Part shown: positions 1 to 64,000 of the stretch, one piece after another
Position numbering within the stretch: position 1 is the first letter of the stretch
How the letters are laid out: every line of letters begins with the position of its first letter
Assembly: GCA_025353765.1 (NCBI GenBank)
Contig: JANXOD010000016.1
Span: 310,001-374,000, forward strand
DNA length: 64,000 nucleotides
Reading direction: 5' to 3'
Source of the DNA: Sphingobacteriales bacterium
GTDB lineage: Bacteria > Bacteroidota > Bacteroidia > Sphingobacteriales > Sphingobacteriaceae
Notes under the pieces: generated by a model
What the model saw: only the letters and a program-made list of their open reading frames with translations
What the model was told of the DNA's origin: nothing
Databases searched by the model: none
Position numbers and translations under genes: made by a program

Positions 1-26
1 AAAATAAATATGTTCTTCTCGCCTTA

Positions 27-608
27 TTACCCCTCGGTAGTTGATTTCTTCCCCTTCCTGATTATAAATGAAAATATCATCAAAGCTATGGAAGGTAAAC
101 CAATCCATACCAATTCACTTTGTATTACTGCTAATCCCTTGCCTTTAAAAAAAGTAGTGATGCTAATGGGAGACACTTTAATAGGCCGGAATGGAAAGAA
201 ATAACGTTGATTATTAAATGGCGAAAAAAAGGCTACACCCAATCCGCCTGTGGTCATAGCATCCAGTATAGCATGAGATACACAGGATAAGAACAGGAAT
301 ATAAAGATCCGTGTTTTCTCTTTTGAAGTTTGCGATCGGTAAAAAGCAAAAACAAGTACTATTGAAAGAATAAGGGCAAATACAATAGAATGTGTAAATC
401 CACGATGTCCCCAAAATGAATCATATGGAACACCGAATTTAAATCCTATGGAGTCTGCATCAGGTAGAATAGAAACAATCATTCCCATTAACATAAGTTT
501 TCCCTGCATTCTTTTTACAATGCCTGTAGAGCCAAATGCTAATGATGCGGCTGCATGTCCGAATGCTGATGCCATGATAACAGGAATTTCTTCTTGTAAA
601 GAAAGCAA
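27..608 (-). CDS. Metal-dependent hydrolase, YdjM/DUF457-type inner-membrane protein
   Basis: 193-aa ORF; HAAASLAFG start, PDADSIGF and WGHRGFTHS motifs, several TM segments, typical of the DUF457/YdjM family. Confidence 0.8.
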   Translation of the reverse strand: MLSLQEEIPVIMASAFGHAAASLAFGSTGIVKRMQGKLMLMGMIVSILPDADSIGFKFGVPYDSFWGHRGFTHSIVFALILSIVLVFAFYRSQTSKEKTRIFIFLFLSCVSHAILDAMTTGGLGVAFFSPFNNQRYFFPFRPIKVSPISITTFFKGKGLAVIQSELVWIGLPSIALMIFSFIIRKGKKSTTEG

Positions 609-750
609 ATTTTTTTGAGAGGAAATCTGAAGCGAAAAGCCTTATCGTCTGTTCGGATAGCTGTGATAGGATAATTTAATTAAATGCGATTGTAATTAAA
701 ATATTCAAGCTATTTTTAGCAGGTTATATAAAACCTAAAATCACCTTTAA

Positions 751-1251
751 ATGGAAAAGATTTGGAATGAATTCATTGGTCATCTTACTAAAACAGAGCC
801 GGAGTCCCTTAGCAAAATTAACCCTCCTGCTACAACAGAGCAATTAAATGAAGCTAAGGCTATATTGGGTTCTGTATTTCACGAAGATATAGAACAGCTT
901 TACCATTTAGCAAATGGATTTACAGAGGGCGCTTATTTACTTAGAGATGATTATCGTATTTTGCCCATAGATGAAATGATTAAACAATCTCTTGCTTTGG
1001 CAGGAAAGCGTATTTTTACTGATTATGAAGCCGGGCAATCCAGAAAAATAAAAAAAGGTGATATGATTGTTTTGGCATTAGCTGAAGAAGATAATTGTGA
1101 TGTAGAAAAAATAAGTATTTCTGTTACAAGAGGAAAAACGAATGTTGCCATTTGGTTTAAAGAAGACGGAATTCATGATTATGAAGAAGTTATTGATACT
1201 TCAGAAACTTTAGAAGAATGGCTAACCTCAGTATTAGAGTATTACAGTTAG
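751..1251 (+). CDS. SMI1/KNR4 family protein
   Basis: 166-aa ORF with PPATTEQLNEAKAILG...LYHLANGF pattern typical of SMI1_KNR4 domains. Confidence 0.7.
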   Translation: MEKIWNEFIGHLTKTEPESLSKINPPATTEQLNEAKAILGSVFHEDIEQLYHLANGFTEGAYLLRDDYRILPIDEMIKQSLALAGKRIFTDYEAGQSRKIKKGDMIVLALAEEDNCDVEKISISVTRGKTNVAIWFKEDGIHDYEEVIDTSETLEEWLTSVLEYYS

Positions 1252-1277
1252 AAAGAATAAAGAAATTAAAGAGAACA

Positions 1278-1799
1278 ATGCCTCTCATATTACCAGTAAA
1301 AGGAAAATCACCCAGCATCGGAAACGATTGTTTCATTGCAGAAAATGCGACTATTGTGGGCGAGGTAGTCATGGGCAATAACTGTTCGGTATGGTTTAAT
1401 GCGGTCATCCGCGGAGACGTAAATTCTATTCATATCGGCAATAATACCAATATCCAGGATGGAGCCGTCATTCATTGTACATATCAAAAAGCGGCAACTA
1501 CTATTGGGAATAATGTTTCCATAGGCCATAATGCTTTAGTACATGGTTGTACCTTACAGGATCATGTTTTGATTGGGATGGGCGCTATTGTGATGGATCA
1601 TGTGGTTGTGGAAGAGTATTGCATTATTGCAGCAGGTGCTGTCGTATTAGAGAATACCATTTGTGAATCCGGCTTTTTATATGCGGGTATGCCGGCCAAA
1701 AAGATAAAACCGATTACAGATCATCAGCGTGAATTGCTCAATAAACTTTCTGAAAACTATATGATGTATTCCAAATGGTTTACTGATCCGGAGGGATAG
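1278..1799 (+). CDS. Gamma carbonic anhydrase-like hexapeptide-repeat protein (YrdA family)
   Basis: Left-handed beta-helix repeats, GDVNSIHIGNNTNIQDGAVIH and VSIGHNALVHGC; start placed at the internal ATG 1278 (MPLILPVKGKSPSIG). Confidence 0.9.
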   Translation: MPLILPVKGKSPSIGNDCFIAENATIVGEVVMGNNCSVWFNAVIRGDVNSIHIGNNTNIQDGAVIHCTYQKAATTIGNNVSIGHNALVHGCTLQDHVLIGMGAIVMDHVVVEEYCIIAAGAVVLENTICESGFLYAGMPAKKIKPITDHQRELLNKLSENYMMYSKWFTDPEG

Positions 1800-3414
1800 A
1801 GATTTTTTCTTCCAGGTCCCAGTTTGGGCGAAGCGATATTTCTTTATCAAAGTTCCAGATCTTTTCGGGATGTTTCTTTGTTTTAACATTGCCCGTATCC
1901 CATTGCCCGTTTTTATTTGCATCATAAACCACCCGGATATAGTATTTTGCGGTGGGATAAGAAGTATAATTTATAGTGGTGTTTTTTGTGATTACATCTG
2001 TGCGAAGTACATTTTCTTTATCATTTAACCACTGTACTAAATAACTTTTGCTGGTATCAGGAACAGTAACAGCTATAGCAATGCTTCCGTAATTATCCTC
2101 CGTATCTAAAACAAATTTCCTTGTATAGGCTTTTGATTTTGTCCCAAACAAATCTGTAAAAGCATTGTCAGCCAGTTTAATAATGTAATTCTTATTAAGT
2201 TTCCAGGGATATTTTAAAGTATACGAACGAATGGAATTATCATTTTTCAGTACCTGAAAGCCCTTAACGGGGATGGAATCTTCCAGAATACTCACCTTTG
2301 ATTCATCAAAAGAAGCCATAGGAGATGAAAATGTTAAAGATACATCGGTCCTTGGCTTTAATTTACCAGAGCCTAAATTGTCGCTTATAGTGACCGCTCT
2401 TTTATAAGCATCTCTTTTATCTCTCCGCAAAATAACGGTATCCAATCTTTTTAAGTCATCACTAACAGCAACCCGGATAGAATCAAAGGTTAATTCGGGT
2501 AACCATAATAAAGCAGAATCTTTCTTGGTAGTAAACTCTACTGTTTTTTTGCTATCTAATGTTGCCGGCTCTATAATTTGTACTGTAGGATTGAGTAAAG
2601 TTTTATTAAACGCAAGAGTAATTCTGCCATCATTTTCTATCTTATGACCTAAAACAGAAAAGGAATTAGGTACTTCCTTAAATACTTCTAATTGAATACC
2701 GGATACATTTTTATTCAGGACTAGAGAATCTTTTAAAAACCCAATTTCTTCATTATTGGGATTATTATAAATCCGGTCACCGCCTTGTTCCTTTAAAGCA
2801 TAAATGCGATAGGTGTTTTCTCTCAGGTTTTGAAGCTTAAAATTACCAGCCGAGTCTGTCGTTGTGAAAATACTTGCCCTCTTTTTTCCGAACAGAGAAT
2901 CCTGTTTTATGGGTAGGATGAAAACGGTAATATCCTTTAATTTTTCTTTGCTTAAGAAGTCAGCTACATTTCCGCTTATGGACAGAGAGTCTATTTTATC
3001 TCCTGTAGAAAACACATAAGTATAATTTTTTAAGACGTTACTTTCATTCACATCCACTATTGCTTTTCCAAAGTTGATGGTATAAGTAGTGTTTTTTTCT
3101 AAGGAGTCTTCAAATGTTATTTCAAGTAATTTTTTCTTTGCTTTAAAGATGGGCATTTTATCCAGAGCCGGAGAGATGCTGATTTCTGTGAATTCATTAT
3201 TCAGTTTTATAAATTCATCAAATTGAATTCCAATTTTTTTAGCGGCGAAATTTCTCGTTAGATTTTTTGGCGTTTCTTTCAAAACCTTAGGCGGAGTTAC
3301 ATCCCTTGGTCCGCCGGAGGGTTGTTGCACACTTGCACATCCCGAAAAAAGGATGAGCATAGAAAAACCCGGTAAAAAAAATGCTGAAAATATCTTATTT
3401 AAAAAATTGGCCAT
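1780..3414 (-). CDS. Ig-like domain-containing lipoprotein (SbsA-type Ig-like domain)
   Basis: Lipobox LILFSGCAS; PPKVLKETPKNLTRNFAAKKIGIQFDEFI is typical of Bacteroidota Ig-like surface lipoproteins. Confidence 0.75.
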   Translation of the reverse strand: MANFLNKIFSAFFLPGFSMLILFSGCASVQQPSGGPRDVTPPKVLKETPKNLTRNFAAKKIGIQFDEFIKLNNEFTEISISPALDKMPIFKAKKKLLEITFEDSLEKNTTYTINFGKAIVDVNESNVLKNYTYVFSTGDKIDSLSISGNVADFLSKEKLKDITVFILPIKQDSLFGKKRASIFTTTDSAGNFKLQNLRENTYRIYALKEQGGDRIYNNPNNEEIGFLKDSLVLNKNVSGIQLEVFKEVPNSFSVLGHKIENDGRITLAFNKTLLNPTVQIIEPATLDSKKTVEFTTKKDSALLWLPELTFDSIRVAVSDDLKRLDTVILRRDKRDAYKRAVTISDNLGSGKLKPRTDVSLTFSSPMASFDESKVSILEDSIPVKGFQVLKNDNSIRSYTLKYPWKLNKNYIIKLADNAFTDLFGTKSKAYTRKFVLDTEDNYGSIAIAVTVPDTSKSYLVQWLNDKENVLRTDVITKNTTINYTSYPTAKYYIRVVYDANKNGQWDTGNVKTKKHPEKIWNFDKEISLRPNWDLEEKISIPPDQ

Positions 3415-3549
3415 TTATAAGCTTTTAGACAGACTTTGTGTTTTTATTAAAGATTATGTTTCCCTTAGGTAAAACAATGGATTACATGGCATTATTTTAA
3501 GTGCCTTAAATTATAAATTCAAATTACTTAAAATCAGGTATTTATATTT

Positions 3550-5412
3550 TTATTTTGCCATATGAACCATTAAAACAGAAATATCTGAAGGAGAAACACC
3601 AGAAATCCGGGATGCTTGCCCTAAAGTTTTTGGTTTTATTTTCATGAGCTTTTCACGAGCTTCTTTGGATAGCGAAACTAAATTTACATAATTGAATTCC
3701 GGATTTATTTCCCGGTCTTCCATGCGTTTCATCTTATCTACTATCTCCAATTCTTTTTCAAAATAGCTTTCATATTTTACTTTTATTTCTGCCTGCTCAA
3801 TTGTTTCCTTATCATAACTATTCAATATCTCATCAAATGTTTTATCCGCTTTGCGCAGATCTGCAAATGTTACCTGAGGCCTTGTTATTAACTGGAACAT
3901 CTTTGCATTTTGTGTGAGCGCTGATGTATCTAAGTCTGCTAACAAATAATTTACTTTATCGGGTGAAATAGATGTGGTTTTTAAATAATGAACAATCGTA
4001 TCTGCATTTTCAACTTTTTGTTTTACTTTTTCTAAACGTTCATCATTTATTAATCCTAACTCATGACCGATAGGGCTTAAGCGAATATCTGCATTATCCT
4101 GGCGTAATAATAAGCGATGTTCTGCTCTGGAAGTAAACATTCGGTAAGGCTCTTCAGTACCCTTTGTTACCAGATCATCAATCAAGACTCCAATGTATGA
4201 TTCTGCTCTTTTTAGAATTAGTTCATGCTTATCATTAATTTTTTGATGTGCATTGATGCCAGCAATAAAACCCTGACAAGCAGCTTCTTCATAGCCGGTT
4301 GTTCCATTTATCTGACCCGCAAGAAATAAGTTCTTAAGTTTTTTGGTTTCTAATGTTAAACTTAATTGGGTAGGCGGAAAGAAATCATATTCAATAGCAT
4401 AACCCGGACGGAACATTTTCGCATTCTCAAATCCGGGTATTTGGGTTAAAGCTCTGTATTGAACATCTTCGGGTAAGGATGTAGAAAACCCGTTCACATA
4501 AATCTCACAGGTATTCCAGCCTTCTGGTTCTACAAATATTTGATGTCTTTCGCGTTCTGCGAATCGATTAATTTTATCCTCGATAGAAGGGCAGTAGCGT
4601 GGACCTAAGCCCTTTATCCGGCCGGTAAACATGGGAGATTTTTCAAAACCTTCTTTTAGAGCTTCGTGTACGGCAGAGTTTGTATAGGTGATCCAGCAAC
4701 AACGTTGATCTTTTGGCAATTCCACATCTGTATAAGAAAAACGACCCCGATCTTCATCTCCCCATTGTTCTTCCATCTTGGTATAATCCAATGATCGTCC
4801 GTCAACACGGGGAGGAGTTCCGGTTTTCATTCTTCCGGCTTCAAAACCTAATTCAACCAGTTGTTCTGTAATTCCTGTTGCTGCCTTTTCACCCGTTCTG
4901 CCTCCGCCAAATCGTTTTTCACCAATATGGATGATACCGTTTAAAAAAGTTCCATTAGTTAACACAACAGCTTTAGAAGATATTTCAATTCCTAGAGATG
5001 TTTTTACGCCACAAACCTGATCATCTTTCAAGAGGAGAGACGTAACGGTATCTTGCCAGAAATCTACGTTTGGTGTTTTTTCGAGCATTAAGCGCCACTC
5101 TTCAGCAAAGCGCATCCGATCATTTTGTGATCTCGGGCTCCACATGGCAGGGCCTTTAGAGCGGTTAAGCATCCTGAACTGTATAGTCGTTTTATCGGTG
5201 ATAATTCCTGAATATCCTCCAAGTGCATCTATTTCGCGAACAATTTGGCCTTTTGCAACACCGCCCATGGCCGGGTTACAACTCATTTGGGCAATAGTAC
5301 CCATGTTCATGGTAATTAATAGAACAGAGGAACCCAGGTTAGCTGCTGCTGCTGCTGCTTCACATCCGGCATGACCGGCCCCAACTACTATGACGTCGTA
5401 TTTTTTAAACAT
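3550..5412 (-). CDS. mnmG: tRNA uridine-5-carboxymethylaminomethyl(34) synthesis enzyme MnmG (GidA)
   Basis: 620 aa; N-term [25 protein letters not shown] motif, [25 protein letters not shown]-term [19 protein letters not shown]. Confidence 0.98.
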
Positions 5413-5421
5413 TTTATTTTA

Positions 5422-5437
5422 TGTTCCACGTGGAACA
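5422..5437. promoter_or_regulatory. parS-like ParB-binding site
   Basis: TGTTCCACGTGGAACA, perfect 16-bp palindrome matching the chromosomal parS consensus (TGTTNCACGTGNAACA). Confidence 0.8.
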
Positions 5438-5463
5438 CGCTTTATTTTTTATAAAATTACTCA

Positions 5464-5715
5464 TTACTTTTTTAATGTTTCACGTGGAACACGTTTGAAT
5501 AATGGAATTAACGCAACGGCAACCCAAATACTTTCAAGTATTACGAAGGGGTAAAAGCTAATCATATAGGATGAGATGCCGCAAAGCCCTGCTCCAAAAA
5601 TGTTCAAAAGACTATATAACTTGTCTTCGGTTGATAAAACCTTTTTGAGATTTAAGAAAAATGCAATTAGCAATAATATAACGCCCAGGGATGCAAGAAT
5701 GTCAGATAGTTTCAT
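5464..5715 (-). CDS. Small integral membrane protein (CBU_0592-like)
   Basis: 83 aa, multiple TM segments, conserved length/pattern SLLNIFGAGLCGISSYM...ESIWVAVALIPL. Confidence 0.7.
   Translation of the reverse strand: MKLSDILASLGVILLLIAFFLNLKKVLSTEDKLYSLLNIFGAGLCGISSYMISFYPFVILESIWVAVALIPLFKRVPRETLKK
5476..5491. promoter_or_regulatory. Second parS-like site, inside the 3' end of the upstream membrane-protein CDS
   Basis: TGTTTCACGTGGAACA, one arm mismatch from a perfect palindrome, 54 bp from the first site. Confidence 0.7.
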
Positions 5716-5718
5716 GTT

Positions 5719-7578
5719 TTATTTTAATTCTGATAGCTCTAACCATCGTAGGGTTTTGCTATCTAATTCTTCGGTTTGTTTTTTAATTTGTTGCGCTAAG
5801 TCAGAAAGCTTGTTGTGGTCTGTGATACCTGAATTTAACTCAGTTGTTAAAGTGAGTATGCTTTCTTCAATATTTTTTACTTCCGCCTCAATATCCGCCA
5901 ATTCTTTTTCTTCTTTAAATGAAAGCTTCTTTTTTGGAGATTCTATTTCAGTTGAAACGGGAGATGCTTTTGGAGTTTCTTTAATGTTTGCTTTAAATTC
6001 TTCCTGTTCTAACCTATAGTCTGTATAATTACCGGAGTAAATAGTCACATTGCCATCTCCTTCAAATATAAAAAGCTGATCAGTTAACCGGTCAATGAGA
6101 TATCTATCATGAGAAACAAGCATTAAAACGCCCGGAAAATTCAATAAAAAATCTTCTAAAACATTAAGGGTATCAATATCCAGATCATTGGTTGGCTCAT
6201 CCAAAATCATAAAATTTGGATTTTTCATTAGAACACGCATGAGCTGTAAACGCTTTTTTTCGCCACCACTTAACTTATTGACGAAGCCGTATTGCTTTGC
6301 AGGAGGAAATAAAAAATGTGTGAGAACCTGGCTTGCAGTTAGATTTTTTCCATCAGCCATGGTAATGTACTCTGCTACATTTTTAACTACATCTATTACG
6401 CGTTCATCACCTTTAAATTCTAAACCACCCTGGCGATAATATCCAAACGATGTTGTTTCTCCAACGTTTATAGATCCTTTATCTGGTTTTAGTGTACCGG
6501 TAATCATATTTAATAAAGTAGACTTACCTGTACCGTTTTTTCCCGCTACTCCAATCCGATCACCTTTTTTGAAGGTGTAACTAAACTCAGAAATTACAGG
6601 ATGATTATTAAAAGACTTGCTTACTTTTTCAAGTTCCAGAATTTTATTCCCCTGACGGGATACATTAATGCTTAATTCTAAAGATAATTTCCCCTGACGA
6701 CCTTTGGTTTTTTCTTCCAGATCATAAAAAGAATCAATCCTCGATTTTGATTTGGTAGTTCTGGCTTTAGGTTGCCTGCGCATCCATTCTAGTTCACGGC
6801 GGAGTAAATTACTGTTCTTTTCAAAAGAAGCATCTTCCGCAGCATTTTGTTCTGCTTTCTTTTCAAGGTAATAACTATAATTTCCTTTAAATACCTGGAG
6901 CTTTCCTCTATCCAGTTCCATGATTTGTCCGGAAACATTATCCAGAAAATATCGGTCATGCGTAACGAGCAATATTGTTTTTTGCCCCGTTGTAAGGAAA
7001 TTCTCCAGCCATTCAATCGTTTCAATATCTAAATGATTGGTAGGCTCATCCAGAATATAAACATCCGGATCGTCTATTAATAGTTTTGCCAAAGCAAGCC
7101 GCTTTCGCTGACCGCCTGAAAGGGTAACTATTTTTTGATCTAATCGTTGAATACCTAATCTTCCTAATATTGTTTTTATCTCATACTCGTATTCCCAGGC
7201 ATTGTGGGTACTTAATTCATCCATTAGATGATTCAATAGCTTCTCATCATGAACTTCCTTACCAACAGCTTCTTCATACTGGCGAATGAGCTGCTGTTGG
7301 GTATTTCCAATAGAATAAATAAAATCACTAATGGTTTCCTGCTCATTAAATTGAGGATCCTGCTCCAGGTAACCAATACGTAAATCACGTTCTGTAACCA
7401 CTTTGCCCAACGTAGGAGATAATAATCCCGAAAGGATGCGCAAAAGGGTAGATTTCCCGGTTCCGTTTATCCCAACCAGTGCAATACGATCGCCTTTTTC
7501 TATACCAACATATAACTCTTTAAATAGCCATGCATCATTAAATGAATGCCCTAATTGTTCTGTAGATAATATACTCAC
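5719..7578 (-). CDS. ABC-F family ATP-binding protein (Uup-like)
   Basis: Two ABC domains: GINGTGKST, LSGGQRKRLALAKLL and GKNGTGKST, LSGGEKKRLQLMRVL; interdomain linker and C-terminal coiled coil. Confidence 0.95.
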   Translation of the reverse strand: MSILSTEQLGHSFNDAWLFKELYVGIEKGDRIALVGINGTGKSTLLRILSGLLSPTLGKVVTERDLRIGYLEQDPQFNEQETISDFIYSIGNTQQQLIRQYEEAVGKEVHDEKLLNHLMDELSTHNAWEYEYEIKTILGRLGIQRLDQKIVTLSGGQRKRLALAKLLIDDPDVYILDEPTNHLDIETIEWLENFLTTGQKTILLVTHDRYFLDNVSGQIMELDRGKLQVFKGNYSYYLEKKAEQNAAEDASFEKNSNLLRRELEWMRRQPKARTTKSKSRIDSFYDLEEKTKGRQGKLSLELSINVSRQGNKILELEKVSKSFNNHPVISEFSYTFKKGDRIGVAGKNGTGKSTLLNMITGTLKPDKGSINVGETTSFGYYRQGGLEFKGDERVIDVVKNVAEYITMADGKNLTASQVLTHFLFPPAKQYGFVNKLSGGEKKRLQLMRVLMKNPNFMILDEPTNDLDIDTLNVLEDFLLNFPGVLMLVSHDRYLIDRLTDQLFIFEGDGNVTIYSGNYTDYRLEQEEFKANIKETPKASPVSTEIESPKKKLSFKEEKELADIEAEVKNIEESILTLTTELNSGITDHNKLSDLAQQIKKQTEELDSKTLRWLELSELK

Positions 7579-8231
7579 GCTAATTCTTGTATTTGGGTTG
7601 ATGAATAGGTAAAAATTCCTTTAAGATCTTTTAAAGATTGATTTATCAGTGCTTTGGCGACATTTTCTGCTTTTGTACTTCGGTATTTTTTTAGGGAACC
7701 AAACAATAAGGGGTCGATTAAACGGCTTAGGGGTTTCATAATTTTATCATCTATGCGTTTTTCTTTACGATTGCCATATAAGTACGATGGTTGATAGATG
7801 TGTAGGCTTGGATAATTCAATTTTTTCAGTTCTTCTTCCAGTTCGCCCTTTAATTTTAAGTAAGAATTAGAAGATTTGGGATTTGCATTAAGTGATGTAA
7901 CAATATGAAATTGAGTAACATCATTCAATAATCCAATTTTTGCTATTTCCAGAGGGTAGATAAGATCAACTTTTCTATACGTTGCCACATCCGGAGTTTT
8001 ATTTTTAGTCGTACCGATGCAACTAAAAATGATATCGCCCTTAATTTCAGCAGCATGTTTTGCCAGATCATCAAAATCAACAACCAATTGTTTTATTTTT
8101 GGATGGTTAATTTCTATAGTATGGCGAACGAGCAATAAAACCCCGTTAAATGAACTAATATTTGAAATTAATTCTACTAATTGACTGCCAATAAGTCCAC
8201 TTGAACCAACTATAATGGCTTTTTTTAACAT
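7575..8231 (-). CDS. NAD(P)H-binding oxidoreductase (HTATIP2-like Rossmann SDR)
   Basis: MLKKAIIVGSSGLIGSQLVELI, FSCIGTTKNKTP, YLKLKGELEEEL; upstream -7-like TACCTTTG at 8253-8260 supports this start. Confidence 0.85.
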   Translation of the reverse strand: MLKKAIIVGSSGLIGSQLVELISNISSFNGVLLLVRHTIEINHPKIKQLVVDFDDLAKHAAEIKGDIIFSCIGTTKNKTPDVATYRKVDLIYPLEIAKIGLLNDVTQFHIVTSLNANPKSSNSYLKLKGELEEELKKLNYPSLHIYQPSYLYGNRKEKRIDDKIMKPLSRLIDPLLFGSLKKYRSTKAENVAKALINQSLKDLKGIFTYSSTQIQELA

Positions 8232-8319
8232 GTAATAATTATTAATGAGGTGCAAAGGTACACATTACTAAGTTTGGAATAAATATTGTATGTTTAAACA
8301 TGCAATAAAAAATATAAAA

Positions 8320-9030
8320 ATGAAAACAATCACACATTTAGCTAAAGATCGCGGTATACAAGATCATGGCTGGTTAAAAGCAGCACATTCATTCAGTTTT
8401 GCAAACTATCACGATCCGGCAAAAATGTATTTTGGTTTGTTAAGGGTACTTAACGATGATATTGTAGCGCCCGGAATGGGTTTCGGAACTCATGGCCATG
8501 ATAATATGGAAATTGTGACCATTCCATTAAAAGGTGCGTTGGCTCATAAAGATAGCCTGGGTTCAGAGGGTTTAATTGGTTTAAACGAAGTGCAGATCAT
8601 GTCTGCAGGTAAAGGAATTCAACATTCTGAATTTAATGGTTCTTCTACAGATGAAGTAAACCTGCTGCAGGTCTGGGTTTTTCCTAAGGAAAAGAATATT
8701 GAACCGAGGTATGATCAAAAAAGATTTGATCCACAAAATTCTCACAATCTATTCCAAACGGTAGTTTCTCCGGTTAAAGATGGAGAAGCCATGTGGATTA
8801 ATCAGGATGCGTTTTTTTCTTTAGGAAATTTTGACGCAGGCAAAACAGCTAATTATAAAATAAAGCATCCCAGAAACGGCGCTTATTTGTTTGTGATTGA
8901 GGGTAAAGTGAAAATTGATAACAAGGAACTGAGTAGACGCGATGCAATTGGTGTTTATGATATAGCAGAAATAGAGTTTGATTTTACGGAAGATTCAAAA
9001 GTGCTGATTATTGAAATACCTATGGAATAA
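8320..9030 (+). CDS. Pirin family protein
   Basis: FGLLRVLNDDIVAPGMGFGTHGHDNMEIVTIPLKGALAHKDS...IMSAGKGIQHSEFN pirin cupin motif; internal ATG start preferred. Confidence 0.93.
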   Translation: MKTITHLAKDRGIQDHGWLKAAHSFSFANYHDPAKMYFGLLRVLNDDIVAPGMGFGTHGHDNMEIVTIPLKGALAHKDSLGSEGLIGLNEVQIMSAGKGIQHSEFNGSSTDEVNLLQVWVFPKEKNIEPRYDQKRFDPQNSHNLFQTVVSPVKDGEAMWINQDAFFSLGNFDAGKTANYKIKHPRNGAYLFVIEGKVKIDNKELSRRDAIGVYDIAEIEFDFTEDSKVLIIEIPME

Positions 9031-9032
9031 AA

Positions 9033-9464
9033 TTAGAAGTTACGTTTAGAAAGGTAATAATTTTCTTTCTGAGTCATTAATACTTTGGCAGTTCTTCCTT
9101 TATCTACATAACCAAGTAAATGAAGAGTACCATGTATCATAACCCGGTGAAGTTCATCTCGTTCAGTAACTTTAAAAGTTATCGCATTTTCACGAATTCG
9201 ATCTATACTGATAAAAATGTCACCTAATACGATCTTTTCTTCTTCACTATTGTCAAATGTGACGATATCTGTATAAGTATCATGCTTAAGATATTGCTGA
9301 TTTATATTTAGCAAATAGGCGTCATTGCAGAAAATAAAAGTGAGTTCTTTAAGTTTTGAACCTTCTTCTCTTATGGCATTGTATACCCAGGTACGGACGA
9401 GTGATTTTTCCTTTAAGGTGTAGGAAATGTCTTCAGAAAAAAAATGAATGGGCAATAGGCTCAC
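9033..9464 (-). CDS. ybeY: rRNA maturation RNase YbeY
   Basis: YTDIVTFDNSEEEKIVLGDIFIS and HRVMIHGTLHLLGYVDKG (YbeY HGxLHLxGYDH-like motif). Confidence 0.93.
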   Translation of the reverse strand: MSLLPIHFFSEDISYTLKEKSLVRTWVYNAIREEGSKLKELTFIFCNDAYLLNINQQYLKHDTYTDIVTFDNSEEEKIVLGDIFISIDRIRENAITFKVTERDELHRVMIHGTLHLLGYVDKGRTAKVLMTQKENYYLSKRNF

Positions 9465-9896
9465 TTAGATTTTAAAATGCAGCTCTAATTCATTGCCTTT
9501 TGTATTGAAAATGCATTGATCGGCAAGCTTTTTTATGATAAATACTCCGCGACCGGTTAAATTTTCAAGATTTTCAGGTGAAGTGGGATCTGGAATATTA
9601 TTAAAATCAAATCCTTCACCTTCATCAGCGATTGTAAAAATTAATCTTTTACCTTCTACAACTTCTAAATTAAGGTAAACCTTCTTGTTAATATCTTCTT
9701 TATTACCATGCACTATGGCATTTATAACAGCTTCACTTAAGCAGGTGAGAACATTAGCATAAATTTCGTCACTAAATCCATACTCTCCACTCAAATTGTC
9801 TACAAAATGTTCAACAGTAGTTATACTATCTAATTTGGATGCTAACTGTAATGTATGCAATATTGTGTTATTTGAAAATTCTGCCTGACTATTCAT
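9465..9896 (-). CDS. ATP-binding protein, anti-sigma regulatory factor/serine kinase-like (HATPase_c_2)
   Basis: LSEAVINAIVHGNK N-box, IADEGEGFDFNNIPDP, GRGVFIIKKLAD G-box. Confidence 0.85.
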   Translation of the reverse strand: MNSQAEFSNNTILHTLQLASKLDSITTVEHFVDNLSGEYGFSDEIYANVLTCLSEAVINAIVHGNKEDINKKVYLNLEVVEGKRLIFTIADEGEGFDFNNIPDPTSPENLENLTGRGVFIIKKLADQCIFNTKGNELELHFKI

Positions 9897-12800
9897 TATT
9901 TATTTTTCAAATTTAATAATTTAAAATAACTCTCGACTTTTATTTTATAGAACAAATTTAATGAATTTGGTACAGTTTTAAGCAATTCTGTTTCTTTTTG
10001 TTTAATTTTTTGATATTTTTGAAATGCAATACTGTAATCAGGAGCATAATCTATACCCTGTTTACTCTCTCTCTTATTATCTTGCTCCCGTTCTATTTCT
10101 GCTTTTTCGGCTTCCAGCAACTTAGAAAGAATTTCTTGTTGCCTGTTTATGGTTTCCTGTTGGATCTTTTTGTTTACGAGATCAACTTCAGTTTGTTCCA
10201 TTTGTTTCATTACTTTATCAAGATTACCAAGCCCGCCTTTACCATCTTTATTTAAATCTCTATTAATGTCCTGCATTGCCTGCCGTATCATTTGTTGCTG
10301 TTTAGCCATCTGGGCTAATTGCTGACTCATTTCTCCTTTATTTCCTTGCTTTTGCTGCCCTCCCGATTGCTTCATTTGTTCACGGGCTTTTTGCATGCTT
10401 TTATTTAATTGATCCTGCATTTTGCTCAATTGAGACAGGCTTTGTTTTTTCTTTCCTTTGCCGTCACCCGATTGGGCATTTTTTTGCGCATTCTGCAATT
10501 GCTCTAATGCCTCATTCAACATTAATGCCAGATTGTTGATAGAAGTCATGGCATATTGCTGGTTACGATTGGCTTCGGAAGTACGGCGATCCGCAAGGCT
10601 TTCTATCGCTTTAGTAACATTCAAATTAATGGTTTGGATTTCTTTATTTACAACAGATTGTATTTGAGGAACTTTTTTACTTAATGAATACAAACTATCC
10701 TCTATCATTTTTAAATTATCTTTAATATCCTTTTGTTTTTGTGTTTGTAGTACATAAGCAGGATCATTACCCTTAAGACTGCGCAAAGATTGCATTACCT
10801 TTTCCTGATCGAAAGATGTTGTTAAAAGATTGTCCAAGATCTCACGGAGGCTTTGAGTGTTAACCTGATTCTCTTCTTCTTCACTTTCCTGCTGCATACT
10901 CTCTAGTTTTTTAGAAAGTTGTTCCATTTGAGAAGCGGCTTTTTTCTGATTTTCTGCGGCTTTTTTCTGATTTTTATTATCCAGGTTTTTACTGCTTTCT
11001 TCCTGCTGCTGCTCTATTTGACCTTGTTCTTTTTCCGGGTTTTTAAAATCATTTTTCTGATTTAGATCTTCATTCTTTTTAGTCAGTTCTTTTAAATCTT
11101 CTTTTACATCCTTAAAATCCTTCTTCAGACTTTCTTGCTCCTGTTTTAGTTTATCAGCATCAGCACTTTTTTGAACAGATTTTTCACTTAAATCTTCCTG
11201 CTGCTTTGATAATTCTTTAAGCTTGTCTACAGTTTCAGTTAGTTTTTGATCAAATTCTAATTGTTTATATAATTCTAACATACGGTCGAGTTCCTTTTGC
11301 AGCGATTTATTATCCATCTGCATTTTTGAAAGCTCATCCTGTGTTAGATTTTTTTCATTCTGCTCCAGCAATTTTTGAATATTCTTAAGCATTTCACGGG
11401 TTTTCTCACTTAACACATTGTTGAAAAGATCTTCAATTTGTTTCTGCTTTTCCAGGATCTCCTCGCGTTGCTCCTTATTTTCCTGGTGTTCAAACTGGTT
11501 TTGTTTATTTTCCTTTTGGATATCTTTTACCAGTTCCTCCAGATCTTTTTGTTTTTGCAGCAAAGCTTCCACCTGCTTCTTTTCATCATAAGACAGATTC
11601 TTCTTATTCAGCAGATCCTGATTGATACGTTTGGCTTCTTTTTCAACCTGTCCCGCTTGCCGGATGGCCTGTTCCATTTTTTGTTTTATTGACTCGGAGT
11701 TCTCATCCAGTTTTTTTTCAATTTCCTGTTCAAATGGTAATTTGAATGTTTTTATGGCAGACCGTGTTGCTTTTGCACCATGCACACCATCATTATCAAA
11801 TATTTCAAAATAATATTCAATCTCATTTCCAGGTTCTGCCTTTGCTTCATTTACATTCCAAACATGAAAAAAGCTGCTTTGTAAAGCATTTTTATCAAAA
11901 GGAATTAATTTTATAATTAGAGGCTTTGGGTTTTTTTCAGGGCTTTTTGACAATATCCTATAATTGAAAGTAAGTTTAGAAAAGCCATAATCATCATTTA
12001 CCTGCCCAATAAAATAGAGCATTTTGTTATTTAGCGAATCTGGGTGTTCGGCAACTTCAATAGCTGGCCTTAAATCCGGGATAGCCCGAATCTGATAAGA
12101 AGCAGAATCTGAGATGTTCACCTCTTTATTAATAGGACACACACCGTAGCTTAGGTTTTGCAGAATTTTATAAGAAAAATTAAATTGGTCATTGCCCGTT
12201 GGCTTAATTTGGATATGTTTATTATTTAATTTAATATCAATCTGGCTAGCATTTTGAGTTTTGAATTTCCAATTAACACGTGTTCCTTCGGGTACAGTCA
12301 AATCTCCGGAATTGCTGATGGTTTCATTCTTCTTTTTTAGGTAAGTCGGATATTCCAGGAAAACATCGAAGCTTAAAAGGGTTGGTTTCCGTTTAACGTC
12401 TAACAGGTAAGTAGCAGAAGTAAACTCTCCTCCTTTAAGGCGGATATTTTTGCTTTGTTGCAGATTTTTAAAAGTATAATTAAAGCGAATTATGCCTTCC
12501 TTTTCAAATTTAAAAGTGTTTATTCCATCTTCCAGGTATAAGTCGGATGGGATTTCATTCCCACTAAGCTTTACTTCAAGCACATAATCCTCACCCTGAA
12601 TCTCCGAAAGGCTTTTATTTAAAATTACAAATTCAAAAGGAGCTTTTTTTACAAATTGTTTATTATGATTCAGTAACCGTTTGGTGCTTTCACTAAAAAT
12701 AGATGGGGCAGTAAAAAAAATGAATAGAATAAGTGCCAGCGGAACTAATGCATATTTTATGTATCGTTTATTATCGCCAATATGAATGGCTGATGTAAAA

Positions 12801-13240
12801 GGAACGGGCCTTAATTCTGCTATCTTTTGGTTAATACTTGCCTCAATTAATAAACGCTGATCCGGGTTTTCCTCTGCTAATTTATTTAACTGCAGGGTAT
12901 TTAATAATTTATCTTTTATAGGATTGAAATGATTGCCAATAATTGCTGATGCTTGATCGCGACTAATGGTTTTGCCGAGTTTTAAGTAAGCCAGGAGTGG
13001 TAAAACAATGTACGTAGCTACAATGAAAAGATTTCCTAATATAAAAGCGTAAAAAAGGAGAGTTCTTATTGCCGGGCTAAAATTTCCATAATATTCTGCT
13101 ATCGTAACTACAATATAGGCAGCACTCAAGGTGGCAGTCATATAAATAATACCCCTTACTACTTTGTTTAAGTAATATTTACGAATAAACTCATCAATTT
13201 TTTGAATGAGATACTTATAGTTTTCGGCAGAAGGGTTCAA
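9896..13240 (-). CDS. DUF4175 family protein, membrane-anchored with very long Lys/Gln/Glu-rich coiled-coil region
   Basis: 1114 aa; N-terminal TM pair, beta-rich mid region, then extended coiled coil; typical Bacteroidota DUF4175 architecture. Confidence 0.8.
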   Translation of the reverse strand: MNPSAENYKYLIQKIDEFIRKYYLNKVVRGIIYMTATLSAAYIVVTIAEYYGNFSPAIRTLLFYAFILGNLFIVATYIVLPLLAYLKLGKTISRDQASAIIGNHFNPIKDKLLNTLQLNKLAEENPDQRLLIEASINQKIAELRPVPFTSAIHIGDNKRYIKYALVPLALILFIFFTAPSIFSESTKRLLNHNKQFVKKAPFEFVILNKSLSEIQGEDYVLEVKLSGNEIPSDLYLEDGINTFKFEKEGIIRFNYTFKNLQQSKNIRLKGGEFTSATYLLDVKRKPTLLSFDVFLEYPTYLKKKNETISNSGDLTVPEGTRVNWKFKTQNASQIDIKLNNKHIQIKPTGNDQFNFSYKILQNLSYGVCPINKEVNISDSASYQIRAIPDLRPAIEVAEHPDSLNNKMLYFIGQVNDDYGFSKLTFNYRILSKSPEKNPKPLIIKLIPFDKNALQSSFFHVWNVNEAKAEPGNEIEYYFEIFDNDGVHGAKATRSAIKTFKLPFEQEIEKKLDENSESIKQKMEQAIRQAGQVEKEAKRINQDLLNKKNLSYDEKKQVEALLQKQKDLEELVKDIQKENKQNQFEHQENKEQREEILEKQKQIEDLFNNVLSEKTREMLKNIQKLLEQNEKNLTQDELSKMQMDNKSLQKELDRMLELYKQLEFDQKLTETVDKLKELSKQQEDLSEKSVQKSADADKLKQEQESLKKDFKDVKEDLKELTKKNEDLNQKNDFKNPEKEQGQIEQQQEESSKNLDNKNQKKAAENQKKAASQMEQLSKKLESMQQESEEEENQVNTQSLREILDNLLTTSFDQEKVMQSLRSLKGNDPAYVLQTQKQKDIKDNLKMIEDSLYSLSKKVPQIQSVVNKEIQTINLNVTKAIESLADRRTSEANRNQQYAMTSINNLALMLNEALEQLQNAQKNAQSGDGKGKKKQSLSQLSKMQDQLNKSMQKAREQMKQSGGQQKQGNKGEMSQQLAQMAKQQQMIRQAMQDINRDLNKDGKGGLGNLDKVMKQMEQTEVDLVNKKIQQETINRQQEILSKLLEAEKAEIEREQDNKRESKQGIDYAPDYSIAFQKYQKIKQKETELLKTVPNSLNLFYKIKVESYFKLLNLKNK

Positions 13241-13455
13241 TATTATATAGAAGTTAAAATGAACAAATTTTTACGAATTTACTCAAATTTTAAAATGAAT
13301 TTTATAAAGTAGAGACTTTCTTAAATATTGGCAAATAGGTGTTTAAACGCCCATTATTAAAAAAAAAATTTTTAGACTAGCCAAACATTCTATTTTAATG
13401 GGTGTTATTTATTTACACATTTAACAATCTAGTAAAAAATAAAAACCCAAAGATT

Positions 13456-13941
13456 ATGAAAAAGTATATTGTTATGGCACTGCTTGCAGTAGCTATTCTC
13501 CCGGCTTGTAAAAAAGATAAAAACAATTGTGAGGCTTGTAAACCAGCAAATGAACTTATTAAAGGCACCTGGGCTATTACCAGTGCGAGGTCCGAATATT
13601 TTAACACTGCGAATACTACCGAACCCAATGCAACTGTTCAGCAAACTAAGAAGTATAAGTATGTGATTACGGCTAATAAAATCAGAAGAATTAATACAGA
13701 AACTAATAACGTAGATTTTGATACTGCTTATACCCTCAATAATCTTAATAGCAAAAATACTATTACTTTTACAGGAGAAGCAGGCGTAGAAACGTATGAT
13801 CTGGTTTCTTTAACAAATGACAGAATGCAATGGCAACAAGTAAAAACAAATCAGGAATATACAACTGTAGGTGGTACAGAGAATAAAGTAACGGCAGCTA
13901 AAACAGTTACAATTATAGACTTTCAGAAGTCTAATGAATAA
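13456..13941 (+). CDS. Lipocalin-like small lipoprotein, paralogue of 14101..14613
   Basis: MKKYIVMALLAVAILPACKKDK lipobox; NELIKGTWAITSARSEYF; start moved to ATG 13456. Confidence 0.65.
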   Translation: MKKYIVMALLAVAILPACKKDKNNCEACKPANELIKGTWAITSARSEYFNTANTTEPNATVQQTKKYKYVITANKIRRINTETNNVDFDTAYTLNNLNSKNTITFTGEAGVETYDLVSLTNDRMQWQQVKTNQEYTTVGGTENKVTAAKTVTIIDFQKSNE

Positions 13942-13993
13942 GCTACTCTATTAGATAGAAGTACAAAGACAATTGCTTAATTGTTACTAAATG

Positions 13994-14026
13994 GGGATTG
14001 AAAATATATTTTTCGATCCCTTTTTA
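13994..14026 (+). terminator. Rho-independent terminator
   Basis: GGGATTGAAAA...TTTTTCGATCCC stem followed by TTTTTATTTTTT. Confidence 0.75.
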
Positions 14027-14100
14027 TTTTTTAAGAATTGAAAAACAATTTTTTTAAATCAATGTTTCCTCTTTAAAATTAATTAAATACAGATAAAATT

Positions 14101-14613
14101 ATGCAAAAATTAATCGTTATAGCACTGCTTGCTGCAGCTATTTTCCCTTCTTGTAAAAAAGATAAAACAGCTCCTGCCATTAAATCGGTAAATGAACTTA
14201 TTAAAGGTATCTGGACTACTGCAGATGAAAAATATGAGTATTATAATGCAGATAATGTGAATAAGTTATTAGCTACAGAAACTTTAGCACCTGGCGATTT
14301 TAAATATACCATTACCGATAAACTTACAAAAACTAAATTAAAAACGAATGAAATGGAAGTTAGTAACACAGACTATGTAATAATACAAAAAGACGGTAAA
14401 AATTACATTAGTTTTAAGGCTAAAGATAAGCATCAACACGACAATGTTTATAACAATCAGGAATTTGAGATAGTTTATTTAACAGACAAAGCCATGCAAT
14501 GGAGGCAAGTAAAAAACGTGCCAGAATATATAGATCATGGAGTAACACAACAAGCAGCTAAAGTAATAATTATAACATTAACGTTTAAGAAGACAGATGT
14601 TTTGAGAAGGTAA
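14101..14613 (+). CDS. Lipocalin-like small lipoprotein, paralogue of 13456..13941
   Basis: MQKLIVIALLAAAIFPSCKKDK lipobox; NELIKGIWTTADEKYEYYNADNV and AMQWRQVKNVPEY align with the neighbour. Confidence 0.65.
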   Translation: MQKLIVIALLAAAIFPSCKKDKTAPAIKSVNELIKGIWTTADEKYEYYNADNVNKLLATETLAPGDFKYTITDKLTKTKLKTNEMEVSNTDYVIIQKDGKNYISFKAKDKHQHDNVYNNQEFEIVYLTDKAMQWRQVKNVPEYIDHGVTQQAAKVIIITLTFKKTDVLRR

Positions 14614-14922
14614 ATGCCAAATAAATCTCGTCTAATTGGAGGAGGCTGTTTCAATTCAATTTTAAATTTTCATGCTATAATGGGATTGAGAGTATTCAAT
14701 CCATATTATTAGCTTGGGTAAGCAAAAGTAAACAATGAATAGCTTTGCTAATCAGGTTGGGCTATATATTATGCAGTTACACCTATGAATATAAACTTAT
14801 AAATTGAGCAATAATATGGGTATAAAAGAAGCTTCGGCAGATATAGAAATAAAAAATTATCCCGTAACAAAAGTACTATATAAATGCGAAACGCTTTGGT
14901 TATTAATATAGAGATAAGAGCC

Positions 14923-15339
14923 ATGAAAAAAGAAATCGAAAATATAGATGATATAAAATTATTGGTGGATGAGTTTTACAAAAAGGTGTTATTAGATAAA
15001 ACCATTGCACATTTTTTTAATGACGTAGCAAAAGTAGATTGGGAAAAGCATTTACCAGTTATGTATAGTTTTTGGACTACACTTTTATTTGGTACGATGG
15101 GTTATAAAGGGAATCCGATGATTAAGCATTTGGAACTAAATAAAAAAGAAAATCTGCACCACGAACATTTTAATCAATGGCTAAAACTTTGGCGAGAAAC
15201 CATTGATGAGTTTTACGTTGGAGAAAAAGCAGAAGAAGCAAAACAGAAGGCACTAAATATTAGCAGCTTGATGATGAATAAAATTGAAGCAAAAGACCAA
15301 GATTTTAATACTCCTACTGTTAAGTTTAACATCACTTAA
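14923..15339 (+). CDS. Group III truncated hemoglobin
   Basis: VDEFYKKVLLDKTIAHFFNDVAKVDWEKHLPVMYSFWTTLLFG...HLELNKKENLHHEHFNQWLKLW. Confidence 0.9.
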   Translation: MKKEIENIDDIKLLVDEFYKKVLLDKTIAHFFNDVAKVDWEKHLPVMYSFWTTLLFGTMGYKGNPMIKHLELNKKENLHHEHFNQWLKLWRETIDEFYVGEKAEEAKQKALNISSLMMNKIEAKDQDFNTPTVKFNIT

Positions 15340-15444
15340 AAAATCAAATTTTTTCTCATTTGGGTGTTTGATTGTCTTCGGATTGAATTACCTGCTCTGC
15401 CCCATTTATTAATTCAATGTCAAATATTTTATTTTTTACAAATC

Positions 15445-15460
15445 AATCAATCGATTGATT
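15445..15460. promoter_or_regulatory. Putative TetR operator palindrome
   Basis: AATCAATCGATTGATT, perfect 16-bp palindrome immediately upstream of the tetR-family gene, abutting TAGTTTTG (TAnnTTTG -7 box, 15460-15467). Confidence 0.65.
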
Positions 15461-15471
15461 AGTTTTGCCGT

Positions 15472-16110
15472 GTGAATTTACCACACGATAAAAGAGATAA
15501 GAAAGATCATATACTGGATGTAGCAGAAAAGCTATTTTCGGAATTTGGATATGACGGGTCTTCTACCAGACATATTGCCAGTGAAGCCGGAGTCAATATG
15601 GCCATGCTGAATTACTATTTCGGATCGAAGGACGGGTTGTATAAAGCCACACTTGAACGCAGAATTAAAAATTTTCGTGAACAATTGGTTAACCTGAATG
15701 AAGCGGATATCTCATCTTGGGAGAAATTACACAGATGTATAGATATGTACGTGGATCGGGTAATGAATAACAATTGTTTTCACCGGATTATACAACGTGA
15801 ATTATCATTAAATCAACGCTCTGAAACCACTGATTTTATAACGGAGATATTACTTCGCAATGTAAATGAAGTTAAGCGTATTGTTGAAGAGGGCATTAAG
15901 AATGGAACTTTCAGAAAGGTGGATATTGAAATGACGATAGCCAGCATTTTTGGAACGAAATACTATTTGATTAACTCCACCCACATTGCCGCCCTGATGT
16001 TAAATAAAGATCTTCAAAACCCACAGGTGATGGAAGAGGAGATCAAACCCAGATTAAAAGCCCATTTAAACGATTTTTTAAAAGCCCATTTAACAAAACA
16101 TGATATATAG
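15472..16110 (+). CDS. TetR/AcrR family transcriptional regulator (GTG start)
   Basis: ILDVAEKLFSEFGYDGSSTRHIASEAGVNMAMLNYYFGSKDGLYKA, classical TetR HTH. Confidence 0.95.
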   Translation: MNLPHDKRDKKDHILDVAEKLFSEFGYDGSSTRHIASEAGVNMAMLNYYFGSKDGLYKATLERRIKNFREQLVNLNEADISSWEKLHRCIDMYVDRVMNNNCFHRIIQRELSLNQRSETTDFITEILLRNVNEVKRIVEEGIKNGTFRKVDIEMTIASIFGTKYYLINSTHIAALMLNKDLQNPQVMEEEIKPRLKAHLNDFLKAHLTKHDI

Positions 16111-17482
16111 AATTAATCAATACATGGACCGTATGCTGTCGCATAAAGCTTTACCTGTTTTGCAGAAATACGGTATTATGCTTTGGCTGATAGTTTTTAC
16201 GGCAAATATTAAAGCACAAGATGTAAAAAAACGTAGTCTGCAAGAAGCCATTAATTTAGGTCTTCAAAACAGTAAATCAATAAAACTCTCCCAGGCTAAA
16301 ATTGATGAAGCTATTTCGCAATATAACCAGGTTAAAGACCGGGCATTACCAACTGGAAGTGCCAGTTTTGCCTACAATCATGCAGAAATACCTACCTCTA
16401 CATTCAACATTGGCGGAAGCACAAATTCTATTCATTTACCAGCCAGAGCAGAGGCTTTTATCGGTACATTTTCTTTGCAAGAGATTGTTTTTGATGGAAA
16501 CAGATTACGTTATGCCAAAGAATCCACAGATATTTTAACAAAGGTTGCCCGTTTAGATTCAGAGAAAGATAAGGAAGATATAATCTATAATATCATTAAC
16601 GCCTATTACAACCTATACAAACTTAATCAGAGCAAAAAAATAGTTGAGCAAAATCTGGAGGATATTGACAAACAGATAAAACAATCACAACAATTTTTCC
16701 AACAAGGTATTGTTACTAAAAACGATGTATTACGATTTCAATTACAACGAAGCAATGTAGAACTTACGGGACTAGATCTGGAAACCAATCAAAAAGTGGT
16801 TAATTATAATCTCAATATTTTATTAGGATTGCCGGAAAATACAACACTTGCTGTTGAAGGATTTGCCACTAATGAGGCAAGGATTCTGCCTTTATCATCC
16901 TATTTAGATTCTTCTTCAACAAATCGTCAGGAAATAAAATCACTTGCTTTACGCAGTCAGGCTACAGAAAGTAATATAAAATCAATAAAATCAGATCTGG
17001 CTCCGGTAGTATTAGTAGGAGTTAATGCTTATTATATTAACCCAAGTGGCAAATTTATTCCTCCGGCAAATAGTTTTATATCACCAATTACATTGGGTGC
17101 AACTATCGCCTGGAATTTCGATCACTTATGGACTAATAAGAATAAAATAGCGGAAGCAACTATCCAAAAAAATGAAGTAGAAATAAATCGTGGCTTGGCT
17201 GCAGACCAGATTAAATCACAGGTAAACCAGGATTATCAAAACTACAGTAGATCCTTAACTAAGATCCATATTCTGGAAACTTCAATTGTACAAGCACAAG
17301 AAAATGATCGGATTCTGGAATCGAAATATCGCAACAATGTAGCTTCGGTTACAGATCGAATTGATGCCCAAACCCAACTATTTCAATCGCTAATTAATTT
17401 GGAGCTAGCCAAAGCAGATTCTCAATTAGCATATTATACATTACTTAAATCATCAGGAATAATCACAAAATCATCTTATTAA
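16100..17482 (+). CDS. TolC family outer-membrane efflux protein
   Basis: LQEAINLGLQNSKSIKLSQAKIDEA, duplicated TolC pattern, LLGLPENT; directly downstream of tetR. Confidence 0.92.
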   Translation: MIYRINQYMDRMLSHKALPVLQKYGIMLWLIVFTANIKAQDVKKRSLQEAINLGLQNSKSIKLSQAKIDEAISQYNQVKDRALPTGSASFAYNHAEIPTSTFNIGGSTNSIHLPARAEAFIGTFSLQEIVFDGNRLRYAKESTDILTKVARLDSEKDKEDIIYNIINAYYNLYKLNQSKKIVEQNLEDIDKQIKQSQQFFQQGIVTKNDVLRFQLQRSNVELTGLDLETNQKVVNYNLNILLGLPENTTLAVEGFATNEARILPLSSYLDSSSTNRQEIKSLALRSQATESNIKSIKSDLAPVVLVGVNAYYINPSGKFIPPANSFISPITLGATIAWNFDHLWTNKNKIAEATIQKNEVEINRGLAADQIKSQVNQDYQNYSRSLTKIHILETSIVQAQENDRILESKYRNNVASVTDRIDAQTQLFQSLINLELAKADSQLAYYTLLKSSGIITKSSY

Positions 17483-17485
17483 TAA

Positions 17486-18526
17486 ATGGAAACTAAGGAG
17501 AAAAAAAAGAAAAACATTATACCTATTATACTATTGGTTGTAATTATTGGCGGAGCTATTTTTGGTGTACGGGAGTATTTATATTTCAGTAAACACGTAG
17601 ACACCGATGATGCACAAATTGATGGGGATATTAGTCCTGTTGTAGCACGTGTTGGCGGCTATGTAGATTCTATTTTATTTGAAGAAAATCAGCATGTAAA
17701 CCAAGGACAGGTTTTAGTGAAATTAGATGACCGCGATTACAAAATTAAGCTGGAACAGGCCATGGCGAGTCAGCGAGGCGCCAGTGCGGGTACAAATGTC
17801 TCTCAATCTCAAATTACGGCTACTGCGGCTAATTCAACAACTGCAAAATCAAATATTGAAACAGCTCGTGTTAAATTATGGCAAGCCAATAAAGATTATG
17901 AACGCTACGCCAATCTGGTAAAGGATGGTGCTATTACACAACAACAATTTGATCAGGCAAAAGCACAAAAAGAAACTGCTCAGGCGGTATACCAGGCCGC
18001 AGAAGATCAGTATAAAGCATCTGTAGAACAAGTGGGAACCACCCGTTCACAATTGCTGGTAAGTAATACAGGAGTTGACCAACGCATGGTTGATGTGGAT
18101 TTTGCTAAACTACAATTATCATATACTACTATCATGGCTCCCTCATCCGGGATCGTTTCGAAAAAGAATGTTCAAAAAGGACAGTTGGTGCAAGCCGGAC
18201 AAAGTTTGTTTTCTATAGTTAACGATAACAGCCTTTTTGTGACCGCTAATTTCAAGGAAACCCAACTGGAAAAATTGCACAGCGGAGAAAAAGTAAATAT
18301 TAAAGTGGATGCCTATCCTGATGAAAAAATAGAAGGCGAAGTATATAACTTCTCCCCTGCAACAGGAGCTAAATTTTCGCTTTTGCCGCCAGACAATGCA
18401 TCCGGAAATTATGTAAAAGTAGTACAACGGATCCCTGTAAAAATTAAGATCAAAGCAGGAAATGAAATTATGCAAAAACTGCATCCGGGCATGAGTGTAA
18501 AAGTATCGGTTATTACAAACGAATAA
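17486..18526 (+). CDS. HlyD/EmrA-family periplasmic adaptor
   Basis: HVDTDDAQIDGDISPVVARVGGYVDSILFEENQHVNQGQVLVKLDDRDY; IMAPSSGIVSKKNVQKGQLVQAGQ. Confidence 0.93.
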   Translation: METKEKKKKNIIPIILLVVIIGGAIFGVREYLYFSKHVDTDDAQIDGDISPVVARVGGYVDSILFEENQHVNQGQVLVKLDDRDYKIKLEQAMASQRGASAGTNVSQSQITATAANSTTAKSNIETARVKLWQANKDYERYANLVKDGAITQQQFDQAKAQKETAQAVYQAAEDQYKASVEQVGTTRSQLLVSNTGVDQRMVDVDFAKLQLSYTTIMAPSSGIVSKKNVQKGQLVQAGQSLFSIVNDNSLFVTANFKETQLEKLHSGEKVNIKVDAYPDEKIEGEVYNFSPATGAKFSLLPPDNASGNYVKVVQRIPVKIKIKAGNEIMQKLHPGMSVKVSVITNE

Positions 18527-18532
18527 AAATTT

Positions 18533-20080
18533 ATGGCCGAAAAGGGTTTACGTAAATGGATCGTCACAATTACGGTAATCACAGCTGCTTTACTGGAGCT
18601 GATTGATACTACCATTGTGAATGTATCTATGCCGCAGATACAGGGTAATTTAGGTGCAACATTAGAAGATGTAGCTTGGATAGCAACCGGATATGCTGTA
18701 GCGAATGTAATTATTTTGCCTATGTCTGGATGGTTAGGCAGTCGTTTTGGAAGAAAAAACTATTTTCTTTTTTCCATTATTGCATTTACCATCGCCTCTT
18801 TTTTGTGCGGTAATGCACATAACCTGGATGAGTTAATTTTATTCCGAATTCTTCAAGGATTAGCTGGCGGAGGTTTAATTTCCACCTCTCAGGCTATATT
18901 AATAGAAACCTGGCCCAAGGAAGACCTGGGAATTGCAACCGCTTTATTTGGTTTGGGTGCAGTTGTTGGACCAACCGTTGGTCCAACTATTGGCGGTTAT
19001 ATAACCGATCATTTCTCCTGGCCCTGGATATTTTATGTAAATATTCCCGTAGGTATTATTGCAGCCTATTTCACCTACACATTTATTAGGGAAACACCCA
19101 AGGAGAACAAAGGGCAACCTGTCGACTGGTGGGGAATTGCCCTGTTAGCCATAGCTGTGGGAAGTTTACAAACCGTTTTAGAAAAGGGAGAAAGTGAAGA
19201 TTGGTTTGCCACACCATATATTACTGTTTTGGCATGTTCGGCAATTTTGGGAGTCTTATTCTTTATCTGGCGTGAGATGAGTACAGACCATCCAATTGTT
19301 AACTTTAAGATTATGCGCCACAGAAGTTTCTCTGTAGGGATGTTCACTTCTTTCGTATTAGGTTTCGGTTTGTATGGAACTGTCTTTGTTTTCCCAGTCT
19401 TTTGCCAGCAATTATTAGGATTTTCTGCACAACAAACCGGTGAAATACTCTTTCCGGGAGGAATAATTACCATTATGATGATGCCATTTATTGGCATTAT
19501 GCTCAAAAAAGGAATTCCAGCACAATTTATGGCTACAGCCGGGATGCTTTTGTTTTTTGTATTCTCTAATATGCTAAGTAAATCAACCCTGTCATCGGGA
19601 ACTAGCGATTTCTTTTGGCCGCTTGCAATTAGAGGAGCCGGTATGGCTCTGTTGTTTGTGCCTTTAACAACGCTTGCCATACAAGATTTGAAAGGGCCTG
19701 AAATTGGGCAGGGATCAGGCTTAAATAATATGATGCGCCAGTTAGGCGGATCCTTTGGCATTGCTTCTTTAACCACATTATTGCATATTCGCCAAGGGGT
19801 GCACCGCAACAGGTTAATTGAAAACATTAATCCCTATAATCCCGCTTATGTAGATCGATTTAATATGATGGTTAAAAATTTTATGGCCAAAGGCTATTCT
19901 TTACTGGATGCAAAGCATGTAGCTACACAGGCAATAGAAGTTACAGTAATTAAGCAAACTTATTTATTAACATATACCGATGCGTATTGGTTGGTAGGTA
20001 TGATTATGCTATGTTGTATTCCTTTGCTATACCTGCAAAAATTTAAAAAGAATGCAGCCGTCCCGGTAGATGTTCATTAG
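18533..20080 (+). CDS. DHA2 family MFS efflux permease (EmrB/QacA-like)
   Basis: LLELIDTTIVNVSMPQIQGNLGATLEDVAWIATGY...GWLGSRFGRKNYF, 14-TM pattern. Confidence 0.94.
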   Translation: MAEKGLRKWIVTITVITAALLELIDTTIVNVSMPQIQGNLGATLEDVAWIATGYAVANVIILPMSGWLGSRFGRKNYFLFSIIAFTIASFLCGNAHNLDELILFRILQGLAGGGLISTSQAILIETWPKEDLGIATALFGLGAVVGPTVGPTIGGYITDHFSWPWIFYVNIPVGIIAAYFTYTFIRETPKENKGQPVDWWGIALLAIAVGSLQTVLEKGESEDWFATPYITVLACSAILGVLFFIWREMSTDHPIVNFKIMRHRSFSVGMFTSFVLGFGLYGTVFVFPVFCQQLLGFSAQQTGEILFPGGIITIMMMPFIGIMLKKGIPAQFMATAGMLLFFVFSNMLSKSTLSSGTSDFFWPLAIRGAGMALLFVPLTTLAIQDLKGPEIGQGSGLNNMMRQLGGSFGIASLTTLLHIRQGVHRNRLIENINPYNPAYVDRFNMMVKNFMAKGYSLLDAKHVATQAIEVTVIKQTYLLTYTDAYWLVGMIMLCCIPLLYLQKFKKNAAVPVDVH

Positions 20081-20118
20081 CCGGAGTTAGATTAATCCAG
20101 GATTTAAAATAATAATTT

Positions 20119-20197
20119 GGGCGTTCGGGCAGGCTTTTCTTTGCAATCTTTTTGCCACAAAAAGGCAAAAGGATTTCCACTACAATCCTTAACGCAA
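20119..20197. repeat. Possible dispersed intergenic repeat (REP-like) with internal hairpin
   Basis: GGGCGTT...AACGC ends, internal TTTTGCC-ACAAAAA-GGCAAAA hairpin, low resemblance to flanks; copy number not testable here. Confidence 0.4.
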
Positions 20198-20286
20198 ACC
20201 TTAATGCCCTAAAACATATTGTGCTACAAGGAGGTAAACACGCACTAATTCATTTTTTTGAAACCGGGCTCGACCTTCATTAATAA

Positions 20287-20319
20287 AAAAAGGCCAGATA
20301 ATTATTATCCGACCTTTTT
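20287..20319. terminator. Bidirectional terminator between convergent genes
   Basis: AAAAAGG...GATAATTATTATC...CCTTTTT hairpin between the MFS gene (+) and ahpD (-). Confidence 0.7.
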
Positions 20320-20450
20320 CAAATTTAACACTTAAACCTATTTATCCAATGACAAATCAAATTTAAACAAATTATTTTAATAGCAAAATAAAATTTCACA
20401 TTTTATCATAATAGTATTTTATAGTTAATTTTTTATTTCACCGAATGAAA

Positions 20451-21035
20451 CTATAAAATAATTTTTCCGGTAGCTGTAATAAGTGATGCAATGCGAACCG
20501 CATCAAAAATACGCTCTTCTGATGTTCCCAATTTAATGAGTGAATCCTCATGAGCATTTACACACATCTCGCAACCATTAACAGCAGATACCGCTAAACT
20601 CATTAACTCAAAAAACTCCTTTCCCGTAGCAGGTTTCATCATCACCTGCATGCGTATACGGGCTGGTATTTGAGTATATTTTTCCTTCTGTGTAAAATGA
20701 CGAAAACGATAAAAGACGTTATTGGATGCTAATAAAGATGCACAAGCTGCTGTTTCTGCAATTTCTTCAGCACTTGCTTCATTCTTTCCTGCAAATTGTG
20801 TAAAGAATTTTATCAGCGGATTATTGCTATTGTTTATAGCTGTTGTCAATCCTAATAAACCTATTTCCTTTGCAGTTAAGTGCTCTGAAGTTAGTGTACT
20901 GCTAAAGTTTAATTTTAAATCCCGAAGATAACGGGATTCTCCTTGCTCAAGCAATTTAAGGCTTTCTGTGCGATAAGATGCATCTAAACCGATAGTGGCT
21001 AGCAGTTCATTGATAACTTCGGTACTCTCATTCAT
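20451..21035 (-). CDS. ahpD: Alkylhydroperoxidase AhpD (carboxymuconolactone decarboxylase fold)
   Basis: DLKLNFSS, NNVFYRFRHF, LAVSAVNGCEMCVNAHE CxxC active site; adjacent to ahpC. Confidence 0.9.
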   Translation of the reverse strand: MNESTEVINELLATIGLDASYRTESLKLLEQGESRYLRDLKLNFSSTLTSEHLTAKEIGLLGLTTAINNSNNPLIKFFTQFAGKNEASAEEIAETAACASLLASNNVFYRFRHFTQKEKYTQIPARIRMQVMMKPATGKEFFELMSLAVSAVNGCEMCVNAHEDSLIKLGTSEERIFDAVRIASLITATGKIIL

Positions 21036-21063
21036 GATTTTATGCTATAGTGCTAGTAAGGAA

Positions 21064-21606
21064 TTAAGCAATAGTTTCCTGTCCCTTTTCCCAGTTACAT
21101 GGGCACAACTCGTCTGTTTGTAAAGCATCAAGTACACGCAAAACCTCTTTTACATTACGTCCAACACTTAAATCATTTACACAAATCCAACGCACAATGC
21201 CGGTTGGATCAATAATAAACGTGGCACGGTATGCAATTTTTTCATTAGGCTCCAATATTCCCAACTCTTCGGCTAATGATTTAGAGGTGTCAGCCAGCAT
21301 TGGAAATTTAAGATCGCGTAAATCATCATGATTATTTCTCCATGCTAAATGCACAAATTCAGAATCTGTAGATGCACCAATTAAGCGTGAATCACGATCG
21401 CGAAATTGACCATATGATTTGTTAAACTCTGCTATTTCTGTTGGACATACGAATGTGAAATCTTTTGGCCACCAGAACATAACTGTCCAAACATTGTCAT
21501 CATTGATCAATTGCTCAGAAGTAATTGTATCAAACTCTTTGCCTTTTTCTAAGCCTACAACAGCTTTCTTTTCAAAGGATGGAAATTTTTGTCCTATGGT
21601 AATCAT
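21064..21606 (-). CDS. ahpC: Peroxiredoxin AhpC (actinobacterial AhpC/AhpD-pair type)
   Basis: WWPKDFTFVCPTEIAEF, STDSEFVHLAWR, VGRNVKEVLRVLDALQTDELCPCNW; start MITIGQKFP, supported by -7-like TATATTTG at 21631-21638 on the minus strand. Confidence 0.93.
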   Translation of the reverse strand: MITIGQKFPSFEKKAVVGLEKGKEFDTITSEQLINDDNVWTVMFWWPKDFTFVCPTEIAEFNKSYGQFRDRDSRLIGASTDSEFVHLAWRNNHDDLRDLKFPMLADTSKSLAEELGILEPNEKIAYRATFIIDPTGIVRWICVNDLSVGRNVKEVLRVLDALQTDELCPCNWEKGQETIA

Positions 21607-21630
21607 ATTTTTATTATTTATAATGTACGG

Positions 21631-21638
21631 CAAATATA
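21631..21638 (-). promoter_or_regulatory. Putative Bacteroidota -7 element for ahpCD
   Basis: TATATTTG (TAnnTTTG) about 25 nt upstream of the chosen ahpC ATG; -33 element not obvious. Confidence 0.45.
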
Positions 21639-21819
21639 CCACTCATTCTGCTTTGTAAAAATGGTTTGTCATATTCTTTTAGAGATGATAATTCAGATAA
21701 GAGTCATATTTAATAATGGATTGATTTGTGACAGACCATATTAAAATCGGAAATAGAGGAGGCGTTTACAGGATTAGCCAACTTTAAATGAAAATTTGCA
21801 ATGCTTATTAAACTTGTAT

Positions 21820-21864
21820 ACTTCTATCTCTAGCACAAGCAGGCACTTGTGCTAGAGTGGAAGT
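21820..21864. repeat. Strong perfect inverted repeat/hairpin
   Basis: CTCTAGCACAAG-CAGGCA-CTTGTGCTAGAG, 12-bp perfect arms, extendable by ACTTC/GAAGT; no T-run on either side. Confidence 0.75.
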
Positions 21865-21867
21865 TAT

Positions 21868-22521
21868 TTATTGGAATACAATCTTGCGTCCCGCAGTATA
21901 AATTCCTGCTGCAAAAAGTACATTTTTTGTGATATTACATAAGTTATGAAAACTCCAGGATAGCATTGCAACATCAACTCCTTCATTTTTTAAAATAAAA
22001 TCGACGGTACAAAAAAGGTACAAATTCATACTAAAATAAAATAATATCGCCATATTGACCCACAAAGTAAGGGAATTGAGTCGTTCGTTTTCAGATGGGT
22101 CTTTAAGCTCTTGAATATAGCATACGAGTGAATAAAGAATGAGGGCTATACCACCCACTACACGTAACCAGCTTTGGTATTCGTTAAAGGGCTGAATAAA
22201 TAGTGTACTAAAGATGACAAAGCCTGTGAAAAGAATTAAAGTAACATACACTAGTTTTTTATCTTTCAAGAAAATGGAATATATATAACTCAACAGAAAG
22301 AATTGAATTATAAAATAGCCGTTATCAATGGAAATATTTGGTCTTCCTGTTTTAATTAGTATATAACCTAACATGTCAGAAAATACGGCTACGAAAAATA
22401 GGAGGCTAAGGGCTTTTAGAATATTGTCTGTAAAATATGGTTTTCCTCTAAATAGAAAATAGATTGGTATTAGAAGTGAAACATAAGAAGTATACATTAA
22501 AAATATTGGAATAGATTGCAT
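21868..22521 (-). CDS. Polytopic membrane protein, unknown function
   Basis: 217 aa, about 7 hydrophobic segments; no recognised motif. Confidence 0.6.
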   Translation of the reverse strand: MQSIPIFLMYTSYVSLLIPIYFLFRGKPYFTDNILKALSLLFFVAVFSDMLGYILIKTGRPNISIDNGYFIIQFFLLSYIYSIFLKDKKLVYVTLILFTGFVIFSTLFIQPFNEYQSWLRVVGGIALILYSLVCYIQELKDPSENERLNSLTLWVNMAILFYFSMNLYLFCTVDFILKNEGVDVAMLSWSFHNLCNITKNVLFAAGIYTAGRKIVFQ

Positions 22522-22545
22522 GGCAGATATATTTATTATAAGTTA

Positions 22546-23250
22546 TTACTGGTGGTCAACAAGTGGGCATACCGGAGGGCATATTGCAGATTCATCTTCA
22601 TAGCGCATCATTCTTAAGTTAAGGCTATTTATATTTTTATAGTTAACTGCTGCATTTCCCAACAGTAATTGCGGATTTTTCTGCTCATCTAGTGCAGAAA
22701 CAGCCCGTATGGCCAGGCAGGTAGGATCGCTGAAGAGACGAATAAAAGTGTTTCTCCCAAAAAAACGGGCATCAATGGGACTTGGATCATTCGCAATCCA
22801 TTTTTGTGCAGTTTCCCAATCTATGAGGCCTTTTTGAGTGTTTATGTATCTCGTTTTCATTAATCTTCCATTTTCATTTACACCAATGGGTAAAATATGA
22901 GCGCTTTTGTCGGCATCTATAGCAAAATATAAACAAATGCCTACACAGATTGGGTTATTGAGAATGGCCTGGAGATCTTTGCTTTGGATCACGTATGATT
23001 TGCCTGTATTTCTATTACTGCTATTAAAATTCTCAATCCATTTATTACCAATTTGTACGTTAATTGGAGCCCCCGTTGTTTTCTTAAATGGATTTACTTC
23101 CCGAGGTGTTGAATTTACAGATTGGGTGGTTCTAGGTGTTTTTGACACTTCTAAAGAGCTTAGTTTCTGTTTGCTGCATGAATAAGAAATGAAGAAAAAA
23201 ACTGCAGTTGCAGAAAGTAAGAGGGTGGTTTTTGGGGTTGGTTTTCTCAT
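22546..23250 (-). CDS. Predicted lipoprotein, unknown function
   Basis: Signal peptide with FFFISYSCSK lipobox; no recognised domain. Confidence 0.6.
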   Translation of the reverse strand: MRKPTPKTTLLLSATAVFFFISYSCSKQKLSSLEVSKTPRTTQSVNSTPREVNPFKKTTGAPINVQIGNKWIENFNSSNRNTGKSYVIQSKDLQAILNNPICVGICLYFAIDADKSAHILPIGVNENGRLMKTRYINTQKGLIDWETAQKWIANDPSPIDARFFGRNTFIRLFSDPTCLAIRAVSALDEQKNPQLLLGNAAVNYKNINSLNLRMMRYEDESAICPPVCPLVDHQ

Positions 23251-23741
23251 GATGTTTTTTAGTGATGATGAAATTTATGGTTATTTATTTATTATTTATT
23301 TTATTAATTTTTAAGGTAATTATACAAATGTAATGATTTTGTTACAAAAGACAAATAGGTCAAAATAAATCCAGGAGAAATTTATCCACCATGTTCTTAT
23401 AAATGAGCATAAATCTGAATATATTTTTTAACGAGGAATAATATCACCCTCCTCGAGATTTGCAGTTATAGCCTTAAAAAGGAGTGAATCAAGCCTTTTA
23501 GGCCGATAGGATTATCACATAAAATAAGTACAAAGAAAACTTACATTATAAGCAAGAGGAATAATCGATGGTTTTGTGTCAATCTAAATTTAAAAAGCGC
23601 AGCAGAAATTATGTGTTTGCCATGCACAACAAGTTTAACAGACGTAATTTATTATATCCTTGTTTAATTTATGTTGCTATTTTTGGATAGACATAATCAA
23701 GTGAATAGTATTTAGTGTATTAATCAACTAATTTCAATTTA

Positions 23742-25043
23742 ATGAATAAGATTCCCATCAGGTTCAGTTTATCTACTTCTTTTTTAATTGTTCTTTTATG
23801 CTTTACTTATTTAACATCCCAAGGGCAAAACTTTGATAAGGATATTGCAAATCTTGAAGTACAAATTGCAAACCTCGATCAGCAAAAGCAAAAGATAAAC
23901 CAACAAATAGAAACTACTAAACTTAATAAAATTCAATATGATTTATTACAAGTAGGATTACCATCTATACTTCCAGGGGAAGAAATTATAAAACATGCTG
24001 CTTATTGTCTGGTTTATTCTGAAGAGCACGAACAACCTCGCTGGGTGGCACATATCATTATTCCTGATGTAATTAAAGGAACCGTATTCAGAACAAATGA
24101 TTTTCGTCCTGATCCATTAATAAAAACAGGTAGTGCAGTTGAGGAAGATTACTTTTTAAAAACCATGAATAAAGATAGTACCTATTCTTATGATGGTTTT
24201 GGGTATGATCGCGGGCATCAGGCACCTTCGGCAGATTTTCGCTGGTCACAAACGGCACTTTCAGAAAGCTATTACTATTCTAATATGGCCCCGCAATTAC
24301 CGGACTTTAATCGCGGTTCCTGGGGTGATTTAGAAGATGCTTTACGGGGTTATTTATATAGATATCCCACCACTCAGCTATATATTGTTACCGGGCCAAT
24401 ACTTTCTAAAGATCTACCTGTAATTGAGCGTGGCAAGAATAAGGTGAGCATTCCCAAGGAGTTTTATAAAGTAGCTTTAGATTTAAAGAATAAAAAAGCC
24501 ATTGGGTTTATTATGCCTAATCAAAAAATAACGGCTCCCTTAAAAACATTTGCTGTACCCATAAATGAGATAGAAGAAAGAACAGGAATTGACTTCTTCT
24601 CAAAAATACCCACTGAATTGCAAGAGAATTTGGAGAGCCAGGTTAATACTGCAGATTGGCTGCCCGAAACCTCAAGTGCAGATGTTGAACCATTACATCA
24701 GGAAACGCTGCAACGCAATCAGTTTAATACCGTGCAAGCTAAAAACTGGATGAATAAAAGTACTGAGATTAGTGTTTGTGGTACAGTTGTAGGTACGCGT
24801 GTAAGTAAAGCCGGAAACATCCTAATAAACTTAGACAAACAATTCCCCAACCAGGTTTTTACCGTTTTTATTAAGAAGGAATTTATTCCAAATTTTAGTT
24901 ATAAACCCGAAAAGGAACTGGCAGGAAAAGTGATCTGTGTAAAAGGAAGAGTAATTGATTTAGGTGGTACCCCTTCTGTATTTATAGAAAATGAGAGAGA
25001 ATTAAGCATAGAGCAGACTGAAAAGGAAAAATCAATTCAATAA
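23742..25043 (+). CDS. Secreted DNA/RNA non-specific endonuclease (NucA family) with C-terminal OB-like domain
   Basis: YDRGHQAPSADFRWS (DRGH motif), YYSNMAPQLPDFNRGSW; N-terminal signal peptide; C-terminal GTVVGTRVSKAGNILINLDKQFPNQVFTVFI. Confidence 0.88.
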   Translation: MNKIPIRFSLSTSFLIVLLCFTYLTSQGQNFDKDIANLEVQIANLDQQKQKINQQIETTKLNKIQYDLLQVGLPSILPGEEIIKHAAYCLVYSEEHEQPRWVAHIIIPDVIKGTVFRTNDFRPDPLIKTGSAVEEDYFLKTMNKDSTYSYDGFGYDRGHQAPSADFRWSQTALSESYYYSNMAPQLPDFNRGSWGDLEDALRGYLYRYPTTQLYIVTGPILSKDLPVIERGKNKVSIPKEFYKVALDLKNKKAIGFIMPNQKITAPLKTFAVPINEIEERTGIDFFSKIPTELQENLESQVNTADWLPETSSADVEPLHQETLQRNQFNTVQAKNWMNKSTEISVCGTVVGTRVSKAGNILINLDKQFPNQVFTVFIKKEFIPNFSYKPEKELAGKVICVKGRVIDLGGTPSVFIENERELSIEQTEKEKSIQ

Positions 25044-26324
25044 ATTTCCATCCAAATCAATTCGAATATTAAAAGGTTGTAAATATCTGTCGGCAAGAAC
25101 AGCAAATTCCATTCTGCTTATTATTCTTTTGGGATCATAGCTGTTATTGAATTTGAAGCTTTCTTTCCAGTTTTTTTCTATTTCAAGTCGAAGCTCTTCA
25201 CCACGTGTTGCGGTAAACATGAAAAGATTAATAGTATCTTCTATTGTTAATTTTTCTTTTTTATGGTCAGCAAACCAAATCTGGCTGCGTGAGTAATATT
25301 CTTTCATGGGTAATCTAAGCTCTTCCGAAGAAACAGTACCAACGGTATCAAACTGCATTTCAGTGGAATCATTTTGTTTTATAACTTTTATTTTCAGCAA
25401 ACCACAAAGGCCAATATGCTGAAAAGCCATTGCATTAGGATCTGTAAACTTAATATCTTTAAAAGGTAAAATTTGTGAATCATAGCTTAACAACTCGCTT
25501 TGGATGGACCGTGCATTTAAATCTTTTGTGGTGGTTTTAAAAAAAGCACAATAAGCTGCAATAGCTCCGGTTGCCTGTCCGACAGACATAGCGATAGGCT
25601 TTAATATCAAAACCTTTAATATTAAATGGATGTTGGGTACCACTAAAAAATTATCAACATCTTTTGGCAATAGGGATCCTAACGCGAGGGTATAAACCGA
25701 ACGTTTATCTGCTCCAGGCTGAGAATGCCCGTCATAATACCCGATAGCGATGCTGCTGCGAAATAGTTTATCCATATAAGGATTATTATCCGAAGCTAAT
25801 TCGTTTAAATGAGTCAGAGTGTTTTCGGGATCTATTTTAAGTTTAGCAGCTATAGCCAAATTCTCTGTTCCATCAATAACCACCAGTGTTTTAACTAATT
25901 TACCATCCTGCAATTTTACTTCCCATTTTTTCCCATTTTTTTCAATCTTTTGCACAGCGGTATTTATAATTACCGTTAAGTTTTTAACGGTATCGATGAT
26001 GCCTTTTAGCAGTTTAGACGATTGCTCTAAGCCGATATTTCTATCTACTATTGAATCTTTCGCACTTGATTTTTTATTGTTTTTATAGGTATAATGGTTT
26101 TGTATTTTCTCCAGGTAAGCAATATCCTCGGATGATAGAATAGGACTTATGGATGCAGTTTCAGTTAACAATATAGTTTTTACCCCGGACCGTGAGGCCT
26201 GTATCGCGGCTGCAATACTACCGGCAGTATTTCCTATAACCAGTACATCTGTTTTGATAGTTTGTGCAGATAAAAAACTGCTTACTCCAATCAGTATTAA
26301 AAATCCAAAAATGTGTTTAGCCAT
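25032..26324 (-). CDS. FAD-dependent oxidoreductase, secreted
   Basis: Signal peptide then TDVLVIGNTAGSIAAAIQASRSGVKTILLTET; VGQATGAIAAYCAF. Confidence 0.8.
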   Translation of the reverse strand: MAKHIFGFLILIGVSSFLSAQTIKTDVLVIGNTAGSIAAAIQASRSGVKTILLTETASISPILSSEDIAYLEKIQNHYTYKNNKKSSAKDSIVDRNIGLEQSSKLLKGIIDTVKNLTVIINTAVQKIEKNGKKWEVKLQDGKLVKTLVVIDGTENLAIAAKLKIDPENTLTHLNELASDNNPYMDKLFRSSIAIGYYDGHSQPGADKRSVYTLALGSLLPKDVDNFLVVPNIHLILKVLILKPIAMSVGQATGAIAAYCAFFKTTTKDLNARSIQSELLSYDSQILPFKDIKFTDPNAMAFQHIGLCGLLKIKVIKQNDSTEMQFDTVGTVSSEELRLPMKEYYSRSQIWFADHKKEKLTIEDTINLFMFTATRGEELRLEIEKNWKESFKFNNSYDPKRIISRMEFAVLADRYLQPFNIRIDLDGNLLN

Positions 26325-26405
26325 GATGTTATATATCGGGTTGAATTTACTGTTTCTTTCGGTAAATTTGTTTATCTGCCTTATTGAGAAAAAAGGAATG
26401 ATAAA

Positions 26406-26756
26406 ATGATTGAAAGAACTGCAATGAAAATATCTTCTAAAAATTCCTTTGACAGGCTAATGCAGTATCTCCCTCATCATTATAAAAATATGGATGCACC
26501 GATTGGAACTTCCATCAAAGTTATGATAGTTGGTGATGGCGGCGGCAGCTGGATTATTAAACGAAATAATTTGTATTGGGAATTTGGCGAAGAGGATACC
26601 GAAAATGTAGTTTATATCGATCAACATATCGGAGAAATACTTTTTCTGGATGAGATTGACATCAATGAAATAAGACAGTATTGGCAGATAACGGGAAATC
26701 ATGAATTAGGAAGTCACGCTTTAAGAATTAGATACAAAACATATTTGCCAAAGTAA
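26406..26756 (+). CDS. Small MDMPI/SCP2-like C-terminal-domain protein (tentative)
   Basis: GTSIKVMIVGDGGGSWIIKRNNLYWEFGEEDTENVVYID...YWQITGNHELGSHALRIR; resembles sterol-carrier/MDMPI C-terminal domains; start uncertain. Confidence 0.5.
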   Translation: MIERTAMKISSKNSFDRLMQYLPHHYKNMDAPIGTSIKVMIVGDGGGSWIIKRNNLYWEFGEEDTENVVYIDQHIGEILFLDEIDINEIRQYWQITGNHELGSHALRIRYKTYLPK

Positions 26757-26772
26757 TTTATATATTTAATAC

Positions 26773-27315
26773 ATGAGTAATGATTTAGCAGATCTACGTT
26801 ATCCCATTGGGAGGTATCAAATTAATGAGAATAATATTGATGAGCTTCAGATTAATACATGGATAAGCGAGATAGAACAATTACCACGACGTTTAAAAAA
26901 TGAAGTCTCGGGATTAACAGATGTACAATTAGATACGCCCTACCGTACAGATGGTTGGACATTACGTCAGGTAATTCATCACCTTCCCGATAGCCATATG
27001 AATGCATATATACGGTTTAAACTTGCTTTTACAGAAGATAGCCCAACTATCAGGCCTTATTATGAAGATCGATGGGCAGATTGCGAGGAAGCAAAATATG
27101 CTCCTGTACAGGCCTCTTTTGATCTGTTGGATAGCTTGCACACAAGGTGGATTTTATTTTTGAAGACCATGAAGCAAGAAGATTTCAATCGGGCATTCCA
27201 TCATCCCGAGCACAATAAAAACTTTAAACTAAAAGAAATTGTAGGTATGTATGCCTGGCATGGAAATCATCATTTAGCACATATTACAGAAACCAAGAAC
27301 CGGAATAATTGGTAA
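26773..27315 (+). CDS. YfiT family bacillithiol transferase / DinB-like
   Basis: DLRYPIGRYQ, TPYRTDGWTLRQVIHHLPDSHMNAYIRFKLAFTED, MYAWHGNHHLAHI metal-binding His motifs. Confidence 0.9.
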   Translation: MSNDLADLRYPIGRYQINENNIDELQINTWISEIEQLPRRLKNEVSGLTDVQLDTPYRTDGWTLRQVIHHLPDSHMNAYIRFKLAFTEDSPTIRPYYEDRWADCEEAKYAPVQASFDLLDSLHTRWILFLKTMKQEDFNRAFHHPEHNKNFKLKEIVGMYAWHGNHHLAHITETKNRNNW

Positions 27316-27329
27316 AAGGGATCTTTAAA

Positions 27330-28163
27330 TCAGAATACATTAAATAAATTATACTCCAATCTTAACAGATACATATTTTTTGTAGTACGTTGCATATTAC
27401 CACAAAGCTGCTGGCGCTTGGAAATATCAATTCGCGTTTTACTGTTCAATATAAGTTGGAGAGCCGGAGCGATGTCCATAAAATTTTGACTTGTGCCGAT
27501 GTTAGATTTACCTAAAAACTCCAAATAGATATTCAAATTCGGCTGATCGTAACTTTCATAAACCTTCGGAAATAATAGATAGCCCGATGAAAACGTATAG
27601 CCGATGCTTTGGTTTGCCCGATTTGGAGAAAGTTTATATCCACCATTATTATCGAAAACTTTCGTATAATTTACAGATCCGGATAAGGCAAGTTTATGCA
27701 GTAATTGAGTAAAAATTAATCCACCCTGTATTCCAGAATTATCTCCTTCCAGATTAATTTCATCACCATTTATTGGATTTTTAATATTTGAATAGCGGAT
27801 ATAAGCTGCAGCCCTGGAATGTCGCTGAATACTGTCTATGGATAAAAAACGGTATTTGGCGTAAAACCCATAACCTTCCAGTTTTTGATTCTCCTGATAA
27901 AAATTAGACAGGTACGCATTGGCATGAAGCATTAGATTTTTATGTACCCCAACCATAATTTCCGGTATAAACCGGGTTTTAAAAGAGGGCTTAAAGATGC
28001 TTTCATTTGTAAGACGTAAGCCAATAGAATTACGGGGCATAGTGCTTGCTGGTTCCGTAGAAACGTATAATTCCTGGGCATAAACAGAAGATGAAAAGAG
28101 GACTATTATCTGCAAAAAGAAAATAAGAGAGGGCTTCTTAAATGGTGTAAGGAAAGAAATCAT
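27330..28163 (-). CDS. Secreted/outer-membrane hypothetical protein
   Basis: Start at the ATG after the tandem repeats (MISFLTPFKKPSLIFFLQIIVLFSSSVYAQ signal peptide); beta-rich, C-terminal NMYLLRLEYNLF. Confidence 0.6.
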   Translation of the reverse strand: MISFLTPFKKPSLIFFLQIIVLFSSSVYAQELYVSTEPASTMPRNSIGLRLTNESIFKPSFKTRFIPEIMVGVHKNLMLHANAYLSNFYQENQKLEGYGFYAKYRFLSIDSIQRHSRAAAYIRYSNIKNPINGDEINLEGDNSGIQGGLIFTQLLHKLALSGSVNYTKVFDNNGGYKLSPNRANQSIGYTFSSGYLLFPKVYESYDQPNLNIYLEFLGKSNIGTSQNFMDIAPALQLILNSKTRIDISKRQQLCGNMQRTTKNMYLLRLEYNLFNVF

Positions 28164-28335
28164 TTTCCTTGTCGTTTCAAGGGGTTTCTTTGTCGTGGAA
28201 ATCATTTTCCTTGTCGTTTTAAAGGTTTTCTTTGTCGTGGAAATCATTTTCCTTGTCGTTTCAAAGGTTTTATTTGTCATGGAAATCATTTTCCTTGTCG
28301 TTTCAAAGGTTTTATTTGTCATGGAAATCATTTTT
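28156..28335. repeat. Four 42-bp tandem repeats plus partial fifth
   Basis: Units start at 28156, 28198, 28240, 28282 (gaaatcattttccttgtcgttt[c/t]aa[a/g]ggtttt[a/c]tttgtc[a/g]tg); on the minus strand each encodes a 14-aa MIS(M/T)T(N/K)K(T/P)(F/L)(E/K)TTRK unit. Confidence 0.92.
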
Positions 28336-28390
28336 CATCTTATGGAAACGATAAACTAGATACATAAAAGAGATCTATCTATGGATTAAA

Positions 28391-28425
28391 AGATCTCCCC
28401 AAATTTTAAAAATCCGGGAAGATCT
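28391..28425 (-). terminator. Probable terminator of the HMA-domain gene
   Basis: On minus: AGATCTtCCC...GGGgAGATCT followed by TTTT. Confidence 0.55.
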
Positions 28426-28466
28426 AACTCTTAAATTTTGTTAATTGAAATGAGAAGCAATCAGAG

Positions 28467-28991
28467 TTAAATGGTAACGTGATATACTCTTGAGCTTCCC
28501 ATCACACCACTTTTATAGCATGGGAATGTAGTTTTGGCAGCGTATTTTTTGAAATCTCCGGAAGGAATAAAATCCTTATCTAATAGGGTGATCTGTACAT
28601 TTCCATCCAAAATTTTTGAAGGCACATTCATAAAATGATATGTATTTCCGAAATATTGATAATGGAAATCATCATTCACTTTAAGATGGTCGAAGTTGAA
28701 TGTAGCAACCAGTTTACTCACAGAAAACCCGGCATCTTTTACTTTCTTTTTAATCAGATCCAGGTTAACGGCTTTATCCTTTCGAAAAGTAAGAACATAC
28801 ATATTTTTGTTCAGATCCGGTTTTATATCACTAATGAAATCTAATGTTTTTAAGGCTTTTTGAGTAGCCAGCTGGCACATAGAGCAGGTTAAACCACTAA
28901 CCTGTAAATCAGCTTTAATAAATTGGGCCTTAGCAGCAAATGTAGATATGAGTATTACCGCAGAGGTAATAAGAACTTTTAACGTTTTCAT
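28467..28991 (-). CDS. Periplasmic heavy-metal-associated (HMA) domain protein
   Basis: Signal peptide MKTLKVLITSAVILISTFAAKAQ; VSGLTCSMCQLATQKAL CxxC motif, KKVKDAGFSVSKL ferredoxin-like fold; start moved to ATG ending at 28991. Confidence 0.8.
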   Translation of the reverse strand: MKTLKVLITSAVILISTFAAKAQFIKADLQVSGLTCSMCQLATQKALKTLDFISDIKPDLNKNMYVLTFRKDKAVNLDLIKKKVKDAGFSVSKLVATFNFDHLKVNDDFHYQYFGNTYHFMNVPSKILDGNVQITLLDKDFIPSGDFKKYAAKTTFPCYKSGVMGSSRVYHVTI

Positions 28992-29081
28992 ATTTTTAAT
29001 TTTATATGTGTGAATTTTGAATAATGGATTAATAGCAATCATACTTTCGCCGATCGCCCAACAAAACAAAACACAAATAAA

Positions 29082-29474
29082 TCAAATACGGAAAACGCAG
29101 TTTTTAACGATTAAAGGAACTGTAGTTAAATCTGGCGGTCCGCGATAGGTTGGAGTAATAGATTTAACATCAGTTATTGCATTAAATGCAAGAAGTTGGT
29201 TAGAGAATAAAAATAAATCTAAACTGGTAGCGGGTGGAATTTTAAAATCTGAAAGAGCTTGTTGCTGATCTGATACTTTAACCTTAACGTGCCGGTCTTT
29301 ACAGCATTTATCAGGTTTAGATTTAGTTTCCTTTTTGCAGCATGTTTTTTTTAAAGGAGAATTTAACTGAATGGTAGCCAAATGATTTCCACAGAAATGA
29401 AGATTTAATGCAAAGCCAACTGTTGTACTTAAATACAACAGTGAGAAAGCTAACACTGCAATTCTTTTTTTCAT
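29082..29474 (-). CDS. HYC_CC_PP-type small cysteine-rich exported protein
   Basis: LHFCGNHLATIQLNSPLKKTCCKKETKSKPDKCCKDRHVKVK. Confidence 0.75.
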   Translation of the reverse strand: MKKRIAVLAFSLLYLSTTVGFALNLHFCGNHLATIQLNSPLKKTCCKKETKSKPDKCCKDRHVKVKVSDQQQALSDFKIPPATSLDLFLFSNQLLAFNAITDVKSITPTYRGPPDLTTVPLIVKNCVFRI

Positions 29475-29699
29475 CTATACAAAAATACGCAATAATCTGT
29501 GTAAAGATTCACCTATTATTTAATTCTATTTCCCCATTTTTTAGCTACTGTTTTTAATTGACGCAGCGAATATAAATGGGAATATTTTTCACGTTAGAGC
29601 ATGAAATTCAACTGCAATAATAATAGAACAAACAAATTATTCTCTGCAAGTGTTTGGATAAATTCTAGTTAGCAAAAACAATAATTATATGATTTCTGA

Positions 29700-32378
29700 A
29701 TGAAAAAAATATGTGTAATACTATTCACAATTATATTCAATTATACAGCCTTTGCTCAAACTGTTAGAGAGGTAAGTGGAGCTGTAAGAGATTCTACAGG
29801 AGAAAGCATTATCGCTGCAACCGTAAAATTAATTATTGCAAAAGATACTCTTACTACACGCACAGATATAGATGGAGCATTTACTTTTAAGGCTGTAAAA
29901 TCTTCAACGTTCTTATTAACGGTTTCCAGTTTAGGATATCAAACCCTAAATAAACGGTATTTATACAATGATGATATTGCACCACTAAAACTTGATCCTA
30001 TAGTTTTAAAATCTGAGAGCAAATTGCTCGGCGAAGTGGTGATTTCTGGCAGACCAACAATAACTATAAAGGAAGATACTGTTGAATATCGAGCATCCGA
30101 CTATAAACTAAGAGAAAATGCCCTTACAGAAGACCTTTTAAAAAAATTACCGGGAATTGAGGTTGATAACAAGGGTAATATAAAAGCTCAGGGCAAAAGT
30201 GTGACAAAAGTAAGAGTCAATGGTAAGGATTTTTTTGGTGGGGATGTAAAAACTGCAACACAACAGTTGCCCGCAGACATTATTGATAAAATACAAATAG
30301 TAGATGATTACGGAGATCAGGCAAATTTAGCGGGAATAAAAAGCGGAAAGTCTGAAAAAATTTTAAATATTCAAATCAGGCCGGATAAGAATAAAGGATA
30401 TTTTGGCACTGGATCAGCGGCTATTGGCAATAAAAAGAGTTATCAGGCCTCATTAACGGCAAATTCTTATAATAATAAACAACAGCTTTCTTTTTTTGGA
30501 AATCTAGGCAATACAAGCAACTTGAATGGGCTTACTAATATGAAATCAATAGGTTTTAATTACCGTGATGATTGGAACAAAAAACTAACATCTTATGGTA
30601 GCTATAATTTTTCAAATCGTAATAATAATCTTGTAAGCAATGTAATACAACAAAGCAGTTTTTTAAATGCACTTATTTATAAAGATCAAAATAGTTGTAA
30701 TAAAACTATAGACAATAATCACAGGTTAAACTGGAATATAGAATATCGCCCGGATAGCTTAAGTTATATTAAATTTTCGCCTTCACTCAGTTACTCAAAA
30801 ACCAATGCGGATATAATATCAAACTACATTCAGAACAGTAATTCTCAATTAAGTTCTAAAGGGACAACAGCATACAATAATGGATCTAAATCACCACATA
30901 TTGATGGGAATATTTTATTAAATCACCGCTTTACAAAAAAGGGGCGTAATATATCTCTAAATTTATTTTCAAATAATTCTATAAATAACCAAGATGATGA
31001 GGTATTGAATGCATATACAAATTATACCATTGCCGGTAATAATGATTTTTATCAGCATCAGCAATTGGATATAGTGAATAGAAAAAGAAGTATCATAACG
31101 ACATTATTTTATAATGAGCCCTTAAGCAAAACAGCAAACCTTGAATTTAATTATAGTTGCAATTACACAAAATATACGAATGAGCGTAATACGTATGACT
31201 TAAAAAATATGCAGCGCACACTCATACCAAATGCGGATTTAAGCAATGATTATAATTATTCATTTACAACACATAGAATTGGTATAAATTATCGTGATGA
31301 TCAAAAAAGGCATAGTTATTCCTTAGGAGGAAATATAGAACCCTCTATTCTAAATGGGAATTCTGTCATATCGGGTGTTTTGATTCCATACCATAAAATA
31401 GGTTTCAATTTTGTACCGATTGCTTATTTTACATATAATTTTTCTAAAACACGTTCCTTTAACGTTGGTTATTCCGGCAGGAGCAATGAGCCAAATTATT
31501 CTCAATTACAACCTATACCCGATTTGTCTAATCCCCAATATCCGGTGTATGGAAACCCTGATTTAAATGCGGAATTTAATCATACTATAAATTTAGGATA
31601 TAATAATTTTGAATTTAATACCGGAAATACGCTGTTTACTAATATTTCGGCATCATTTACTAAAAATAAAATTGTTTCTAATGTGGTTAGAAGAACGGAT
31701 CCTAAAATTGGCCTTGTTCAGGAAACGGGATATTTAAATACGAATGGATTTTATTCTATAAATGGCTATTACAATTATTCGAAACCACTTGCAGAACGTA
31801 AATATGTATTTTCATTAACAGGTTCAGTTAATTATAACAATAGTATTTCGTTTACTGATAATTTAAAAAATGCAGGCCACAACTGGATTTTGTCACAGGG
31901 ATTAAATGCACAAATAAACCCAATTAAATGGCTGGAGGTTAATCCGGAAGTGGATTATACTTATAATCACAATTCAAATAATCTGATAATTAGTTCAAAT
32001 ACGCAAGTAACATCATCGTGGAGGTTAAATTTTAACAGCAGAACCTATTTCTTAAAAACCTGGTTAATTGGAACCGAAATAAGTAAAACATTTAATAATG
32101 GGTACAGTAGTTCTTTAACAGGTAATCCTCTTATTTTGAATACATACCTGGAAAAAAAATTTTTTAAAAATAAGAATGGGACTTTGCGCCTTCAGGCAGA
32201 TAATCTGTTTAATGAAAATGCAAGTGTCTCACATTTTGTATCTGCAAATTCTATTATTGATGCCCGCAATGGCAAATCACCCAGATATTTTCTAGTGACC
32301 TTTACTATGCGCTTTCAAAAATTTTCTGGCCAACAACCTTCCATGGAAAGGCCTGACAGTAATAATGATATGGATTAA
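29700..32378 (+). CDS. Outer-membrane beta-barrel protein, TonB-dependent-receptor-like with N-terminal carboxypeptidase-regulatory-like domain
   Basis: Signal peptide; VSGAVRDSTGESIIAATVKL CarboxypepD_reg-like; LPGIEVDNKGNIKAQGKSVTKVRVNGKDFFGGDVKTATQQLPADIIDKIQIVDDYGDQA plug; long beta-barrel. Confidence 0.9.
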   Translation: MKKICVILFTIIFNYTAFAQTVREVSGAVRDSTGESIIAATVKLIIAKDTLTTRTDIDGAFTFKAVKSSTFLLTVSSLGYQTLNKRYLYNDDIAPLKLDPIVLKSESKLLGEVVISGRPTITIKEDTVEYRASDYKLRENALTEDLLKKLPGIEVDNKGNIKAQGKSVTKVRVNGKDFFGGDVKTATQQLPADIIDKIQIVDDYGDQANLAGIKSGKSEKILNIQIRPDKNKGYFGTGSAAIGNKKSYQASLTANSYNNKQQLSFFGNLGNTSNLNGLTNMKSIGFNYRDDWNKKLTSYGSYNFSNRNNNLVSNVIQQSSFLNALIYKDQNSCNKTIDNNHRLNWNIEYRPDSLSYIKFSPSLSYSKTNADIISNYIQNSNSQLSSKGTTAYNNGSKSPHIDGNILLNHRFTKKGRNISLNLFSNNSINNQDDEVLNAYTNYTIAGNNDFYQHQQLDIVNRKRSIITTLFYNEPLSKTANLEFNYSCNYTKYTNERNTYDLKNMQRTLIPNADLSNDYNYSFTTHRIGINYRDDQKRHSYSLGGNIEPSILNGNSVISGVLIPYHKIGFNFVPIAYFTYNFSKTRSFNVGYSGRSNEPNYSQLQPIPDLSNPQYPVYGNPDLNAEFNHTINLGYNNFEFNTGNTLFTNISASFTKNKIVSNVVRRTDPKIGLVQETGYLNTNGFYSINGYYNYSKPLAERKYVFSLTGSVNYNNSISFTDNLKNAGHNWILSQGLNAQINPIKWLEVNPEVDYTYNHNSNNLIISSNTQVTSSWRLNFNSRTYFLKTWLIGTEISKTFNNGYSSSLTGNPLILNTYLEKKFFKNKNGTLRLQADNLFNENASVSHFVSANSIIDARNGKSPRYFLVTFTMRFQKFSGQQPSMERPDSNNDMD

Positions 32379-32401
32379 TATTGCAATTAGTTAGTAATTC
32401 A

Positions 32402-32439
32402 ACAATATTCATACGAATTATAGTCGATGAATATTGTTA
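32402..32439 (+). terminator. Hairpin downstream of the beta-barrel gene, probable terminator
   Basis: AACAATATTCAT...ATGAATATTGTT perfect 12-bp arms; weak T-run. Confidence 0.5.
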
Positions 32440-32446
32440 TATAAAA

Positions 32447-32474
32447 AAACCCATCCAAAACATAGGACGGGTTT
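32447..32474 (-). terminator. Terminator for the OmpA-family gene
   Basis: AAACCC-a-TCC...GGA-c-GGGTTT hairpin between convergent genes, A-run on plus strand = T-run on minus. Confidence 0.6.
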
Positions 32475-32498
32475 AAATTAGTTTTATCTAAAATTTAT

Positions 32499-33173
32499 TT
32501 ATTGTGCGCTACTTTTAGCTTCTGCTTTTAATTTGTCATTAGCAGTAATTACAATCTCTACACGACGGTTTGCAGCTCTGCCAGCTTCAGTAGTGTTATC
32601 TGCAATGGGTTCTGTTTCGCCTTTACCTTGAGTATTTAAACGTGATGAAGCAATTCCCTGAGCTACAGCATAAGATTTTACAGAAGAAGCACGTTGCTCT
32701 GATAGGGTATAATTATGAGCATCAGATCCGGTATTATCGGTATGGCCAATGATCAGAACAGTAGTTTCCGGATTGTTTTTTAGTGAAGTAGCCAAGTTTT
32801 GAATATTGGTCATTGCTGCCGATTTTAATTGAGATTTATTAACATCAAACAAAATACCCGAATCAAATTTTACAATAATACCTTCGCCTTCACGGATAAC
32901 CACAGCACCGGGAATGGTTTGTTTCAATTCTTCGGCCTGACGGTCCATTTTACGGCCAATATAAGCACCTGCAGTACCACCAATTGCACCACCAATAATA
33001 GCACCAACAGCAGTATTACCAGCCTTTTTACCAATAATAGCACCTATTGTACCTCCAGCTATTGCACCAATACCGGCTCCTTTTTGAGTTTTAGTTAATG
33101 ATGAACAGGCACTAAATAACATGGCCGACGTTGCTATTCCTAAAATAGCTATTTTAATTTTTGTAGTTTTCAT
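32499..33173 (-). CDS. OmpA family lipoprotein with glycine-zipper domain
   Basis: MKTTKIKIAILGIATSAMLFSACSS lipobox, GAIAGGTIGAIIGKKAGN glycine zipper, IIGHTDNTGSDAHNYTLSEQRASSVKSY OmpA motif; start moved to ATG at 33173. Confidence 0.93.
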   Translation of the reverse strand: MKTTKIKIAILGIATSAMLFSACSSLTKTQKGAGIGAIAGGTIGAIIGKKAGNTAVGAIIGGAIGGTAGAYIGRKMDRQAEELKQTIPGAVVIREGEGIIVKFDSGILFDVNKSQLKSAAMTNIQNLATSLKNNPETTVLIIGHTDNTGSDAHNYTLSEQRASSVKSYAVAQGIASSRLNTQGKGETEPIADNTTEAGRAANRRVEIVITANDKLKAEAKSSAQ

Positions 33174-33261
33174 AATTGTTTTTATTTCTTTAAAGAGGTT
33201 TTCAAAGTACATGCCAAAGATAAAAGGAAAAATCAAATGATATAATTTTTGAAATTTTATA

Positions 33262-34101
33262 ATGAAAAATAAGAGGGTAATAAGTATTTTGGGTTGTGGT
33301 TGGCTGGGATTACGGCTTGCAAAAAATTTAATTTCAAAAGGTTGTTCTGTTAAAGGATCTACAACCACTGCCGAGAAACTAATTACGTTAAAATCTATAG
33401 GAATTGACCCGTATTTGATACAATTTTCGGTTTCTGGGGATGTTTCCCCTCTTTCAGATTTTCTTAATACGGATGTTCTTGTCATCGCAATTCCGCCGGG
33501 AAAAAGAAATACTGATAGCCAGGAGAATTATCATCACATGATTAATCAGCTTGTTGCTTTGTTGCCCAACAGCATGGCGAAAAAACTAATTTTCATTAGT
33601 TCAACTTCTGTTTATGGAGATACGAATAGTATAGTTAATGAAAATACTCCCCCTCAACCCAATACCGATTCAGGAAAATTGCTTGTTGATGTTGAAAATC
33701 AATTACTTCAGCTTAAAAATATAGATGTAATTATTTTAAGATTAGCAGGTTTAATTGGTCCGGGAAGATCACCAGCCAGATTTTTTGCCGGAAAAACCAA
33801 CATTCCTAACGGACTTGCTCCGGTTAATTTAATTCATCTGGATGATGCTATAAGCCTGTTTTGTAAAGTAATTGAAACTCCAAAAAACAATGGAATTTAT
33901 AATGGCTGTGCGCCAAAACACTCTACAAAACAAGATTTTTATACACTTGCTGCACAAAAAGAAACATTAACACTTCCGCAATTTTTACCAGAAAAAAAAA
34001 GATGGAAAACAGTAAATAGCGGACGGTTAAAACAAGAGCTTAATTTTGAATTTAAGTATGCAGATTTGATGGGATATATTTTAACCGGTCCCAAACTATA
34101 A
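33262..34101 (+). CDS. NAD(P)-dependent epimerase/SDR (YeeZ-like)
   Basis: ISILGCGWLGLRLAKNLISKGCSVKGSTTT, FISSTSVYGDTN. Confidence 0.9.
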   Translation: MKNKRVISILGCGWLGLRLAKNLISKGCSVKGSTTTAEKLITLKSIGIDPYLIQFSVSGDVSPLSDFLNTDVLVIAIPPGKRNTDSQENYHHMINQLVALLPNSMAKKLIFISSTSVYGDTNSIVNENTPPQPNTDSGKLLVDVENQLLQLKNIDVIILRLAGLIGPGRSPARFFAGKTNIPNGLAPVNLIHLDDAISLFCKVIETPKNNGIYNGCAPKHSTKQDFYTLAAQKETLTLPQFLPEKKRWKTVNSGRLKQELNFEFKYADLMGYILTGPKL

Positions 34102-34180
34102 AACAAAACTATCCTATACTATTTCTTATTTTTTACCAAAATATAAAAAACTAAAATAGTATAAGTATGTTTATATAATT

Positions 34181-34276
34181 GAAAGCTTACTTTGGGGTGG
34201 TTTCTTAGGAAACCTGAGAATATACCCATTGAACCTGATCTGGATAATACCAGCGAAGGAATATAAAGAGGCTTTC
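34181..34276 (+). ncRNA. TPP riboswitch (THI element)
   Basis: TTTGGGGTG, CTGAGAATATACCC, GAACCTGATCTGGATAATACCAGCGAAGGAA; P1 closed by GAAAGC (34181) / GCTTTC (34276). Confidence 0.95.
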
Positions 34277-34277
34277 A

Positions 34278-34312
34278 AAGGGTTTTGGTGCAGATCAAAA
34301 CCCTTGTTTATT
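34278..34312 (+). terminator. Terminator hairpin just after the TPP aptamer
   Basis: AAGGGTTTTG-GTGCAGAT-CAAAACCCTT followed by GTTTATTTT. Confidence 0.75.
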
Positions 34313-34346
34313 TTGGGATAGTATATCATATTCTATCCCAAAATAA
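34308..34346. terminator. Second strong hairpin, possibly bidirectional terminator
   Basis: TTATTTTGGGATAG...CTATCCCAAAATAA perfect 14-bp arms. Confidence 0.6.
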
Positions 34347-34387
34347 TAATACAAATAAAAAAGGATCAAGTAATTCTCAATCCTTTA

Positions 34388-34462
34388 TGGTAGCCTCGAC
34401 CAGAATCGAACTGGTATCTAAAGTTTAGGAAACTTCTATTCTATCCGTTGAACTACGAGGCC
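34388..34462 (-). tRNA. tRNA-Arg (anticodon CCT)
   Basis: GGCCTCG acceptor / CGAGGCT, GTTCGATTC T-loop, anticodon arm GAAGT-TTCCTAA-ACTTT; CCA appears encoded. Confidence 0.9.
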
Positions 34463-34582
34463 CTTTAAATATTTAGCCAAATTTGCATATTATCCTTGGG
34501 ATAACTAATAACATGCGCTGTTTTTTATAAGAATACGGTATAAACAATAGTTAAAAGCGATCGTGAAATTACGCGAAATGCG

Positions 34583-35401
34583 TTACAGGTATTTCTTATA
34601 CAAATTATACAACACCTTTTTATCTTCAACAGTTAATACTGCAGTTAAGTCTGTTTGGATAAAATGCAGTTTAAATGCTTTAATAGCTGCAGTAAGGTCT
34701 GTAGTGTCATAGCCTATGATCCTTAAAGCTTCTGCCGGATTAAATGTTTCAGGAACGCTATCTACAAGAATAGAATCCTGCCATTTCCCAAACCCCAATT
34801 CAGAAAGCCTTTTCCAAGGGAAATTTGCATTTGGATCATTTTTACGTGTGGGAGCAATATCTGCATGACCAATAAAATTAGCTGTTGGAATACTGTAATC
34901 CTTTTTTACAGATGTTAATACCGTAATCAAGCTCTTTATTTGTGGTTCCGCAAAAGGTTCAAATCCATTATTATCCAGTTCAATTCCAATAGATGATGAG
35001 TTAATATCTGTCTGATTCCCCCATTTACCGTTACCAGCATGCCATGCTCGTAAATAATCATTTAACATGTGATATACCATTCCATCTTTGCCAATTATAT
35101 AATGGGCACTCACCTGTGTTCTTGGGAGCGTAAATGTTTTTAAGGTTTCCTCTGTTGAGTTTTGTGCGGTATGGTGAATGATCACATAGTTAGGCTTTCG
35201 CAAACTAAAATTGGTAGTTCCAACCCAGTCTTGTCCGGGTATTGGGTCAGGTAATTGCCGGATGGTTTTAGCTAATTCTTTTACCTGCTTTTTATAAATC
35301 CGGTTGGTGGAAGCATAAGGGTTAATAGCGCAGGAGGTAATGGTTGTTGCTATCGCGATAGCAAGAAAAAAGAAATTAAATGTACCGCGAATTTGCATCA
35401 T
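34583..35401 (-). CDS. N-acetylmuramoyl-L-alanine amidase (AmpD-like), lipoprotein
   Basis: TSCAIN lipobox; VIIHHTAQNSTEETLKTF, AWHAGNGKWGNQTDINSSSIGIELDNNG, FIGHADIAPTRKNDPNANFPW. Confidence 0.93.
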   Translation of the reverse strand: MMQIRGTFNFFFLAIAIATTITSCAINPYASTNRIYKKQVKELAKTIRQLPDPIPGQDWVGTTNFSLRKPNYVIIHHTAQNSTEETLKTFTLPRTQVSAHYIIGKDGMVYHMLNDYLRAWHAGNGKWGNQTDINSSSIGIELDNNGFEPFAEPQIKSLITVLTSVKKDYSIPTANFIGHADIAPTRKNDPNANFPWKRLSELGFGKWQDSILVDSVPETFNPAEALRIIGYDTTDLTAAIKAFKLHFIQTDLTAVLTVEDKKVLYNLYKKYL

Positions 35402-35474
35402 CTTAAATTGATTGGCGAATTTACTAAAAGATAAAAATATCGCTTAATGAAATGAAATTTTCATCTATGCCATA

Positions 35475-36458
35475 TTAATACGCAGGAGCTTTTGTATGTT
35501 TTACTGCAAATAACTGATTAGCCTTTAATGTAATTTTTGCGGTCAGGTAACCGAGTCCTAAAGCCAGAGGATAATCACCTGCCCAATGCACGCCATTGTT
35601 AATCATTGCCAGTCCAACTAAGCTGGTAACCGAATATCCTACAGGTTTAATCCACTGCTTTTCGGGATAATTCCCAGACAAAATAGTTACAGTAGACATT
35701 AAAGTTGCCAAATGCCCGGATGGAAAAGCATCATGAGCTGATACTGCATGCTGATATGTTTTAGGATTAGGAAAAAATTGCCAGCGGCCACCAGACGCTG
35801 TAGCCGCAGAGGGACTTTCGCGGCCAGTAATGCGCTTTAAGAATTGAGTGGTAATCCCCATCAACAAAAAAGATTCTACCAATTGACTGGCTGTAGAAAC
35901 AGAACGATAATCTTTAGTTATTTTTCCATAAGTAAGCAACCCGGCACTTATTACTAAACTTGGCAAGCCTTCCCCAAGCGAATAAATAGCGGAGTTTAAA
36001 TTTTGAGGAACTTGGTAAATCCCCATTCCTGCTAAAGTTAGGCCAGTTTTAAAACGAGAGGCTCTTTCAAAACCAATATGGTTTGAAAAATGCTGTACAC
36101 CATTTGTAATGTGCTGATCTGCCAACAGAAGTAATGCCGTTGAACCCGCAATAATTGCCAATGGTGTTAATGATTCTTTTTTAAATGGAGTAGTAAATAA
36201 TACTCCCATATCTTTCGGAAAATTAGTAATAAACCCAAAAGTTTTAGGCTTTTCATAACCAAGATATTGTCCATTTGCAAGAGCATATATTTTTATACCG
36301 CTAGCTTTCATTGCAGAAATACTATCCCGGGATATTGTATCTATAATTCCTTTGTTTATAGATATAGAGTCGGAGGTAGTCTCTGCATGAACACTACACA
36401 TCACCAAAAAGAAAGGAATAATGAGCCATAGGCGAAAAAACATATAATTAGCTATCAC
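35475..36458 (-). CDS. PAP2-superfamily phosphatase
   Basis: LKRITGRESPS, AFPSGHLATLMSTVT, NNGVHWAGDYPLALGLG. Confidence 0.9.
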   Translation of the reverse strand: MIANYMFFRLWLIIPFFLVMCSVHAETTSDSISINKGIIDTISRDSISAMKASGIKIYALANGQYLGYEKPKTFGFITNFPKDMGVLFTTPFKKESLTPLAIIAGSTALLLLADQHITNGVQHFSNHIGFERASRFKTGLTLAGMGIYQVPQNLNSAIYSLGEGLPSLVISAGLLTYGKITKDYRSVSTASQLVESFLLMGITTQFLKRITGRESPSAATASGGRWQFFPNPKTYQHAVSAHDAFPSGHLATLMSTVTILSGNYPEKQWIKPVGYSVTSLVGLAMINNGVHWAGDYPLALGLGYLTAKITLKANQLFAVKHTKAPAY

Positions 36459-37232
36459 TTATAAATTAAAATTATGTGCATAATATAGTTCTATATTCTG
36501 GTTTTGATAGGTTGGAACAAGCACTGTATTCATTGTACCTTTTTTAAATAGAAATCGTTCAATGGTAGGATACGCCAAATAGCTTAATTTAGTAGATATT
36601 ATTCCAACACTGGCGCCTGCAACTACATCACTAAACCAGTGTTTATTGTTGTACATCCGTAAAGCTCCCGTGGTAGTTGCTAGAGTATAGCCGGCTATCC
36701 CATACCAGGGAGATACATCTTTATATTCCTGGTAAAAGAATTCTGCCCCAACAAATGCAGTAGCTGTATGACCTGACGGGAAGGAAGTATTTGCTGAGCC
36801 ATCCGGTCGCAACCGAAGGGTGGTTGTTTTACCGGTGTATACCATAATTTCCATAATCGTATTCGCCATTACATATATCATGGTTCTATCTCTAAAATTA
36901 TTTTTTCCTTTTAAACCCGTGGCGTTTAAACCATAAACAGCAGCAGCCGGGGAAAACTGCAGATAGTTGTCTGTCTTAGTTGAAAAGTTTGGATATGCTT
37001 CATCAATGCTATTTTGCAAATGATGATCAAATCTTCTTAATGCATTATTACCTAAGGTTATCATTCCGTATCCCATGAAAGCGGCAGGAATCATATAGGG
37101 TAACAAACCGGACTTAATTGGAGAATTAGAAGATGAATGAGGTATTTTAATACTATCTACCTGCTGAGCTGTTGCAAAATTGAAAGATTGGGCTTGAAAA
37201 AAAAATAGCAAGAGAACGTTATATAACTTCAT
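36459..37232 (-). CDS. PAP2-superfamily phosphatase
   Basis: KTTTLRLRPDGSANTSFPSGHTATAF, NNKHWFSDVVAGASVG. Confidence 0.93.
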   Translation of the reverse strand: MKLYNVLLLFFFQAQSFNFATAQQVDSIKIPHSSSNSPIKSGLLPYMIPAAFMGYGMITLGNNALRRFDHHLQNSIDEAYPNFSTKTDNYLQFSPAAAVYGLNATGLKGKNNFRDRTMIYVMANTIMEIMVYTGKTTTLRLRPDGSANTSFPSGHTATAFVGAEFFYQEYKDVSPWYGIAGYTLATTTGALRMYNNKHWFSDVVAGASVGIISTKLSYLAYPTIERFLFKKGTMNTVLVPTYQNQNIELYYAHNFNL

Positions 37233-37436
37233 ATTAAGAGTCTAACCCAGCTATTGTATAATTATTAGCCAGATTTGATGGAACAAAATTATAATAATTC
37301 TATTACTTATTATTCGGATTGATTTAAATTCTAATGCCCTGTTTATTTGCCTCAATTTTATTTAGCCTGTAATCAGATAATACCAGCCTCTAAAATTTTA
37401 TTAACTTTAATCCCAACTAAAAATCTGGTATAATAA

Positions 37437-39101
37437 ATGAAAAAAATCACATTCATAACAGCATTATCTTTTATTATAGGCTTATCAGCTTGTAACAACA
37501 GCAATAAAACGACCTTAGCCTCTCATACAGATCAAGCGGATTCATTACAGGCTTATGTAGCAGACCGCCTTCCTATTTATGAAAAAGTAAAACTCACCAC
37601 AGATCTTAACCAGCTAAGTGCGTGCGAGCGTAAAATGTTGCCCTTGCTTATTCAGGCCGCACAGATTATGGATGAATTGTTTTGGAAACAAACCTATCCT
37701 CAACGGGATAGTTTGCTGAATGTGCTAAAAGATGAAAAAACAAAAGAGTTTATTAAAATTAATTACGGACCATGGGACAGATTAAATGGCGATAAACCAT
37801 TTGTTGCTAGTATTGGACCCAAACCAGAAGGTTCTGGTTTTTATCCTGCTAATATGACCAAAGAAGAACTGGCAAAATCCGATGTGAAAGATAAACAGGG
37901 ATTATACTCTGTGATTCGCAGAAATGCTTCCGGCAAATTAGAATCCATTCCATATCATGTACTATATAAAACTGAACTTGAAAAAGCTTCTGATTTGTTA
38001 AAACAAGCCGCGGCTCTAAGCGATGAACCTCAGCTTAAAAAATATCTTACACTACGGGCTGAAGCTTTAATTACGGACGATTATACTGCAAGTGATTATG
38101 CCTGGATGGACATGACAAATAACGGTTTGGATATTATTATAGGCCCTATTGAAAATTATGAAGATGCTCTTTTTAATGCACGGGCAGCTTATGAAAGTTA
38201 TGTTTTAGTAAAAGACAAAGAGTGGAGCAAACGCCTTAAAAAATATGTAAGTATGTTACCAGAATTACAACGCGGCCTTCCTGTTGATGCTGCTTATAAA
38301 AAAGAAACTCCGGGTACAGATTCTCAACTTGCCGCTTTTGATGTAATTTATTATGCCGGTCATTGTAATTCAGGCGGTAAAACTATTGCTGTAAATCTTC
38401 CAAATGATGAAGAGATACAGCAGAAAAAAGGAACCCGGCGTTCACAATTAAAAAATGCGATGAGAGCCAAGTTTGATAAAATAATGGTTCCTATTGCTAA
38501 AGAATTAATTGATAAAGACCAGGAACAATATGTTAAGTTTGATGCCTTTTTTGCAGATGTAATGTTTCATGAAGTAGCACACGGATTAGGAATAAAAAAC
38601 ACCATTACCAGCAAAGGCTACGTTCGCGAAGCTTTACAGGAACAATTCTCATGGTTAGAAGAAGGTAAGGCAGATATTCTGGGTTTATATATGGTTACCA
38701 GCTTATTGAAAAAGGGAGAATTGCAGGGCGATATTAAAGATTATTATACCACTTTTATGGCAGGTATTTTACGGTCGGTGCGTTTTGGTGCAGGCGAAGC
38801 ACATGGAAAAGCTAATATGCTTGCTTTTAATTTCTTCAATAAGAAAGGTGCTTTTCTGCGAAATCCAAATGGAACCTATAAAGTGGATTATGAAAAATTT
38901 GCTTCCGCAATGAATGATTTGAGTAAACTTATCCTTACTCTGCAAGGCAATGGCGATAAAGCAGCAGTAGAAAAAGTACAAAAAGAAATGGCTTTAATTC
39001 ATCCGCAACTAAAATCAGATCTGGACAGATTGGGTAAAAAAGGTATTCCGGTAGATGTAGTTTTTGAACAGGGTGTGGATGTATTAGGCATAAAAAATTA
39101 G
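37437..39101 (+). CDS. Secreted zinc metallopeptidase, M49 (dipeptidyl peptidase III)-like lipoprotein
   Basis: GLSACNNS lipobox; FHEVAHGLGIKN HExxH and SWLEEGKADILGLY; GLDIIIGPIENYEDALFNARAAYESYV. Confidence 0.75.
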   Translation: MKKITFITALSFIIGLSACNNSNKTTLASHTDQADSLQAYVADRLPIYEKVKLTTDLNQLSACERKMLPLLIQAAQIMDELFWKQTYPQRDSLLNVLKDEKTKEFIKINYGPWDRLNGDKPFVASIGPKPEGSGFYPANMTKEELAKSDVKDKQGLYSVIRRNASGKLESIPYHVLYKTELEKASDLLKQAAALSDEPQLKKYLTLRAEALITDDYTASDYAWMDMTNNGLDIIIGPIENYEDALFNARAAYESYVLVKDKEWSKRLKKYVSMLPELQRGLPVDAAYKKETPGTDSQLAAFDVIYYAGHCNSGGKTIAVNLPNDEEIQQKKGTRRSQLKNAMRAKFDKIMVPIAKELIDKDQEQYVKFDAFFADVMFHEVAHGLGIKNTITSKGYVREALQEQFSWLEEGKADILGLYMVTSLLKKGELQGDIKDYYTTFMAGILRSVRFGAGEAHGKANMLAFNFFNKKGAFLRNPNGTYKVDYEKFASAMNDLSKLILTLQGNGDKAAVEKVQKEMALIHPQLKSDLDRLGKKGIPVDVVFEQGVDVLGIKN

Positions 39102-39121
39102 GAGGTTGAGGAATACTGCTT

Positions 39122-39907
39122 ATGACCATCGTAATTATTGCAGCAGCATTTATAATCGTTTTTGTTTATTTTTATCGAACAGCAAATGCTAACAACACTC
39201 CTTCAGATTCTGTTGTGTCTCAACATTATATGGAGGTTTTAGAAAATCACGTAAAATATTATCAGCAGCTTAATCCAGATAAGAAAAACCTTTTTGCAAA
39301 AAAGGTGCAAGTGTTTTTGGAGCGTGTAAATATAGAAGGCGTAGGCACAGAGATAGAAGAACTGGATCGCATATTAGTTGCTTCCAGTGCTATTATTCCC
39401 ATCTTCGGTTTTGGCGATTGGAAATATAATAATCTTACGAATGTGGTTTTATATCCCGATACCTTTAACGATGAATTTCAGTTTGAAGGCGGTGATCGCA
39501 ATGTATTGGGGATGGTTGGGACTGGTTATATGAACGGGCAAATGATACTTTCTAAATCTGCCCTGCGGGAAGGTTTCTCTAATGCCCAAGGTAAAAGCAA
39601 TACAGCCATTCATGAGTTTGTACATCTTTTGGATAAATCTGATGGTTCTACAGACGGCATTCCCGAAAACTTAATGGAATACAGTTACACCATTCCCTGG
39701 TTAAAAATGATACATCAGGAAATTCACAAAATAGAAAAAGGAACATCAGATATTAATCCTTATGCGATAACTAATGATGCCGAATTTTTTGCTGTGGTAT
39801 CCGAATATTTCTTTAAACAGCCCGACTTGCTGGAAAGCAAACATCCCGAAATATATGTAGTACTAAGCAAAATCTTTCAACAAGATTTGACAAAAGAGCA
39901 TCCCTAA
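39122..39907 (+). CDS. mtfA: Zinc-dependent peptidase, MtfA/M90 family
   Basis: AIHEFVHLLDKSDGSTDGIPENL motif, NDAEFFAVVSEYFF. Confidence 0.85.
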   Translation: MTIVIIAAAFIIVFVYFYRTANANNTPSDSVVSQHYMEVLENHVKYYQQLNPDKKNLFAKKVQVFLERVNIEGVGTEIEELDRILVASSAIIPIFGFGDWKYNNLTNVVLYPDTFNDEFQFEGGDRNVLGMVGTGYMNGQMILSKSALREGFSNAQGKSNTAIHEFVHLLDKSDGSTDGIPENLMEYSYTIPWLKMIHQEIHKIEKGTSDINPYAITNDAEFFAVVSEYFFKQPDLLESKHPEIYVVLSKIFQQDLTKEHP

Positions 39908-39943
39908 AATAGGATTGTTCTAATAGGTGGAAATTTAATCCGC

Positions 39944-41134
39944 TTATATTTTCTTAAATGAAAAAACCTTTAAATTCCCGCCGGTATAGTTACAAACCCA
40001 GGCTTCCAATTTTTTTTCATCTTCATACAGATCTATGCCTACGGGTTTTCCATAACAATGGAAGGAATATATCCTAATAAAGCTATTTTTAGTTATATTA
40101 AAAACATCAAGCGTATTACCGCTATAACAGGTAACAAATAAAAACTTTTTATCTTTAGAAAGTACTATTGTTCCTGGCGAAGTATGGGTAGCTGCTTTAA
40201 ACAATGTCGTTCCGGAAACGGCATCAATACAAGCTATTTGGGCCAGACTATTGAATGAAACAAATAAATGGCCGCTCGTATCCATCACAATATGACGAGG
40301 GTTATTTGCCACCTTTATATCTTTTTCGATTTTCCATGTCTTATTATTAATAACACTGATTTTGTTGCTTCCCATTATGGCTATATATGACTTATTGTTC
40401 TTGTCGTCAACAGCAATTCCTCTGGGAATAGAACATACAGGAATGGTCGAAATTATCTTTCCATAAGGGGGGATGGTATCATTAATTTGTAAAACGCTTA
40501 TGGTATGCGAATGCCAATTGCTCACAAGCAAATATTTACTATCGGCAGTTTTTGCAATTACTTTTGGTGTTTTACCTGTTTTAATAAAAGGCACATCTAA
40601 AGTATCTTCAGTATGTTTTTTCAGATCGATGGTGTAAATTCGTTTAAACTGAGAAATATTGGTTTTTAATGATAAAGAATCAACTATTATAGGAACAATG
40701 CCTGCTGCATTATGCAAGGACACCCATAAAACCTTATCGTGATGACTGAAACAGGCTTCTACCGGTTTTTCTTCATATGAAGATATCGACTTATTTAATT
40801 GGTAATTCCATCCTGTTGCCTTTTTGGGCTTGAACTTAAATTCCCTTACCATCTTTTGGGGAGCTTCTTCAAATTCGCAAATGCTCATAGACTCTAAATT
40901 CATGGCGTATAATTTTGTGCCGGTTGAATTGAATAGAACGGATTTGGTTCCATAAGAGGAGGCAAGCGTTTGAGTTTTATAAAGAATAAGCCGGGAATAG
41001 GCTTTTTCATGATGAGAATTTAATGAGGCCCTCTTTACCTCATTTGCTTTATCTTTTTCACGGCTACAAGAAATATTTATGATAATAATGATTGAAATAA
41101 ACAGAAGCTTATTTAAACTTATCAGAAAATTCAT
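39944..41134 (-). CDS. YncE-like beta-propeller lipoprotein
   Basis: INISCSR lipobox; repeated blades, VLQINDTIPPYGKIISTIPVCSIPRGIAVDDKNNKSYIAIMGSNKISVINNKTWKIEKDIKVANNPRHIVMD. Confidence 0.8.
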   Translation of the reverse strand: MNFLISLNKLLFISIIIIINISCSREKDKANEVKRASLNSHHEKAYSRLILYKTQTLASSYGTKSVLFNSTGTKLYAMNLESMSICEFEEAPQKMVREFKFKPKKATGWNYQLNKSISSYEEKPVEACFSHHDKVLWVSLHNAAGIVPIIVDSLSLKTNISQFKRIYTIDLKKHTEDTLDVPFIKTGKTPKVIAKTADSKYLLVSNWHSHTISVLQINDTIPPYGKIISTIPVCSIPRGIAVDDKNNKSYIAIMGSNKISVINNKTWKIEKDIKVANNPRHIVMDTSGHLFVSFNSLAQIACIDAVSGTTLFKAATHTSPGTIVLSKDKKFLFVTCYSGNTLDVFNITKNSFIRIYSFHCYGKPVGIDLYEDEKKLEAWVCNYTGGNLKVFSFKKI

Positions 41135-41255
41135 GCGAATTGTTTATAACTTAACAAACACTGAATTTTAAAGTTTTAATTATCATGAATATGCTTAAAT
41201 AATAGTTTATTAGCAAAGTCAAATTAGTGTGAAGGGAATTTTAAGCAAATGCATC

Positions 41256-41918
41256 TTAAATCTGAATGCGATGTGTTATTTCTTTACCAGATAATGAATC
41301 TATTAAAAATAGATCAATATACTGCACCTTGGGAAACCAAAAAGAGCCGCCGTTAACTCGCACAAACACTCGTTTTAAAAGCATTTGCTTGTTTTCAATC
41401 ATCACATATACATAGTATTTTTTATTATTTACAGATCGCTTTAAATACAAAGGCAACTTTTTATGAGCTGCAAGTCTTATCTCATATTCCTCTTTACCGA
41501 GGGCTTTGCTTTGTACACCATAAGCAAATTTCTTTTCGATACAGCTTAACTCTTTATGCTGCCCCTGTTCACTATATCTTATCCATGAACCCACTACCGG
41601 ATTTTCAGGATGTAGGGACCCGTCTTTTCTAAAATTAAGTTCATAAATCACGGTGTTTGCATCCGGATCACGTTGCAGGTAAAATAATAGCTTACTTCCT
41701 TTAGGACAAGGCAGAGGAGTTGTATCAAGAAGGTTTGCCTTCAGTTGAGGAACCCATAACGTTAGAAAAAAAAGTACTGTTACTACCCGGCGTAGTGTAT
41801 ACACGAAATAATTAGGCGAATTTTTTCCCACTTTATGGAGATCAAGGAATGTTGATTGGTTAGCTCCGAAGATAGAAAACCGATCTCTCTCTCTGGAAAA
41901 CAGTAATAATGCATGCAT
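41256..41918 (-). CDS. Hypothetical secreted protein (DUF4833-like, tentative)
   Basis: Internal signal-like segment; SKLLFYLQRDPDANTVIYELNFRKDGSLHPENPVVGSWIRYSEQGQHKELSCIEKKFAYG. Confidence 0.55.
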   Translation of the reverse strand: MHALLLFSRERDRFSIFGANQSTFLDLHKVGKNSPNYFVYTLRRVVTVLFFLTLWVPQLKANLLDTTPLPCPKGSKLLFYLQRDPDANTVIYELNFRKDGSLHPENPVVGSWIRYSEQGQHKELSCIEKKFAYGVQSKALGKEEYEIRLAAHKKLPLYLKRSVNNKKYYVYVMIENKQMLLKRVFVRVNGGSFWFPKVQYIDLFLIDSLSGKEITHRIQI

Positions 41919-42093
41919 TTTTTTCGTGTTTAAGTATAGATTAGCAGTAGATAATAGCTATTTCATAAATGATTAATTCAATTTAAACAAGATGTGTATT
42001 AGTAGTTTTCATTTGTCTTATTATAAGAATAAGACAACAAGAAGAACCCATATCCCCTATGCCCAATTTGATTTTTTATTTAACCGCGACTAG

Positions 42094-42471
42094 TTAATGT
42101 ACATTTCTAAAGAGTCGCCTTTGGTATCGGGGTAATCTTTCAGTTAATATGGCTGCGCATATTCCAAAAATGCCCATACTGAGATGCGGAAGGTAAACTT
42201 GGTGATTAAAATTAAAAACCCAGGGTGATGCTGCCAGAAATATGCCTGTTATTAAATTAATTTTTAAATGGGCAGGCATGGGAATGATTTTTAGTATTCC
42301 GGCTTCATAATTTGTAAGCATTGCCGTAGCAATAAATATAATACCAACAACAACTGGGATTCGTTGGGCAATTCCGCCACTATTCAAATTAAAAAACCAG
42401 GGAAAAGTAATTAGAAATATGCCGCTTAGATAGTCCAGCACTCCATAAAATTTTGTAGTTATAAATCTCAT
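42094..42471 (-). CDS. SPW-repeat membrane protein
   Basis: 125 aa; LSGIFLITFPWFF and LITGIFLAASPWVF duplicated SPW-type motifs. Confidence 0.75.
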   Translation of the reverse strand: MRFITTKFYGVLDYLSGIFLITFPWFFNLNSGGIAQRIPVVVGIIFIATAMLTNYEAGILKIIPMPAHLKINLITGIFLAASPWVFNFNHQVYLPHLSMGIFGICAAILTERLPRYQRRLFRNVH

Positions 42472-42607
42472 CTTGGTAGAATTTAGTTAATAATAAATAC
42501 ATTATTTTAAATTATAACACAAATGAAGGTTGAATGTTTTTTATGAAAGAGTTTTTTATTAGTTAATATTAAATTTTTTTCATTGGCCTGTTTTTAACGG
42601 GAGCTAA

Positions 42608-43360
42608 TTATTTTTTATTGCTGTTTATAATGGTCTCAAATTGCTTTCTATTGCTATAGTAAACATTTAAATCTATAAAACCATTAATCCCATTGAGATG
42701 GCCTCTATTGGCAAATTGCCAAATGGTCCAACCTCTATTGTCTGGTAGCATTGGATGTGAATAGATATCTCTTATCCAAACAGGACATTGCCTGAAATTA
42801 TTAATGAGATAGTCGCTATAAAACTCCTTTGTTGAATATATTATAGGTTCTTGCCCATAGTATTTGGTAATTGTGGCAATGAAATCTCCAATTTCTTTAA
42901 TTATAAGGAGTCCCGACTTATCTGTTTTGCAATTAGCTCCGAATTCTAAGTCAATTGCTGGAGGAAGTGACCCAGGCTCTTTAGGCACTGTTTCTATAAA
43001 ATTATTAGCCTGCTCAATTCCGGTTTTACAAAGCCTGTAGAAGTGGTAAGCTCCAACACTATATCCATATCGCTTTGCATTGTTCCAATTGTATTTGAAT
43101 TTAGGATCTTTAAAGTCGGCCCCTTCGGTAGCTTTTATAAATATGAATGAAATATTTTCGTCTTTGAGTTTGTTCCAGTTAATGTTTCCCTGATGATGAG
43201 AAAGATCAATCCCTATAATGGGAAATTCTTCAGATGAAGGATAGTTAAAACGCAAATAGCCCTTATAGAATAGAAAAGCAATTATTCCACAACTAAGAAT
43301 TACTCCAACTATTCCAACAAAAAATATTTTGCAGAGTTTATGTTTAAACTTATTATTCAT
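42608..43360 (-). CDS. GH25 family lysozyme with N-terminal TM anchor
   Basis: IIGIDLSHHQGNINWNKLKDENISFIFIKATEGADFKDPKF, PPAIDLEF, WTIWQFANRG. Confidence 0.92.
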   Translation of the reverse strand: MNNKFKHKLCKIFFVGIVGVILSCGIIAFLFYKGYLRFNYPSSEEFPIIGIDLSHHQGNINWNKLKDENISFIFIKATEGADFKDPKFKYNWNNAKRYGYSVGAYHFYRLCKTGIEQANNFIETVPKEPGSLPPAIDLEFGANCKTDKSGLLIIKEIGDFIATITKYYGQEPIIYSTKEFYSDYLINNFRQCPVWIRDIYSHPMLPDNRGWTIWQFANRGHLNGINGFIDLNVYYSNRKQFETIINSNKK

Positions 43361-43452
43361 TTAATAGTTCAGCAAATCTTGAAACGTTTACTGCATTATT
43401 GCCTTTCCTTTATATAATAACTCTTTAATTTTTAGATTCAGCGGCAGTCTTA

Positions 43453-44829
43453 TTATGCTACTTCCTCTTCCTCTAAAAGTTTTTGATCTAGTTGCTTGCT
43501 GGCCTTAGCGCCTAATTTTTTTATTTTTTCCGCTGTATTTGTAAGATTTCCCCGCCCCGTTGAAAGTTTGTTAACCGCTTTTTCGTATATCTCCTGACTT
43601 TGTTTTATACTTTTTCCAAGACCATCCATATCTCCGATAAAGCCTACGAATTTATCATACATCTCACCGCTTAAACGTGCTATTTCCATTACATTTTTAT
43701 TTTGACGCTCTTGTTTCCATATGCTAGCAATAGTACGCAAAGTGGCCAATAAGGTAGAAGGGCTAACAATTACAACACGTTTATCCCAGGCAAAATTAAA
43801 TAGATCGGCATCTTTTTGAACAGCAATACTAAAACAAGATTCTATAGGGATAAATAGCATCACAAAATCAGGCGAATTAATTTTATACAAGTCGCTGTAG
43901 TTTTTAGATGAAAGATTATTTACATGATTTTTAATGGACAAAATATGTTGTTTTGTAAACAACTCTCTATCTTCCTCATTATCGCAATCTACCAGTCGTG
44001 TGTATGCAATTAAAGAAACTTTTGCATCTACAACCAAGTGCTTTTCATCCGGAAGATCAATAATTACATCAGGTTGAAAACTACTGCCCTCTAAGGTTTT
44101 TATATTAGCCTGGATACGATATCCCCGGTCTTTAACCAAACCGGAACGCTCCAGAACGCGTTCTAAAATTATTTCGCCCCAATTGCCCTGCTTTTTATTG
44201 TCGCCTTTTAATGCCTTGGTTAGATTTTGGGTTTCAAGACTCATCATTTTATTGAGATCCATTAATTGGGTAATCACACCTTTTAATGTGTTACGCTCAT
44301 CCGATTCTGCTTTATAAACCTTATCCACCTTTTCTTCAAAAGCTTTGATGTTTTCTTTAAGGGGATTTAAGAGAATATCCAGATTGCTACGGTTTTGTTC
44401 AGTAAACTTCTGTGTTTTTTCATCCAGAATTTTTGTAGCAATCAATTCAAAATCCTTATTAAATTTCTCCTGATTTTTTTGCATCTCAATAGTCTGTTCG
44501 GCAATCTTTTGTTTTTGAGCTTCCATCCATGATCGGGAACTTTCTAATGATTGATTAACTTGGGCTAACTTTTCGCGTTCGCGTGATAATTCTTCTATCA
44601 ATCTCTCTTGTTCCGTTTTAAGTAAAGAGGTAATATTTTCTTTTTCGAGCTGAAAATTCTGTGATCTTTCTTCGGCTTTAGCCAAACTAATTTTCAATTG
44701 ATCATTTTCAATCTTTAACCGATTAAGCTCCGCCATATCCGGCTCAACAGACGCCTTAGACCGTCTAAAATAAAACAGAATAACAATTAAAAGAATTATA
44801 CTAGCAGCCAGTAAAATTTGCTTGTCCAT
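43453..44829 (-). CDS. rmuC: DNA recombination protein RmuC
   Basis: N-terminal TM, coiled coil, KQGNWGEIILERVLERSGL, HLVVDAKVSLIAYTR, SPSTLLATLRTIASIWKQERQNKN. Confidence 0.95.
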   Translation of the reverse strand: MDKQILLAASIILLIVILFYFRRSKASVEPDMAELNRLKIENDQLKISLAKAEERSQNFQLEKENITSLLKTEQERLIEELSREREKLAQVNQSLESSRSWMEAQKQKIAEQTIEMQKNQEKFNKDFELIATKILDEKTQKFTEQNRSNLDILLNPLKENIKAFEEKVDKVYKAESDERNTLKGVITQLMDLNKMMSLETQNLTKALKGDNKKQGNWGEIILERVLERSGLVKDRGYRIQANIKTLEGSSFQPDVIIDLPDEKHLVVDAKVSLIAYTRLVDCDNEEDRELFTKQHILSIKNHVNNLSSKNYSDLYKINSPDFVMLFIPIESCFSIAVQKDADLFNFAWDKRVVIVSPSTLLATLRTIASIWKQERQNKNVMEIARLSGEMYDKFVGFIGDMDGLGKSIKQSQEIYEKAVNKLSTGRGNLTNTAEKIKKLGAKASKQLDQKLLEEEEVA

Positions 44830-44897
44830 TCACTAAAATTTTTATCAAAAATAATCAAATTGATACTTAAATAATCCCTTAAAGGGAATTGACAGGA

Positions 44898-46037
44898 TTA
44901 AGAATTTAAGACAAGGTTGGCTACCTGTTCACCAACCAAACTACCTATGGCAACACCCATCCCATTACAGCGGATACTACAGAAAATATTTGGCTTTATT
45001 TGCTTAATAATGGGGCTTAATTTATCGCCAAAGCCCATAACTCCACTCCAACGTTGTTCTATTTTTACTTTTTGCTTTGGTAGTATAACATCAAAAAGTA
45101 ATTCTTCCAAAGCAGATTGAACAGGGTTTGTAATGCCGGACTCTATAGTTTCTTCCGCCTTAAAATCTAGATTACGGCCTCCCCCTAATAGAATTCGGTT
45201 ATTAATATTTCTGAAATAATAATACCCGTGATCATAATGAAAAGTTCCTTTAATTTTTAATCCTTCAATGGGTTCGGTAATTAAAACCTGCCCGCGACCA
45301 GGAAGTATATTTAAATCTGGATAAAATGCAGATGTAAAAGCGTTTGTAGCCAGAATAATTTTTTTTGTACGAAAATCTCCCTGACTGGTTTGCAAAGTTA
45401 TTTCAGTAGAATTATTGCAGATTTTTTTAACATAGCAATTGTTAAAAACAGCTACCCCTAAACCCTGCACTTTAGATAAAAGGGCCCGCATCATTTTACC
45501 GGTGTCAATTTGGGCCTCGTATTTATTTTTTATAATAGTTTGGATTCTATTTAAACCGAAATCAACAATTTTTTCATTGGATACCGAATAAATATCTGGC
45601 TTACCTATAACCTGTGCAAAAAGTTGGTTAAAATATGAGATTTGATCAACACATTGACTAGCAAAATTAACATCCCGATCTTTAAAAATTTCATACCCGT
45701 TCCATTGCTTAAAATCAATACCGTGTTCCCCTAAATTACTACGTAGTTTTTCCAAACCTTTCCACCTCATTTCTACTACTTTCAATAATTCTTCTTCGGT
45801 AGTATTTTCAAGCTCATCTATGATCTCAGAAATACTTCCAAAACAGGCGAATCCGGCATTTTTTGTACTTGCGCCGGCAGGTAAAAACCCGGCTTCCAAA
45901 ACTCCGACCTTTAGTTTAGGTTGTGTTTGTTTTAAGTGAAGGGCAGCGCTTAAGCCCACAATTCCGCTGCCTACAATTAAAACATCGTATCCGGATAAAA
46001 AAGAAGTTTGTTCCCAGTAGGAAAAATTTGAATTCAT
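44898..46037 (-). CDS. FAD-dependent amino-acid oxidase family protein (DAO)
   Basis: YDVLIVGSGIVGLSAALHLKQTQPKLKVGVLEAG, NAGFACFGS, RWSGVMGFGDKLSPII, NGMGVAIGSLVGEQVANLVL. Confidence 0.88.
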   Translation of the reverse strand: MNSNFSYWEQTSFLSGYDVLIVGSGIVGLSAALHLKQTQPKLKVGVLEAGFLPAGASTKNAGFACFGSISEIIDELENTTEEELLKVVEMRWKGLEKLRSNLGEHGIDFKQWNGYEIFKDRDVNFASQCVDQISYFNQLFAQVIGKPDIYSVSNEKIVDFGLNRIQTIIKNKYEAQIDTGKMMRALLSKVQGLGVAVFNNCYVKKICNNSTEITLQTSQGDFRTKKIILATNAFTSAFYPDLNILPGRGQVLITEPIEGLKIKGTFHYDHGYYYFRNINNRILLGGGRNLDFKAEETIESGITNPVQSALEELLFDVILPKQKVKIEQRWSGVMGFGDKLSPIIKQIKPNIFCSIRCNGMGVAIGSLVGEQVANLVLNS

Positions 46038-46109
46038 GTGCTTTTAAAGGCAAGTATCCATAAAACAATTTCTGTTCATTATTCTTTTTAAATAGTAAAT
46101 ATCAAAACT

Positions 46110-46802
46110 ATGGGATTATTATTATTTATAGTCATTGCTCTTGTAAGTTTTATTGTGCAATGGCGGTTTAAAAGCAAATTTAAACAATATTCAGAAATGC
46201 CATTAGCCTCCGGATTAAGTGGTAAAGATATCGCAGAAAAAATGTTACAGGATAACGGTATAGTTAATGTAAATATCATTTCTGTTGGAGGTCAATTATC
46301 TGATCATTATAATCCTGCAGACAGAACTGTAAACTTAAGTCCGGAAGTATACCACGGACAGAGTGTGGCAGCAGCGGCAGTTGCTTCTCATGAATGTGGC
46401 CATGCGGTACAACATGCTAAAGCATATGCATGGTTATCATTGCGTACTGCAATTGTTCCAGTTGTAAGTATAGCTTCAAACCTGCTTCAATGGGTTTTTA
46501 TGTTAGGAATTATTATGGCGGCTTCATCTTTGGGTTATACATTATTGCTGGTGGCTTTTGCCGCAATGGTTGTAATCACCTTGTTTAGTTTGATCACCTT
46601 GCCTGTAGAATTTGATGCAAGTCGCAGAGCTTTAGCCTGGTTAAATATGAAAAGAGGAATTATGCAAACCAATGTGGAATATGCGCAGGCGAAAGATGCT
46701 TTATGGTGGGCTGCAATGACTTATGTTGTTGCGGCTTTAGGAGCCATTGCTCAATTATTATATCTGTTTATGATGCTTTTTGGCGGTAGAAGAAATCGTT
46801 AG
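46110..46802 (+). CDS. Zinc metallopeptidase, YugP family
   Basis: LSPEVYHGQSVAAAAVASHECGHAVQHAKAYAWL, TLPVEFDASRRAL. Confidence 0.93.
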   Translation: MGLLLFIVIALVSFIVQWRFKSKFKQYSEMPLASGLSGKDIAEKMLQDNGIVNVNIISVGGQLSDHYNPADRTVNLSPEVYHGQSVAAAAVASHECGHAVQHAKAYAWLSLRTAIVPVVSIASNLLQWVFMLGIIMAASSLGYTLLLVAFAAMVVITLFSLITLPVEFDASRRALAWLNMKRGIMQTNVEYAQAKDALWWAAMTYVVAALGAIAQLLYLFMMLFGGRRNR

Positions 46803-46829
46803 AATATATTAACTATTAATACGGTAAAT

Positions 46830-46857
46830 CCCCGTTTTTGATTTATTCAAAACGGGG
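46830..46857. terminator. Bidirectional terminator between convergent genes
   Basis: CCCCGTTTTTGA-TTTA-TTCAAAACGGGG. Confidence 0.75.
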
Positions 46858-46882
46858 GGTTATTAATTATTTACACAAATCT

Positions 46883-47269
46883 TTAGTTTAATTTATACGG
46901 TGCAATTAAATAAAATATGGGCACATTTACCTGAAATCGACTACCATCAGCAATACGTTTCATCTCATAAAATCCTTTCATACTTCCTATATCGGTTTTT
47001 AAATTACATCCCGAAACATATTCGTGGCTATCGCCCGGCTCAATAACAGGTTGTTGGCCAACTACACCTTCTCCATCTACGTCGCGATGAGCCCCGTTAG
47101 AATCAAAAATTTTCCAGTGGCGATTAAGCAATTGAACACTGTGCTCAGTAAGGTTCTCTATACTTACTTTATAGGCAAACATAAAATGTTCATTTGCCGG
47201 ATTTGAATACTCTGGCTGGTAGATAGTTTCTACTGATACTTTTACGCCATCTGTTATTTCGGTTACCAT
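46883..47269 (-). CDS. apaG: Co2+/Mg2+ efflux protein ApaG
   Basis: VKVSVETIYQPEYSNPANEHFMFAYKVSIENLTEHSVQLLNRHWKIFDSNG...GVVGQQPVIEPGDSHEYVSGCNL. Confidence 0.95.
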   Translation of the reverse strand: MVTEITDGVKVSVETIYQPEYSNPANEHFMFAYKVSIENLTEHSVQLLNRHWKIFDSNGAHRDVDGEGVVGQQPVIEPGDSHEYVSGCNLKTDIGSMKGFYEMKRIADGSRFQVNVPIFYLIAPYKLN

Positions 47270-47437
47270 AGTTAAATGTTTATTCAATTAGTAAATGTCA
47301 AATTTCTAGCAATTTTAAGATAAGAGTATCTGCTGTTTTATTGGGATAATATTCCATCTTTTGTAAATTCATTAATTAGTGTTTAATAATCTAATATAAA
47401 CAAAAATGTTGTTATTAAAAATAAATTAAAATTTTAA

Positions 47438-48430
47438 TTAAATTATTTCAAATTCAAACTTTTCATCTATTTCTTCTAAAACCGATTGAATGTCCTGAAT
47501 GTTTTCAAATGACACCAATTTCATTCGAAATTCTTTAAAATTTGGAATTCCTTTGAAATAATTAGAGTAATGTCTTCTCATTTCAAAAACACCTGTTTTT
47601 TCACCTTTCCAAGCAATTGATTTATCTAAATGCGTACGACAAACCTCCACTCTTTCACTTATTGTTGGTCCGGGTAAATGCTCTCCGGTTTTAAAAAAAT
47701 GTTTTATTTCTCTAAAGATCCAGGGATATCCAATAGCTGCACGACCAATCATGATTCCGTCTATTTCATACTCCAATTTCCAGTTCGCAGCTTTTTCAAC
47801 CGTATCTACATCTCCATTCCCAAAAATTGGGATCCTTATCCTTGGATTTCTTTTGATCTCACGTATTAATGTCCAGTCGGCACTGCCTTTGTACATTTGA
47901 GCACGCGTGCGACCATGAATAGTTAATGCCTGTATCCCAATATCTTGTAAACGTTCAGCAACTTCGTATACGTTTTTTGTGTTATCATCCCAACCTAAAC
48001 GCGTTTTTACGGTAACCGGGAGATGAGTAGATTCAACAACCGCTTTGGTCATTTTTACCATTTTATCAATATCCTGTAATAGACTAGCTCCGGCACCACG
48101 ACAGGCCACATTTTTTACAGGGCATCCATAATTTATATCAATCAAATCCGGGTTTACTTCAGAAGCTATACGTGTAGCCTCACGCATAGTTTCAATTTCG
48201 CTTCCAAATATTTGTATTCCGATAGGGCGTTCATATTCAAAAATGTCAAGTTTCGCTCTACTTTTGGCGGCATCGCGTATCAACCCTTCTGAAGATATAA
48301 ATTCGGTATACATCATGTCCACGCCGTTTTGCTTGCACACAAAACGGAAAGGCGGATCACTCACATCTTCCATTGGTGCCAGTAGCAGCGGAAACTCTCC
48401 TAAATCTATATTTCCAATCTTAATTGACAT
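47438..48430 (-). CDS. dusB: tRNA dihydrouridine synthase DusB
   Basis: LLLAPMEDVSDPPFRFVCKQNG, DINYGCPVKNVACRGAGASLL, VTVKTRLGWDD, IHGRTRAQMYKG. Confidence 0.95.
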   Translation of the reverse strand: MSIKIGNIDLGEFPLLLAPMEDVSDPPFRFVCKQNGVDMMYTEFISSEGLIRDAAKSRAKLDIFEYERPIGIQIFGSEIETMREATRIASEVNPDLIDINYGCPVKNVACRGAGASLLQDIDKMVKMTKAVVESTHLPVTVKTRLGWDDNTKNVYEVAERLQDIGIQALTIHGRTRAQMYKGSADWTLIREIKRNPRIRIPIFGNGDVDTVEKAANWKLEYEIDGIMIGRAAIGYPWIFREIKHFFKTGEHLPGPTISERVEVCRTHLDKSIAWKGEKTGVFEMRRHYSNYFKGIPNFKEFRMKLVSFENIQDIQSVLEEIDEKFEFEII

Positions 48431-48498
48431 TAGCTATCTTCAACGCAATATTTTGCACTTTAATTATTGAGCGGCAAAATTACAAATAATTAATTACC

Positions 48499-49440
48499 AT
48501 GTCTGAATACAGGTCAACGGAGCGTCATCCTTTTATTTCATTGCTATTGCTGCTTGGGCTTGCATTTGCAGGAGCTTTTATTTTTACAATCATTGGAGTT
48601 ATTATTGGCGGGGCTATTTATGGAATTAAACCACTTTTTGAGATCGCATCCGGCAAACAAACTGCTTTAGATTTTTTAAAGCTAATACAGATATTTTCTT
48701 CTATGGGGATGTTTATTTTCCCGCCTTTATTTTTAGCCAGACTGGAAAGTAAAAATTGGATAGCATATTTAAAGCTCAACCGGTTTTCAATCTCTTTATT
48801 TATAGTTACTATTCTTATTGTATTTAGTTCCGGTGCTTTACTTGAATGGACTGCCGAGATGAATGGAAATATGAAACTTCCGGTTTTTCTAAAAGGAGTT
48901 GAAGACTGGATGCATAACCAGGAAATTCAATTAAGTAAATTGACTAAACAATTGCTAGTGATGAATTCTGTTCTGGCGTTAGTGGTTAATTTACTGATGA
49001 TTGCTATTATTCCCGCTATTGGTGAAGAGTTATTTTTTAGAGGCTGCTTACAGCGTATTTTTAAACGATGGATAGGTAACTATCATGCTGCTATCTGGGT
49101 AACAGCCATTATTTTTAGTGCGATACATATTCAATTTTATGGCTTTTTACCACGCATGCTTTTAGGAGCTCTATTTGGATATTTATTGGTTTGGAGTAAA
49201 AGTTTATGGTTGCCTATGCTGGCTCATTTTCTAAATAATGCAACAGCTGTAATTACTGCATATGTTTACCAGAAAAAAGGAATTTCCCTTGATAAACTGG
49301 ATCAGGCTGAATCTTTTTCATGGCCGGTATATTTGATTAGTTTTACAGCTACTTTAGTTTTATTATGGGTTTTTTATAAAAAATCTTTAATGAAACAATC
49401 AGAAATAGCAGCACAAACAGATGGAACAAGACTGGGTTAA
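48499..49440 (+). CDS. CPBP family intramembrane glutamic endopeptidase
   Basis: PAIGEELFFRGCLQRIFKRW and HFLNNATAV motifs, polytopic. Confidence 0.92.
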   Translation: MSEYRSTERHPFISLLLLLGLAFAGAFIFTIIGVIIGGAIYGIKPLFEIASGKQTALDFLKLIQIFSSMGMFIFPPLFLARLESKNWIAYLKLNRFSISLFIVTILIVFSSGALLEWTAEMNGNMKLPVFLKGVEDWMHNQEIQLSKLTKQLLVMNSVLALVVNLLMIAIIPAIGEELFFRGCLQRIFKRWIGNYHAAIWVTAIIFSAIHIQFYGFLPRMLLGALFGYLLVWSKSLWLPMLAHFLNNATAVITAYVYQKKGISLDKLDQAESFSWPVYLISFTATLVLLWVFYKKSLMKQSEIAAQTDGTRLG

Positions 49441-49624
49441 GATATATACATCACATGATTTTTTTAAATCAGAGTTGGTTCGCCAAGTTTTGATAGATCA
49501 TGAAATAGAGACTATTTTAATGAATAAACAGTTCTCAGCCTATAATATGGGCGAAGTTGAAGTATATATTCATCAGGATAATTTTCAAAAAGCATTAGAA
49601 ATCATTATCAAAAACGAATTATAA
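49421..49624 (+). CDS. DUF2007-like small signal-transducing protein
   Basis: WVKIYTSHDFFKSELVRQVLIDHEIETILMNKQFSAYNMGEVEVYIHQDNFQKALEII. Confidence 0.75.
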   Translation: MEQDWVKIYTSHDFFKSELVRQVLIDHEIETILMNKQFSAYNMGEVEVYIHQDNFQKALEIIIKNEL

Positions 49625-49662
49625 TTTTAAAACATAATGCATAAAATCTCAATACTCTCTTC

Positions 49663-50469
49663 ATGAAAACACGGGCAATTACCGGATTCTTTTTTGTGGC
49701 CGTGATGCTGGCTTCAGTATTACTTGGAGTTTACGCGTTTACCTTGTTTTTTTTAATACTCAGCGTACTTTGTGTGGAAGAGTTTTACAGATTAATAAGT
49801 ACGGATGCTATTAAACCTCAAAAGCGTTGGGGATTAGCACTTGCAATAAGTATTTACCTACCACTAAGCATGTATTATTTCAGAGGAGAACCTTTGAAAA
49901 ATGTGCTGATATGTGTTCCCGTTTCAGTTTTAGTTATTGTGGCAGAGCTTTACCGCAAATATCAAAACCCATTTCATAATATAGCCTATACTTTATTGGG
50001 GGTATTGTTTGCAGCAATTCCATTCTGCTTCTTCTATGCGATAGCATTTACAGATGGTACCTATTCATCTCATTATCCATTAGCATTCCTTATTCTTCTT
50101 TGGGCAAGTGATACAGGAGCCTACTTGTTTGGCATTAAACTGGGTAAACATAAATTATTTGAGCGGCATTCACCTAAAAAAACATGGGAAGGCTTTATTG
50201 GCGGGATGATAACAAGTTTACTTGCTGCCACTGCAATTAGCGTATACTTTCATGAATTACCAATCATTCACTGGCTGGTAATTTCCTTAATTATTGCTAC
50301 AGCCGGAACATTAGGCGACCTATCAGAATCAATGCTTAAACGTAGTGTATCTGCTAAAGATTCCGGTTCACTTCTACCTGGCCATGGAGGCTTGCTTGAC
50401 CGTTTTGATGGCTTGCTGCTTGCGGCGCCCCTTGTATTTGTATATTTGCAGTTTATAAGCGCTTTCTAA
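49663..50469 (+). CDS. cdsA: Phosphatidate cytidylyltransferase
   Basis: SPKKTWEGFIGG, GTLGDLSESMLKRSVSAKDSGSLLPGHGGLLDRFDGLL CDP-alcohol signature. Confidence 0.96.
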   Translation: MKTRAITGFFFVAVMLASVLLGVYAFTLFFLILSVLCVEEFYRLISTDAIKPQKRWGLALAISIYLPLSMYYFRGEPLKNVLICVPVSVLVIVAELYRKYQNPFHNIAYTLLGVLFAAIPFCFFYAIAFTDGTYSSHYPLAFLILLWASDTGAYLFGIKLGKHKLFERHSPKKTWEGFIGGMITSLLAATAISVYFHELPIIHWLVISLIIATAGTLGDLSESMLKRSVSAKDSGSLLPGHGGLLDRFDGLLLAAPLVFVYLQFISAF

Positions 50470-50558
50470 TAAATTAGCTTATATTTAATACCCAATTAAA
50501 CTGAATTATACTTTTAATTGTTTGATATAATCAGCACCCGTAAAGATAATACTCATTA

Positions 50559-51626
50559 ATGGAACAACCTGTTAATTCACAGCAAGAAAACGTTCCGAAA
50601 GAGAACGTTAGGAAGGACCGCTCTCTTTTATATATGGGAGCAGGTCTAAGCGCTGTTATTTTGATAATGGGTTATCTCACTTTTTTTGTCAATGACCTCA
50701 GTACATTATTCTCAACAAAAGAAAAAGTTATTCGAACAGCAAATAATAAATCTGAACTACTTAATAAAAACGCGGGGATGGATGATGTAGAAATACATAG
50801 TTCGTTGGTTAAGTTCATAGAGGCGTTTTACTACGATCAGCAACGGGGCTATTTTGATCCGCCGAGCTACTTTTCTAATATCACAGAAACATATTATAAT
50901 TTCCACAACCTAACCTATCAACGCCTTCGCGAGGTTCATTATAAGCGTTTATCTAATATGCTTAATATGTCGCAGAGTTGGAATGTATCCTCTTTAACCT
51001 ATACCCGGAATGGTTCGCAACTTATTGTTAATTTTTGGACACAGGTGAGTTATTATAGACCATCAACCCATAGGCAAGAATCCGCTGAAATAAAAAATGA
51101 GATGATTATTGATGAGAATGGGAAAATAGCATCATTACGTGAGTTGGAAGTCACAAATCTAAACTCCTATATTGTAGCTTCAAAAATTGATACAGCAGCA
51201 GCTGAAGGTGAAGAAACGGGCTATACCAATTCCGAAGTCGCAAAAGAATCTAATATTACTCAAACAGAATCTTCAGAAAATCCCGAAGGTAAGTCTGACA
51301 ATAAACTTTATGATTTAGGTACTGTTCAATCAGTTCCCGAATTTGTTGGCGGACAAAAAGCGTTGGCGAAGTATCTAAAATCAAATTTAAAATATCCACT
51401 TTCTGCGCAAGAAAATAATGTACAGGGAAAAGTATATATCAGTTTTGTCGTTAATAAAAATGGAGGCCTTACTGATTTAAAAATAATAAAAGGTATAGGT
51501 AACGGTTGTGACGAAGAAGCAATGCGTGTTTTAAAATCCAGCCCTGCATGGAAACCCGGGATGAACGATAATAAAGCGGTTAGAACATCTTATACACTTC
51601 CTATAACGTTCCAACTTGCTAATTAA
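50559..51626 (+). CDS. Energy transducer TonB-domain protein
   Basis: One N-terminal TM; C-terminal FVGGQKALAKYLKSNLKYPLSAQENNVQGKVYISFVVNKNGGLTDLKIIKGIGNGCDEEAMRVLKSSPAWKPG. Confidence 0.9.
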   Translation: MEQPVNSQQENVPKENVRKDRSLLYMGAGLSAVILIMGYLTFFVNDLSTLFSTKEKVIRTANNKSELLNKNAGMDDVEIHSSLVKFIEAFYYDQQRGYFDPPSYFSNITETYYNFHNLTYQRLREVHYKRLSNMLNMSQSWNVSSLTYTRNGSQLIVNFWTQVSYYRPSTHRQESAEIKNEMIIDENGKIASLRELEVTNLNSYIVASKIDTAAAEGEETGYTNSEVAKESNITQTESSENPEGKSDNKLYDLGTVQSVPEFVGGQKALAKYLKSNLKYPLSAQENNVQGKVYISFVVNKNGGLTDLKIIKGIGNGCDEEAMRVLKSSPAWKPGMNDNKAVRTSYTLPITFQLAN

Positions 51627-54600
51627 CCAAAGTTGGTTCAGCTATTTCCTGAAGCATATTGATAGCAGTTTCTAATGAATTTACATGTTCAATTGCTAAT
51701 CTTAATAAGCTTTTAACTTCTTTTAAATTGCAAATTCTGGGATGAGCCTGCACAAACTGGAGTACACGGCCAAATTGTTCGGTTTCATAATAAGCTGATT
51801 GTTGATTACTGATGAAATAACCACGCAATACATTTTTCTTCAAAGTGAGTTTTTCAAAACCAATTTTTTTACCCAACCATTGCAAACGCCAAGTATTTAA
51901 AAGTTCGTTTACCTGCTGGGGAATGGGTCCAAAACGATCAATTAATTTTTGTCTGAACTGCTCTAATTGTAACTCATCTTCAATATTAGAAAGTTCGGTA
52001 TATAAGTTATAGCGTTCGCCAATATTAGTTACATATTCATCCGGAATTAAAACTTCTAAATCAGTATCAACCTGTGTAAATGAAATGAAAGGACGAGGTT
52101 TTTCATCCGCAAACAGATTTTTAAATTCATCCTCCTTCAATTCCTGAATAGCTTCATCTAAAATTTTATGGTACATTTCAAAACCGATTTCGGCAATAAA
52201 TCCGCTTTGTTCGGCTCCCAGTAAATTTCCGCTTCCGCGAATATCCAGGTCACGCATGGCCACATTAAATCCACTACCCAAATCTGAAAATTCCTCAATA
52301 GCACTTAAACGCTTTCGGGCCTCATTGGTTAAAGTTGATAAAGGCGGACTTAACAAATAACAAAACGCTTTTTTATTAGATCTGCCAACTCGTCCACGCA
52401 TTTGATGCAAATCACTCAATCCAAACATATGCGCATGATTGATGATGATCGTATTTGCATTTGCGATATCAAGGCCAGCCTCAATAATGGTAGTTGCAAC
52501 TAATACATCATACTCATTATCCACAAATTTTAGCATTACATCCTCCAATGCATCACCCTCTAGCTGGCCATGTGCAATGCCAATACGTGCTTTTGGAACA
52601 AGTGTTTTAATTAATCCGCCCAGTTGTGGTAAATCCATAACCCGGTTATGAATAAAGAATATTTGTCCGCCACGATCTATTTCAAACTCAACAGCTTCTT
52701 TAATCATTTTTTCATTAAATACATGCAGCTCAGTTTGTACCGGTTGGCGGTTTGGTGGCGGAGTGCTGATAATACTTAAATCCCGGGCTCCCATTAGGGA
52801 AAAATGAAGTGTACGTGGAATTGGTGTAGCAGTAAGTGTTAAGGTATCTACATTGATTCTAAACTGTTTTAATTTCTCTTTTACACCTACGCCAAATTTT
52901 TGTTCTTCATCAATAATGAGTAAACCCAGATCTTTAAATTTCACATCCTTACTTACAATACGATGCGTACCGATGATGATATCTATTTTACCTTCTGCTA
53001 ATTTCTCTAATGTATCTTTAATCTGTTTTGCCGACTTAAAACGGTTTATGTAATCAATGTTACATGGGAAATCTGCTAAACGCGATGAAAAAGTTTTAAA
53101 GTGCTGTAATGCTAAAATGGTTGTAGGAACTAAAATAGCTACCTGTTTGCTATCAGTCACAGCTTTAAATGCAGCTCTTATAGCAATTTCTGTTTTTCCG
53201 AAACCTACGTCACCACACACCAGCCTATCCATTGGATGCGGTGCTTCCATATCTTTTTTTACATCAGCTGTGGCTTTTACCTGATCCGGAGTATCCTCAT
53301 AAATAAATGAAGCTTCCAGTTCGGTTTGCAAATAGGTATCCGGAAGGAAAGCATTACCGGTTTTTGATTTTCTGGCCGCATAAAGTTTAATCAGATCACG
53401 GGCAATGTCTTTAACTTTTTTTTTAGTGGTTTTTTTCAGCTTCTCCCAAACATCACTGCCCAATTTATTCATTTTTGGAATAGTGCCATCTTTACCTGAA
53501 TATTTGGAGATGCGATTTAAGGAGTTGATATTCACATAAAGCAGATCATTATCCGCATAAACTAAACGGATCATTTCCTGTGATTTGTCATTAACCTCCA
53601 CTTTTTCTAATCCGGCGTATTTGCCAATACCATGGTCTATATGCGTAATGTAATCGCCTGGTTTTAAATCGCGGAGTTCTTTAAGCGTAATAGCCTGCGA
53701 ACGGGTATAACCTTTTTTTAGTTTGTATTTATAGTAGCGGTCGAAGATTTGATGATCTGTATAACAGGCTAATTTTTGACTATGGTCTATAAAACCTTCT
53801 CGTAAGGATAAATTTACAGGCAGGAATTTTACAGATTTGTCAATATCTTCAAATATGGAGTACAGTCGCTCAATTTGCTTGGTAGAATCTGTAAAAATTA
53901 AGTTGCGGATGTTTAATTTTTCGTTCTCTTTAATGTTATGAATAAGCAGATTGAAATCTTTATTAAAGGAAGGTTGGGGTTTGATATCAAACAAAATAGT
54001 TTCATCTGGCGGATAAAAAAACTGTTTCCCAAACTCCAGGATTGTAAAATCACGCAATTGATCTGCTAAAAGCTTTCCATCTGTAAAGTTAAATTTTGGA
54101 TCGATCCATTGCGGGTTTTGTTCTTTATCAGCAGCCGGGATTGCTTTCCAAAATTCCACCGCTTTTTTATAGCCATCTTTAATGATATCGAGTGTAAACT
54201 GCACATCCTTGAACCAAACTAAGGTGTTATCATCAATATATTCAAGCAGTGAAATGTTATGATCTGTTAAAAATTTTGATTGCACATTAGGCACAATAGT
54301 AATGCTTTTAACCTGCTCTACCGATAGCTGATCTTCAGTTCCAAACGTGCGAATGCTTTCAATAAAATCTGCGAAAAACTCTATCCGGTAAGGCAAATCA
54401 TGGGAGAAAGAAAATATATCAACAATACCTCCACGAATGGAAAACTGGCCGGGTTCATATACAAACTCAACCCGATCAAAATCATATTCAATTAAAAACT
54501 CATTAATAAAATCAATATTAAGCTTGTTTCCAACAGCTATTTCAAGCGTGTTTTTTTCAAGTGCTTCGCGATTAATAACCTTTTCTGCTAAAGCTTCCGG

Positions 54601-54990
54601 ATAAGTAACAATCAAATGACCAAATTCGGATGAATGTTTCAGTTCATTTAAAACCTCGGCCCTTTGCAACACATTACTGCTGTCAACCTGTGTAAATTCA
54701 AATGATTTTCTAAAAGATGAAGGAAAAAATAAAACCTCTTTTTCGAGCAGGTTTTCTAAATCGCTTTGAAAATAAGCAGCCTCTTCGCGTTCTGGCAATA
54801 CAAAAACCATATTGCGGTGCTGCAAAAAATACAAAGCAATAGCAAGTACCGAATCGCTGGATCCGATGAGACCTTTTAAATGTACGCGTGGTTTTTTACC
54901 TGAATTAAGGGCTTTTGCCAGACTGGCTACACGAGTATCTGACTTATATAAATTTAATATATCCCGAATGTTCACAAACCCAAATTTCAA
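51619..54990 (-). CDS. mfd: Transcription-repair coupling factor Mfd
   Basis: 1123 aa; GDYITHIDHGIGKYAGLEKV, DRLVCGDVGFGKTEIAIRAAFKA, DEEQKFGVGVKEKLK, TATPIPRTLHFSLMGARDLS. Confidence 0.98.
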   Translation of the reverse strand: MKFGFVNIRDILNLYKSDTRVASLAKALNSGKKPRVHLKGLIGSSDSVLAIALYFLQHRNMVFVLPEREEAAYFQSDLENLLEKEVLFFPSSFRKSFEFTQVDSSNVLQRAEVLNELKHSSEFGHLIVTYPEALAEKVINREALEKNTLEIAVGNKLNIDFINEFLIEYDFDRVEFVYEPGQFSIRGGIVDIFSFSHDLPYRIEFFADFIESIRTFGTEDQLSVEQVKSITIVPNVQSKFLTDHNISLLEYIDDNTLVWFKDVQFTLDIIKDGYKKAVEFWKAIPAADKEQNPQWIDPKFNFTDGKLLADQLRDFTILEFGKQFFYPPDETILFDIKPQPSFNKDFNLLIHNIKENEKLNIRNLIFTDSTKQIERLYSIFEDIDKSVKFLPVNLSLREGFIDHSQKLACYTDHQIFDRYYKYKLKKGYTRSQAITLKELRDLKPGDYITHIDHGIGKYAGLEKVEVNDKSQEMIRLVYADNDLLYVNINSLNRISKYSGKDGTIPKMNKLGSDVWEKLKKTTKKKVKDIARDLIKLYAARKSKTGNAFLPDTYLQTELEASFIYEDTPDQVKATADVKKDMEAPHPMDRLVCGDVGFGKTEIAIRAAFKAVTDSKQVAILVPTTILALQHFKTFSSRLADFPCNIDYINRFKSAKQIKDTLEKLAEGKIDIIIGTHRIVSKDVKFKDLGLLIIDEEQKFGVGVKEKLKQFRINVDTLTLTATPIPRTLHFSLMGARDLSIISTPPPNRQPVQTELHVFNEKMIKEAVEFEIDRGGQIFFIHNRVMDLPQLGGLIKTLVPKARIGIAHGQLEGDALEDVMLKFVDNEYDVLVATTIIEAGLDIANANTIIINHAHMFGLSDLHQMRGRVGRSNKKAFCYLLSPPLSTLTNEARKRLSAIEEFSDLGSGFNVAMRDLDIRGSGNLLGAEQSGFIAEIGFEMYHKILDEAIQELKEDEFKNLFADEKPRPFISFTQVDTDLEVLIPDEYVTNIGERYNLYTELSNIEDELQLEQFRQKLIDRFGPIPQQVNELLNTWRLQWLGKKIGFEKLTLKKNVLRGYFISNQQSAYYETEQFGRVLQFVQAHPRICNLKEVKSLLRLAIEHVNSLETAINMLQEIAEPTLVN

Positions 54991-55119
54991 TGCAAATATA
55001 TGAAATGGTAAGTATGTTCATGGTGTTGAAAGTATGGCATTTTTATTGACGCAACTATGATATTTTTAATATATAAATCAAATAGTAACTCTTTTTGTAG
55101 TTATTTTAAATAAAGAATT

Positions 55120-55533
55120 ATGCGAAACGCGGCAAAGTATGGTATTTTGATAGGCATAATAAGTGGAGTTTGGATATTAGTTATGCACTTTGCGGGGGTT
55201 TATGAGAAACCATATCCTGCAACAGATAAATTTAGTTGCTTAGAATATGTGAGCTTATTAATACCCTTGACTGGTTTATATTTAGGTATTAAAAACTTTA
55301 GAGATAACATTAACGGTGGTAAAATGGAGTTTTTTGAAGGACTTTTTGAGGGCTTTAAAATTATTCTTGTTGGTGGAATAATTTCTTCATTTTTTGCTGT
55401 TATATATATTCAATATTCATCAATTGCTTTAAATGCCGATTATTGGGGTCGGATTGCTGCAGCCGGATTAATTGGGATTTTATTTAATATAGCTATATCT
55501 TTAATACTGATGAATAAACAAAGAAACCTTTAA
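55120..55533 (+). CDS. DUF4199-like membrane protein
   Basis: 137 aa, four TM segments, GLYLGIKNFRDNINGGKMEFFEGLFEGFKIILVGGIISS. Confidence 0.75.
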   Translation: MRNAAKYGILIGIISGVWILVMHFAGVYEKPYPATDKFSCLEYVSLLIPLTGLYLGIKNFRDNINGGKMEFFEGLFEGFKIILVGGIISSFFAVIYIQYSSIALNADYWGRIAAAGLIGILFNIAISLILMNKQRNL

Positions 55534-55534
55534 C

Positions 55535-55960
55535 ATGTTTAAAAGGACACCAACAGAACTAATAATCTGGATATCTGCACTTATTTTATTGGCTTTTACA
55601 AATCCACATTTGCATCATTATACGTTATGCCCTTTAGAAAATATGGGAATTTCCTGGTGCCCGGGTTGTGGACTGGGAAGATCTATCAGTTCGATTTTGC
55701 ATGGTGAGATAAAAGCATCTTTTGCACATCATTGGTTTGGAATTCCTGCTCTGCTAATTCTAGTTCACAGGATAGTGCAATTATCCAATAAATTTCTTTT
55801 AAATTTAAACCACAATATAAAATCTGAATATGTATCAAAATTTACTCATGAACCTAAAGGGGATGACCCCCGAAGAATATCATTACCTGGAGCAGGTAAT
55901 GAATGGAATGGACCAAAAACAAGCTCAAAGTTTTGTTATGTTTTATTCCGGAAGACGTAA
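55535..55960 (+). CDS. DUF2752 family protein
   Basis: CPLENMGISWCPGCGLGRSISSILHGEIKASFAHHWFGIPAL; C-terminal ~40 aa overlap the next gene. Confidence 0.8.
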   Translation: MFKRTPTELIIWISALILLAFTNPHLHHYTLCPLENMGISWCPGCGLGRSISSILHGEIKASFAHHWFGIPALLILVHRIVQLSNKFLLNLNHNIKSEYVSKFTHEPKGDDPRRISLPGAGNEWNGPKTSSKFCYVLFRKT

Positions 55961-56213
55961 AGACTCGCAGGAAATTTTACTATTTACTTTACTGGGATTT
56001 CTTGGAGTAGCCGGTGTTCATCGATTTATATTAGGAAACGTTGGGATGGGAATATTATATTTTTTCACGGCAGGATTATGTTTTATTGGTACCATTGTGG
56101 ATCTGATAAATCATACATCTTTAACTCTGGAATACAATCAAAAAGCTGCATACGAATCTGCTCAATTAGTTAAGATGATGAAACCAACTAGTCCAGGATC
56201 AGAAAATTTGTAG
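55848..56213 (+). CDS. TM2 domain-containing protein
   Basis: LLFTLLGFLGVAGVHRFILGNVGMGILYFFTAGLCFIGTIVDLI TM2 motif; start MNLKGMTPEE (55848) or 55830. Confidence 0.88.
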   Translation: MNLKGMTPEEYHYLEQVMNGMDQKQAQSFVMFYSGRRKDSQEILLFTLLGFLGVAGVHRFILGNVGMGILYFFTAGLCFIGTIVDLINHTSLTLEYNQKAAYESAQLVKMMKPTSPGSENL

Positions 56214-56310
56214 CTGGAGGGCATCAGGCTTTATACTTTCAGCTCACTCGTCTAATATTCTAATATATTGTGTATTTGGGATGGTTTTAGTAATGCAGTA
56301 TCTTTGAATT

Positions 56311-57408
56311 ATGAAGTTAAGTCAGCTTACTACCTTTTTAGAAACCCTTGCACCATTAGCTTATCAGGAAGATTATGATAACTCCGGCTTAATAATTGGT
56401 TCTGTCGATAAAGAAATCTCAGGCGCATTAATTTCATTAGATTGTACGGAAGCTGTGGTTGATGAAGCCATAGAAAAAGGTTTCGATATCATTATTTCTC
56501 ATCATCCTATTATCTTTAAAGGGCTTAAAAAGCTAAACGGTAAAAACTATGTTGAGCGTGTGGTAATGAAAGCCATTAAGCATGATATTGCTATTTACGC
56601 TATTCATACCAATTTCGATCATGTTCTTAATGGAGTTAACGCTAAAATCTGCCAAAAGCTTGGGATAAAAGGTTACTCTATTTTATCCCGAAAGGGTAAT
56701 TTATTAAAAAAATTAGTCACCTATTTCCCTGTTGAACATGCTGAAAAAGTGCGGACTGCTTTATTCAAAGCTGGTGCCGGAGATATAGGAAATTATTCAG
56801 AATGTAGTTTTAATACTGAAGGTTTGGGAACATTTAAAGGAAATGAATCTGCAAATCCTTTTGTTGGCGAAAAGGGAGTTCGGCATCATGAAAACGAAGT
56901 TAGGATAGAGACTGTTTATCCTATATACTTAGAAAGACAAATCATTTTGGCCTTGCACGAGGCTCATCCGTATGAAGAAGTGGCTTATGATATCTACTCA
57001 TTAGACCAGAGCCACCCGCAGGTTGGAGCCGGAATGATTGGCTGGCTGGATCAGGAAATGGAGGAAGTGGAATTTTTAAAGCATGTAAAAAAAGAGTTAA
57101 ATGTAAAAGTTATCCGGCATACAACCTTAAACAACAAAAAAATAAAGCGAATTGCCGTTTGTGGTGGCTCTGGGAGTTTTTTATTACAACAGGCTATCAG
57201 TGCTGGTGCCGATATGTTTATAACTTCAGATTATAAGTATCACGAGTTTTTTGATGCGGATAAAAAAATTGTAATTGCTGATATAGGACATTTTGAAAGT
57301 GAGCAGTTTACCCAAGAACTATTAATGGAATTTATTACAGAAAAATTCCCTAACTTTGCACTCCGTTTAACAACACAAAATACAAACCCCATAAATTACC
57401 TGATTTAA
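56311..57408 (+). CDS. Nif3-like dinuclear metal center hexameric protein
   Basis: YQEDYDNSGLIIG, IISHHPIIFKGLKKL, IYAIHTNFDHV, VAVCGGSGSFLL, IADIGHFESEQF. Confidence 0.95.
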   Translation: MKLSQLTTFLETLAPLAYQEDYDNSGLIIGSVDKEISGALISLDCTEAVVDEAIEKGFDIIISHHPIIFKGLKKLNGKNYVERVVMKAIKHDIAIYAIHTNFDHVLNGVNAKICQKLGIKGYSILSRKGNLLKKLVTYFPVEHAEKVRTALFKAGAGDIGNYSECSFNTEGLGTFKGNESANPFVGEKGVRHHENEVRIETVYPIYLERQIILALHEAHPYEEVAYDIYSLDQSHPQVGAGMIGWLDQEMEEVEFLKHVKKELNVKVIRHTTLNNKKIKRIAVCGGSGSFLLQQAISAGADMFITSDYKYHEFFDADKKIVIADIGHFESEQFTQELLMEFITEKFPNFALRLTTQNTNPINYLI

Positions 57409-58157
57409 TGGAACAAACTGTAGAACAAAAATTAAAAGCATTATACGAACTCCAAACCGTTCATACCCAAATTGACAAAATCCGTCAAACTCGTGGAGAG
57501 CTTCCAATGGAAGTTGCTGATTTGGAAGATGAAGTTGCAGGTTTAGAAACCCGTATTCAAAAGATAAAAGGCGAACTTGATGAACTTGAAGATTCAATTG
57601 TAACCCGCAAAAATGTAATTAAGGAGGCATTGGCCGCTGCCAAGAAGTACGAAACTCAACTTACCGATGTTAAAAATAATCGTGAATATGACGCAATTTC
57701 AAAAGAAATTGAAATTCAGGGTTTAGAAGTTCAGGTATCAGAAAAAAAGATTAAAGAATATACTTTTGAGATCACAAATAAAACTGATGTTTATGAAAAA
57801 GCGTTGGCAAACCTGAATGAGCGTAAAAGAGATTTAGAGCTTAAAAAAGGCGAATTAGACACCATTACTGCAGAAACTGAAAAAGAAGAAGCGCTTATTA
57901 TGGCCAAAGCAGAAAAAGCAGAAAAACATATCGATGAACGCTTATTAACAGCTTATAATCGTTTGCGTAATAATGCAAAAAACGGTCTGGCTGTAGTAAC
58001 TATTCAACGTGATTCATGTTCAGGTTGCTTTAATCAAATTCCGCCTCAAAGACAATTAGATATTCGTCAGCGTAAAAAGATCATTGTTTGCGAGCATTGT
58101 GGAAGAATTTTAGTGGATGAAGGTTTTGCTTTAGAAGAACAACCAGCAATAGCTTAA
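57408..58157 (+). CDS. C4-type zinc ribbon/coiled-coil protein (DUF164/CT398-like)
   Basis: Long coiled coil then SCSGCFNQIPPQRQLDIRQRKKIIVCEHCGRILV. Confidence 0.92.
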   Translation: MEQTVEQKLKALYELQTVHTQIDKIRQTRGELPMEVADLEDEVAGLETRIQKIKGELDELEDSIVTRKNVIKEALAAAKKYETQLTDVKNNREYDAISKEIEIQGLEVQVSEKKIKEYTFEITNKTDVYEKALANLNERKRDLELKKGELDTITAETEKEEALIMAKAEKAEKHIDERLLTAYNRLRNNAKNGLAVVTIQRDSCSGCFNQIPPQRQLDIRQRKKIIVCEHCGRILVDEGFALEEQPAIA

Positions 58158-58178
58158 TTCAGATTTTAATAAAATATT

Positions 58179-58209
58179 AAAGCGGTTCTATATCAGAACT
58201 GCTTTTTTT
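58179..58209 (+). terminator. Rho-independent terminator
   Basis: AAAGCGGTTCT-ATATC-AGAACTGCTTTTTTT. Confidence 0.8.
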
Positions 58210-58256
58210 ATGACAAGCAAGTTGCATTTCTATTAGTGATTGATGATAAAGATTGC

Positions 58257-59333
58257 TTAAAACCGATAAACCATCGCATTAATGTTCATTCCTGCCCCTA
58301 CAGATGCAAAAACAACAGTATCGCCAGGATTTAATTCCTGCTTTTCAATCTTTTTATTTAATATAAGATCTAATAAAGTTGGGATAGTTGCCACAGAGCT
58401 ATTTCCATATTTGGAGATAGTCATGGGCATAACTTCCAAAGGAGGTTCCGCAATATTATAAAGTTTAAAAAGGCGCTTTAATATAGCTTCATCCATTTTA
58501 CCATTTGCCTGATGAACTAAAACCTTTTTTACATCTTTAATATCTGTACCTGATTTCTCAAGAGCTTGTTTTATAACTAATGGAACATTTTTTAATGCAT
58601 ATTCATAAATCTTACGCCCATCCATTTTTATAAACATATCATCACTTACAAGAGCTGGATTGCTTGATTTGGAGGTGTACAAATAATATGCTTCTTCCGA
58701 AGCATGAGTTTGAGTTTTATGAGCAATTATCCCTGAATCGGTATTCATTTTACCCTCCAAAATTGTGGCCCCAGCCCCATCTGCAAAGATCATACTATCT
58801 CTGTCATGTGGGTCAGTAACACGCGAAAGCGTTTCTGTACCTATTATTAATACACGTTTTGCATCTCCGGATCGGATAAAATAATCAGCCTGAATCATTC
58901 CCTGCAACCAGCCAGGACATCCAAAAGGTAAATCATATGCCACACAATCAGGGTTTTTAATGCCTAATTTATATTTAATTTTTGATCCTAAGGTAGGTAT
59001 AGCTTCTGCCCGTGTACTACCGGGACGAATGTCGCCAAAATTATGGGCTACAATAATATAATCTAATGTTTCAGCATCAATGCCCGATGATTCAATCGCA
59101 TTTTTGGCTGCAAAATAACCAAGGTCAGAAGCATTATGATCAGAATCAGCATATCTTCTTTCTTCAATTTCCGTAATACCCTGAAACTTAGATATGACTT
59201 CTGCATTCTCACGCATAATTAATTCACCGTCTCTTTCATAGAACTGGTGGTGTAAAAACGTTTCATTAGATATAATATTTAGAGGAACGTAACTTCCTGT
59301 AGCAATGATTACAGATTTGATATTAGAGCTCAT
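58257..59333 (-). CDS. 3-oxoacyl-ACP synthase III (FabH-like)
   Basis: AYDLPFGCPGWLQGMIQADYFIRSGDAKRVLIIGTETLSRVTDP, HQANGKMDEAIL, GNSSVATIPTLL. Confidence 0.9.
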   Translation of the reverse strand: MSSNIKSVIIATGSYVPLNIISNETFLHHQFYERDGELIMRENAEVISKFQGITEIEERRYADSDHNASDLGYFAAKNAIESSGIDAETLDYIIVAHNFGDIRPGSTRAEAIPTLGSKIKYKLGIKNPDCVAYDLPFGCPGWLQGMIQADYFIRSGDAKRVLIIGTETLSRVTDPHDRDSMIFADGAGATILEGKMNTDSGIIAHKTQTHASEEAYYLYTSKSSNPALVSDDMFIKMDGRKIYEYALKNVPLVIKQALEKSGTDIKDVKKVLVHQANGKMDEAILKRLFKLYNIAEPPLEVMPMTISKYGNSSVATIPTLLDLILNKKIEKQELNPGDTVVFASVGAGMNINAMVYRF

Positions 59334-59411
59334 TCGGAGTATTTGAACTGAATACTGAATTGGTTTATTGTATTAAAGATACAAAATTCTTTTAAACTGT
59401 GTATTTAACAA

Positions 59412-60482
59412 TTAAAATAAATTTAATTGTTTCCCATTTGAAGGACTAAAATATTCCAGATTAAATGGTCTTAACGATCTGCCTGACATAAATCGATTTG
59501 CAGAAATCTTAAATAGTTGATGAATACTTGCCACTACCTGACCTTCACCCCGCATTCTTTTTCCCCATCTGCTATCATTTAATTTACCACCATGGCAATC
59601 CGCTATCATATGTAAAACTTTATCTGCCCTATCGGGATATGCTTTATGGATCCAGTCTGTAAAAATTTCTGCAATAGAACCATTTAGCCGGACTATGGTA
59701 AACGAAGCAGCACTGGCACCAGCATCTGCGGCAGCTTTAATTACGGTTGGTATCTCATCACTGTTTAATCCCGGAATAATGGGAGCAAGCATTAACCTGA
59801 CAGGTATATTTTCTGCAGCCAGTTTAGATATGAGTTTCACTCTGCTTTGACCTGTCACCGTCCTTGGTTCTAACTTTAAACGTAAACTTTCATTTAATGA
59901 GTTTAGTGTTACCGCAACGTGTACCAGATCAAGAGCTGCCAGTTCTTTTAAAATATCCAGATCTCGTATGATCAAATTATTTTTACTGATAATGCTAACC
60001 GGATGTTTGTATTTTAAAAACACTTGTAAAAGCGAACGTGTAATTTTTAATTTCCGTTCTATGGGTTGATAACAATCTGTATTGCCGGACAACATAATGG
60101 GTACGGGTTTATAGCCTTTTTTATTAAAGAACTGTTCTAATAATTCTGCGGCATTTCGCTTCACAATTATTTTCCGCTCGAAATCTAAACCGCCACTAAA
60201 CCCCCAATATTCATGAGCATTACGTGCATAGCAATATAAACAACCATGCTCGCATCCCTGGTAAGGATTAATAGAATACATAAACGGGAGATCAGGGCTG
60301 TTAGAAATGCTGACTATTTTTTTAGCATGTTCTTCAAAGAATTGAGTTGAAGTATTTTCAAGCATTGGCTCGTCGATACCTTCTTGGTGCTCTACTACGT
60401 ATTTATTTTTAAGAAACTTATTATGGGTATTTATCTGTGCACCACGCCCCTTAAAAAACTCTTTATTCTCTTCATGTGCCAT
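59412..60482 (-). CDS. PA0069 family radical SAM protein
   Basis: SINPYQGCEHGCLYCYARNAHEYWGFSGGLDFERKI (CxxxCxxC), MLSGNTDCYQPIERKLKITR. Confidence 0.95.
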   Translation of the reverse strand: MAHEENKEFFKGRGAQINTHNKFLKNKYVVEHQEGIDEPMLENTSTQFFEEHAKKIVSISNSPDLPFMYSINPYQGCEHGCLYCYARNAHEYWGFSGGLDFERKIIVKRNAAELLEQFFNKKGYKPVPIMLSGNTDCYQPIERKLKITRSLLQVFLKYKHPVSIISKNNLIIRDLDILKELAALDLVHVAVTLNSLNESLRLKLEPRTVTGQSRVKLISKLAAENIPVRLMLAPIIPGLNSDEIPTVIKAAADAGASAASFTIVRLNGSIAEIFTDWIHKAYPDRADKVLHMIADCHGGKLNDSRWGKRMRGEGQVVASIHQLFKISANRFMSGRSLRPFNLEYFSPSNGKQLNLF

Positions 60483-60530
60483 ATGCAATTTTACTAATTT
60501 TTTTAGCAAAATTGTAATAAGAAAATAAAA

Positions 60531-61175
60531 TTATAAATTGATATCATCCATCAAAAAAACAAACAATTCTTTTGGGCCATGTGCCCCAAGAACTAATGTT
60601 TTTTCAATATCTGCGGTACGGCTTGGCCCGGTTATATTGGATATCATGGAAGGCAAGTGATTAGCATATTTCTCTTTCAATAGCTTAAACCCGTCTTTTA
60701 AATCTAAAACGAGTTGGGAGGTATAGGCCAAAACTAGATGAACATTAGGATAAATACTTAATCTTCGGCCGGCGGCATTGCCATTTGAAACTAATACGCT
60801 GCCATTTCTGGCTATTAATGATTCACATAAGGTAATGCCAACTTCTGCCTGCATAAAGTCGGTATCGGTACTGTAAAATGGATATTCGTATGTTGTTAAA
60901 AGCTCTTGCAGTTTTGGCTCCCAGCAATAGATTTTACGCCATTTACGTTCTTCTGCTAGTTGAAGTAAATTTTCTATGAGTTGAATATCGCTTTCACAAA
61001 AAACAAATTGTCCAGCCACTGCTGTAAACTGCTCGGCAAATAATACATCTAAAAAGCCTGCATATTCTTCATATAGAGAAGTATCTTCCAAATTGGGATA
61101 AGGATTATCCCGTTTCTCAAGCAGAGCCTTTCGGATCTTCTTCAGTATCTTTTCTCTGGAAGTGGTTTCCTTCAT
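60531..61175 (-). CDS. LUD domain protein (LutC/YkgG family)
   Basis: VGITLCESLIARNGSVLVSNGNAAGRRLSIYPNVHLVLAY...MISNITGPSRTADIEKTLVLGAHGPKELFVFL. Confidence 0.92.
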   Translation of the reverse strand: MKETTSREKILKKIRKALLEKRDNPYPNLEDTSLYEEYAGFLDVLFAEQFTAVAGQFVFCESDIQLIENLLQLAEERKWRKIYCWEPKLQELLTTYEYPFYSTDTDFMQAEVGITLCESLIARNGSVLVSNGNAAGRRLSIYPNVHLVLAYTSQLVLDLKDGFKLLKEKYANHLPSMISNITGPSRTADIEKTLVLGAHGPKELFVFLMDDINL

Positions 61176-61216
61176 AAGAATCCTATTTGCTAGAATTTGA
61201 AAATGCCCTCAAATTC

Positions 61217-63313
61217 TTAATCTTGAGAAGATCTGTTTTCAGGAAGATCTATATTATGATCTGTCACACCTTCATGCTCTAAAGCTTCTTTTGGAATATC
61301 CTGACGAGATTCACCTTCTTCACCGTTCACAAATTCATCGTATGTAGTCCGGTTATCAAACGGGCGTTTTCCTAATATTTCTTCCAGATCTGACTGAAAT
61401 AAGATTTCTTTTTCTAATAACTTATGAGCTAATTTTTCTAAACCATCCCGTTTTTCAGTTAGTAAATTTTTGGTTCGTTGATATGCGGTATCAATTTGGT
61501 TCCGAACCTCAATATCAATCATTTCGGATGTTTTCTCTGAATAAGGTCTGTTAAACTGGTATTCGCCCTGGGTATCGTTAAATGATACATTACCTACTTT
61601 CTCATTCATCCCATAAATAGTAACCATAGCGTATGATAATTTTGTAATGCGCTCCAGATCATTTTGGGCTCCTGTTGATATCTTACCAAATACAATATCT
61701 TCCGCAACACGGCCTCCCAATGTCATACACATCCCATCTAATAACTGCTCTGTTGTATATAAGAACTGTTCTTTTGGTAAATACTGTGCATAACCCAAAG
61801 CTGCAACGCCACGCGGCACGATAGAAACTTTTACCAATGGATCAGCATGTTCTAAGAACCAACCTGCAATGGCATGGCCAGCTTCATGGTAAGCCACAAT
61901 GCGTTTTTCTTCTGGTGATATGATTTTATTTTTTTTCTCTAAACCTCCAATCACGCGATCCACCGCATCCTGAAAATCCTGCATATCCACTGCTTCTTTA
62001 TCACGTCGTGCAGCAATTAAAGCAGCTTCATTACAAACGTTAGCAATTTCGGCACCGGCAAAACCCGGCGTTTGTGCTGATAGTTTTTTAGCATCTACAC
62101 CATCAGCCAGTTTTAAAGGTTTTAAATGAACTTTAAATATTTGTTCACGGCCAACTAAATCAGGCTTATCGATAGAAATCTGACGATCAAAACGACCAGG
62201 GCGTAATAAGGCGGTATCTAAAACATCCGGGCGATTGGTGGCTGCCAGAATAATAATTCCGGAATCTGTACCAAAACCATCCATCTCAACTAATAATTGG
62301 TTTAATGTATTTTCTCGTTCATCATTACCACCCACAATATTATTTTTACCACGGGCACGGCCAATAGCATCAATCTCATCAATAAAGATGATACATGGTG
62401 CCTTGTCTTTGGCCTGTTTAAACAGATCACGTACGCGTGATGCACCAACACCCACAAACATCTCTACGAAATCTGATCCGGAAAGAGAGAAGAATGGAAC
62501 CTGTGCTTCACCTGCAACTGCTTTGGCCATTAAAGTTTTCCCTGTACCCGGAGCGCCAATAAGTAAGGCACCCTTGGGAATTTTACCTCCCAGATTGGTA
62601 TATTTTTTTGGATTTTTTAAGAAATCTACAATTTCCATCACTTCCTGTTTCGCCTCTTCGAGGCCGGCCACATCATTAAATGTGATTGCAACCTGAGATT
62701 CTTTATCAAAAAGTGTGGCTTTAGATTTACCAATGTTAAAGATTTGCCCGCCTGCACCGCCACCTGCACCGCTACCCATACGTTTCATAATAAACATCCA
62801 GAAACCAATGAGTAATAATACCGGCAAAATGAATGACATGAACCAACCAGCCCATGGGCTTTCACGTGATTCAATATTAAGAGGCGTACGCTGATCGGCT
62901 GGAATATCTTTTTCTGCTTCTTTTAGTTTAGCTTGTAGCCCGTCGAAAGATCCGTCTGTAAATTCATATTGTGGAGTATTAGCAGACATATTAAAATTAC
63001 TTTTAGTCTGTACATCACTGTATTTAGGCTCTTTTAATTTATCTTTTTTAATAAAGACCTCTACTTTCACTAAGTCATTGCTCTTATACGCTACCAGCTT
63101 TTCAACATCCCTTGGTTTGAGCATTTCATTCTCAAATTTTTGATAAGTAGTAGGTTTTACATTACTATTACTAAATAAATATTGAACCACAAAAAGACCA
63201 ATTATTATAGCGGCATAAAGCCACATAATATTAAATTTTGGTGTTTTAGGAATAAGTTTCTTACTCGGGATTTTCTGTATAGGTTTTTTATTCTCTGATT
63301 TATTTTCTTTCAT
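61217..63313 (-). CDS. ftsH: ATP-dependent zinc metalloprotease FtsH
   Basis: [51 protein letters not shown]. Confidence 0.98.
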
Positions 63314-63373
63314 TTTATTTATTCACAAGAATGTATAAATGATATACTAACGAAAAGCGCAAACTACTTGGTT

Positions 63374-63748
63374 TTATGCGCTCTTATAAAATTGCATTTC
63401 TGCATCACCCCACAGATCTTCAATACCGTAATATTGACGTTTATCTGTTTTAAATATATGAACTACTACATCTATATAATCCAAAAGTATCCATTCACCA
63501 TGTTGTAATCCCTCTTTTCTCCAGGGATCTTGTTTTAGTGCTTTATATACTTCCTCTTCAACACTTGAGGCAATAGCTTTAACTTGGTTGGAAGATTCGG
63601 CATGACATATCACAAAATAATCTGCTACTGAGCTATGTAAATTTCTGAGATCTAAACGAACAATGTCACTTCCCTTTTTTTCCTGAATTCCATGAACTAC
63701 AATCTCTGAAATGGAGGTGGATTCCTGAGCAATTTTGTTTTTTACCAT
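63374..63748 (-). CDS. rsfS: Ribosome silencing factor RsfS
   Basis: VADYFVICHAESSNQVKAIASSVEEEV, WRKEGLQHGEWILLDYIDVVVHIF, YYGIEDLWGDAE. Confidence 0.95.
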   Translation of the reverse strand: MVKNKIAQESTSISEIVVHGIQEKKGSDIVRLDLRNLHSSVADYFVICHAESSNQVKAIASSVEEEVYKALKQDPWRKEGLQHGEWILLDYIDVVVHIFKTDKRQYYGIEDLWGDAEMQFYKSA

Positions 63749-63795
63749 TAAAAAAAATTAGTTTTGAAAAAATTAAAATTTAGCACTGCTATACT

Positions 63796-64000
63796 TTGCA
63801 AAATAACACTTTTTCAGGATTATTTGTTGGACAAAATATTGTCATCTTAAATGAGGTAGGCTCAACAAACACCTATCTTAAAGATGCTTTGTCAAAATCT
63901 ACGCCATTCTTAGAAGGTACTGTTATAATGGCAGAAAAGCAATATGAGGGCCGCGGACAAGCTAATCATATTTGGCAGAGCGAGGCAGGCAAAAATCTCA
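63796..64000 (+). CDS. birA: Biotin--[acetyl-CoA-carboxylase] ligase, 5' part only (window edge)
   Basis: Manual translation from TTG 63796: LQNNTFSGLFVGQNIVILNEVGSTNTYLKDALSKSTPFLEGTVIMAEKQYEGRGQANHIWQSEAGKNL; STNxYLK and GRGQ..W BirA motifs; not in the ORF track (no ATG start, truncated). Confidence 0.85.
   Translation, partial: MQNNTFSGLFVGQNIVILNEVGSTNTYLKDALSKSTPFLEGTVIMAEKQYEGRGQANHIWQSEAGKNL

Follow-up and report, generated by a model that had tools for sequence, protein, structure and literature searches.

A conserved gene-less TPP aptamer with its own terminator and a promoter-like element: a candidate stand-alone TPP-sensing RNA in the Sphingobacteriaceae

The window, by which we mean the whole 64 kb stretch of DNA analysed here, contains a TPP aptamer followed directly by an intrinsic terminator (Table 1), and we consider it rather likely that this element is an independently transcribed RNA of about 130 nt, predicted to be expressed, probably with the help of an alternative sigma factor, to bind TPP and to act in trans. 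On sequence comparison, several genera preserve the structure of the unit with no thiamine gene beside it, and the promoter-like element that it carries is unlike that of thi riboswitches. A vitamin-sensing RNA thus seems now to be independent of the genes that it would normally control.

Table 1. Features of the element and its surroundings (columns: feature, position in the window, strand, basis)
NAD-dependent epimerase-like gene, upstream	33262..34101	+	part of OmpA-epimerase synteny block
ECF-sigma-like promoter: AAAC (34148-34151), 16-nt spacer, TGTT (34168-34171)	34148..34171	+	pattern, blind search
Predicted stand-alone transcript, about 130 nt	34178..34310	+	inferred from promoter position
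TPP aptamer	34181..34276	+	RF00059 score, folds, P1 length, covariation
Intrinsic terminator: hairpin AAAGGGTTTTGGT-GCAG-ATCAAAACCCTTG (34277-34306), then T-run TTTATTTT	34277..34314	+	folding; stem covaries in 12 homologues
Second hairpin: 14-bp arms 34308-34321 / 34333-34346, 11-nt loop	34308..34346	.	sequence
Terminator of convergent tRNA-Arg gene	about 34353..34386	-	sequence
tRNA-Arg(CCT), convergent, outside element	34388..34462	-	tRNA call
N-acetylmuramoyl-L-alanine amidase (Amidase_2), convergent, outside element	34583..35401	-	domain match

By its score and its contact motifs, the window element is a TPP riboswitch aptamer for which binding of TPP is predicted. A covariance-model search matched it to RF00059 at 34183-34278 on the + strand with 66.9 bits (E 5.8e-11; the gathering cut-off of this model is 54.3 bits), the ligand-contact motifs CUGAGA, ACCUGAUC and CAGCGAAGG are intact, and the contact segments CUGAGA, ACCUGA and GCGxAGG are both present in the window and near-invariant across the homologues described below. 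P1 is formed by 34181-34193 paired with a 3' strand ending at 34276 (11-13 bp), there is no P3a, and the terminator hairpin (dG about -16 kcal/mol) abuts P1 without a gap. The second hairpin, a perfect inverted repeat between the terminator of the RNA and that of the tRNA gene, overlaps the T-run of the former; it is not an obvious terminator, since no T-run accompanies it on either strand, and it is not conserved downstream of the homologues, whose downstream flanks do not align. A mobile element was considered and rejected: except for the match of the second hairpin to its own palindrome, the genome holds no further copy of this hairpin, and the element is not repeated within any genome except for two near-identical copies in one (G371). 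On the + strand no gene follows the terminator for 3.1 kb, up to a peptidase M49 gene at 37437; the intervening reading frames are chance frames of 47-54 aa, and the single frame to span the hairpins (34285-34428, 47 aa) enters the antisense of the tRNA. A first-pass annotation of this DNA had described an orphan TPP aptamer with a terminator on the + strand, a second 14-bp hairpin, tRNA-Arg and amidase genes on the opposite strand, and no same-strand thi, pnuT or TonB gene within at least 3 kb, all of which was borne out. A small conserved ORF after the hairpin, or a relative with the window-type element fused to a thi gene, would have spoken against a small RNA; both were sought and neither was found. 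Elsewhere in the window, at 20123-20198 on the - strand, a Flavo-1 RNA (RF01705, 49.2 bits), a member of a small RNA family of unknown function, lies between two gene blocks.

The host genome (genus Daejeonella; 2.83 Mb in 44 contigs, 99.8% complete) lacks ThiC and contains only one other TPP element, which is weak (32.5 bits) and has a long P3. This second element (G000:C20:209174-209265, +) precedes the gene for a TonB-dependent receptor, followed by that for a type I phosphodiesterase/nucleotide pyrophosphatase (L034:7175-9685 and on), an arrangement possibly concerned with the uptake and hydrolysis of TPP. The assignment to Daejeonella follows from the locus of Daejeonella sp. H1SJ63, which is identical to that of G004, a genome of the same genus. 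The OmpA-epimerase block upstream of the window element is conserved in the genus and the sequence 3' of the epimerase gene varies, placing the locus at a synteny breakpoint. The element is present in one of 20 Daejeonella species; among the genomes searched, no other species of the genus has it beside the epimerase gene, and a pattern search of the contigs of epimerase-bearing relatives gave no TPP aptamer. Such a locus could be a relic, that is, the leader of a thiamine-regulated gene that was lost in this lineage, with promoter, aptamer and terminator not yet decayed. The breakpoint and the absence of ThiC from the host and from most of the genus agree with this explanation, and so do two decayed copies elsewhere in the family. 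One of these (G401:C112:6937-7047), at the locus of the G305 element, no longer has a terminator or a complete P2; the other (G287:C17:89198-89265), at that of the G311 element, keeps promoter, P1 and P3 and has the rest cut off.

The homologues point in another direction. When aptamer plus terminator was compared by blastn with a family sample of 401 Sphingobacteriaceae genomes, matches covering both parts were obtained in other genera. Eight of the matched elements were used to build a covariance model, and this found 12 intact aptamer-plus-terminator elements in these genomes, that of the window included, with scores of 93-133 bits; ordinary TPP riboswitches reach at most 86 bits with the same model and are thus separated from them. 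The 12 elements belong to five genera (g1, g6, g8, g16 and g17) and lie at unrelated loci, and no thiamine gene was found downstream of homologous elements on the same strand. In the alignment of the 12, which was fitted to the model structure and so favours pairing, 96.5% of the cells pair and 14 of the 29 pairs, in P1 and the terminator, show double changes; the doubly changed cells number 44, against a mean of 13.8 in shuffles, and none of 500 shuffles reached this figure. Sliding the partners by one column lowered pairing to 57-66%, and folding each sequence independently gave the same P1 and terminator stems as the model. Between members of the same genus the element is 75-95% identical, with flanks that are mostly far less so (28-79%). 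This comparative pattern indicates that the structure is kept by selection independently of its neighbours. At least 14 elements have both neighbours on the opposite strand, and there the RNA would need a promoter of its own.

Upstream of P1 the window element fits, as a pattern, an ECF-type promoter with an AAC core at -35, a spacer of about 16 nt and CGT/TGT at -10. The ECF consensus is tGTTAC-N16-CGTC, and promoters of this kind are recognised by ECF sigma factors (PMC3397946); a non-canonical promoter of B. thetaiotaomicron with TGTT near -10 has been associated with genes of oxidative stress and of stationary phase (PMC12596196). The position of AAAC and TGTT would put the start of transcription at about 34178, at the foot of P1. 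The pattern AAC-N16-[TC]GT[TC] (as TGTT, CGTT or TGTC) or TTGT was found just 5' of P1 at 17 of 25 stand-alone loci and at none of 127 ordinary ones, with a mean of 0.2 and a maximum of 3 in shuffles, and a spacer of 16 is preferred (21/29). As the motif had first been noticed on these same loci, we ran a blind search of the 401 genomes in which promoter and aptamer core were specified and the terminator was not. There were 22 matches, of which 20 were stand-alone elements (two of them decayed or truncated) and two were chance matches inside coding genes; four intact elements (G092, G096, G133 and G069) and the truncated G287 copy were newly found in this way, and a reversed-pattern control gave no match in the 401 genomes. 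A housekeeping-type promoter pattern, by contrast, is present at 45 of the 127 ordinary loci and at none of the 25 stand-alone loci, and in the 12 core elements the Bacteroidetes housekeeping motif (TTG / TAnnTTTG) occurs no more often than in shuffles. Among the eight stand-alone loci without AAC-N16-TGTT, a TGGCA or TGGTA box lies at -36 to -46 in seven, as against one of 127 ordinary loci; this box resembles the -24 box of sigma-54 promoters, and a good -12 box is missing. The loci with TGGCA/TGGTA upstream are L111, L112, L266, L205, L219, L226 and L028.

Counting all forms, about two dozen intact stand-alone elements are present in seven genera among the 401 family genomes (the 12 core elements, G092, six g4 species, two in G371, and G269, G144 and G070); those of G269 and G144 each have a same-strand frame downstream. 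In the six g4 species (G069, G096, G106, G115, G123 and G133) the element faces gcvP near a DnaA-like gene and has an additional small hairpin between aptamer and terminator. The two G371 elements (G371:C148:3553 and 6468; L196) are 3 kb apart, the first lying directly 3' of a gene for an ACR3-type arsenite pump. A class-wide sample added five elements from other families (G054, G761, G616, G707 and G706). At L211, L219 and L226 (G707, G616 and G706; families f29, f23 and f61) the core is altered (GGGGAGA or AGGAGTG, ACTTGA with CGAAAG) and the terminator is present; these are possibly variant aptamers. We tentatively suggest, at somewhat under even confidence, that the Bacteroidota possess a family of free-standing TPP-sensing RNAs controlled by alternative sigma factors. 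It would be found in several lineages, use two or more types of promoter (AAC-N16-TGTT and TGGCA-type) and, acting in trans, connect thiamine status with signals of stress or of stationary phase.

Comparison with ordinary TPP riboswitches bears on whether the element is a remnant of one. Among TPP loci without a strong terminator, 107 precede ThiS/ThiC/ThiM/TenA/ThiD or TonB genes and four do not, whereas among those with a terminator 25 lack a thiamine or TonB gene and seven, all with weak hairpins, have one; the Fisher p of about 1e-17 overstates the case, as the loci compared are related and were partly picked by the terminator-containing model, yet the contrast is still sharp. The median duplex energy of P1 is -10.1 kcal/mol in stand-alone elements as against -5.3 in ordinary ones. 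As ordinary thi/TonB leaders nearly always lack a terminator, and none of the 127 has the ECF-like promoter, the element does not appear to be a truncated thi leader. Derivation from a thiSC operon in particular was rejected, the thiS-type riboswitches of G004 and G013 from the same genus differing in sequence and being without a terminator. ThiC was found in nine of 17 genomes checked (the carriers and, in addition, a genome with a decayed copy), all 17 have other TPP elements of ordinary kinds, and in some carrier species a complete thi operon has a riboswitch of its own. The stand-alone RNA is thus retained both by species whose thiamine system is intact and by species that lack de novo synthesis. 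The patchy distribution and the two decayed copies imply that the element is dispensable, and the latter also that decay does occur and that the intact copies have escaped it. Given, in addition, that the same gene-less unit of aptamer and terminator recurs in several genera with covarying stems, and that six g4 species retain it at one locus, we regard a relic as improbable.

Most copies face a convergent gene, so that the RNA might alternatively act in cis, read-through at low TPP producing an antisense RNA against the facing gene. This gene, however, varies by genus, being tRNA-Arg/amidase in the window, CinA-like in g8, ArsC-like in g6, and GcvP or others elsewhere, and the window has the tRNA terminator and two hairpins in between. 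Nor did folding of the window reveal the mutually exclusive antiterminator and terminator on which a cis riboswitch relies: in mean-field folding the 5' arm of the terminator pairs with the aptamer at P 0.00. The corresponding value is at most 0.06 in nine of the 12 elements, the window included, so there is no antiterminator in these, and such scant pairing together with the long P1 argues for an unconditional terminator. Partial pairing of the arm with the aptamer is possible in G034, G102 and G305, and P is 0.17-0.53 in G311, G102, G034 and G305. We therefore think antisense control of the facing gene unlikely. Some elements do have a same-strand, non-thiamine gene downstream, and control in cis may take place there. 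With such genes 140-320 nt downstream in G034/G102 (CDP-alcohol phosphatidyltransferase), in G269 (NnrD-like) and at the second G371 copy and in G761 (antiporter), the element could be a cis riboswitch of an unusual sort, controlling non-thiamine genes which inversion has moved away in some lineages; but these genes are unrelated to one another and lie beyond a strong terminator, most copies have no evident antiterminator, and we give this explanation very little weight. For the copies, at least 14, with both neighbours on the opposite strand, regulation in cis would have no common object, and it is on this ground that we infer an RNA acting in trans. The first-pass annotation had offered a stand-alone thiamine-regulated small RNA, a relic of a deleted thiamine operon and control of the convergent tRNA/amidase transcripts as options, and its interpretation is upheld in part. 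The small RNA is favoured by the conserved structure and terminator, the promoter-like element and the varying neighbours; the relic is largely ruled out by closest homologues that are gene-less too, by the ThiC distribution and by the differing upstream element, and control of the tRNA and amidase is unlikely in view of the other genes faced elsewhere.

Our current working hypothesis for the trans-acting RNA is that it is transcribed by an ECF-type sigma factor and that, with the terminator unconditional, it would always be short, so that TPP binding would alter the RNA itself, in its stability or in its contact with an mRNA or a protein. The RNA would thereby act in trans as a signal of thiamine status. 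No conserved single-stranded seed was seen outside the aptamer in the folds of the homologues, and the terminator loops vary; because nearly all of the RNA is paired, base-pairing in trans would need the ligand-free aptamer to refold, and contact might be made through such a refolded aptamer or through a protein. An RNA consisting of almost nothing beyond aptamer and terminator, in which no free segment is conserved and the aptamer core is near-invariant, might also serve as a buffer or decoy for TPP, being induced by stress to high abundance and setting the free TPP pool with no RNA or protein partner. This would require copy numbers near those of the TPP pool, unusual for a single-copy RNA gene, and such a buffer, while possible, is less likely than a trans-acting TPP-sensing RNA and, like the relic, improbable.

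A riboswitch is nearly always taken for the leader of a gene that it controls, and a match with no gene behind it tends to be put down to a relic or an annotation error. The gene-less TPP aptamer described here is conserved together with a terminator of its own and a promoter type missing from ordinary TPP riboswitches, which suggests that vitamin status and an alternative sigma factor may be connected; if the family tentatively suggested above exists, several lineages have a metabolite aptamer that has become an independent regulatory RNA gene. With the TPP riboswitch (THI element, RF00059) it shares the aptamer fold, the contact motifs and a score above the cut-off, and it differs in having no thiamine gene downstream, an unconditional-looking terminator that abuts P1, a stronger P1 and an ECF-like instead of a housekeeping-type promoter. 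MicA and RybB of E. coli are ECF-sigma-dependent small RNAs with their own terminator and a free seed and without a metabolite aptamer; the stand-alone TPP RNA resembles them as a small RNA with an ECF-type promoter and a terminator, but has an aptamer in place of a free seed. Listeria SreA, Rli55 and AspocR are riboswitch RNAs able to act in trans (PMC8079631). The SAM riboswitches SreA and SreB, which act in trans on prfA, are likewise terminated riboswitch RNAs serving as small RNAs, although SreA has, besides, an operon downstream that it controls in cis, whereas the stand-alone TPP copies are mostly without a cis gene (PMC8079631). In the B12 riboswitch RNAs Rli55 and AspocR a metabolite aptamer likewise controls a non-coding RNA and not an mRNA (PMC8079631); there the ligand selects a short or a long, effector-bearing RNA, and in the TPP element neither a longer effector part nor an antiterminator was found. 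For a conserved stand-alone TPP RNA, the literature searched, which included few subscription papers and is thus weak evidence on this point, held no precedent beyond PMC2258182. In that work, as far as its account of orphan aptamers goes, Barrick and Breaker (2007) noted a 'handful' of high-scoring aptamers without a related gene downstream and proposed that trans-acting RNAs, or orphaning in the recent past, might explain them (PMC2258182). Their suggestion of trans-acting aptamer RNAs is now directly testable in cultivable bacteria, and where that account presents its orphans with no analysis of conservation or promoters, the elements described here are conserved as a set and share a promoter signature.
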